NCBI GenBank assembly: GCA_027013225.1
Contig: JALUXU010000060.1
Coordinates: forward strand, 1-37,423
DNA length: 37,423 bases
From: Acidihalobacter sp.
GTDB taxonomy: Bacteria > Pseudomonadota > Gammaproteobacteria > DSM-5130 > Acidihalobacteraceae
Direction of reading: 5' to 3'
Shown piece after piece: positions 1-37,423 of this stretch. The position numbers were made by a program, and so were the translations under genes. Position 1 is the first letter of the stretch; every line of letters starts with the position of its first letter. The notes under the pieces are model-generated. The model saw only the letters and a list, made by a program, of their open reading frames with translations, was not told where the DNA came from and searched no databases.

Positions 1-690
1 TGCAGAGTTGGTCAAACAGATGATCGCCCGTTGGCTTGCGCCCTTCTTCGGTAAAGAGGCGGTCGGTAAATACCTTTCCGTTGTCCGTGAGGATTTTTTG
101 TATGCGGATCGGACAGGCCTTCTGCAGGGCCTTGAGGAAGGCGGCGGCAGAGCGTGCCGTTTTGTCCTTTTTGATGGCTACAAAGACCCAGCGAGTCGCA
201 CGGTCAATGGCCACAAAAAGATAGCTGCGCGAGGACTGGTCGGCCATCTGCGGCAGGTATTTGACGTCGATATGCACAAAGCCCGGTTCATACGCCTTGA
301 ATGCTTTCTGAGGAGCCTTGGCTGGAGTGGGCTTGAGGTCCTGCAGGTTCCCCACTCCATGGCGACGGAGACAGCGGTCGAGGGTAGAACGGGAAAGCCC
401 GCATGAACAAACTCGCGCATCACCGCCAGAAGGTCATCCAAAGGAAGCAGCAACGTTTTCCGGAGCTCCACGGCAATGGCTTCCTGTGCCGGGTTCAACG
501 TCGTTTGCAGGCGATGCGGGGTATGCGAGCGGTCCCAGACGGAATCCCGGCTTTTCCACTTGCGAACTGTCATCTCCGAGGTACCAAAGCGACGTCCCAG
601 GGCCCGTACAGGCTCGTTACTCTTGGCGATCTCCGCCCGTACCGCAGGGGTCGTGCGGGCCCGTCGATGCAATCGTAGTTCGATGTTCAC
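1..690 (-). pseudogene. IS481-family transposase, frameshifted and cut by window edge
   Basis: Minus-strand reading from 690 gives an N-terminal helix-turn-helix region (ALGRRFGTSEMTVRKW) typical of IS481 transposases. Near position 400 the frame changes. The sequence continues in the next frame as GLSRSTLDRCLRRHGVGNLQ and then an rve-type DDE core with FVHIDVKYLPQMA (first Asp), FVAIDRATRWVFV and ILTDNGKVFTD (second Asp), and it is open to position 1. The catalytic Glu and C-terminus lie outside the window. A single missing base in the GCGGGC-TTTCCC stretch explains the break, so the copy is either dead or carries a sequencing error. The family call is from recognised motifs; I could not identify the terminal repeats. 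Confidence 0.8.
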
Positions 691-775
691 TTCTCCTGTA
701 TATCCTGCGCTCTCAATATCTCTCGAGCATACAGTAAAGGAAACCTCCTTGGATCTATAGTATCATCCGGGGTGC

Positions 776-1746
776 GACAGTTACGCGCAGCTTACCCGAG
801 AGGAACGATACCAGATCTACGCGCTGAAGAAAGCGGGCCACAGCCAGAAGGAAATCGCAGTAACCCTGGGTCGCAGTACCTCGACGATCAGCCGGGAGCC
901 GAGGCGGAACAAGGGGCTGAAAGGATACCGGCCCAAGCAGGCCCACAGGCTGGCGCAGAACCGCAAGCAAGAGAGGAGCCGAAGGCGGATACGGACTCCG
1001 GGTATGGTGGCGCGTGGAACGGTTGCTGAGGGAAGACTGGAGCCCGGAGCAGATCAGCGGCTGGCTGCACCGGAGGGAAGGGATTCGCATCAGCCATGAG
1101 TGGATTTACCACCACGTGTACGAGGGCGAGCGACGTGGTGGCGACCTGCATCGTCATCCGCGCTGCCAGAAGCCCCGCAGGAAGCGCTATGGCCGCCATG
1201 ACCGGCGTGGGCGCATCCAGGGAGCGGGTTTCCATTGATGAACGCCCTGCGGTGGTTGAGGAGCGTAGTCGCATTGGGGACTGGGAGGTGGACACGATGA
1301 ATGGGAAGCCAGAGGGTGCCGTGCTGGCCGCCCTGGTAGAGCGATATCCCCGGATGAGCGTACTGGCATTGGCGCCCAACAAGACGGCGGAAGCGGTCAA
1401 GGCGGCCATCTTGAGAGCGATTCGTCCGCTGTCCTCACAGGGGGGCATACACTTACGTATGACAACGGCAAGGAGTTTGCGCTACACATGGACATTGCCA
1501 AGGCGCTGGAGGCTGACGGCTTTTTCGCTCATCCCCATCACTGTTGGGAGCGTGGCCTGAATGAAAACACCAACGGGCTCATTCGCCAGTACCTTCCCAA
1601 GGGGGGCTGACTTCAATCAGCTGACCTCTGCCCAGGTCGAGCAGATCATGGATAAATTGAACAACCGACCCCGGAAATGCCTGGGCTACAAAACGCCCAA
1701 GCAGGTATTCTTCGGGGTTGATCCACCCGTTGCACTTGTGAGTTGA
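776..1746 (+). pseudogene. IS30-family transposase, multiple frameshifts
   Basis: Joining frames gives an almost complete IS30 transposase. It has AQLTREERYQIYALKKAG and an HTH (KEIAVTLGRSTSTISRE), then LLREDWSPEQISGWL, SRIGDWEVDTM (first Asp), TYDNGKEFA (second Asp), and ERGLNENTNGLIRQYLPK (Glu) ending in RPRKCLGYKTPKQVF. Frame changes are needed near 1012, 1218, 1440 and 1603; the last two sit in runs of G. No start codon is in frame before the first motif, where a TAG is found upstream. The motif order and conserved DDE residues make the family secure. The copy cannot encode an active enzyme as written. Confidence 0.85.
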
Positions 1747-1748
1747 AT
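1727..1748 (+). repeat. probable right terminal repeat of the IS30-type element
   Basis: The stretch GTTGCACTTGTGAGTTGAAT, at the very end of the transposase frame, resembles the outer end of IS30-family elements, in which the C-terminal codons run into the inverted repeat. A convincing left partner is not visible upstream of 776; GGTGCGACAG matches only part of it. The left end therefore looks degraded or removed. The birA start codon is about 20 bases further on. Confidence 0.4.
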
Positions 1749-1766
1749 CCGTAGGGCATTATTTTT

Positions 1767-2573
1767 ATGTTTAATCCGTCTGATCCAGAAGAAATAAAAA
1801 AACTTATTTCAAATCGATGCAATAAACTAGATTACGAAATCTATATTTTCGGTAAATTGGATTCAACAAATGAATACCTAAAAAGACTGGTAAAAAATAA
1901 CGAAGCAAACTCAGGTGACATTTGCATTGCCGGGTGTCAAACCCATGGCAAAGGGAGGCGAGGTAGGGAATGGATTTCGCCATGTGGTGGAAATATTTAT
2001 TTGAGCATATGTTATGACGCCAGCAATAAAGATGCTTTGAAGTTGAATGGAATGACTTTGGGGTTGGGGGTTGCTGTTGGTTTAGCAATTCAAGAAATAT
2101 CCGGAATTATAGTGCGTATGAAATGGCCTAATGATATTTATTTCAATAACAAGAAAATGGGGGGGATTTTAGTGGAAGAAATAAGCTCAAATAAAAAACG
2201 GTACTGGATCATAGGGGTGGGTCTAAACATTCAGGAAATGGATAAGGATCCTTGTATGGATATGAATCCAATTGGATTGGCTGAGATATGGAAGGATGCC
2301 TTTTCAAAAAGGGATCAGTTAATATCGAGAATAATAGAAAATTTATTGAGTTTTTGTGAAAAAATAAATGAAAACGTATTACGCGATTATTTACAATTGT
2401 GGTCGTCACTCGATCTATTTTTAGGAAAGGAAATAGAAATATATCGCGAGGATGGTTCTGTTATTTTGGGAAGAGGGGCGGGGATTGATGATGGGGGGAG
2501 ACTTATGGTGAAGACATCTCAGGGATTGAAAATCCTGGATTCGTCCTTTGTCAGTGCAAGACTCGTCCAATGA
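1767..2573 (+). CDS. birA: biotin--[acetyl-CoA-carboxylase] ligase (monofunctional BirA)
   Basis: Predicted to activate biotin with ATP and transfer it to the biotin carboxyl carrier protein of acetyl-CoA carboxylase in the cytoplasm. The 268-residue protein carries the LPL_A/LipB ligase fold: DSTNEYL near residue 33, the biotinyl-AMP loop as GKGRRGREW, the active-site KWPNDIY, KMGGILVEE and IGVGLNIQ, then a small C-terminal barrel domain. The N-terminal DNA-binding HTH of E. coli BirA is absent, so it is unlikely to be a repressor. The ATG at 1767 lies just after the IS30 end, and AGGG about 11 bases upstream is the only ribosome site visible. It overlaps coaX by four bases (ATGA). The gene is strikingly AT-rich: the line at 1801-1860 has 16 G/C of 60. 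Confidence 0.93.
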   Translation: MFNPSDPEEIKKLISNRCNKLDYEIYIFGKLDSTNEYLKRLVKNNEANSGDICIAGCQTHGKGRRGREWISPCGGNIYLSICYDASNKDALKLNGMTLGLGVAVGLAIQEISGIIVRMKWPNDIYFNNKKMGGILVEEISSNKKRYWIIGVGLNIQEMDKDPCMDMNPIGLAEIWKDAFSKRDQLISRIIENLLSFCEKINENVLRDYLQLWSSLDLFLGKEIEIYREDGSVILGRGAGIDDGGRLMVKTSQGLKILDSSFVSARLVQ

Positions 2574-3307
2574 AGTTATTGATCGATATTGGCAACAGCA
2601 GAATAAAGTGTGGCATATCAAGAAAGAGGGGGGAGGTAGAGCAGATTTATGTTTTCGAAAGCATTGAAGAGTTAAATACTAAATTGATCTATTTTGATAA
2701 ACCGGCCTTGATATATTTAGTTGATGTAAGTTCCAGCAATCTAAAAGACATTCTTAGAGAATATTTTATTAAAAAACGATGGGGTAAATTCAAGGAGCTG
2801 AGTATTGCTGATAACAGGCGGATAAATGTTTGTTACGAGAAAAAATCGGAAGTTGGAATGGATCGGGTTCTAATAATGATTTCAGCGCTTGCTCAATTAA
2901 ATCGATCTGCAATTGTTGTATCTGCGGGTACCGCGACCACGGTTGATGCGGTGATTTCCGATGGGACTCATCTTGGAGGCATAATATTACCAGGATTTAA
3001 TCTTATCAAGCGAACATTATTAAAGGCATTGCCAAAATTCAATCAAATAGATATGAGTTTGAATGATAAGGAAAAAATATTTAATTGCTCTACACAATCC
3101 TGCTTGACAAGTGGATTGATATATTCGTGGGCGAAAAGTGTGGATGCGGTGATATTAGAAATGAAAAATAAATTAGCCGAAATGGGTGAGGATGCCATAG
3201 TTATGATTACTGGAGGAGATGGCATCTTATTGATGCGTTATTTGACTGTCGATGCCGCATATGACGAAGCGATGGTTTTAAAAGGAATGACTTATATTGA
3301 AGAATAG
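2570..3307 (+). CDS. coaX: type III pantothenate kinase
   Basis: Catalyses ATP-dependent phosphorylation of pantothenate, the first step of coenzyme A synthesis. Recognised by the ASKHA-type N-terminal phosphate loop LLIDIGNSRIKCG (residues 3-15), GMDRVLIMISA, the adenosine-region SAGTATTVDAV and LGGIILPGF, and MITGGDG near the C-terminus. At 245 residues it is of normal family length. The start overlaps the stop of birA (ATGA), and a birA-coaX pair is a common proteobacterial operon (known context). Base composition is as AT-rich as birA and unlike the following ispA and xseB. No class I kinase (coaA) is in the window, so this may be the cell's main pantothenate kinase (inference). Confidence 0.93.
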   Translation: MKLLIDIGNSRIKCGISRKRGEVEQIYVFESIEELNTKLIYFDKPALIYLVDVSSSNLKDILREYFIKKRWGKFKELSIADNRRINVCYEKKSEVGMDRVLIMISALAQLNRSAIVVSAGTATTVDAVISDGTHLGGIILPGFNLIKRTLLKALPKFNQIDMSLNDKEKIFNCSTQSCLTSGLIYSWAKSVDAVILEMKNKLAEMGEDAIVMITGGDGILLMRYLTVDAAYDEAMVLKGMTYIEE

Positions 3308-3425
3308 TTTTTTGCTCCATAACTTTTTATGGAAATTTGCATGTAGTTATCATGCCTGTTGTCAAATGAATTCCGCTCGGTTGTGATAGTTAGATTGAGA
3401 ACAACTAATTCTTTCCTTGGTTGAT

Positions 3426-3547
3426 CTGGACACATTTTTCCTGGAGTGGGGGTGGCAGGAACTTTCCCATGAGTGGGAAGTTTCTGAAGTGTGGCTGCTA
3501 AGTACAAGCACGAGGTGGTGATGCGAGTTGACCGTATTCTCATGTGA
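3426..3547 (+). mobile_element. possible left-end relic of an IS3-type element
   Basis: The 286-base gap between coaX and ispA contains CTGGACACATTTTTCC. It resembles the CTGGACACACATTT at the left end of the IS3-type element at 37079. Some 65 bases later a GTG at 3491 opens VAAKYKHEVVMRVDRILM and stops; this resembles an OrfA N-terminus (…AKRKQEVVLRLL in the copy at 37124) but is truncated. No other gene is visible in the gap. The call rests on short similarity and is weak. Confidence 0.3.
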
Positions 3548-3593
3548 AGAATTTTGAGGCAATCGTAACCCTCGTGACATACATAATGTGCCG

Positions 3594-4505
3594 TTAATGC
3601 AGTCTATTAAGAACAAAGTCCGCAATCCAGCGCAAAACCTGACTGCGTGCTGGGTCCAATGATTCAATAGCTTTCAAAGCCTCCTCGTGAAGAGCCCGAG
3701 CATGTGTTTTTGCCTCGTCTAGCCCAAGCAAGCTCGGGAAGGTGGGTTTGTTGCGGGCGATATCCGCTCCTTGGGTTTTACCGAGGGTTTCCGTGTCTCC
3801 CTCCACATCAAGGATGTCATCTCTGATCTGAAAAGCCAATCCTATGCATTCAGCATAGCGATCGAGCTTCTGGCGGATTTCCTCATCTGCATGTTCTGCG
3901 CATAAGGAGGCCATGCGCACGCTGACCCGGATCAGCGCCCCCGTTTTGTGGATATGCATGTTTTCAAGTTCCGCCAAAGAAAGTTCGCGCCCCACCGAGG
4001 TGAGGTCTATGGCTTGGCCGCCCGCCATGCCACGAGATCCAGCGGCATTGGCCAAGGCATCTATCATAGCCAGGCGAGTATCTGGCAAGCACTTCAACGA
4101 GGGGTCTGAAGCCAGAATGTGGAAGGCCAGTGATTGAATGGCGTCGCCGGCGAGAATCGCCGTTGCCTCGTCGAACTGGCGATGACAAGTTGGGCGCCCG
4201 CGGCGAATATCATCGTCATCCATTGCAGGGAGATCATCGTGAATCAAGGAATAGGCGTGGATCATTTCGACTGCGGCAGCGGGGGCATTCAGCGAATCCA
4301 AATCAAGACCTAGGGCATGACCAGTTCCATAGACCAGTAAGGGGCGGATGCGCTTGCCGCCACCCAGCGTGGCGTAACGCATGGCAGCATGCAATCTTTC
4401 CGGAGAGGTATCTTCGGAAGGCAGCCAGCGTTCGAGTACGGCTTCGATGTGAGCGCGCCAGTTATCTGCCAGTTGGGCGGGGTCAATCATCACTATTGTT
4501 TCCAT
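3594..4505 (-). CDS. ispA: (2E,6E)-farnesyl diphosphate synthase
   Basis: Condenses isopentenyl diphosphate with dimethylallyl and geranyl diphosphate to make farnesyl diphosphate for quinones and undecaprenyl carriers. The 303-residue protein shows [13 protein letters not shown], the first Asp-rich motif [37 protein letters not shown], and the second Asp-rich motif [13 protein letters not shown]. These are the diagnostic polyprenyl synthase signatures. The ATG at 4505 overlaps the 3' end of xseB by 23 bases; an internal ATG at 4490 would give 298 residues and nearly remove the overlap. xseB-ispA is the usual proteobacterial pair. The dxs gene that often follows is not here; a mobile-element relic lies downstream instead. 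Confidence 0.95.
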
Positions 4506-4725
4506 TGATGTTGTCGAGGTCGATATCCAGCTCGTTATTGGCGGTCAAGACGCGGATTTTTTGCTCCGCCTGAGCAAGTGTTTGCTGGCATTCGCGAACG
4601 AGCTCTATGCCTTGTTCGAAGGCTTTTAAAGATGTTTCCAGGGACTGATCCCCCTGTTCCAGGCGTTCGACCAGTTTTTCGAGTTGGCTAAGCGCTTTCT
4701 CAAGGTCAAATTTCTTTGCACTCAT
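4483..4725 (-). CDS. xseB: exodeoxyribonuclease VII small subunit
   Basis: Small subunit of exonuclease VII, which degrades single-stranded DNA together with XseA. The 80-residue protein starting [20 protein letters not shown] has the typical short coiled-coil architecture ([40 protein letters not shown]) and an acidic tail rich in Asn and Asp. A longer frame reaches 4830, but its first 35 residues look unlike the family and would run into the promoter of the divergent rubrerythrin operon, so I choose the ATG at 4725. No strong Shine-Dalgarno is seen. It is followed directly, with overlap, by ispA. Confidence 0.92.
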
Positions 4726-4823
4726 CGGAGATAAGAGAGACGGATTGTAAACAGAGTGGAACAGTACCCGAGTCTGAACCGTAGGGCAATCCATGAGGCG
4801 TGAGTTGAAAGTTGAACAATGGG

Positions 4824-4852
4824 TTGACATATAATTAGACTATGTCTAAATT
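4824..4852 (+). promoter_or_regulatory. sigma-70-type promoter with palindromic operator, rubrerythrin operon
   Basis: TTGACA at 4824-4829 and TAAATT at 4847-4852 are separated by exactly 17 bases. Inside the spacer and reaching into the -10 is the palindrome TTAGAC-TAT-GTCTAA (4835-4849). A repressor bound there would block RNA polymerase. The 15-base layout resembles the 7-1-7 boxes of PerR/Fur-type regulators (family knowledge), and rubrerythrin is a classic peroxide-regulated gene; the identity of the regulator is inference. Confidence 0.65.
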
Positions 4853-4912
4853 ATGGGTGTGGCCATTTACTGCGCCACATAGTGTTTCTTGACAATCTAG
4901 GAGGATAGCACC

Positions 4913-5329
4913 ATGGAACTTAAAGGTAGCAAGACAGAACAGGCCTTGAAAGATGCTTTTGCCGGCGAATCTATGGCGAATCGTCGATATCTATACTTTG
5001 CGGGCAAGGCGGATATTGAGGGTCAAAATGATGTGGCCGCAGTTTTTCGTTCAACAGCGGAAGGTGAAACCGGTCATGCTCATGGGCATCTCGAGTATCT
5101 GGAAGAAGTTGGCGATCCGGCGACTGGCTTGCCATTTGGTGATACTAAGTCGAACCTCAAGTCCGCCATTGCAGGAGAGACTCACGAGTATACTGACATG
5201 TATCCGGGAATGGCTAAAACGGCTCGCGAAGAAGGGTTCGATGAAATCGCCGACTGGTTCGAAACCCTGGCCAAGGCGGAGCGTTCACACGCCAACCGCT
5301 TCCAGAAAGCACTGGATGCCTTAGCGTAA
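4913..5329 (+). CDS. rubrerythrin-type ferritin-like diiron protein (no rubredoxin domain)
   Basis: Probably a cytoplasmic peroxide-reducing or iron-handling diiron protein. The 138 residues are a single four-helix ferritin-like domain. Candidate iron ligands are Glu19 ([12 protein letters not shown]), the ExxH pair Glu52/His55 ([10 protein letters not shown]), Glu89 and Glu92 (AGETHEY), and Glu123/His126 ([10 protein letters not shown]). The C-terminal rubredoxin domain of classical rubrerythrin (two CxxC pairs) is missing, so electrons must come from another protein. The next gene, an Fe-S oxidoreductase, is the obvious candidate. A good Shine-Dalgarno (AGGAGGAT) precedes the ATG at 4913. 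It is the first gene of an operon with the Fe-S protein and DUF3501. Confidence 0.93.
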
Positions 5330-5447
5330 ACCATCGGGGGAGTCGTTCTCGTTATGTTTGTGGATGCTCCCCCATTTATCCCCAAAAATATCCGCTATCG
5401 GTGTAATAGATGATGATTGCGCCGAATCCTAGGAAATGGAGATACAT

Positions 5448-6806
5448 ATGTCCGCACCTACTGACGACAAAAAAGAGGGCAATCTGGAGGCGCCCACCCG
5501 TCATCCATTAGAGTGGCAAACAGAGGCGTTCTATGACCATGAACATTTGTTCGGAGAGCTGGAACGAGTGTTCGATATTTGCCATGGGTGCCGCCGATGT
5601 GTGAGCCTTTGTAATGCTTTTCCTACTTTGTTCGATCTGGTTGACGAGTCTGAAACCATGGAGGTGGACGGGGTCGCCAGGGAAGATTACTGGAAAGTAG
5701 TTGATCAGTGTTACTTATGCGATTTGTGCTATATGACGAAGTGCCCTTATACACCGCCTCATCCATGGAACGTGGATTTTCCACATTTGATGCTGCGAGC
5801 CAAGGCAGTAAAGTTCAAGGAGGGGGATGTAAAACCGAGGGATAAGCTGATAAGTTCCACTGATGCCGTCGGTCGGTTGGCCAGCATTCCTGTGGTCGCC
5901 GGAATCGTCAATACCTCTAATCACAACCCTGGATTTCGTGAGCAATTGGAGAAAGTGATGGGTATTTCCGCTCACGCGATCCTGCCCGAGTATCACTATC
6001 CCACTGGGCGCCAACGCGTTGCCAGCTTCCAGTCAACGGTTGAGAAGGCGATACCTGCTGGGAAAACACAAGGGAAAGTAGCCCTGTTCGCCACCTGTTA
6101 CGGCAACTATAACGAGCCGCATCTGGCAGAGGATCTGTTCAAGGTGTTCGATCATAATGACATCGAAATGACCTTGGTTGAGAAAGAGCGTTGTTGCGGC
6201 ATGCCCAAGTTGGAACTGGGTGACCTGGAAGCCGTGGCGAGGGCGAAGGAGGCGAACATACCCGTGTTGATGAGTATGATTGATGCGGGTTGGGACATCG
6301 TCGCCCCCGTGCCTTCCTGTGTGTTGATGTTCAAGCAGGAATTGCCACTTATGTTCCCGGATGATCCTGATGTGGCCAAGGTCAGAGAGCATATCTTCGA
6401 TCCATTTGAATATCTTATGCGGCGATACAAGGAAGGGCTGCTGAAAACGGATTTCAAGGAGTTCTTGGGCAAGATCGCCTATCACGCTGCCTGTCATCTG
6501 CGCGTGCAGAACATGGGGCTCAAGACCCGCGAATTGCTGGAACTTGTGCCGGACACTCATATCGAAACTATTGAGCGCTGTTCCGGCCACGATGGTACCT
6601 ATGCGGTCAAGAGCGAGTTCCATGATATATCCATGAAAATATGCCGACCGGTTGTCAGTCGAGTGCAAAAAGCCGAAAGCGATCATTACTCGAGCGATTG
6701 CCCAATGGCAGGGCATCAGATAGAGAATGGCCTGCGGGATCAAGGAGACGAGCGTCCTCCTGAACATCCGCTGACACTGCTGAGAATCGCTTACGGCCTG
6801 GAATGA
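5448..6806 (+). CDS. Fe-S oxidoreductase, GlpC/HdrD-like
   Basis: Likely an electron-transfer iron-sulfur protein. Near the N-terminus are two 4Fe-4S cysteine sets, CHGCRRCVSLC (about residues 45-55) and CYLCDLCYMTKCPY (about 88-99). The second half holds cysteine-rich CCG-type motifs, ERCCGMPKLELGD and YHAACHLRVQNMG, followed by ERCSGHDG. This is the arrangement of GlpC and heterodisulfide reductase subunit D. I choose the ATG at 5448 because GGAG sits seven bases upstream; the in-frame ATG at 5436 has no properly spaced site. It lies between rubrerythrin and a DUF3501 gene, a trio known in other proteobacteria, and probably reduces the diiron protein (inference). The substrate is unknown. 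Confidence 0.85.
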   Translation: MSAPTDDKKEGNLEAPTRHPLEWQTEAFYDHEHLFGELERVFDICHGCRRCVSLCNAFPTLFDLVDESETMEVDGVAREDYWKVVDQCYLCDLCYMTKCPYTPPHPWNVDFPHLMLRAKAVKFKEGDVKPRDKLISSTDAVGRLASIPVVAGIVNTSNHNPGFREQLEKVMGISAHAILPEYHYPTGRQRVASFQSTVEKAIPAGKTQGKVALFATCYGNYNEPHLAEDLFKVFDHNDIEMTLVEKERCCGMPKLELGDLEAVARAKEANIPVLMSMIDAGWDIVAPVPSCVLMFKQELPLMFPDDPDVAKVREHIFDPFEYLMRRYKEGLLKTDFKEFLGKIAYHAACHLRVQNMGLKTRELLELVPDTHIETIERCSGHDGTYAVKSEFHDISMKICRPVVSRVQKAESDHYSSDCPMAGHQIENGLRDQGDERPPEHPLTLLRIAYGLE

Positions 6807-6831
6807 GAAATTGGAAAAGGGAGCCATTAAA

Positions 6832-7416
6832 ATGGAGAAATTGACCCGTGATGACTTGATGTCGCTTGAGGCCTACGACGCGCATCGCCCTGAATTCCGT
6901 AGGCGGGTCATGGCGCACAAAAAGAACCGCCGGTTGCCACTGGGGCCGCATGCCGCGCTTTATTTCGAGGACAGCCTGACTATGCAGTATCAGATCCAAG
7001 AGATGTTACGTGCGGAGAGAATTTTCCAAGCCGACGGTATTGAAGAGGAATTGGCGACCTATAACCCCCTGATCCCGGATGGATCCAACTGGAAAGCGAC
7101 TTTCATGCTCGAATATACCGATGTAGCGCAACGGCAGGAAGCCGTCGGTCGATTGATCGGTATCGAGGATAGCGTGTGGATGCGCGTGGCAGGTTTCGAC
7201 AGGATTTACGCCATCGCGGATGAAGATATCGAGCGGGAAACGGATGATAAGACTTCGACGGTGCATTTCATGCGCTTTGAGATGACGCCGGAAATGGTGG
7301 CTGCAATCAAGGGGGGGGCTGCGCTTTCCGCTGGCATTGATCATCCCGGTATGACGATCGAAGTTGATCCGGTTCCGGAAATAACGGCCAGAGCCATTAT
7401 CGCCGATCTGGATTGA
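6832..7416 (+). CDS. DUF3501 family protein
   Basis: A soluble protein of unknown function, 194 residues from the ATG at 6832, which has GGGAG eight bases upstream; the longer frame from a TTG at 6811 adds seven residues without a ribosome site. Recognised as DUF3501 by its N-terminus (LTRDDLMSLEAYDAHRPEFR), the RLPLGPHAALYFED segment and the region MRFEMTPEMVAAIKGGA. No signal peptide, membrane segment or cysteine cluster is visible. It follows the Fe-S oxidoreductase by 25 bases and ends the rubrerythrin operon, converging on radA with a gap of three bases. A role in the same peroxide or iron process is inferred from context only. Confidence 0.85.
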   Translation: MEKLTRDDLMSLEAYDAHRPEFRRRVMAHKKNRRLPLGPHAALYFEDSLTMQYQIQEMLRAERIFQADGIEEELATYNPLIPDGSNWKATFMLEYTDVAQRQEAVGRLIGIEDSVWMRVAGFDRIYAIADEDIERETDDKTSTVHFMRFEMTPEMVAAIKGGAALSAGIDHPGMTIEVDPVPEITARAIIADLD

Positions 7417-7419
7417 ATT

Positions 7420-8787
7420 TCAGGTGAGCTGTTCCAACGCCTGTGAGAGCCGTTCTACCGCATGAATTTCCATGCCGGGAGGCGGGCGTCTAGGTGCGTT
7501 TGCCTTCGGAATGATGGCCTGAGTGTAACCGTGCTTTGCCGCCTCGCGTAATCGCTCTTCGCCATTGGGTACGGGGCGGATCTCACCAGCCAAACCCACC
7601 TCGCCGAAAACCACGAGGTTGCTGGCCAAAGGCCGGTTGCGAAGACTCGACAGCGCGGCAGCAAGCACGGCAAGATCCGCTGCCGTTTCGCTGACCTTTA
7701 CCCCGCCGACCACGTTGATGAAGACGTCTTGATCGAAAAGTGCCACCCCGCCATGGCGATGCATGACGGCCAAAAGCATGGCGAGCCGGTTCTGCTCCAG
7801 GCCTACAGTGATCCGTTTGGGGGTGTTTTGCCGGCTGTCATCCACCAGCGCTTGAACTTCTACAAGCAATGGGCGCGTGCCTTCGCGAGTCACCATGACC
7901 ACACTGCCGGACACCGGTTCCGGATGTCGGGAAAGAAATATCGCCGATGGATTACTGACCGCTTTGAGGCCACGCTCAGTCATGGCAAAAACGCCCAGCT
8001 CATTGACTGCGCCGAAGCGGTTTTTCACCGCCCGCATGACACGATAACGGCTGCCTGGGTCGCCCTCGAAATACAGCACTGTATCGACCATGTGTTCGAG
8101 TACCCGCGGACCGGCCAGGGTGCCCTCTTTAGTGACATGCCCGACCAGGAAAACAGCGGTGTCGGTCTGTTTGGCGTAGCGCACGAGTTGGGCGGCGGTT
8201 TCGCGCACTTGGCCGACGGAACCTGGAGCGGATTGTAGCTGTTCGGAATACAAGGTCTGGATGGAGTCGATGACTAATACCCGTGGGTGTTCTTCGGCAA
8301 CGATAGACAGAATTTGCTCTACCCTGGTTTCAGCCAATAGCCGCAAATGATCCCGCGGCAGGGAGAGGCGATGCGCTCGCAATGTCACCTGTTGCAGGGA
8401 TTCTTCGCCAGTGACGTACAACGAAGGAAGAGATCGGCCTAGTGTGGCTAGCGTTTGAATCAGCAAGGTGGATTTGCCTATGCCGGGATCGCCTCCGATG
8501 AGTACCACTGAACCATGCACTAAACCTCCGCCGAGGACGCGATCGAATTCATCGATTTGGGTGGCCGTGCGAGGCTCTGCTTCCAATGCGACGTCATTCA
8601 TGCGGCGAACACCAGCACTCCCGGCGTATCCGCTGAAGCGGGGATGAGGTGCTTGTGCTTTGGCGGGTTTGCGAGCGGCGATTTCCATCAAAGTATTCCA
8701 TTCTCCGCATTCGGCGCATTGCCCACTCCATTTGGGAAATGTCGTGCCACAAGCGGCGCATTGATATTCGACGCGCGGCTTGGCCAT
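7420..8787 (-). CDS. radA: DNA repair protein RadA
   Basis: RecA-related ATPase that promotes branch migration of recombination intermediates. The 455 residues include an N-terminal zinc finger (Cys10, Cys13, Cys24, Cys27 in CAACGTTFPKWSGQCAEC), Walker A GGDPGIGKST near residue 100, Walker B VLVIDSIQTL, the RadA-specific KNRFG motif (AVKNRFGAVNELG), and a C-terminal Lon-protease-like domain with GEVGLAGEIRPV. All family signatures are present and the length is normal. The ATG at 8787 overlaps the last base of the upstream CBS-domain gene's stop codon, so the two are probably co-transcribed. Confidence 0.97.
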   Translation of the reverse strand: MAKPRVEYQCAACGTTFPKWSGQCAECGEWNTLMEIAARKPAKAQAPHPRFSGYAGSAGVRRMNDVALEAEPRTATQIDEFDRVLGGGLVHGSVVLIGGDPGIGKSTLLIQTLATLGRSLPSLYVTGEESLQQVTLRAHRLSLPRDHLRLLAETRVEQILSIVAEEHPRVLVIDSIQTLYSEQLQSAPGSVGQVRETAAQLVRYAKQTDTAVFLVGHVTKEGTLAGPRVLEHMVDTVLYFEGDPGSRYRVMRAVKNRFGAVNELGVFAMTERGLKAVSNPSAIFLSRHPEPVSGSVVMVTREGTRPLLVEVQALVDDSRQNTPKRITVGLEQNRLAMLLAVMHRHGGVALFDQDVFINVVGGVKVSETAADLAVLAAALSSLRNRPLASNLVVFGEVGLAGEIRPVPNGEERLREAAKHGYTQAIIPKANAPRRPPPGMEIHAVERLSQALEQLT

Positions 8788-10067
8788 TATTTTTTCTTTT
8801 GGCTGTATTTCAGAAGTTGCGGCTGCGCCCGCACCGTGCGAACCGCATTGTGCTTGGTTTGGACGATTTCCAATGGGTAACCATTTATCAAAACACTGGT
8901 TCCAGGCTCCGGAATCATTTCAAGATATTCCAGAATGAGGCCGTTCAAGGTACGAGCCCCCTTGGTGGGCAGGCGCCATCCAAGAACGCGATTGAGCTCT
9001 CGAATATGAATTGACCCATCAATGATGTAGCTGCCATCTGGTTGAGGGTGAATGCTGCGGCTGTGGGCAGTGGGGTCGGTCGTGAATTCGCCGACGATTT
9101 CTTCAAGCAAGTCCTCAAGTGTCACCAGTCCCTGGATGTCACCGTATTCATCCACTACCAGGCCGATACGCCGTCGCTCGGCTTGGAAATTCAGAAGCTG
9201 TTGATTCAAGGTGGTACTTTCGGGAATGAAGTAGGGCGCGCGCAGCTCAGATTCAAGAGTTTCCTTGTCAAGCCGGTCTGCCTGAGCCAGTTTGAAGATG
9301 CGCCGGATGTGAATGATGCCCACTACGTGGTCAATATCGCCATGATAAACAGGCAGCCGCGTGTAGGGTGTTTGTTCGAGTTGCTCAAGGATCTCATCCC
9401 AGGGTTCATCCAGATCAATACCGACAATTTCATTGCGCGGCACCATGATGTCTTCGACCCTTTCCTTGTCCAGGTCGAGCAACGCGAGAAGCATTTTCTG
9501 GTGGCGTTTGGGTATCAGTCCTCCTGCTTGATTGACTACGCTACGAAGCTCCTCACGACTGATTGGTTGGGATTCCACGTCGTCCGTGGATACGCCTACT
9601 GCCTTGAGAATCGAATTGGCGATCAGATTGACAAACCAGACTAATGGGTAGGTGAGTTTCAGTAAAGGGACGTAGATGAACGCCGCCGGGAAAGCCACCC
9701 GTTCGGCATGCAGGGCGGCAAGAGTCTTGGGGGCTACCTCGGCGAAAATCAACAAGCCGAATGTCAATACGCCGGTGGCGATAGCGATACCGGCGTCGCC
9801 AAACAGGGCATAGCCGAGGTAAGTGGCCAATTGGGTGATCAAGATGTTGGCCAGGTTGTTTCCCAGTAATATCAGGCCAATGAGACGATCAGGCTTGCTA
9901 AGCAGCTTCTGCGCGAGAATAGCTCCACGGTGCCCGCTTTCGGCAAGGTGTCTGAGCCGATAACGGTTCAATGACATCAATGCCGTTTCGGTTCCGGAAA
10001 AAAATGCGGAAACCATCACTAGGAGGAGAAGCAGAAGGCCGAGTAAGCCGAGTTGAGTGGCGTTCAA
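8787..10067 (-). CDS. CNNM/CBS-domain transporter (HlyC/CorC family, CorB-like)
   Basis: Inner-membrane protein of the CorB/CorC/CNNM group, implicated in Mg2+ or Co2+ transport. The 426 residues contain a DUF21 membrane domain (hydrophobic LLGLLLLLLVMVSAFFSGTE, LIGLILLGNNLANILI, GVLTFGLLIFAEVAPKTLAA and a fourth segment to about 155), a CBS pair (VEDIMVPRNEIVGIDL to about 330, with GIIHIRRIF and GLVVDEYGDIQGLVTLEDLLEEIVGE), and the C-terminal CorC_HlyC domain. The start codon appears to be TTG at 10067, since the next in-frame ATG would remove part of the first membrane helix. The corB / ypjD / ffh arrangement matches E. coli. Confidence 0.92.
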   Translation of the reverse strand: MNATQLGLLGLLLLLLVMVSAFFSGTETALMSLNRYRLRHLAESGHRGAILAQKLLSKPDRLIGLILLGNNLANILITQLATYLGYALFGDAGIAIATGVLTFGLLIFAEVAPKTLAALHAERVAFPAAFIYVPLLKLTYPLVWFVNLIANSILKAVGVSTDDVESQPISREELRSVVNQAGGLIPKRHQKMLLALLDLDKERVEDIMVPRNEIVGIDLDEPWDEILEQLEQTPYTRLPVYHGDIDHVVGIIHIRRIFKLAQADRLDKETLESELRAPYFIPESTTLNQQLLNFQAERRRIGLVVDEYGDIQGLVTLEDLLEEIVGEFTTDPTAHSRSIHPQPDGSYIIDGSIHIRELNRVLGWRLPTKGARTLNGLILEYLEMIPEPGTSVLINGYPLEIVQTKHNAVRTVRAQPQLLKYSQKKK

Positions 10068-10293
10068 GATGCGTGTCTTCGGGTATTGGCTCCGACTACT
10101 TCAGAGCGCGTAAAGTATTGGAATATAGGAATGCCGAATGATTCGTCCTGAATGTTTTCGAATAGCAAGGTCCGGCGCAAGCCTGAATTTCGCTCGCGTC
10201 GAACTGAGTATTTGCGCGTTCCATTCGTGCCGGAATTTCTCGGTAATGGCAACAAAGTCACATGAAGCGCTCGGCTGCGTATCAAGGAGATGT

Positions 10294-11103
10294 TCATCCA
10301 GAGATTGTGAGTGCGTTGAAAATGAGGGTGCTGAGATAGGCAACAATCAAGATGCCAAAACCCGAAAGCGTCCAACGAATGGCGACTCTGCCTCGCCAAC
10401 CCAAACGCCATCGTCCGAGCAACAGCAAGCCAAAAACGACCCATGAAGCGATGAACAGAACCGTGCGTTGGGGGGATTCCATGCTAAGAAATCGGGTGAT
10501 AAACAAAAGGCCAGTAGCCAGGGCGGCAGTAAGCAGGAGAAATCCAAGCGTTAAAGTCTGGAACAAAATGCTTTCGGTGTGTTGCAGGGGCGGCAGCACG
10601 CTGAGCCATCCACCAGGGCGATGAGTCCGTAAACGCCGATCCTGATACCAGAGTAAAACGGCTTCCAAGGCAGCGATAACGAATAAGCTGGAAGCGATGA
10701 GGGAAATGAAAACGTGAACAGCTAGAATCTGATTTTCCGGGTGCAGTATGAGTCGTGTATCTGGAAAAATCAGTTCTATGGCAATCGTTAATGCAGCAAA
10801 AGGCAATAATATGAGACCAAGCCCTTCCACTGGCCTATTATGGAGCGAGATTAGTACAATCAAGGCGAGTAGCCAGCCAACCATAGATAGGGCCTGAGCG
10901 ACGCCCAGATTCAGGCCGGTCGGCGTAACGATGTCCAGATAGAGTGCGCCGCCATGCAAAATCAAGGCAACAATCCAAAAGAGGGCGATCTGCCGGCCAC
11001 AAGCGACTTGGCCGCCTTTCAGGCGAATGCGCGCACGCTGCCCTATCTGCCAGGTGCAAATCAGATACATCAGAATAGCGAGGATGCTGATTACAATTTG
11101 CAT
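10294..11103 (-). CDS. ypjD: CcsA/HemX-type membrane protein YpjD
   Basis: Integral membrane protein of the cytochrome c assembly (CcsA/CcmC-like) superfamily, of uncertain function; the E. coli counterpart sits next to ffh. From the ATG at 11103 it has 269 residues and about eight hydrophobic segments, among them IVISILAILMYLIC, ALFWIVALILHGGALYLDI, VFISLIASSLFVIAALEAVLLWY, TLTLGFLLLTAALATGLLFI and SGFGILIVAYLSTLIF. An extension to a TTG at 11130 adds nine residues, but neither start has a clear Shine-Dalgarno. The 226 bases between it and the CBS gene contain nothing I recognise. It is divergent from ffh. Confidence 0.85.
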   Translation of the reverse strand: MQIVISILAILMYLICTWQIGQRARIRLKGGQVACGRQIALFWIVALILHGGALYLDIVTPTGLNLGVAQALSMVGWLLALIVLISLHNRPVEGLGLILLPFAALTIAIELIFPDTRLILHPENQILAVHVFISLIASSLFVIAALEAVLLWYQDRRLRTHRPGGWLSVLPPLQHTESILFQTLTLGFLLLTAALATGLLFITRFLSMESPQRTVLFIASWVVFGLLLLGRWRLGWRGRVAIRWTLSGFGILIVAYLSTLIFNALTISG

Positions 11104-11179
11104 GCGATAGTTTAAGGTGCCGTTAATCAATTTAGGAGCGAGCTTGCTTGGATAAGCCGGGCTTGTTGGCCAAGGCTTC

Positions 11180-11207
11180 TCGACAAAGCTATTGAATAAG
11201 ATAATAT
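11180..11207 (+). promoter_or_regulatory. probable sigma-70 promoter of ffh
   Basis: TCGACA at 11180-11185 and TAATAT at 11102 to 11107 offsets of the next hundred (11202-11207) are separated by 16 bases, about 30 bases before the ffh start codon at 11240. It is one substitution from the consensus -35 and two from the consensus -10. No operator-like repeat is seen around it. Confidence 0.5.
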
Positions 11208-11239
11208 TACGTCATTCAAAACCGTTTCGGGGCAAAAAC

Positions 11240-12601
11240 ATGTTCGAAAGTCTCAGCGATCGTCTTGGCGTCACTTTCAAGCGCTTGCGCGGGCAAGCGC
11301 GATTAACCGAAGACAACATCCAGGACGCCTTGCGTGAAGTGCGTATGGCATTGCTGGAGGCAGATGTCGCTCTTCCGGTTGTGCGGGATTTTGTATCCAA
11401 AGTCCGTGAACGCGCGATCGGGCGGGAGGTTATTCGCAGCCTGACTCCCGGTCAGGCATTTATCAAGATCGTCAGTGACGAGCTTACCGCCACCATGGGC
11501 GAGGTGAACGAGGGACTGGCGTTAAACGTGCAGCCACCCGCCGTTATCCTCATGGCGGGATTGCAGGGCGCAGGCAAAACGACAACTGTCGCCAAATTGG
11601 CTCGATGGCTAAAGAACGACAAGAAGAAGTCGGTCATGGTCGTCAGTTGCGACATCTATCGCCCAGCCGCAATCCAGCAGCTGGAAACGCTAGCCAGGGA
11701 GGTGGACGTAGATTTCTTTCCCAGCCATCCTGATCAGGATCCAGTCGATATCGCTCGTCAGGCGATTGATCAGGCACGCCGCCAACATAAGGATGTGTTG
11801 CTGATTGATACGGCTGGTAGATTACATGTCGATGCCGAAATGATGGCGGAAATACAACGCATTCATGCCGCGGCCACTCCCGCAGAAACGTTGTTTGTGG
11901 TTGATAGCATGACGGGGCAGGATGCCGCCAATACCGCCCATGCCTTCGATGAGGCATTGACCTTGAGTGGCGTCATCCTGACGAAGGCGGATGGCGACGC
12001 CCGCGGCGGTGCCGCGCTTTCTGTGCGAAGTATTACCGGCAAACCGATCAAATTCATTGGTGTAGGCGAAAAGACGACAGCACTGGAGCCGTTTTACCCT
12101 GATCGTATCGCCTCGCGGATTCTAGGCATGGGTGACGTCGTTTCTCTGGTTGAAGAGGCCCAACGGAACTTCGATCAGGAAAAAGCGGAAAAGTTGGCAA
12201 AAAAGGTGAAGAAAGGCAAGGGGTTTGATCTGGCCGATCTGAGAGACCAGCTGGAGCAGATGAATAAAATGGGGGGTATCTCAAGTCTCCTCGATAAATT
12301 ACCCGGCGCCGGTCAATTGCCGGCCGGGATCAAGGATCAAGCGCATGATGCCAAGATCAAACAAATGATAGCAATCATCGATTCGATGACTCCGCATGAA
12401 AGGCGATTCCCGGCGATTATCAAAGGGTCCAGGAAACGCCGTATTGCCGCAGGTTCTGGCACCCAGGTTCAAGACGTGAACCGTTTACTGAAACAGCATC
12501 AACAAATGAGTAAGATGATGAAAAAATTCTCCAAGGGAGGGGTGACCAAGATGATTCGTGGCATGAAAGGCGGCGGCGTGCCGGGAGGATTGCCTTTTTA
12601 A
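11240..12601 (+). CDS. ffh: signal recognition particle protein Ffh (SRP54)
   Basis: GTPase that binds 4.5S RNA and signal sequences and delivers ribosomes to FtsY at the membrane. From the ATG at 11240 (MFESLSDRLG, the conserved N-terminus) it has 453 residues. The N domain is followed by the G domain with GLQGAGKTTTVAKLA, DIYRPAAIQQL, DTAGRLHVD and TKADGDARGGAALS. The C-terminal methionine-rich M domain (IKQMIAIIDSMTPHER, HQQMSKMMKKF) completes it. An in-frame ATG at 11192 would add 16 non-conserved residues overlapping the predicted promoter, so I reject it. Followed immediately by transposase remnants. Confidence 0.97.
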   Translation: MFESLSDRLGVTFKRLRGQARLTEDNIQDALREVRMALLEADVALPVVRDFVSKVRERAIGREVIRSLTPGQAFIKIVSDELTATMGEVNEGLALNVQPPAVILMAGLQGAGKTTTVAKLARWLKNDKKKSVMVVSCDIYRPAAIQQLETLAREVDVDFFPSHPDQDPVDIARQAIDQARRQHKDVLLIDTAGRLHVDAEMMAEIQRIHAAATPAETLFVVDSMTGQDAANTAHAFDEALTLSGVILTKADGDARGGAALSVRSITGKPIKFIGVGEKTTALEPFYPDRIASRILGMGDVVSLVEEAQRNFDQEKAEKLAKKVKKGKGFDLADLRDQLEQMNKMGGISSLLDKLPGAGQLPAGIKDQAHDAKIKQMIAIIDSMTPHERRFPAIIKGSRKRRIAAGSGTQVQDVNRLLKQHQQMSKMMKKFSKGGVTKMIRGMKGGGVPGGLPF

Positions 12602-12604
12602 TGG

Positions 12605-14473
<1,869 letters not shown>

Positions 14474-14474
<1 letters not shown>

Positions 14475-14812
14475 TGGGCATGAAAATCAAACTACTGTGC
14501 AATGACCTGATGACCCGTACACGACTGGTTTCGCGCTGGCAAAAAGCAGATGCTGTTATTTTGAAAAGCCATGAGAAAATAATACCTGACATCATCGTCG
14601 TCGACCTTGCAGATACCAACGCCTTTTCTATTCTCAGAAAAGAACGCGAACACTATCCGCACGCTCGCATCGTCGTTTTCGGACCGCATGTCGAAGCCCA
14701 GACCTTAAAGTTGGCAAAACAAGCGGGAGCGGATGAGGCCGTGGTTCGCGGAAAAATTGCTGAACGCGTACTCAAGCGCCTTCGTGATAACAACAGTCAG
14801 GAGGAGAAATAA
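14474..14812 (+). CDS. receiver-like (degenerate response regulator) protein
   Basis: A 112-residue soluble protein resembling a stand-alone CheY-like receiver domain: KIKLLCNDLMTR, IIPDIIVVDLADTNAF at the beta-3 position with a possible phospho-acceptor Asp, HARIVVFGPHVEAQTLKLAKQAGADEAVVRG and a terminal helix. The paired acidic residues expected after beta-1 are replaced (LLCND), so phosphorylation is doubtful. It starts at 14474, where ATG overlaps the hemL stop (TGATG), so the two genes are translationally coupled. No partner kinase or output domain is nearby. Its role is unknown; linkage to heme synthesis is positional only. Confidence 0.65.
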
Positions 14813-15040
14813 ACCATCCCCTTTAAAAACTTGCGGCACAGGCGCCATAATCTAAAATGCATAAGAATGATCAGCCGATCAAAACGATGCCGGTGGTCAT
14901 TCTGAGCTTTATATTTTTGGAACAAGCGCATGCAGGGCTTATTCACTTCAAGCCGGTCATGGAACAAAACGGGCCTTATAAACTTAAGGGCGCATATTGT
15001 GAAGCCAATCCGCATCGGCGAAACATCAATGAGGTAGATT

Positions 15041-15268
15041 ATGCAAGTGGAACGTCACGATAAAGACCATATCATTATTGATGTCGATATAGAGACAGCA
15101 GAAAAGCTTTATCACGCCATTAATGAGCGTACAGACGACATCACCAGCAGCGCCATCGACTTCGCGAGTTTGCTTGAAGAGGCCTGCTATGAAGCCAAGA
15201 ACGATTTTCATCAGCCGCCTCATGCCTTTGATGAGAATCACCCATTACATCCCAAAGCGGAGGACTGA
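15041..15268 (+). CDS. small acidic hypothetical protein
   Basis: I do not recognise a family. The 75-residue protein begins MQVERHDKDHIIIDVDIETA and is rich in Asp, Glu and His, with a His-rich tail (FHQPPHAFDENHPLHPK). No signal peptide or membrane segment is visible. GAGGTAG six bases before the ATG is a fair ribosome site. It is followed one base after its stop by a second small gene with its own GGAGG, so the pair is probably an operon. The 228 bases upstream, after the receiver-like gene, contain no convincing gene. Confidence 0.6.
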   Translation: MQVERHDKDHIIIDVDIETAEKLYHAINERTDDITSSAIDFASLLEEACYEAKNDFHQPPHAFDENHPLHPKAED

Positions 15269-15269
15269 T

Positions 15270-15479
15270 ATGCGCATCGAAACTCAAGGCAAAACGCACG
15301 TTCGCATTATCATGCGAGAAAAAAAAGCAAAAGACCTTCTTGCAGGATTATTGGCCCATCCTGATTTAGGCGAAGAAGCCAAGGAACTCGCCGATAAATT
15401 GCAGGCGGCCGGCGTCACTCCCCCGCCCGCCGCCCCCGGATCACATCGGCACCAATATGCACCGCCAATGGATGAATAA
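15270..15479 (+). CDS. small hypothetical protein
   Basis: A 69-residue protein from the ATG at 15270, chosen because GGAGGA is correctly spaced there and it follows the preceding stop by one base. Sequence begins MRIETQGKTHVRIIMREKKA and has a short helix-rich middle (AKDLLAGLLAHPDLGEEAKELADKLQAAG), then a Pro/His-rich tail. No known domain, cysteine cluster or membrane segment is seen. Both this protein and its upstream partner begin with a short beta-like segment of alternating hydrophobic and charged residues, followed by a helix. Function unknown. Confidence 0.6.
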   Translation: MRIETQGKTHVRIIMREKKAKDLLAGLLAHPDLGEEAKELADKLQAAGVTPPPAAPGSHRHQYAPPMDE

Positions 15480-15560
15480 TAAACAGGCTGGGGAGACAGG
15501 AAAGCTCGCCTGGCCTTTTCTTTTCCCGCGCGCGGCTATAGAAACAAGGCGCCCGAACGA

Positions 15561-15959
15561 TTATCTCTCCTCAAGAAATTTACGGATCATTCGCCTTTGG
15601 CGTTTATCCGGCCTCCTGGCCGGTACTGGTTCTGACAAACGCCGCAGTCGGCGTTGCTGTCTCGAAAACTCACGGGCTTGCATGCTGGCTTCGCTTTCAG
15701 CGTAAAGCGTTTTTGCTATTAGGGCCTGTCTTCGCTGCTTGTCCAGTCCCAAAACCTCCAGCTCGTAGCGCTCAGCGCCTTTTTGGATACGCAGACGATC
15801 ACCGATTCTGACCGCATGGGACGGCTTTACCCTGGCTCCGTTCAGGTGTACTTTCCCGCCGCTGACAGCCTGCGTGGCCAGGGCCCGAGTCTTGAAAAAT
15901 CGCGCCGCCCAAAGCCACTTGTCCAGACGCATTTTCCCAGCACTTTCATCAGCTGACAT
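15561..15959 (-). CDS. hslR: heat shock protein 15 (ribosome-associated S4-domain protein)
   Basis: RNA-binding protein that recycles free 50S subunits carrying nascent chains after heat stress. The 132 residues open with an S4 domain ([41 protein letters not shown]), followed by a basic tail ([26 protein letters not shown]), as in HslR. The start at 15959 has AGAGGA five bases upstream. The gene is divergent from the glutathione transferase gene and convergent with the small-gene pair. Confidence 0.9.
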
Positions 15960-16000
15960 ACAATCCTCTCATAAAGCCCGATCGTTCATTGGAGACAAAG

Positions 16001-16672
16001 ATGCATCTTGAACTTATCAGTTTTAAACTCTGCCCGTTCGTCCAACGCAGCGTGATTACATTACTCCATAAAAAAGCGCCGTTTGACATAAGCTATATTG
16101 ATCTCTCCGAACCACCCGCATGGTTTTTCAAAATCTCCCCTTTCAGACGGGTTCCCGTATTGAGAGTGGATGATAAAACCGTATTGTTCGAATCTGCGAT
16201 CATTAATGAATTCATCGATGATGTCACCGCCGGCAGCTTGATGCCGGCCGATCCGTTGCAAAAAGCGCAAAACCGCGGGTGGATACAGTTCGGCGAACAA
16301 TGTCTGGTGGATCAATACCATCTGAGCACAGCCGAGAATGGAAAAAGCTGGGAAGAATCGCTCGCAAAAGCCCATCACAACCTTGCCAAGATTGAAGGCA
16401 TGCTGGGCGAAGGCCCTTATTTCAATGGTGAGAGTTTCTCCCTGGTCGACGCTGCATTCGCTCCCTTGTTCATGCGCTATGCTCTTTGGCCGCGAACCCT
16501 CGGCGCACTCCCCTCAGAAGAATTCCCGCGCCTTGTTTCCTGGTCAAAAACGCTTCTTGGCCTGCCAGAAGTGCAACAGTCGGTGGTGGACGATTTCCAC
16601 CTGCTGTACGCTGAACATATCCGGGAACATGGTGGTTATCTGGCGAACGCGTTTCCAGTCAACAGCCGGTGA
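16001..16672 (+). CDS. glutathione S-transferase family protein
   Basis: Cytosolic thioredoxin-fold transferase of 223 residues. The N-terminal domain has a CPF motif at the active-site position (SFKLCPFVQRSV), the cis-Pro region FRRVPVLRVDD, and the glutathione gamma-Glu-binding motif FESAIINEFIDD. The C-terminal helical domain has FNGESFSLVDAAFAPLF. The cysteine-type active site suggests an omega/SspA-like thiol transferase rather than a classical detoxifying GST (inference). The ATG at 16001 is preceded by GGAG; the longer frame starts at TTG. A distant paralogue occurs at 28294. Confidence 0.88.
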   Translation: MHLELISFKLCPFVQRSVITLLHKKAPFDISYIDLSEPPAWFFKISPFRRVPVLRVDDKTVLFESAIINEFIDDVTAGSLMPADPLQKAQNRGWIQFGEQCLVDQYHLSTAENGKSWEESLAKAHHNLAKIEGMLGEGPYFNGESFSLVDAAFAPLFMRYALWPRTLGALPSEEFPRLVSWSKTLLGLPEVQQSVVDDFHLLYAEHIREHGGYLANAFPVNSR

Positions 16673-16678
16673 GGTGGT

Positions 16679-17113
16679 TTAGCGCGGCCATTCGACGATA
16701 TGCTCCAGGATATCGTCTTTGACTTCACTCTCACAGACACAGCGACCGCGCACGGATACGCCCGCCTGATAAACGCTATCCTTCTCACCGGAAACCAATG
16801 GGTGCCATGTGGGCAAGTCTTTACCTTCTGCGATGAGACGATAAGCGCAACTGGAGGGCAACCAGCGGAAACGGGGAATATCTTCGGGTCGCAAGCCAAG
16901 GCAATCCGGCACCCGTTCGAATCGATGGGAGTAATCGCGGCACAAGCCGGAATTCGGATCGAGCAGGCGGCACGCCACGTTTGTGAACAAAAATTCGCCT
17001 GACTCTTCGTCCTCAAGCTTATGAAGGCAACATCGGCCGCACTCATCACACAGAGATTCCCATTCCTCCCCCGTCATCTCATGCAGTTTTTTATGCCGCC
17101 AAAATGCATCCAT
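16679..17113 (-). CDS. ycgN: YcgN-family cysteine cluster protein (UPF0260)
   Basis: Small cytoplasmic protein of the UPF0260/YkgJ-type zinc or iron-sulfur cysteine-cluster group; function not established. The 144 residues show CDECGRCCLHKLEDEESGE near residue 22 and VACRLLD…CRDYSHRFERVPDCL, with later Cys in SSCAYRL and GRCVCESEV. This set of cysteines is typical of the family. Start at 17113 gives the conserved FWRHKKLHEMT N-terminus. It converges with the GST gene, with six bases between them. Confidence 0.92.
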   Translation of the reverse strand: MDAFWRHKKLHEMTGEEWESLCDECGRCCLHKLEDEESGEFLFTNVACRLLDPNSGLCRDYSHRFERVPDCLGLRPEDIPRFRWLPSSCAYRLIAEGKDLPTWHPLVSGEKDSVYQAGVSVRGRCVCESEVKDDILEHIVEWPR

Positions 17114-17309
17114 CTTCGTCGATCCTACAAGGGCTTATGGGAAGACTCACAGGAGCAGACTCCGCATGTAATGTTCCATCCAGGATCAGCGCATGTGCCT
17201 CTTCATGGAAGAGGAATCATTGTAACAATACACGCTGGGAAGTAGTGTTGTCAGGCATATAATGTGAGCCTGCAGAATGCGCCTGATTCTTCTCATGCAA
17301 GGAGACTAT

Positions 17310-17909
17310 ATGTCATCAGAATACACGGCTGATTTGAGTTTATGCGAACGATTCCAGGAATTTCGTGATCGCAATCAATGGATCTTTTATGTTCCACGCA
17401 CAGGCAACGAAGGCGAAGAGGCTTTGGCCTACGGTTTGTTGTTCGAGATTTTACGCAAAAAGACGGCGCTCATGATGATCAGTCCAGCGGATCCTCAACG
17501 CTATGTTCCGGTCTACCAGGATGCCCTCAAGTACCGTCTGCCGACCATCCGCCATAGCCGCCTGTTCACCTCGAAAGTTCCCAAGAACAACCGCGTGTAC
17601 TTTATCGAAGATCCAGAACCCGTCCGTGATTTCTATGCCTGCGCAGATCTAGTGCTGCCCGGCGGTACCCTGGACTCGTCCAGCCCGGTGAAACCGGATT
17701 TGCGCACCCCCATATTGGCTGGGAAACCCATCGTTGTCGGCCCTCACCGGCAGGATGCTCTGGTACAAGAAGCGGTAAGGGCTGGCGTCGTGCGCACGGG
17801 TGAGGATGTTGAAAGTCTGGCCGAAGCGGTAAGAGAACTTCTCAGCGACCCGGAAAAAGCTGCGCAATTGGCTTCTTCCGCCCGCGAATGGTTGGCAAGT
17901 CGCGCATAA
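17310..17909 (+). CDS. KdtA-like glycosyltransferase, C-terminal domain only
   Basis: The 199 residues resemble the C-terminal nucleotide-sugar half of 3-deoxy-D-manno-octulosonate transferase (WaaA/KdtA): VYFIEDPEPVRDFYACADLVLPGGTL, RTPILAGKPIVVGPHRQD, and the end pattern LVQEAVRAGVVRTGEDVESLAEAVRELLSDPEKAAQLASSAREWL. The N-terminal acceptor-binding domain and membrane anchor of KdtA (about 420 residues in full) are absent. There is a good GGAG before the ATG at 17310, so this is a stand-alone small gene, not an obvious fragment. It may act with a partner or bind a sugar nucleotide. A TATAAT at 17258-17263 could be its -10, but no good -35 is seen. Confidence 0.7.
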   Translation: MSSEYTADLSLCERFQEFRDRNQWIFYVPRTGNEGEEALAYGLLFEILRKKTALMMISPADPQRYVPVYQDALKYRLPTIRHSRLFTSKVPKNNRVYFIEDPEPVRDFYACADLVLPGGTLDSSSPVKPDLRTPILAGKPIVVGPHRQDALVQEAVRAGVVRTGEDVESLAEAVRELLSDPEKAAQLASSAREWLASRA

Positions 17910-17916
17910 AAGCGCG

Positions 17917-18558
17917 CTATTGCCGGTTGGAGCGAAATGCCTGTAGCCATTGCTGGGACAATTCTCCTGCGCGCAGGCGTTCCTCTGGACTCAACTCCCG
18001 CGCCACTCGCTCACGATAGCGTGCCGCATTGGGAGCGCCGAGTTCGGCGGCGATATTGAACCATTTATAAGCGTCCACATCGCTGCGCGGAACTCCCTCG
18101 CCCATCGCAAAACAGCGGCCGAGGTTGCTCGCCGCATGGGGTTCTCCGCCCTGCGCCGCCCGGTAATACCACTGCGCCGCTTGCTCTGGATCGCGAGGCA
18201 AGCCACTGCCGGTGTCGTATTTCAGACCGAGCCTGAACTGAGCCTGGGTGTTTCCGCCCTCCGCCGCGCGCCAGAACCAATGGGCGGCTTCTTCAGGCGA
18301 GGAAGGAATTCCATCACCCTCCTCAAGCATCACCGCCAGGTTGAACGCGGCGTCAAGATAATCCTGTTCGGCAGCAGACCGGTAATAGCGGACGGCAAGA
18401 GGCTTATCCGTGGCGACGCCTTCACCCTGGTCGTAGAGCACGCCGAGGTTGTATTGCGACCGTGCATCTCCCTGTTCGGCAAGAAATCGCCAAATTTGTA
18501 TGGCGCCAATCACGTCGCCGGATAGATAGAGATCGAGCGCAACATTGAAATCGCTCAT
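17917..18558 (-). CDS. Sel1-repeat (TPR-like) protein
   Basis: A 213-residue protein made of about five Sel1-like repeats of roughly 36 residues: ARSQYNLGVLYDQGEGVATD, DAAFNLAVMLEEGDGIPSS, TQAQFRLGLKYDTGSGLPRD, PHAASNLGRCFAMGEGVPRS and a last partial unit ending in NIAAELGAPNAARY. Such repeats mediate protein-protein contacts. No signal peptide is visible, so a cytoplasmic scaffold role is likely (inference). I choose ATG at 18558 because AAGG lies about eight bases upstream; a GTG nine bases earlier is possible. It is convergent with the KdtA-like gene and divergent from pncB. Confidence 0.85.
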   Translation of the reverse strand: MSDFNVALDLYLSGDVIGAIQIWRFLAEQGDARSQYNLGVLYDQGEGVATDKPLAVRYYRSAAEQDYLDAAFNLAVMLEEGDGIPSSPEEAAHWFWRAAEGGNTQAQFRLGLKYDTGSGLPRDPEQAAQWYYRAAQGGEPHAASNLGRCFAMGEGVPRSDVDAYKWFNIAAELGAPNAARYRERVARELSPEERLRAGELSQQWLQAFRSNRQ

Positions 18559-18629
18559 GATACCCACCTTAAGCTATTGCAATACAACATATTTCCCTTG
18601 CAAAAAACATACATTTGGATTCATCAATA

Positions 18630-18647
18630 CGGCGATTTTTATCGCCG
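18630..18647. promoter_or_regulatory. perfect hairpin in the pncB leader
   Basis: CGGCGAT-TTTT-ATCGCCG is a perfect 7-bp stem with a T4 loop, 55 bases before the pncB start and not followed by a T-run on the plus strand. It could be an operator for a regulator of NAD genes or an mRNA structure; the sequence alone does not decide. Confidence 0.45.
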
Positions 18648-18702
18648 ACGATCAACTGTCTGCCATTGTAAAATGAACGCGATTCTGGACCGAGAGTATC
18701 CC

Positions 18703-20049
18703 ATGACTGATTGCATGACGCGCCATCCCCTGCTTGTCGATCTATATCAACTCACCATGATGCAGACCTACCTCGACCGCGATATGACCGACAGCGCCTC
18801 TTTCGAATTCTATGTGCGCGAACTGCCGCCATCCCGCCGCTTCCTGATGGCCGCAGGCCTTGAAAACGTGATCGATTTCCTCTCTGACCTGCATTTTGAT
18901 GGTGCCGATCTGGAAAACCTACAGCGCATAGGCTTCGATAATCAGCGATTGCTCGACTATTTGGCAGATCTGCGTTTCGCAGGCGATATTGAAGCCATGC
19001 CTGAGGGCAGTGTCTTTTTTGCCAATGAACCCATTTTCCGTCTTACCGCTCCCTTACCGGTTGCACAACTGCTGGAAAGCCGAATAATCAACCTCTTGCA
19101 TTTTTCGACACTCATCGCCTCCAAGGCGATCAGAATCAGACTGGCCGCCAAAGATTGCCAACTGATTGACTTCGGAATGCGGCGCGCTCATGGCGCCGAA
19201 GCAGCTATGCTGGCCGCCCGCGCCTCCTATCTCGCCGGCTTCGATGGCACAGCGACTGTGCTCGCTGGCATAAACCACGGCATTCCTCTATTTGGCACCA
19301 TGGCGCATTCCTACGTGCTGGCACATGAGAATGAAGTGAGCGCCTTTTTGGATTTTGCCCGTTCCCATCCAGCCAATGCCCTTTTTCTGATCGATACCTA
19401 TGACACCTTACAAGGTGCTCGCAAGGCAGTCGAGGCAGCGAAAATCCTGCAAAAGGAGGGCATCGTCGTTCGCGGAGTCCGGCTCGACAGCGGAGATATT
19501 CTAAGTCTGTCAAAAAAGGTGCGTCGTATTTTGGACGAGGGAGGATTGCCAAAAGCCATCATCCTGGCCAGCGGAAACCTTGATGAATACAGTATTCACC
19601 ACCTCATCAGCGAAAATGCGCCGATAGATGGATTCGGGGTAGGCACGCGCTTGGATGTTTCCGCCGACGGGCCCTACCTCGAATGCGCTTACAAACTCCA
19701 GGAATATGCCGGCCAACCCAAAAGCAAATACTCTCCTGGCAAAGCCAACTTGCCGGGGCGCAAGCAGGTCTACAGGCGCTATGGGGACAATGGTCTGATG
19801 TGTGGCGATACCATCACCCTCGCTGACGCCGGAGAAAAAGGGGATGGATTGCTGCAACCCATCATGCAGGGAGGGCGGTTGCTAAACCCCCTGCCAAGTC
19901 TGGCCTTAATCCGCGAATACGCCCTTCGGTCAATCCAACACCTGCCAGATGAGCTTAAGGAACTGTCTTCCATCCCCATGGCTTATCCTGTTTCAATCAG
20001 TGATTCCTTGAGCGCGCTGATGGCGAACATGGCCTTTTCAGAAAAATGA
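18703..20049 (+). CDS. pncB: nicotinate phosphoribosyltransferase
   Basis: Joins nicotinate and PRPP to form nicotinate mononucleotide in NAD salvage. From ATG 18703 (GAGAG upstream) it has 448 residues beginning with the conserved HPLLVDLYQLTMMQTYL. Other signatures are FEFYVRELPPSRRFLMAAGLE, LIDFGMRRAHGAEAA around the catalytic His, VRGVRLDSGD at the phosphate-binding region, GFGVGTRLDVSADGPYL and KYSPGKANLPGRKQVYR. The open frame extends to 18577, but the extra 42 residues cross the leader hairpin and are not conserved-looking. Convergent with htpG. Confidence 0.95.
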   Translation: MTDCMTRHPLLVDLYQLTMMQTYLDRDMTDSASFEFYVRELPPSRRFLMAAGLENVIDFLSDLHFDGADLENLQRIGFDNQRLLDYLADLRFAGDIEAMPEGSVFFANEPIFRLTAPLPVAQLLESRIINLLHFSTLIASKAIRIRLAAKDCQLIDFGMRRAHGAEAAMLAARASYLAGFDGTATVLAGINHGIPLFGTMAHSYVLAHENEVSAFLDFARSHPANALFLIDTYDTLQGARKAVEAAKILQKEGIVVRGVRLDSGDILSLSKKVRRILDEGGLPKAIILASGNLDEYSIHHLISENAPIDGFGVGTRLDVSADGPYLECAYKLQEYAGQPKSKYSPGKANLPGRKQVYRRYGDNGLMCGDTITLADAGEKGDGLLQPIMQGGRLLNPLPSLALIREYALRSIQHLPDELKELSSIPMAYPVSISDSLSALMANMAFSEK

Positions 20050-20064
20050 AAAACTTCTTTGCCC

Positions 20065-20096
20065 GCTCTCCCGCTTTCTCAACGAAGCAGGAGAGC
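20065..20096. terminator. hairpin between convergent pncB and htpG
   Basis: GCTCTCC (20065-20071) pairs with GGAGAGC (20090-20096), with an inner GCTT/AAGC pair and one mismatch, placed in the gap between two convergent genes. A T-run follows on the minus strand after about ten bases (GTTTTTC), so it may mainly end htpG transcription. Confidence 0.45.
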
Positions 20097-20123
20097 AGGT
20101 TCACTGAAAGCCTCCACCAATCC

Positions 20124-22013
20124 TCAGCAGGCCAGGGCCAGCATCAGCTCGTTCAACCGCGACACGAAACCTGCCGGGTCCTCCAACTGCCCCCCTTCTG
20201 CAAGTATTGCCTGATCCAGCAGGAGTTCTGACCATTCCTGAATACGCCTCTCATCGGATTCTTCATTCAGCCGCGCCACGATAGGATGCTCGGGGTTGAT
20301 TTCCAGCACTGGCTTGGCGGCAGGCACCTCCTGCCCGGCCTGTTTCAGCAATTGTTGCATATACAAGGCCATATCGTGTTCTCCCAAGACGATACATGCG
20401 GGTGAATTGGTCAAGCGATGAGAAACCCGAACCGCTTCAACCCGATCTCCGAGCGCTTTTTTGATGTGTTCGACCAAGTTCGCAGCGGCCTTCTCGGTTT
20501 CCTCCTGCGCTTTGCGTTCCTCTTCGCTCTCAATCTTGCCAAGATCGAGATCGCCCTTGGCGACGGAGGCCAGCGGCTTGCCATCGAATTCAGTCAGATG
20601 CGACATCAGCCATTCATCTACCCGATCACTGAGGAGCAACACCTCCACGCCTTTTTTGCGAAGCCTTTCAAGATGGGGACTGTTCTTGGCGGCGAGAAAA
20701 GAATCGGCTGTTATGTAATAAATTTTTTCCTGCCCTTCTTTCATTCGCGAAACATAATCCGCAAGCGAGACGTTTTGAATTTCACTGTCGGTATGCGTGC
20801 TTGAAAAACGCAGCAGTTTGGCGATCTGCTCACGATTGGAAAAATCCTCCCCGGGGCCTTCCTTGAGCACGCGTCCAAACTCATTCCAGAATTGCTGGTA
20901 TTTCTCCGGTTTCTTTTGCGCCATCTCCTCGAGTAAACCGAGTACCTTTTTCACCGAACCGGCCCGCATCTGATCAATGATGCGGTTACCCTGCAGAATT
21001 TCCCTGGAAACATTCAAGGGCAGATCGTTGGAGTCGATCACACCACGGATGAACCGCAAATAACGTGGCATGAGCTGCTCAGCCTCATCCATGATGAAAA
21101 CGCGCTGCACGTACAATTTGACCCCGTGGCGTTGATCACGATCCCAAAGATCGAAGGGCGCTTTGGAGGGAATATAGAGCAAAGAGGTGTATTCGAGCCG
21201 TCCCTCAACGTGGGTGTGCGTCCATGCCAAGGGATCGCCAAAATCATGCGAAACGTATTTATAGAATTCCTTATATTCCTCTTCGCTGATCTCGGATTTC
21301 GGTCGCTGCCAAAGCGCCGACGCCTTGTTCACCGTCTCCCACTCGCCCGTCGGCTTGCCGTTTTCATCCAGCTTGGGCATGCGGATGGGCAACGGCACAT
21401 GATCGGAATATTTTGTGATGATGCTGCGCAAGCGCCAGGGGTTTAGCAAATCCTCACGCTCTTCCTCACGCAAATGCAGAACGATTTCTGTGCCGCGATT
21501 GGGAACTTCCACCGTTTCCAAGGTATAAGCGCCGGTGCCATCGGATTCCCAGCGAACTCCATGTTCCGCGCCCATCCCAGCCCGGCGCGTTGTCAGGGTC
21601 ACTCGGCCAGCGACAATGAATGCCGAATAAAAGCCGACACCAAACTGACCAATCAATTTGGCGTCCTTGTTTTTGTCACCGCTCAGGCTCTCAAGAAATT
21701 CACGCGTGCCCGATTTGGCGATAGTGCCTATATTGGCGATAACTTCATCGCGATGCATTCCTATGCCATTGTCTCGCACGGTAATCGTGCCGACCTCTTT
21801 GTCGAATTCGACCTCGACCTTCAGATCGCTGTCTCCTTCGAACAATGCCTCATCCGACAATGCCTCAAATCGCAGCTTGTCGCAGGCGTCAGAAGCATTT
21901 GAAATCAGTTCGCGCAAAAATATTTCCTTATTCGAATACAGCGAATGGATCATCAACTTGAGCAGTTGATTGACTTCAGCCTGGAATTGAAGGGTTTCTT
22001 TTTGCGTAGTCAT
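20124..22013 (-). CDS. htpG: molecular chaperone HtpG (Hsp90)
   Basis: ATP-dependent Hsp90-family chaperone. From ATG 22013 (GAGGAATTAG upstream) it has 629 residues. The N-terminal GHKL ATPase has [29 protein letters not shown] and [14 protein letters not shown]. The middle domain has [39 protein letters not shown] and [15 protein letters not shown]. The C-terminal dimerisation domain ends in [12 protein letters not shown]. All core motifs are intact. A sigma-32-like promoter lies about 65 bases upstream. Confidence 0.97.
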
Positions 22014-22077
22014 TGCTAATTCCTCGATTATTGATTGGCAGCTGCATTCAGAGCTCCCCAAGTTTGCCCACCTTCCG

Positions 22078-22105
22078 TAATTGGGATGAACCTTTTTATT
22101 TCAAG
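22078..22105 (-). promoter_or_regulatory. sigma-32-like heat-shock promoter of htpG
   Basis: Reading the minus strand, CTTGAAA (22105-22099) is followed after 13 bases by CCCAATTA (22085-22078). This matches the heat-shock pattern CTTGAA…CCCCATNT with permitted spacing, some 65 bases before the htpG start. htpG is a known sigma-32 target. Confidence 0.65.
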
Positions 22106-22198
22106 CCCTCATCATCTGCACTCAACACCTTTACGTTACTTATCATTTTCAGCTATTCTTGCCGATTATTCTCGCAACTCAATAAAAGAGACCCCACA

Positions 22199-22759
22199 AT
22201 GCGCCATTGGCTTAAAATGGCTGGTCTTATCGACGCCCTGAACGACCGCGTCGGCCAGATTATGTACTGGTTCGCATTGGCCATGATCCTGATCGGCGCG
22301 TATAACGCCACCGTGCGCTATCTGGGCGATTTCTTTTCCCGCAACCTGTCCTCAAACGCTTATATCGAAGTTCAATGGTATCTATTTGGCGCCATGTTTA
22401 TGCTCGGCGCCGCCTATACGCTAAGACACAACGCTCATGTGCGCGTTGACATTCTTTATAGCCGTTTGAGCGCAAAAGGCCAGGCTTGGATAGAACTTCT
22501 CGGCACGCTCCTATTCCTGCTGCCTTTTTCCAGCATGGTGCTGTATCTGTCGCTGCCGTGGGTAGAATTCTCCTGGCAATTGCATGAAGTCTCCCCGAAT
22601 CCGGGTGGGTTGCCGAGATATCCAATAAAAACCATCGTGCCAATCGCCTTTGCTTTGCTCATTCTGCAAGGTTTCTCACAAGCCATTAAAGCCCTCGCCG
22701 TGATACGAGGACACCGCCAAAACGTCTTCGACCCAGAACAAAAAGAGGAAATTTTATGA
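22199..22759 (+). CDS. TRAP transporter small permease (DctQ type)
   Basis: Small membrane subunit of a tripartite ATP-independent periplasmic transporter. The 186 residues contain four hydrophobic segments (IMYWFALAMILIGAYNATV, VQWYLFGAMFMLGAAYTL, ELLGTLLFLLPFSSMVLYLS, TIVPIAFALLILQGFSQAI) and the DctQ hallmark LRHNAHVRVDILYSR. I start at ATG 22199 because this gives the typical N-terminus; the longer frame runs into the htpG promoter. It overlaps the large permease gene by four bases (ATGA). No substrate-binding DctP is adjacent. The WEFSWQ…SPNPGGLPRYP-type loop resembles the mannitol/chloroaromatic-type subfamily (tentative). Confidence 0.85.
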   Translation: MRHWLKMAGLIDALNDRVGQIMYWFALAMILIGAYNATVRYLGDFFSRNLSSNAYIEVQWYLFGAMFMLGAAYTLRHNAHVRVDILYSRLSAKGQAWIELLGTLLFLLPFSSMVLYLSLPWVEFSWQLHEVSPNPGGLPRYPIKTIVPIAFALLILQGFSQAIKALAVIRGHRQNVFDPEQKEEIL

Positions 22760-24084
22760 GCATGGACTGGATCGGCGGAATCATGCTCCTCGTTTTGCTG
22801 CTGTTGATCTTTACCGGCTATCCGGTTGCTTTCGCGCTTGGTGGCACGGCTTTGCTGTTCATCCCCTTGGGCGTGGGCATGGGGTTTTTCGACTTAAGCC
22901 TCATGCAGGCACTGCCTCAGCGGGTGTTTGGGATCATGGAAAACTACACCCTGCTCGCCGTGCCGTTTTTCATATTCATGGGTACCATGCTGGAAAAATC
23001 CGGACTGGCAGAAGACTTGCTCAAAACCATGGGGCAACTCTTTGGCCCGCTTCGAGGCGGGCTGGCCCTATCAGTTGTGACAGTGGGCACCCTGCTGGCG
23101 GCCGCCACGGGCGTTGTCGGCGCGACCGTCGTTGCGATGGGTATGATCGCCTTGCCGGTCATGTTGCGTTACGGGTATGACGGCAAATTGGCAACGGGCA
23201 TCATTGCCGCCTCGGGAACACTCGGGCAAATTATCCCTCCTAGTGTGGTACTCATAGTTCTTGGCAATCAACTTGGGGTTTCAGTGGGTTCCCTCTTTGT
23301 CGGCTCGCTCATTCCCGGCGTCATGCTCGCCACCCTGTATGCTTTATATGCTTTCTCGGTCGCATTGCTCAAGCCGGCTGCCGCGCCTGCCTTGCCTATC
23401 GAGGATCGTCCCAAGGACATATCGCTCCTGCTACGCCGCATTTTGCTGGTGATGATCCCGCCGCTAGCGCTCATACTCATCGTGCTCGGCACTATTTTTG
23501 CCGGCATCGCCACACCGACTGAAGCCGGCGCTTTCGGTGCGGTTGGAGCTATTTTGCTCGCCGTATTCAGCGGGCGGTTCAAACTTCAACAGCTCGTCGA
23601 CAGCTTGAACATCACCGTCAAACTCAGCTCCATGGTTTTGTTTATTCTTGTCGGCTCGCGCTTTTTCAGCCTGGTTTTCCGCGGCTTCAATGGCGACCTC
23701 TGGGTCGATGGTTTTCTCACCAGCATCCCTGGAGGGCAACTCGGTTTTCTGATCGTCGCCAATATCGTGATATTCATTCTTGGCTTTTTTATCGATTTCT
23801 TTGAAATCGCATTTATCGTCTTACCATTGCTTGCTCCAACCGCCATGCATCTTGGTATCGACATGGTGTGGTTCGGCGTCATGCTAGGGATGAATTTACA
23901 AACCTCATTCCTTACTCCACCTTTTGGATTTTCACTGTTCTACCTGCGCGGTGTTACGCCAGCCAGCATCAATACCGCAGCCATGTATCGAGGCGTCATC
24001 CCCTTTATTTTTATTCAACTGATCGGCTTGTCCGTACTCATAATCTATCCGAATATCGTCCATCTGCTTGCCGGCAGCTCCTGA
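22756..24084 (+). CDS. TRAP transporter large permease (DctM type)
   Basis: Transport channel subunit of the TRAP system, driven by an ion gradient. The 442 residues form about twelve membrane segments. Recognisable DctM features are LLIFTGYPVAFALGGTALLF, YTLLAVPFFIFMGTMLEKSGLAEDLL, GATGVVGATVVAMGMIALPVMLRYGYD, GTLGQIIPPSVVLIVLGNQLGVSVGSLFVGSLIPG, GIATPTEAGAFGAVGA and LQTSFLTPPFGFSLFYLRGV (each seen as a stretch, some with small gaps). It is coupled to the DctQ-type gene by a four-base overlap. Without a nearby binding protein the substrate cannot be predicted; C4-dicarboxylate or another organic anion is possible. Confidence 0.92.
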   Translation: MSMDWIGGIMLLVLLLLIFTGYPVAFALGGTALLFIPLGVGMGFFDLSLMQALPQRVFGIMENYTLLAVPFFIFMGTMLEKSGLAEDLLKTMGQLFGPLRGGLALSVVTVGTLLAAATGVVGATVVAMGMIALPVMLRYGYDGKLATGIIAASGTLGQIIPPSVVLIVLGNQLGVSVGSLFVGSLIPGVMLATLYALYAFSVALLKPAAAPALPIEDRPKDISLLLRRILLVMIPPLALILIVLGTIFAGIATPTEAGAFGAVGAILLAVFSGRFKLQQLVDSLNITVKLSSMVLFILVGSRFFSLVFRGFNGDLWVDGFLTSIPGGQLGFLIVANIVIFILGFFIDFFEIAFIVLPLLAPTAMHLGIDMVWFGVMLGMNLQTSFLTPPFGFSLFYLRGVTPASINTAAMYRGVIPFIFIQLIGLSVLIIYPNIVHLLAGSS

Positions 24085-24172
24085 TGTGCGCCGGCAAGTC
24101 AGATAACCGGATCCGCCGCCGGATGATTCCACCTATCCAGTAAGCTTCAAAATATGCAAAAAGGTCGGGCCG

Positions 24173-24196
24173 CGTGTTCTCTTGGCCGATTGGCCG
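24173..24196. repeat. 24-base repeat, copy 2 (first copy at 13133)
   Basis: Matches 13133-13156 in 23 of 24 bases, with 20 identical from its start. Here it runs into a tandem TTGGCCGATTGGCCGA. It sits in the 264-base gap after the TRAP genes, which otherwise contains only a tiny frame at 24232. Confidence 0.6.
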
Positions 24197-24231
24197 ATTT
24201 CGAAAACACAGTTGCTGTTAGAAGGAGTTTT

Positions 24232-24285
24232 ATGTGGCTTTTAAAGCCACCTTGGGCTCTGTTTCTACATCTGAAGTTTCTTTAG
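24232..24285 (+). CDS. possible 17-residue leader peptide
   Basis: GAAGGAG, a near-perfect Shine-Dalgarno, is followed by ATG and 17 codons (MWLLKPPWALFLHLKFL, hydrophobic with Trp and Pro) and TAG. The first codons overlap an inverted repeat GTGGCT…AGCCAC. It precedes the ArsR-rhodanese promoter and could be a small hydrophobic peptide or chance. Confidence 0.25.
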   Translation: MWLLKPPWALFLHLKFL

Positions 24286-24348
24286 CTTGGGATCTGCGGA
24301 CCACTCCGGAGGCTTCATCATGGCAAGTTTGGGGTGTCTGTTTTTGAT

Positions 24349-24377
24349 TTGACACAGCCCGCTTCGCAGATTATATT
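24349..24377 (+). promoter_or_regulatory. strong sigma-70 promoter of the ArsR-rhodanese operon
   Basis: TTGACA (24349-24354) and TATATT (24372-24377) are 17 bases apart, close to the ideal promoter. A start of transcription near 24384 leaves a leader of about 22 bases to the ATG at 24406. A small inverted repeat ATCT-TT-AGAT follows the -10 and could be part of an operator. Confidence 0.7.
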
Positions 24378-24405
24378 CTATCAATCTTTAGATCGTTTTA
24401 TTATC

Positions 24406-25071
24406 ATGGCTGAACGTGAAATTAAGGATTTGCTTTACGCCCAGGTGGCCCGCATTGGCAAGGCGGTTGCCAGCCCCAAACGCCTGGAACTGATCGAGCT
24501 GCTTGCCCAGGCGGAAAAGCCTGTTGATCAGTTGGCTGCAGAGGCCGCGATTTCCGTCAAGCTGGCCAGCGCGCACCTCAAGGAACTACGCCAGGCCCGT
24601 TTGGTCGAGACACGGCGGGAAGGCAAGCGCGTGTTTTATCGTCTCGCCGATCGTAGTGTGGCGGATTTTTGGGTGAGTATCCGATCACTGGCCGAGGCGC
24701 ATTTGCTGGAACTGAAGAATGCGCTCGCCAGGATGTCGGAAGATGCCGCACAACTGACCCCGATCGACCGGTCGCAGATGCTTGAACTGGCCAGGCGCGG
24801 CGAGATCGTCGTGCTAGACGTGCGTCCCAAGCTGGAATTCAGTGCCGGTCACCTGCCGTACGCACTTTCCATGCCGCTCGCCGAAGTTCGCAAACGCCTG
24901 GCGGAGCTGCCGCACGACAAGCCCATCGTGGCGTATTGCCGCGGGCCATTCTGCGTGATGGCCAAGGAGGCCGTGACCTTGTTGAACCGGGAAGGTTACC
25001 GCGCTACGCGCATCGAAGACGGGGTGGCGGAGTGGCGAGCGCAAGGTCTGCCGGTCGAGGAAGTGCTGTGA
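24406..25071 (+). CDS. ArsR-family regulator fused to a rhodanese domain
   Basis: A 221-residue transcription factor with an N-terminal winged HTH of ArsR type (IGKAVASPKRLELIELLAQ, AISVKLASAHLKELRQARLVETRREGKRVFYRLAD) and a C-terminal rhodanese domain (VVLDVRPKLEFSAGHLPYALSMPL, then the active-site loop AYCRGPFCVMAKEA). The only cysteines in the whole protein are Cys178 and Cys183 of that loop, so sensing most likely happens there by persulfide or polysulfide formation. That differs from the two HTH-domain cysteines of SqrR/BigR (family knowledge plus inference). Start at ATG 24406 fits the promoter; the longer frame from 24334 would cover it. The next genes encode a persulfide dioxygenase and a transporter, the likely targets. 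Confidence 0.9.
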   Translation: MAEREIKDLLYAQVARIGKAVASPKRLELIELLAQAEKPVDQLAAEAAISVKLASAHLKELRQARLVETRREGKRVFYRLADRSVADFWVSIRSLAEAHLLELKNALARMSEDAAQLTPIDRSQMLELARRGEIVVLDVRPKLEFSAGHLPYALSMPLAEVRKRLAELPHDKPIVAYCRGPFCVMAKEAVTLLNREGYRATRIEDGVAEWRAQGLPVEEVL

Positions 25072-25165
25072 ACCGAGTTCAATGACGCATGCAGGCAACA
25101 AAAATATGATCCCTGGCCATTAAAGTTGGCTGCCCGTAAAACTTTTCCATTGAGGAGGAGAGACC

Positions 25166-25921
25166 ATGTTTTTCAGACAACTACCCACCAAGGATGCCAC
25201 TTTGTCCTACCTGTTCGGCTGCAGTTCCTGCCACGTGGCCGTGGCCGTCGACCCCGTGCTGGGAGACGAAGACTGGTTCATTGAGGAAGCCCGCAAGCAG
25301 GATGTTCATATCACGCATGTCATCGATACCCATATCCATGCTGACCATTACTCCGGCAGCCGCTCGCTAGCCGAACGCAGCGGCGGCACGTATTGCCTGC
25401 ATGAGGCGAACCTAGGCAACGTGCAATTCGGTTTCGAGCCGTTGGCGGATAAACAGCGCATCGAGGTAGGCAACGTCGCCATCGACGTGCTGCACACACC
25501 CGGACATACGCCGGATTCGATATGCCTGCTGGTCACTGACAAGCGCCGCGGCGATCAACCCTGGTTCGTGCTGACCGGAGACACACTGTTCGTGGGCGCA
25601 GTGGGTCGCCCGGATCTTGCGGGCAGAGAGGTCGAAATGGCCGGCCAACTCTGGGACAGCCTGCATGGAAAATTACTGGATCTACCCGATGAAACGGAAA
25701 TCTATGCAGGACATGTGGCGGGCAGCGTGTGCGGCGCCGGCATTTCGGGAAAACCCGGCTCGACGCTCGGTTTCGAGAAACGCTGGAACCCATTGCTGGG
25801 CTTGCCCCGAGATGCCTTTATCGAAGCCTTGACCCAGGAAATCCCGCCACGTCCAGCCGAAATGGATCGCATGGTCGAGGTCAATCTGGGACTCAAACCG
25901 CCCCCCTCCGTAACAGATTGA
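25166..25921 (+). CDS. persulfide dioxygenase-like MBL-fold hydrolase (ETHE1/Blh type)
   Basis: Non-heme iron enzyme expected to oxidise glutathione persulfide to sulfite plus glutathione. The 251 residues show the metal-binding THIHADHYSG (about residues 54-63), HTPGHTPDS, TGDTLFVGAVGRPDL and YAGHVAGSVCGAGISGKPGSTLGFEK, the C-terminal segment typical of ETHE1-type and bacterial Blh proteins. GAGGAGGAGAG precedes the ATG. It lies 94 bases after the ArsR-rhodanese gene and nine before the MFS gene, forming a sulfide/persulfide detoxification operon. A glyoxalase II role is less likely given this neighbourhood. Confidence 0.88.
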   Translation: MFFRQLPTKDATLSYLFGCSSCHVAVAVDPVLGDEDWFIEEARKQDVHITHVIDTHIHADHYSGSRSLAERSGGTYCLHEANLGNVQFGFEPLADKQRIEVGNVAIDVLHTPGHTPDSICLLVTDKRRGDQPWFVLTGDTLFVGAVGRPDLAGREVEMAGQLWDSLHGKLLDLPDETEIYAGHVAGSVCGAGISGKPGSTLGFEKRWNPLLGLPRDAFIEALTQEIPPRPAEMDRMVEVNLGLKPPPSVTD

Positions 25922-25930
25922 GGCATTGCG

Positions 25931-27241
25931 ATGAATTTCGATTCCGCCTCGAGTCAGGACGAAACCCACCGGCGCGGCATTCGGCTCAATGCCCCGCAAT
26001 TTCTCATGCAGGCCCTGCAGGTGGTGTTCGTCGGTCTGACCCTGGGCACCGAGCGTACCGTGCTGCCGACCCTGGCCTCTGATTTCGGCGTGTCCAAAGG
26101 AGCCTTTCTGTGGCTGGCCTCCTTCGTCATCGCCTTCGGTTTCGTCAAGGGACTCGTGAATTTCGCTGCCGGCGCCATGGCCGACCGCATCGGCCGCAAA
26201 AGGGTGCTGCTACTCGGCTGGCTGGCGGCCTTACCGATCCCTTTCCTGTTGCTGTATGCGCAGAACTGGGGCTGGGTCGTCATCGCGAACGTCTTCCTCG
26301 GCATCAGCCAGGGACTGGCCTGGTCGGTCACCGTGATTAGCATGGTGGATCTGGCGCGTACAGATCAAAGAGGTCTCGCGGTGGGGATCAATGAGTTCGG
26401 TGGGTATGCCGCCATGGGCGTAGCCGGGCTGGCGACAGGTATCCTGGCGGCCACTTACGGTCCGCGAGTCGCACTGTTCGGGTTTTCACTGGGGGTGATT
26501 CTGCTCGCCGCGCTGACTACCCTCTGGTTTGTGCGCGAGACGCGGGGATTCGCCCATGCCGAGAGCCGCGCTCACCGGGAAGGACGCCACGACGGCCCGA
26601 AAGCGCGGATTCCGCAAACCCGCACCGAAGAACCCGGAGTTTGGGAGATATTCCTGCTGGTGTCATTCCGCCACCCCACCCTGCGTGCGCTCAGCCAGGC
26701 CGGCGTGATCAACAAGGTGGCCGATACGCTGGTATGGATTCTGTTTCCGCTCTACATGCATCAGCGTGGTCTTGGCCTGGTGGACATCGGCTGGGTGACC
26801 GGCGTCTACGCAGCGGTATGGGGCGCTTCGCAATTGTGGAGCGGGCCGCTGTCCGACCGCATCGGGCGCAAGTGGCTGATCGCCTGGGGCCTGTGGCTGG
26901 TAGCGCTGGGCGTTCTGGGTGTGTTACTGCTCGACGGGCTTGCTCTGTGGCTCGCCAGCGCCGTGGTCATGGGTATCGGGATGGCCATGCTCTATCCCAA
27001 CATCATCGCAGCGGTCAACGACATCTCAGACCCCAGATGGCGCGGTGCGTCCCTGGGTGCCTATCGCTACTGGCGTGACACGGGCTATGCCATCGGCGGA
27101 CTGATTCTTGGCGGGGTCGCCCAGCTCAGCGACCATGTCACGCCCGCATTCTGGGTCACACTGGCGCTATTGCTGCTGTCCGGTGCCTGGGTAGCTTTCG
27201 GAAGCGAGGAAACCCATCCGCGGATCAACCCATCCAATTGA
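25931..27241 (+). CDS. MFS transporter
   Basis: A 436-residue major facilitator superfamily protein with about twelve membrane segments in two halves. The loop after helix 2 carries GAMADRIGRKRVLLLGW, and the matching loop in the second half is GPLSDRIGRKWLIAWG, both the MFS signature. A hydrophilic middle loop (RAHREGRHDGPKARIPQ) separates the halves. It follows the persulfide dioxygenase gene by nine bases with GAGG before the ATG, so it is co-transcribed and may export a sulfur compound such as sulfite or a thiol (inference). A terminator-like hairpin follows. Confidence 0.9.
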   Translation: MNFDSASSQDETHRRGIRLNAPQFLMQALQVVFVGLTLGTERTVLPTLASDFGVSKGAFLWLASFVIAFGFVKGLVNFAAGAMADRIGRKRVLLLGWLAALPIPFLLLYAQNWGWVVIANVFLGISQGLAWSVTVISMVDLARTDQRGLAVGINEFGGYAAMGVAGLATGILAATYGPRVALFGFSLGVILLAALTTLWFVRETRGFAHAESRAHREGRHDGPKARIPQTRTEEPGVWEIFLLVSFRHPTLRALSQAGVINKVADTLVWILFPLYMHQRGLGLVDIGWVTGVYAAVWGASQLWSGPLSDRIGRKWLIAWGLWLVALGVLGVLLLDGLALWLASAVVMGIGMAMLYPNIIAAVNDISDPRWRGASLGAYRYWRDTGYAIGGLILGGVAQLSDHVTPAFWVTLALLLLSGAWVAFGSEETHPRINPSN

Positions 27242-27252
27242 TGTCAACCCTG

Positions 27253-27275
27253 ACGCCGGACCCATGGCCCGGCGT
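27253..27275 (+). terminator. terminator hairpin after the MFS gene
   Basis: ACGCCGG pairs with CCGGCGT around a nine-base loop, followed by TTCTC. It is GC-rich and placed 11 bases after the MFS stop codon and just before the convergent Met-rich gene. The T-tract is short, so efficiency is uncertain. Confidence 0.5.
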
Positions 27276-27283
27276 TTCTCCCA

Positions 27284-27547
27284 TCATCGTTCAAGCTCGT
27301 GTTTGAGCACTTGCATCATGCGCTCCAGCATGGATTGTGCGAGCGCCTTGCGATCGGCTGGCTCGAGTTCGGAAAACATCATATTCATGCAGCGAGGCAT
27401 CATGTTCTGCATGAACTCCATCCGGTCTTCGGGCTGCATCTCCTTGAACACGCTGTCCATCATGGATTCCATCATGCGCGGCATGTCCTCGGGCTTCATC
27501 ATCCCCGACATCATCTTTTCCATCACTTTCTGCATGGTATCCTTCAT
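27284..27547 (-). CDS. methionine-rich hypothetical protein with MMxxMM and CMNMM motifs
   Basis: An 87-residue cytoplasmic protein with 23 methionines, often paired: KMMSGMMK, RMMESMMD, QNMMPRCMNMMFS, ERMMQ. The single Cys lies in CMNMM. There is no signal peptide or hydrophobic membrane helix; the pattern suggests amphipathic helices with one Met-lined face. Methionine clusters bind soft metals such as Cu(I), Ag(I) or Hg(II) in other proteins (general knowledge); binding here is inference. Its ATG overlaps the stop of the methyltransferase gene (ATGA), so the two are translated together. The tiny protein at 29116 shares the CMxMM motif, which suggests one family. Confidence 0.75.
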   Translation of the reverse strand: MKDTMQKVMEKMMSGMMKPEDMPRMMESMMDSVFKEMQPEDRMEFMQNMMPRCMNMMFSELEPADRKALAQSMLERMMQVLKHELER

Positions 27548-28167
27548 CGTTCTTCCTCCGGTTGTGGCGCATTGATCTTGCGAAAGATCGCGCCGTAGTG
27601 ATAAGGCCCAACGTCGACAACCCTTTCCAATGTGAATCCGGCAGGCTCCACCACCTTTTGCACATCCTCTGGTTCCATCCTCAGCCCGGTATCGGGCCCA
27701 CGCGGTTGTCCCAGCACGGTGGTCTCCTCGCGCGGGCGACGATACCAGTTGACGATGGCAAACCGGCCATCGGGTTTCAGGGCGCGGTGGACGGCCTGCG
27801 CCAACCCGGTCTTATCGGGTACGCCATGGAAGGTATTGGCGATGAACACGAAATCCACCGGCTCTTCGATCAGCTCGGGCAGTTGGCGGGCATCACCCAA
27901 AATGGCCTGAAAGTTCGGACAACCCTCGCAGGCCGCCTCCGCCTGCGCGAGCAGATCGGCATCCAGATCCACGGCCCAGGTTTGGCCGGAATGCGCGATC
28001 TCGCACATGGGCCGGGTGAAATGGCCGTCTCCACAGCACAAGTCCACGACCTGCATGCCGGGTTCGATACCGATCGTGCTCAGAACCGCGTCTGGATTCG
28101 GCCAAAGGGCCTGCCACCAGTCCTTGTCCGGCATGAGCGTGGCGGGAAAAAGTGCATCGTCATTCAT
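27544..28167 (-). CDS. class I SAM-dependent methyltransferase
   Basis: A 207-residue methyltransferase with the Rossmann SAM motif I as MQVVDLCCGDGHFTRPM, motif II-like TWAVDLDADLLAQAEAAC, FQAILGDARQLPEL, and VDFVFIANTFHGVPDKTGLA. Four cysteines lie in or near the SAM domain (CCGDG, CEIAH, CEGC-type pair). That recalls, but does not match, the three-Cys arrangement of arsenite methyltransferases, so I do not call it ArsM. ATG 28167 has GGAG nine bases upstream; the longer frame starts at TTG. It heads a two-gene operon with the Met-rich protein and faces the GST gene across an operator-like palindrome. Confidence 0.85.
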   Translation of the reverse strand: MNDDALFPATLMPDKDWWQALWPNPDAVLSTIGIEPGMQVVDLCCGDGHFTRPMCEIAHSGQTWAVDLDADLLAQAEAACEGCPNFQAILGDARQLPELIEEPVDFVFIANTFHGVPDKTGLAQAVHRALKPDGRFAIVNWYRRPREETTVLGQPRGPDTGLRMEPEDVQKVVEPAGFTLERVVDVGPYHYGAIFRKINAPQPEEER

Positions 28168-28208
28168 GTTGCGCGCTCCGTTTGACATCAAAACTGAATT
28201 TGGACAGG

Positions 28209-28231
28209 ATATGCGAAATCGCTCATATATG
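28209..28231. promoter_or_regulatory. operator-like palindrome, copy 1 (methyltransferase / GST intergenic)
   Basis: Read on the minus strand, this site contains CATATATGAGCGATTTCGC followed by ATAT, with a GCGA-TT-TCGC core and ATAT arms. It matches the site before the ArsR gene at 29215 in 19 of 23 bases. On the minus strand it lies between TTGACC and CATATC (18-base spacing), a plausible promoter for the methyltransferase. On the plus strand TTGGAC precedes it, a plausible -35 for the GST. It is probably bound by the ArsR at 29236 (inference). Confidence 0.65.
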
Positions 28232-28293
28232 GGTCAACACATGCAGGATCATGGTGGCTCTCGATAAATACTCTGCCAGGAGGTGAACCTGTG

Positions 28294-28950
28294 ATGACCC
28301 TGCACTTCTACTACAACGATGTTTGTCCCTTCGCTTACCGTGTACGGTTGGCGCTGGCAGAGAAGGCCATCCCCCACGAGGCGCAGATCATCGACCTGCA
28401 GAACATCCCGGACTGGTACGCCGACATCTCGCCCACCGGCAAGGTGCCACTGCTGAAATACGGTGACGACGTGGTCTGGGAAAGCACGGTCATCAATGAA
28501 TTCCTGGAAGATGTCTTTCCCGACCCGCCCCTGCTGCCCCGAAATCCGGTCGTCCGGGCTCATACCCGTATCTGGATTGAGTACTGCAACAGCACCTTTC
28601 AGCCCAACTGCTGCGGCCTGGTGTTCGAACTGGACGAGAGCAAACACGAAGCCATCCGTACTGCGCTGTTGGACAGCCTGACAACCATCGAGAAAACGCT
28701 TTCCGAAACCACGGGACCCTATTGGTTGGGCAACCAAATCAGCCTCGTGGATCTGACCTACTATCCCTTCTTCGAGCATATGCCGGCATTGACCGAATAC
28801 CGCGGATTCGAACTACCGAAATCCCTGTCCAGGGTTCACCGCTGGCTCGAAGCCATGCAGACGCGCCCCTCGGTGCAGGTCAACCGGCAGCCACCCGCGT
28901 TCTATATCGAGGCCTACAAGCCCTATGTAGAGGGTAGAATGGACAAGTAG
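28294..28950 (+). CDS. glutathione S-transferase family protein
   Basis: A 218-residue thioredoxin-fold transferase. It has an active-site CPF (YYNDVCPFAYRVR), the cis-Pro segment TGKVPLLKYGDD, the glutathione-binding WESTVINEFLEDV, and the helical-domain LGNQISLVDLTYYPFFEH. A perfect AGGAGGT precedes GTG 28291 and ATG 28294; I prefer the ATG. It is a distant paralogue of the GST at 16001, with the same CPF and INEF(I/L)(D/E)DV patterns. Its position, facing a methyltransferase operon across an ArsR-type palindrome, suggests a stress- or metal-induced thiol transferase (inference). Confidence 0.88.
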   Translation: MTLHFYYNDVCPFAYRVRLALAEKAIPHEAQIIDLQNIPDWYADISPTGKVPLLKYGDDVVWESTVINEFLEDVFPDPPLLPRNPVVRAHTRIWIEYCNSTFQPNCCGLVFELDESKHEAIRTALLDSLTTIEKTLSETTGPYWLGNQISLVDLTYYPFFEHMPALTEYRGFELPKSLSRVHRWLEAMQTRPSVQVNRQPPAFYIEAYKPYVEGRMDK

Positions 28951-28960
28951 GTAGCAGGCA

Positions 28961-29116
28961 TCAGGACGCGCCTTCGGCGCCTTCCTGCCGTGACTCCAGA
29001 GCCCGGCCGCTTTCAGGCCGACTGGCTTCCTCCGATTTACCGTCGTTCATCATGTCCATGCACTTTTCCTTGTTGGCAGGGGCCATGTTGGCCATCATCT
29101 CTTTGCACATCTTCAT
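28961..29116 (-). CDS. tiny Met/Cys-rich protein with duplicated CxxMM motif
   Basis: A 51-residue protein starting MKMCKEMMANMAPANKEKCM, with two Cys-x-x-Met-Met units (CKEMM and CMDMM) 14 residues apart, then a hydrophilic Glu/Ser-rich tail. The second unit matches the CMNMM of the Met-rich protein at 27284. AGGAGA lies about 11 bases before the ATG at 29116. A longer frame to 29173 has no ribosome site. No signal peptide is visible. It is divergent from the ArsR gene across an operator-like site, so it is probably metal-induced. It resembles no family I can name. Confidence 0.6.
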   Translation of the reverse strand: MKMCKEMMANMAPANKEKCMDMMNDGKSEEASRPESGRALESRQEGAEGAS

Positions 29117-29214
29117 CGCGCCGCGTTCTCCTGTATCGGTTCGGCGAATCGCTCCTCGGCGTGTCTTTGACAAGCTGCGTCGGATTGACGATCATGGATC
29201 TAATTGAGCATCAA

Positions 29215-29240
29215 CACATATGAGCGATACCGCACATGAG
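29215..29240. promoter_or_regulatory. operator-like palindrome, copy 2 (upstream of ArsR gene)
   Basis: CACATATGAGCGATACCGCA followed by CATGAG. It repeats the site at 28209-28231 (19 of 23 aligned bases) and overlaps the ArsR start codon at 29236. A further CATATG half-site follows at 29249. It is probably an autoregulatory site that also serves the divergent Met/Cys gene. Confidence 0.6.
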
Positions 29241-29574
29241 TAGTAACGCATATGACTGTGGTTCTGTCAAGCCTCTGAGTGAACTCTTCAAGCTGCTGGC
29301 CGAGCCCAACCGCCTGAAGATCCTCTGTAGCCTGGGTCTGGAGTGCCGGCCGGTTTCGGATGTGGTCGAAGCCACCGGTCTCAGCCAGACCAATGTTTCA
29401 TTCCATTTGCGCCTCCTTCGGGAAGCGCATCTGGTGCGTGCGGAACGGCGCGGACCATTTGTTTATTACTGTTTATACGATCCCAATTTGCTGGCCATAC
29501 TCGATCAGATGCGAAAGTGGTTGGAGGCGCATGAAGCCACAATGGGTGAAGAATCAATCCGGCGTGCCAAGTAA
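29236..29574 (+). CDS. ArsR-family transcriptional regulator
   Basis: A 112-residue winged-helix repressor: ELFKLLAEPNRLKILCSLGLEC, then the recognition region VSDVVEATGLSQTNVSFHLRLLREAHLVRAERRGPFVYYCLYD. The CVC metal site of CadC/ArsR alpha-3 is not present; cysteines occur at the N-terminus (DCGS), in ILCSLGLEC and in the wing (YYCLYD), so its inducer-binding site may be a new arrangement. No Shine-Dalgarno is seen and the start codon lies inside the palindromic site. Likely regulator of the surrounding methyltransferase, Met-rich and GST genes (inference from shared sites). Confidence 0.88.
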   Translation: MSSNAYDCGSVKPLSELFKLLAEPNRLKILCSLGLECRPVSDVVEATGLSQTNVSFHLRLLREAHLVRAERRGPFVYYCLYDPNLLAILDQMRKWLEAHEATMGEESIRRAK

Positions 29575-29657
29575 GGTCTGAAAAACAAGCGAGAAAAGGG
29601 GGAATACGACAGGCGGATACGTCTCAATGGCGGTTGACGGTGGAATCTCATTCAATT

Positions 29658-30053
29658 ATGTTCGAAAATATGAAATCGAAATCGATCAATCCTGCCGAAG
29701 TCACTGCGTACGTCTGCGCCATCGAATGCTTCCACCCGCGCACCGTGGCGCGGGTTCAGGAGGCGCTGGCAGACGACGCGGAACGCCTGGCGGCCGGCGC
29801 CGAACTGTTCAAGATGCTTGGCAATCCGAAGCGCGTGCTGATTCTGCGCGCTCTGCGCGAAGCGGAGTTGTGCGTCTGCGACCTGGCCCATCTGCTCGGT
29901 CTGAGCGTGGCGGCGACCTCTCAGCAATTGCGTATCCTGCGTGCGCAGGGCTGGTTGCGCATGCGCAGCGTGGGCAAGATGGTGTATTACCGCTGGCACG
30001 AGGCACCGCCCCTGCCTAATCTCGACGCGGCGTTACGGGTATTGGGCGCATGA
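29658..30053 (+). CDS. CadC/SmtB-like ArsR-family metal sensor
   Basis: A 131-residue regulator with an N-terminal cysteine pair (AYVCAIECFHP) and the alpha-3 metal motif ELCVCDLAHLLGLSVAATSQQLRILRAQGWLRMRSVGKMVYY. This combination is that of CadC-type sensors of Cd(II), Pb(II) and Zn(II) (family knowledge). Starts at 29658 or 29670 are both possible and neither has a clear ribosome site; a TTCGAA-centred imperfect palindrome spans them (about 29650-29672), and TTGACG/TATGTT (29634/29657) could be the promoter. It overlaps the permease gene by four bases (ATGA). Confidence 0.88.
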   Translation: MFENMKSKSINPAEVTAYVCAIECFHPRTVARVQEALADDAERLAAGAELFKMLGNPKRVLILRALREAELCVCDLAHLLGLSVAATSQQLRILRAQGWLRMRSVGKMVYYRWHEAPPLPNLDAALRVLGA

Positions 30054-31156
30054 ACCTTGTCGACGCCATCTGGCCGACCCTGGTGCATTGGCTGGCCAAC
30101 ACCTGGGGCCTGTTCCTGGAGGCCGCGCCCTGGGTGATGCTAGGCCTGATCTGCGCCGGCCTGATCAAGGCCTGGATTTCACAGGAACGGATGGCGCGCT
30201 GGCTGGGCGGCTGAGGCGCATGGCCGGTAACCAAGGCCGCGCTGATCGGCGCGCCGCTGCCGTTGTGCTCGTGCAGCGTGATTCCGGTCGCGCTGGGTTT
30301 GCACCGTGCCGGTGCCTCGCGCGGCGCCACCCTTTCGTTTCTGATCGCCACGCCCGAGACTGGCGTGGATTCCGTGGCGACTTCGTTCGCTCTGCTGGGG
30401 CCGTTCATGACCGTCGTTCGACCGCTCAGCGCGATCATGAGTGCCATCGTGACCGGCCTGCTGGGGAGTCTGGCCGGGCCGGTGACACATTCGCCTGCCG
30501 AGGGCAAGCGCCAGGCCGACAGGAAGGATTGCGATTCGGCTGCGTACTCGACAGGCGCACCGGCAAGCGCGGTAACGGACGCGCCAGACGCTTGCGAGGC
30601 AACGACCTGCGGCTGCGAATCCGCCGCTCTCGGACAAGACGCCGATGCCGGCGTTTGGCGGCGCTCCGCTGCGGGGCTTCGCTATGCGGTCACCGACCTG
30701 CTCGACGAATTCAGTCTGTGGATGGCGCTCGGCCTGGCGCTGGCGGGACTGACCATGACGGTAGTCTCCCCCACCGCGCTCGGCGCATACGGCAGTGGCT
30801 GGCCCGCCTTGCTGCTGATGCTGCTCGCCGGCGTTTCGCCCGGCGCGGTGCTGGTGTTCCTGCTGGCCGGCCCGGCGACCAACCTGGGCACAGTCGGCGC
30901 CTTGCGGCAGGCCTTCGGCGGGCGCTTCGTGGTGGTTTATCTCGGCGGCATCAGCGCCTGCGCGATTGGTTTCGGATGGCTCACCAATGCCCTAGTGCAG
31001 GCTCTGCACATCGACATCGGCGCTCAGATCCAGGCCAGCGCCGAGCTGCTGCCGGCCTGGGTGAAGCTGGGCTGCGCCGTGGCCCTGGCAGCGCTGGCCC
31101 TGCGCCCCCTGCGTCGCCGCCTGCCCGGCCTGACTCCGGCACGGACGGCCGCCTGA
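30050..31156 (+). pseudogene. SO_0444/DUF318-type permease interrupted by an in-frame TGA
   Basis: Predicted heavy-metal efflux permease (ArsP_1/DUF318 superfamily; the SO_0444 group is linked to Cu/Zn). The frame starts at ATG 30050, coupled to the CadC-like gene. It reads AAPWVMLGLICAGLIKAWIS and ARWLGG, meets TGA at 30212-30214, and then continues in the same frame as GAWPVTKAALIGAPLPLCSC to 31156. The rest is intact: the CSCSVIP motif, a Cys-containing hydrophilic loop (EATTCGCES) and LAGPATNLGTVGALRQAFGG. The family usually has Arg (CGA-type codon) where TGA stands, so a single C-to-T change explains it. Readthrough, reinitiation at a downstream GTG, or a sequencing error are alternatives. 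Confidence 0.75.
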
Positions 31157-31225
31157 GTCGCTGCGTCGTAGCTTGAGGCAAGGGGTCGATGTTCCGTCCG
31201 TTCAACGCCGACCCGGCAAACTCCC

Positions 31226-31591
31226 ATGACTGATCCCGGCTTGTCGCTGCTGACCGGTTTGCTCGCCTGGCTGCGCCTGCTAGCTTTATTCGCGCTCACC
31301 GCGCTGGCCGAGATTCTAGGCTGTTATCTGCCCTGGCTCGTGCTCAAGCAGGGCAAACCACTGTGGCTGTTGCTTCCCTCGGCCGTGTCCCTGGCCGCGT
31401 TCGCCTGGCTGCTGACCCTACATCCGACGGCCGCGGGGCGTACCTACGCCGCCTATGGCGGTGTGTATATCGCGGTCGCGATCGCCTGGCTGTGGGGAGT
31501 GGAGGGGATACGGCCCAGCGCCTGGGACATCGTCGGCAGCCTGGTGGCGCTGGCCGGCATGACCATCATCATGCTCGCGCCGCGCGGTTGA
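31226..31591 (+). CDS. ynfA: YnfA family membrane protein (UPF0060)
   Basis: Small inner-membrane protein of the SMR-related UPF0060 family, linked in some bacteria to drug or metal efflux. The 121 residues contain four helices: [60 protein letters not shown] and [17 protein letters not shown]. The Glu of [11 protein letters not shown], the [17 protein letters not shown] loop and [12 protein letters not shown] are characteristic. It follows the permease by 69 bases in the same direction and may belong to the same metal-resistance operon. Confidence 0.93.
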
Positions 31592-31671
31592 GGCCTTGCT
31601 CGCCGCTTGCCTCATCGCAACGCTTCGCCAACCCTGAATCGGCGCGGCCTTGCAATCGCCTGCCTCTATCG

Positions 31672-31995
31672 TCAATCAGGCGTGTCGCCATGTTCTGCAT
31701 CGGCGCACGGAATGCGGCAGACCTGACCTTGCACGAGTTTCCGGGCGTTCTGCCAGAAGGCGAGCAAGCTCAAGCCCAACGCGAACAGTTCGATTTCGAG
31801 TTCATGCGTAGCGATAAAGCCCTGAATGATTCCCGGCGCAAATCCCGCCACGGCAGGGAAAACCACGGCCAGCGCGCCCAGTCCGAGCGGAATCAAGGGA
31901 CTGCAGCACAAAAGCGGTGCGAAGAAAGCCACCAGGGCTCCACCCGCCGCCGTGCCCTTGCTGGCTTTTTGGCCGGCCTGTAACAGCAGGACCAT
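31672..31995 (-). CDS. small membrane protein with vicinal Cys pair (MerT-like features)
   Basis: A 107-residue protein with a first hydrophobic segment containing a vicinal cysteine pair (ALVAFFAPLLCCSPLIPLGLG), a second segment around LAVVFPAVAGFAPGIIQGF and a third (IELFALGLSLLAFW). A C-terminal pair CRIPC follows. Mercuric transporter MerT has a Cys-Cys pair in its first helix and another Cys pair in a loop (family knowledge), so a soft-metal transport role is possible, but I do not see the full MerT pattern. Start at ATG 31995 lacks a clear ribosome site. Convergent with ynfA. Confidence 0.55.
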   Translation of the reverse strand: MVLLLQAGQKASKGTAAGGALVAFFAPLLCCSPLIPLGLGALAVVFPAVAGFAPGIIQGFIATHELEIELFALGLSLLAFWQNARKLVQGQVCRIPCADAEHGDTPD

Positions 31996-32231
31996 CGTAC
32001 CGAGCGTGAGAGCTAGACATGATTAGCGAACAGCGACCACTTTGGACAATCGAGTTTTTCAACACTATCGGCCAGATGCGGTCAGTCGGCATGGCCGCAT
32101 AAATTGATGACAATTTAGTCGTGTGGACAGTTGACGTCAGGTCACGAAAGGAGCTCGCGGCACTGTGGGGCAGAAACCTGTCAATCCCGATCTCAAGTTT
32201 CATGTGCGCGTCGATAAGGTTCTTACTATGT
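31996..32231. other. gap with no recognisable gene, possible IS relic
   Basis: No convincing gene is seen. The plus strand has a short frame MISEQRPLWTIEFFNTIGQM… that stops after 27 codons. The minus strand contains GATAGTGTTGAAAAACTCG, a kind of sequence often found at insertion-sequence ends. I cannot assign it to a family. Confidence 0.3.
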
Positions 32232-32243
32232 CCTGAATCCGTA
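32232..32243 (+). repeat. IS1380 left terminal inverted repeat
   Basis: CCTGAATCCGTA, identical to the reverse complement of 33876-33887. This is the end downstream of the transposase gene. Confidence 0.85.
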
Positions 32244-32435
32244 TTTTCGCATGCAGCCTTCAGCATGATTCGTTAACATTTCGTATCGCCCCATAAATAA
32301 GCTGCAACGGTTGTGTTTTTTTGAATAAAAACTGACAGCATTATTGCTGGCAGACGGAAATGATGTCGATTCAACGTATTCTGCGCACACTGATCCTGTA
32401 ACTACGCCCGTTTGGCCACGCTTATCGGCCTTTCT

Positions 32436-33779
32436 TTATCCGTAGGCCAGTTTCTGATACACCGTTTCAAAGGCCTGAAGTGAACGGCAACCTTTGCCAA
32501 AGCCTATCTTGATGTAGCGCGATGTTCGGATGATGCGTGCGGCAACATACATCAGCTCTTGCATCACTGTCTTGATCCGTCGCCTTTTCGCTTTGTTGCG
32601 TTTCGGAGACGTTGGACCCAACAAGCCGTTTTGCCCAATCCAGCGCAGGATATTGTAGGCCAGCACACTGGCTCCCAATACTAACGCATTGGTGGCGAAT
32701 TTCCCGGAGGGCAAGCGTTCGATATCCATGTCAGTTTTAAATTCGCTGTGGAACTGTTCCGATGTACCATGATCTGCATAAAGCTGAATGATATCGCCTT
32801 CACTGATGTCCAGGCTTGTCCACCATCCTTCAAGATCAATCTCGGGAACCAGCAATATCTGCCCCTGTTTATCAATGGTTCTTTCAGTGAGACGAATGAC
32901 CTGCCGTACCGAATACTCATAACCTTGCCATTGCCGCGAAACCTGCAGACTGAAAGTGGCTATCCGCTTGCCTTCCCGTGGCTCTTCCCATCGTCCTTTT
33001 TGTTCCGCAAGCTCAAGCCAATAGGCTTTGTCCTGTTTGCGGGGATTCCATTTGATGAGGAAATCAACAGGGGACTGGGTTTTATGGTCTTCGCTGTGCT
33101 CGAGGATGACGTCGATGTTCTCGATGGAATCGTTGCCACCATCGAGCCTGAGCAAAAGGGGCTGCGTTGTGATTTTCCGGGCCTGTCGCAAGGTCTTTGC
33201 CAGCAAGGCCGGTGTGTCTTTCTGGCAATGCTGCTTGCCTTCACGAAAGTCAAAGCCGATACAATAGCCTTCCTGGCCGAGGTATACCGCCATGGGGGCA
33301 AACCCGTCATGTCCCTTATAGGTTCTCGATACGCCTTCTTTGTGGCTGCCCGAATTATCCATCGGGGTCACATCGGCATCGATCGGAATATGTCCGGTGG
33401 GCAAGGGCCGTAGCGTCGGTTGGATAGTGCTCAGAAAATCCCGGCTGGCTTGCTCGACGATGGGCAAAAAGTGTTCCGCATGTTTATCCATGCGTTGGCG
33501 CAGTGTCGCTTCGCAAGGGATGTCATTGATATCCATCGCGCTCATGAAAGAGAATTCACTCTCAATGGTATTGATGGCCTCAAAATCGTTTTTTCCGATA
33601 CTCAGTAATGCCAGGTAGCTCTTGATGACATCAGAATGCTTGATGCCATGGCGTAACGGGATGCTTGCATCCAGCTGGCTACTCAGCTTCGTGTGGCGCT
33701 TTATGGCCTGACCGATCAGTGCCAGGCCACTGTGGCTGATGATATCTGCATCTGATTGTTCAATTTTGAAGCGCTTCAT
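32436..33779 (-). CDS. IS1380-family transposase
   Basis: An apparently intact DDE transposase of 447 residues. Recognised by IPLRHGIKHSDVIKSYLALL, the first-Asp region IPIDADVTPMDNSGSHKEGV, GKQHCQKDTPALLAKTL, LLRLDGGNDS (second Asp) and YADHGTSEQFHSEFKTDMDIERLPSGKF with the catalytic Glu, then the C-terminal GCRSLQAFETVYQKLAYG. It fills most of the element and lies inside matching terminal repeats, so the element could still be mobile. Confidence 0.95.
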   Translation of the reverse strand: MKRFKIEQSDADIISHSGLALIGQAIKRHTKLSSQLDASIPLRHGIKHSDVIKSYLALLSIGKNDFEAINTIESEFSFMSAMDINDIPCEATLRQRMDKHAEHFLPIVEQASRDFLSTIQPTLRPLPTGHIPIDADVTPMDNSGSHKEGVSRTYKGHDGFAPMAVYLGQEGYCIGFDFREGKQHCQKDTPALLAKTLRQARKITTQPLLLRLDGGNDSIENIDVILEHSEDHKTQSPVDFLIKWNPRKQDKAYWLELAEQKGRWEEPREGKRIATFSLQVSRQWQGYEYSVRQVIRLTERTIDKQGQILLVPEIDLEGWWTSLDISEGDIIQLYADHGTSEQFHSEFKTDMDIERLPSGKFATNALVLGASVLAYNILRWIGQNGLLGPTSPKRNKAKRRRIKTVMQELMYVAARIIRTSRYIKIGFGKGCRSLQAFETVYQKLAYG

Positions 33780-33875
33780 TTTTTCACTGACTGAGTGACC
33801 ATTTCGAGAGCATCTATTTTAGCAATATAGCCTATAAATTACGGCTATTTATCCCATCATAATGGCCTGCTAAGT

Positions 33876-33887
33876 TACGGATTCAGG
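33876..33887 (-). repeat. IS1380 right terminal inverted repeat
   Basis: TACGGATTCAGG, reverse complement of the left repeat. This end is upstream of the transposase gene and 68 bases before the mcrB start. Confidence 0.85.
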
Positions 33888-33955
33888 TAAAAAACAGATT
33901 ATGAAACCAATCATCGTAGATCTGATGGTGTTGCATAGAGAAATAAGGGGCTGAA

Positions 33956-35599
33956 ATGAAAAGCAGACTGAAGAATCTTTACAAATACCTGATTGAAAAC
34001 CGGAAACACGAAGTCAAAGGCTGGCATGATGCCTATCGTGAGTTTTACGGTCAGGTCGGGCAAATCCGTGAACGCATCAAATCAGGAGAGGGTTTGTCTC
34101 AAACTGACAAGGCTTTCCTGAAGCAGCTCCTCTATGAAAAAAGTAACGGAATCGCTTCTCGCGGCCAGTCTGTTTTAAGCAACGAAAACTTTCAGGCTTT
34201 CATCAAAAACAAGGATTTCATATCCGCGCTGGAAGGATTTATCCTGGCTCCCAACAAAGAGAACTTCAGAAAATTTGACGATGCGTGGTCTGCCCAAGGC
34301 AAGTCTAACAATCCAGTTCTTGTAAATCGTGTGGCAGCAGCCTGCACGCTCGAAGTCTCCACTACTGTTGATTCCGGTAAGTTTAATCAGGTCTTCAGCT
34401 GGCTTATACGTGAAGGAATTATCCCGGCATATCCGGCAGAAGAGGATCAGGATTGGTTTTCAAAAAACAATTTCCTGCTGAAGATCATTAAGAACGAGTT
34501 TCGTGATGAACTTCAGGGCAACAAAACGGATGAATTTTATCTAAGCATGTTGGTCTGGGAGATCTATGCGAACCTGTCCAATCCGTTTAACCTGAAAAAA
34601 CAGATCATTAAATACGGTCCCCCCGGAACCGGGAAGACATACCAAGCTCGCCAGCAAACGGAGCTACTGTTTGATATTTGGCAAGAGGAGTTCGATCCGA
34701 ACAGTAATTTTGAATATGCAAGCCAGACTGAGCTGGTGCAATTCCATCCTTCTTTCAGTTATGAAGACTTCATGGAGGGCTTACGCCCCGTTCTGGATGG
34801 TAATGGAACCGCGCAGCTGACGTTGCAAAATGGTGTTTTCAAGGAATTCTGCCGAAACGCCGGTAAGTGGGAAATCGATGTTTGCCGCCTTGGTCTCGAT
34901 CGGGACTGGGAATCAATCACGATCGATGAGCTCCGTCCCCTTAAAGAAAAATTAAAAGGTGATCACTGGCAGTACATCTTCGAAATCTCAGACGCATCCA
35001 AGCTAGTATCCGATGCTGTGCCGCCATTCTTCTTTATAATCGATGAAGTGAACCGGGCTGAGTTGTCTCGGGTTTTTGGTGAGCTGATGTATTGTCTGGA
35101 ATATCGAGGCATTAAGGGCAGCGTCAAAACCCAATATGCCAATCTGAATAACGAACACACTGGCATGCGTCAGACCGATCAAGGGTACCTGTTCTTCATT
35201 CCGTCAAATATCTATCTGATCGGAACGATGAACACGATTGACCGAAGCGTGGAAAGTTTTGATTTCGCTCTCCGACGCAGATTCCGCTGGGAAGAAGTAA
35301 CGCCGGATACAGGGCTGTTGAGGTACTATCTGAGCCAGTTCTGCAAATCCTGGGTCCCTCTGGCGGATAACCTTGAACGACTGAACACCCAGATAGCCAA
35401 AGAGCCTTTGCTGGGTCATGATTATCAAATCGGTCATGCCTATTTGATGAACTTGAAATATGCCACCAGCCTTACGGTTGCGGAAGTAAGAGAGCGTGTC
35501 TGGGATGATTGTATCCGGCCTTTGTTACAGGAATATCTGCGCGGTACCGGCAAGGAGGCTGAGCTCATCGGTTCTTTCGGAAAGGCATTCGGGGTTTAA
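33956..35599 (+). CDS. mcrB: McrB-type AAA+ GTPase of a McrBC restriction system
   Basis: Motor subunit of a modification-dependent (type IV) restriction enzyme. The 547 residues consist of an N-terminal region of about 215 residues with no domain I can name, then a AAA+ GTPase domain. That domain has Walker A GPPGTGKT (residues 221-228), VQFHPSFSYEDFMEGLRP, Walker B-type FFIIDEVNRAELSRVFGEL, and the McrB signature GTMNTIDRSVESFDFALRRRF. Start ATG 33956 has AAGGGG five bases upstream. The N-terminal part should set target recognition. An IS1380 element ends 68 bases upstream, which may have displaced or replaced its promoter. mcrC follows after three bases. Confidence 0.93.
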   Translation: MKSRLKNLYKYLIENRKHEVKGWHDAYREFYGQVGQIRERIKSGEGLSQTDKAFLKQLLYEKSNGIASRGQSVLSNENFQAFIKNKDFISALEGFILAPNKENFRKFDDAWSAQGKSNNPVLVNRVAAACTLEVSTTVDSGKFNQVFSWLIREGIIPAYPAEEDQDWFSKNNFLLKIIKNEFRDELQGNKTDEFYLSMLVWEIYANLSNPFNLKKQIIKYGPPGTGKTYQARQQTELLFDIWQEEFDPNSNFEYASQTELVQFHPSFSYEDFMEGLRPVLDGNGTAQLTLQNGVFKEFCRNAGKWEIDVCRLGLDRDWESITIDELRPLKEKLKGDHWQYIFEISDASKLVSDAVPPFFFIIDEVNRAELSRVFGELMYCLEYRGIKGSVKTQYANLNNEHTGMRQTDQGYLFFIPSNIYLIGTMNTIDRSVESFDFALRRRFRWEEVTPDTGLLRYYLSQFCKSWVPLADNLERLNTQIAKEPLLGHDYQIGHAYLMNLKYATSLTVAEVRERVWDDCIRPLLQEYLRGTGKEAELIGSFGKAFGV

Positions 35600-35602
35600 A
35601 TC

Positions 35603-37051
35603 GTGTGGCTGTTCGATATCATAAAGAACGGAACTCTGGTCGATAACCAGTCTTATTTGGTCAATCAAGGCATCTTGACCAATAGGCGTTTGGGTGAATC
35701 GATTACCCTCAGCACCAAATCAAAAGGCCAGTGGACCTATCCTCATAACGACGAGTCTGCTATTTGGCATTTTTTGAATTCGGTTTCTCGTGATGTCGAA
35801 AAAACGCTGACTGACAACATTGCCGATGCACTCATCCTCTTCAATGATGAAGATTACGAACACAACACCGACGGCGGCTTTATCGGTGTAACCGGTACCG
35901 ATGCCAGAAACTTCAATCTCAATACAGGCAATCTGATTGGGTTTGTCAAACGTGGCGATTATTCCCTGAAGATCAGCTCCCGGTTTGGTGATGCTTTCCT
36001 TCAGTACATCATTGCCGATGCCGATGGGTTTCTCGAACTGGAAAACATTGGCGGAGAAAGCCACGGTGATGGATATGAGTGGCTCCTTGCATATCTTTGG
36101 AATATCAAATTCAAAAGAGCTTACCGGCTGGGGCTTCCCAAGACCTACATTACAAAGAATGATCGGATTTCCCGCGTTCGCGGAACAATCGATGCGGTTG
36201 ATTACTTCCGAAACAAAACCTCCGGCAAATATCTGTGCTCCTACCGTGAACACAGCTACGACAGCCCTGCGACCTCACTTTTCATCAAAGCCTATGAGGC
36301 GGTTGAGCACTACTCTTTTTGCCAGCGAACAAGGAATGTCTACAATGCGTTTCTAACCGCTAATCAGGGTGTGAAAAGATCCCGTCAGGAAATTTTGAGA
36401 ACACCGTATTTCACCAACCCCTTCTACAACGACTATAACGTGCTGATAGATCTGTCGAAGCAAGTCATCAGCCAGCAAGGTTCTGATTTTGACTCCCAGC
36501 ATGATTCGAGCGCCTTCTTTTTCGATATATCGATGCTTTTCGAATATTTCATCCGGAAACTCATCAAGCGTAATGGAGTCCGGCTGCTTAGCAAGTTCGA
36601 GCAACGTTATGAAATACCGGCGGGTGCGCTCGGCAGCTACATGCGCAAACTTGAACCGGACCTTGTTTTTGAGAGTGATGGCGGCCTGTACGTCTTTGAT
36701 GTGAAGTATAAAGCCTTTGACCCACAATTCGGGGTCAAGCGGGAGGATCTTTTCCAGCTGCACACATACATAGGCCAGTATGGGAATGAAGCCGCTATAA
36801 ACGGGTGTGGCTTTGTTTACCCGATATCTGAAAAGAGATGGGATGCACTCAATCTAGATAAAAATCAGGGGCTAATATCAGATGTCATTCGCCAGCAAGG
36901 GCAAGAGATCCCGTTTCATGTCCTTTTCCTGAAAATCCCTAACAATAAATCTCGTGAGTTTAACAGGCTCATGAACAAACAGTGTCGTATGTTCATTGAT
37001 ACTATCCAGTCGAAAATACTGATTAAGGAGAAGATTGCTGCATGGGCATAG
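35603..37051 (+). CDS. mcrC: McrC nuclease subunit
   Basis: Endonuclease partner of McrB. The 482-residue protein has an N-terminal McrB-interacting region and a C-terminal PD-(D/E)xK nuclease domain with candidate catalytic residues Asp353 (RKLEPDLVFESDGGLYVF), Asp366 and Lys368 (DVKYK). The segments FLELENIGGESHG and RISRVRGTIDAVDYFRN fit the family. Start is GTG at 35603, three bases after the mcrB stop. The gene is intact up to a TAG that overlaps another possible start codon, and an IS3-type element begins about 30 bases later. Confidence 0.92.
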   Translation: MWLFDIIKNGTLVDNQSYLVNQGILTNRRLGESITLSTKSKGQWTYPHNDESAIWHFLNSVSRDVEKTLTDNIADALILFNDEDYEHNTDGGFIGVTGTDARNFNLNTGNLIGFVKRGDYSLKISSRFGDAFLQYIIADADGFLELENIGGESHGDGYEWLLAYLWNIKFKRAYRLGLPKTYITKNDRISRVRGTIDAVDYFRNKTSGKYLCSYREHSYDSPATSLFIKAYEAVEHYSFCQRTRNVYNAFLTANQGVKRSRQEILRTPYFTNPFYNDYNVLIDLSKQVISQQGSDFDSQHDSSAFFFDISMLFEYFIRKLIKRNGVRLLSKFEQRYEIPAGALGSYMRKLEPDLVFESDGGLYVFDVKYKAFDPQFGVKREDLFQLHTYIGQYGNEAAINGCGFVYPISEKRWDALNLDKNQGLISDVIRQQGQEIPFHVLFLKIPNNKSREFNRLMNKQCRMFIDTIQSKILIKEKIAAWA

Positions 37052-37080
37052 ATAAAACTGGGTTGCCTCTTGAATATTCT
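37042..37080 (+). pseudogene. possible third mcr-operon gene, cut off by an IS3-type insertion
   Basis: AAGGAG at 37025 is followed 11 bases later by ATG and the codons MGIDKTGLPLEYS. They overlap the last ten bases of mcrC and run straight into the IS3 left end. The spacing and overlap look like a translated downstream gene whose remainder would lie beyond the IS, outside the window. Too short to assign a family. Confidence 0.4.
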
Positions 37081-37423
37081 GGACACACATTTGGTCGTAG
37101 AGTGAGAGCGACAGGAGGTGTCCATGAACAAGAAAACATCGGTGAGGCGTTGGTCGGCGAAGCGCAAGCAGGAAGTCGTGCTGCGGTTGCTGCGGGGCGA
37201 GAGCCTGGATGCACTGAGCCGGGAAACCGGCCAGCCAGCGGGAGTGCTGTCGGGCTGGCGGGATGAGTTTCTGGAAGGCGGTGAGGCGGCCCTGAAGCGC
37301 CGCACCGACGATCCGAAGGTAGCCGCCCTGGAACAGGAACTCAAACGCGCCAAGCGGCTGGTTGGGGACCTGATGATGGACAAGGAGCTTCTGGAGATGC
37401 GCATCGCCCGGCATGAGGGCGAG
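37080..37423 (+). mobile_element. left part of an IS3-family element, continues beyond window
   Basis: TGGACACACATTTGGTCG looks like the left end of an IS3-type element, 44 bases before an OrfA gene with a strong ribosome site. The element continues past the right edge. Confidence 0.6.
37124..37423 (+). CDS. IS3-family transposase OrfA (partial at window end)
   Basis: AGGAGGTG precedes ATG 37124, which opens a frame with no stop to the window end (100 codons): MNKKTSVRRWSAKRKQEVVL, RLLRGESLDALSRETGQPAG, VLSGWRDEFLEGGEAALKRR, then a leucine-zipper-like helix (VAALEQELKRAKRLVGDLMM). The HTH plus coiled-coil design is that of IS3-family OrfA, which is fused to OrfB by programmed frameshifting. 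The catalytic OrfB is outside the window. Confidence 0.82.
   Translation, partial: MNKKTSVRRWSAKRKQEVVLRLLRGESLDALSRETGQPAGVLSGWRDEFLEGGEAALKRRTDDPKVAALEQELKRAKRLVGDLMMDKELLEMRIARHEGE

Follow-up and report, generated by a model that had tools for sequence, protein, structure and literature searches.

A conserved and, in the literature searched, apparently undescribed regulon of five genes was found in the window, the 37,423-nt stretch of Acidihalobacter sp. DNA analysed here. The genes (Table 1) encode a SAM-dependent methyltransferase (MT), a Met-rich protein (MetRich), a GST-like protein (GST), a Met/Cys peptide and an ArsR/SmtB-family repressor (ArsR). That they share a regulon, with one ArsR, one operator and several divergent units, is well supported by sequence comparison, because the operator is conserved in orthologues, recurs at the MT/GST region and is missing from MT copies of ArsR-free genomes. 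The module is a real defence circuit, and its control site is found next to these genes in many other bacteria from sulfidic, metal-rich environments. Our leading explanation, a tentative one, is that all five belong to a single ArsR regulon that regulates itself and protects against a thiophilic (thiol-reactive) agent, the likeliest being a soft metal(loid) as in mercury- and arsenic-rich sulfidic habitats.

Organization of the genes

The five genes proposed in an earlier, sequence-only reading were all open reading frames at the positions it gave. One start was revised: the Met/Cys peptide had been begun at a TTG codon (29173), which was replaced by 29116, the most likely start, behind AGGAGA. 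Relative to the sister species, an in-frame deletion (29037–29060) removes the third Cys of this peptide, and in relatives the full Met/Cys-DUF302 proteins are likewise divergent from arsR. The MT and MetRich genes overlap by 4 bp (27544–27547) and therefore form one transcription unit. GST diverges from MT, and the Met/Cys peptide gene from arsR. The first codon of GST is a GTG, with an ATG next at 28294. A TTGACA element was present at the position equivalent to the probable arsR promoter in many orthologous upstream sequences; a promoter scan at the MT/GST site found no consensus promoter. Elsewhere in the window, a second GST-like gene (15989–16672, + strand) is about 32% identical to the first, and positions 32436–37051 hold a transposase (DDE_Tnp_1_4) followed by a McrBC-like restriction pair.

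Table 1. Genes and regulatory sites of the module, with positions in the window.
Feature	Position	Strand	Basis
MetRich, Met-rich protein, 87 aa	27284–27547	-	ORF
MT, class I SAM-dependent methyltransferase, 207 aa	27544–28167	-	ORF and Methyltransf_25 profile
GST, Cys-type GST-like protein (CPFAYR), 219 aa	28291–28950	+	GST_N_2, E 6.5e-19
Met/Cys peptide, 51 aa (MKMCKEMM...)	28961–29116	-	ORF; shortened relative of Met/Cys-DUF302 proteins
ArsR/SmtB-family repressor, 112 aa	29236–29574	+	HTH_5 and NF033788 over cut-off
Operator 1, ATATGAGCGATTTCGCATAT, dyad ATATG-N10-CATAT, between MT and GST	28209–28228	-	
Operator 2a, ATATGAGCGATACCGCACAT	29218–29237	+	
Operator 2b, second dyad ACATGAGTAGTAACGCATAT, overlaps 2a, includes arsR start codon	29234–29253	+	
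Probable arsR promoter, TTGACA-17-GATCAT	29167–29195	+	10 of 12 consensus bases; mean of 0.3 expected

The operator

The sequence-only reading had claimed that the same palindrome-like site lies in both divergent intergenic regions. In an ungapped alignment, 28209–28231 and 29215–29237 were identical at 19 of 23 bases, as claimed, and both were exact matches to the pattern ATATGAGCGATNNCGCAYAT. When up to three mismatches were allowed, this pattern gave three matches in the window, against 0.02 expected from dinucleotide shuffles. The site was also infrequent elsewhere: the 2.27-Mb genome has no exact copy of the core ATGAGCGATNNCGCA besides these two. Two further single-mismatch matches starting ATATGAGC (C17:732 and C52:4501) were inside coding sequence and were rejected as operators. 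The similarity of the 20-bp core is beyond chance expectation.

On the arsR side the operator proved larger than first described. The second dyad, ACATGAGTAGTAACGCATAT, runs into arsR codons 1–6; it has two mismatches to the search pattern and was the top-scoring site with the family matrix. The dyad occurs at arsR in two or three overlapping copies with a 16-bp period, so that each half-site between two dyads serves both, and the last dyad includes the arsR ATG. The common form in orthologues was ATATGAG(T/C)N5C(G/A)CATAT, at about -34, -18 and -2 of arsR. The N-terminus MSSNAY or MSINAY of many ArsR orthologues is encoded by operator sequence (29236–29253), and its conservation may therefore come from the DNA site rather than from the protein.

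Conservation of the operator and linkage of the genes

With one genome taken per species, orthologous arsR genes with the same operator were found at about 64 other loci, in vent and sulfur-oxidising Gammaproteobacteria (Thiohalobacter, Sedimenticola, Acidithiobacillus), Rhodobacteraceae, Aurantimonas and others. Of 70 loci, 66 had a family-matrix score above 9 in the sequence preceding arsR (mostly 18–32), a partly circular result as the matrix was built from, and refined on, the same family of loci. Sixteen paralogous ArsR loci (L156–L171) scored below 14, with weak related dyads, and scores on shuffled sequences were weak. A less circular test was provided by the 816 kb surrounding the 70 loci, where 10 of the 11 site clusters away from arsR were at the MT promoter or the MT/GST intergenic region; a mononucleotide-shuffled version of the 816 kb gave no operator matches. 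Sites equivalent to operator 1 were present in nine further loci. No operator site was found at the MT copies of ArsR-free lineages (G059, G087 and G175), at the second MT copy of G004 or at the window's own MBL-MFS operon. The mer operon in L037 was not under the operator, and a MerR-family gene adjoins it.

These data bear on whether the window simply holds two independent neighbouring systems, the similarity of their sites being due to chance or to a generic ArsR box. Half-sites of the ATATG/CATAT type are frequent in ArsR/SmtB operators, and the weak dyads at the paralogue loci fit such a box. Against it stand the low expected count in the window and the MT/GST site itself, which is conserved in 10 loci yet missing where MT occurs without ArsR; independence is highly improbable.

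Among 369 Gammaproteobacteria, 15 genomes had an ArsR orthologue (E below 1e-22), 15 had MT and nine had MetRich. ArsR and MT were together in 10 of 15 genomes (p 7e-13), and MetRich was present only in genomes with MT (9/9); a search for MetRich on plasmids gave none. MT adjoins ArsR in about half of the roughly 64 loci. GST was found in about eight of 70 loci (the window, L037, L092, L093, L095, L097, L100 and L102) and is therefore an optional member. In addition to the five original genes, a SHOCT protein belonged to 16 loci, and a third Met-rich protein, whose end resembles a winged helix, was encoded downstream of MetRich in L093, L202 and L203. The ArsR tree had few columns and many open forks, so that only the clustering of contexts could be read from it. 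The scan of relatives for the site and for gene co-occurrence, which the sequence-only reading had proposed, thus came out in favour of its view that one ArsR would control all five genes: the operator is kept at arsR across genomes, the ArsR-MT linkage is significant, and MT copies in genomes without ArsR carry no site.

Sequence features of ArsR

ArsR matched HTH_5 at 41.2 bits (cut-off 22) and NF033788 at 79.4 bits (cut-off 55), placing it in the ArsR/SmtB family, and Foldseek matched its winged-helix fold to SmtB, CzrA and SqrR. Two cysteines, C37 and C79, were invariant in the alignment (49/49). In the AlphaFold model (pLDDT 90), C37 is directly ahead of beta1 and C79 is in beta3, and from the winged-helix fold the two are predicted to face each other.

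The known sensor sites were looked for in the aligned orthologues. The CxC As(III) motif of the E. coli type (ELCVCDL, alpha3) was absent, with LECRPVSD or a similar sequence in its place. For the alpha5 zinc ligands of SmtB/CzrA, no invariant Asp, His or Glu was present at residues 84–111 of the alignment (A2). Persulfide sensors are defined by two conserved cysteines, Cys50 and Cys116 of sHdrR, in alpha2 and alpha5. By eye, the first of these aligns with Cys31 of ArsR, which is present in 37 of 49 sequences; no conserved Cys was found in alpha5, where the characterised sulfane-sulfur ArsR sensors have theirs (PMC12423496).

Sequence features of the MT, Met-rich and GST-like proteins

MT belongs to a conserved family (Methyltransf_25, E 1e-15), with C45 as the sole invariant Cys among 27 orthologues. 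Against the ArsM profile (NF008823) it scored 34.4 bits, the curated cut-off being 263. The best narrowly named (equivalog) resemblances of ArsR and MT were, respectively, TsoR (NF045707; 74.1 bits, curated cut-off 115) and the DVU_1556-family methyltransferase (NF045667; 52 bits, curated cut-off 155), yet both scores were far below the cut-offs. Judged from the profiles, the module is a variant of ArsR-controlled detoxification that corresponds to no known system by any curated profile tested.

MetRich forms a conserved family (12 aligned sequences) with one invariant Cys (MMPRC). Its AlphaFold model (pLDDT 82) has four helices; the PDB fold search gave no match, and no Pfam or NCBIfam family was over cut-off. 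The CPFAYR motif of GST was invariant in seven orthologues, and the nearest solved structures were DHAR, omega GST and pyrimidodiazepine synthase. From its thioredoxin-fold N domain with a CPxx motif, GST is assigned to the Cys-type (omega/DHAR-like), with catalysis predicted.

Nature of the proposed thiophilic agent

A response to soft metals, as the sequence-only reading had it, was partly supported: the co-occurrence of mercuric reductase (MerA) spoke for it and the gene contents of related loci spoke against it. MerA was far commoner with the module, in 17 of 20 genomes against 16%. True MerA was found in 13/15 genomes with ArsR, 14/15 with MT and 9/9 with MetRich, compared with 73/369 overall, the genomes not being phylogenetically independent. 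Two other origins of this link were rejected. A general metal-island origin was dismissed on the negative control with the arsenite pump ACR3, which was not enriched (7/20 module genomes versus 18–19/60), and an origin in sulfur oxidisers on the persistence of the MerA enrichment inside both the SoxB+ and the SoxB- strata. A shared habitat may be the source of the correlation. Genes or operons of mer were within about 10 kb of the module in three genomes (G004, G001 and G302), and ArsM-family methyltransferases adjoin ArsR or MT in L058, L121 and L154. In G087 (L198, 4052–7132), an MT copy without ArsR or operator is part of an arsenosugar biosynthesis cluster, between ArsS and two arsenosugar glycosyltransferases (TIGR04283 and TIGR04282). 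Counting against a soft metal are the missing CxC and alpha5 metal sites of ArsR and the low ArsM score of MT; moreover, the genes under the operator in other ArsR branches are of sulfur type (MBL, DUF302-TauE and SQR), not metal genes.

Next to the module, the window holds a second ArsR (29634–30053, with ELCVCDL) and an ArsP-type permease gene (30050–31156, + strand). In the sister species (L037) this ArsP gene is intact and encodes 389 aa; in the window it is cut short by a premature stop, part of its interior is missing, and it is therefore probably a pseudogene. An MtrA-like corrinoid-protein homologue was near the module in genomes from acid mines and vents (L202, L139 and L131); in L202 it was accompanied by MerC-like, thioredoxin-like and CcdA-like genes and an ArsR2 homologue.

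There is a real possibility that the same regulon and operator instead respond to reactive sulfur (sulfide, persulfide or polysulfide). Sulfane sulfur would then link C37 to C79, as it does the differently placed cysteines of SqrR-type sensors, and the substrates that MT would S-methylate are sulfide or thiols. Eight loci of a distinct ArsR branch have the operator between arsR and a divergent MBL-MFS pair, whose MBL is closest to persulfide dioxygenase and MBL-rhodanese structures. The divergent operon of L109, L110 and L115 consists of Met/Cys-DUF302, TauE and MetRich, and in L153 an SQR-III-like gene is directly downstream of arsR. Haloarchaeal MT homologues are found with TusA, an FAD/NAD(P) oxidoreductase, DsrE, MBL and YeeE/YedE, and many hosts are sulfur oxidisers by name. 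Set against this, SoxB was weakly enriched (p 0.04 and 0.01) and MerA strongly, the alpha5 Cys of the sulfane-sulfur sensors is missing from ArsR, and the MBL-MFS operon of the window is without an operator site.

The window region 24334–27241 contains ArsR-rhodanese, CstB/ETHE1-like MBL and MFS genes; homologues of its MBL-MFS genes (25166–27241) are those directly divergent from the ArsR orthologue in relatives. On haloarchaeal megaplasmids (L191, L192, L193 and L195), the MT homologue (42–46% identity) is in DUF2892-MT units, mostly with TusA and the FAD/NAD(P) oxidoreductase next and DUF302 genes near.

It is quite improbable that oxidants (reactive chlorine or peroxide) are the signal for the regulon, with a C37-C79 disulfide, Met-rich proteins oxidised in place of other targets and GST acting like a dehydroascorbate reductase or thioltransferase. 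Consistent with oxidants, an ArsR-SHOCT pair (56% identity), its ArsR an orthologue, is directly downstream of the chlorate reductase operon on an Ideonella dechloratans plasmid (L196, 9989–10611), a Rhizobium MT homologue is near an OxyR-like LysR gene and katG, and in five loci ArsR has DJ-1/PfpI-like genes downstream. The contexts in Ideonella and Rhizobium each occur once, however, and methionine sulfoxide reductase was not recognised as a recurrent neighbour.

Genome statistics favour the metal and operon contents favour sulfur; we lean slightly towards a soft metal(loid), with sulfur close behind. Metal, reactive sulfur and oxidants are all thiophilic chemistry.

Discussion

Comparison of sequences established that the operator is shared and conserved, that the genes are linked and that the cysteines are invariant; repression, derepression by Cys modification, the substrate and the inducer are what we infer. 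In our leading explanation, ArsR would bind the ATATG-N10-CATAT dyads, which overlap in tandem where arsR starts and stand alone in the MT/GST region, and would thereby repress its own gene along with those for the Met/Cys peptide, MT-MetRich and GST. The agent would react with Cys37 and Cys79 (plus Cys31 where present) and so release the repressor. MT may methylate a soft nucleophile, which could be a metalloid species, a chalcogen species or a thiol carrying either, while the Met- and Met/Cys-rich proteins would buffer the agent and the Cys-type GST would carry out glutathione-dependent reduction.

The sequence-only reading knew of no described system with this combination of genes, and literature searches on the combination and on TsoR likewise found nothing relevant. 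Among the closest known systems are the ArsR-arsM and ArsR-ArsP operons for arsenic detoxification, with which the module has in common an ArsR-family repressor beside a SAM methyltransferase; ArsM-family genes are present in some module loci, and in the window an ArsR-ArsP pair adjoins it (29634–31156). The module differs in an ArsR without the CxC As site, an MT far below the ArsM cut-off and the addition of Met-rich proteins and GST. With the BigR/SqrR/sHdrR regulons it shares the ArsR fold, two conserved cysteines and, in relatives, persulfide-dioxygenase-like and sulfur genes beside the same operator, but its cysteines are elsewhere, and the methyltransferase, Met-rich proteins and GST are new. 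A small Met-rich protein in a stress regulon is also a feature of Met-rich scavenger peptides such as the periplasmic hypochlorite scavenger of perchlorate reducers (Melnyk 2015, cited in PMC9751292); the proteins here differ in having a conserved Cys and no export signal evident by eye.

A wider proposal, which we consider rather unlikely, is that ArsR represents a new class of sensor reading thiophilic stress via two cysteines (C37 by beta1 and C79 in beta3) where the DNA-binding wing has its base. It would act within a novel mode of defence in which a soft element is methylated with SAM and this is coupled to Met-rich buffer proteins and a glutathione enzyme, a strategy spread among bacteria of mercury-rich sulfidic habitats.

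The operator and the two cysteines of the regulon are precisely defined, which makes the module sharply testable. It is relevant to how vent and acid-mine bacteria handle soft metals or persulfides, and to the role of a recurring orphan methyltransferase that is also present in haloarchaea.
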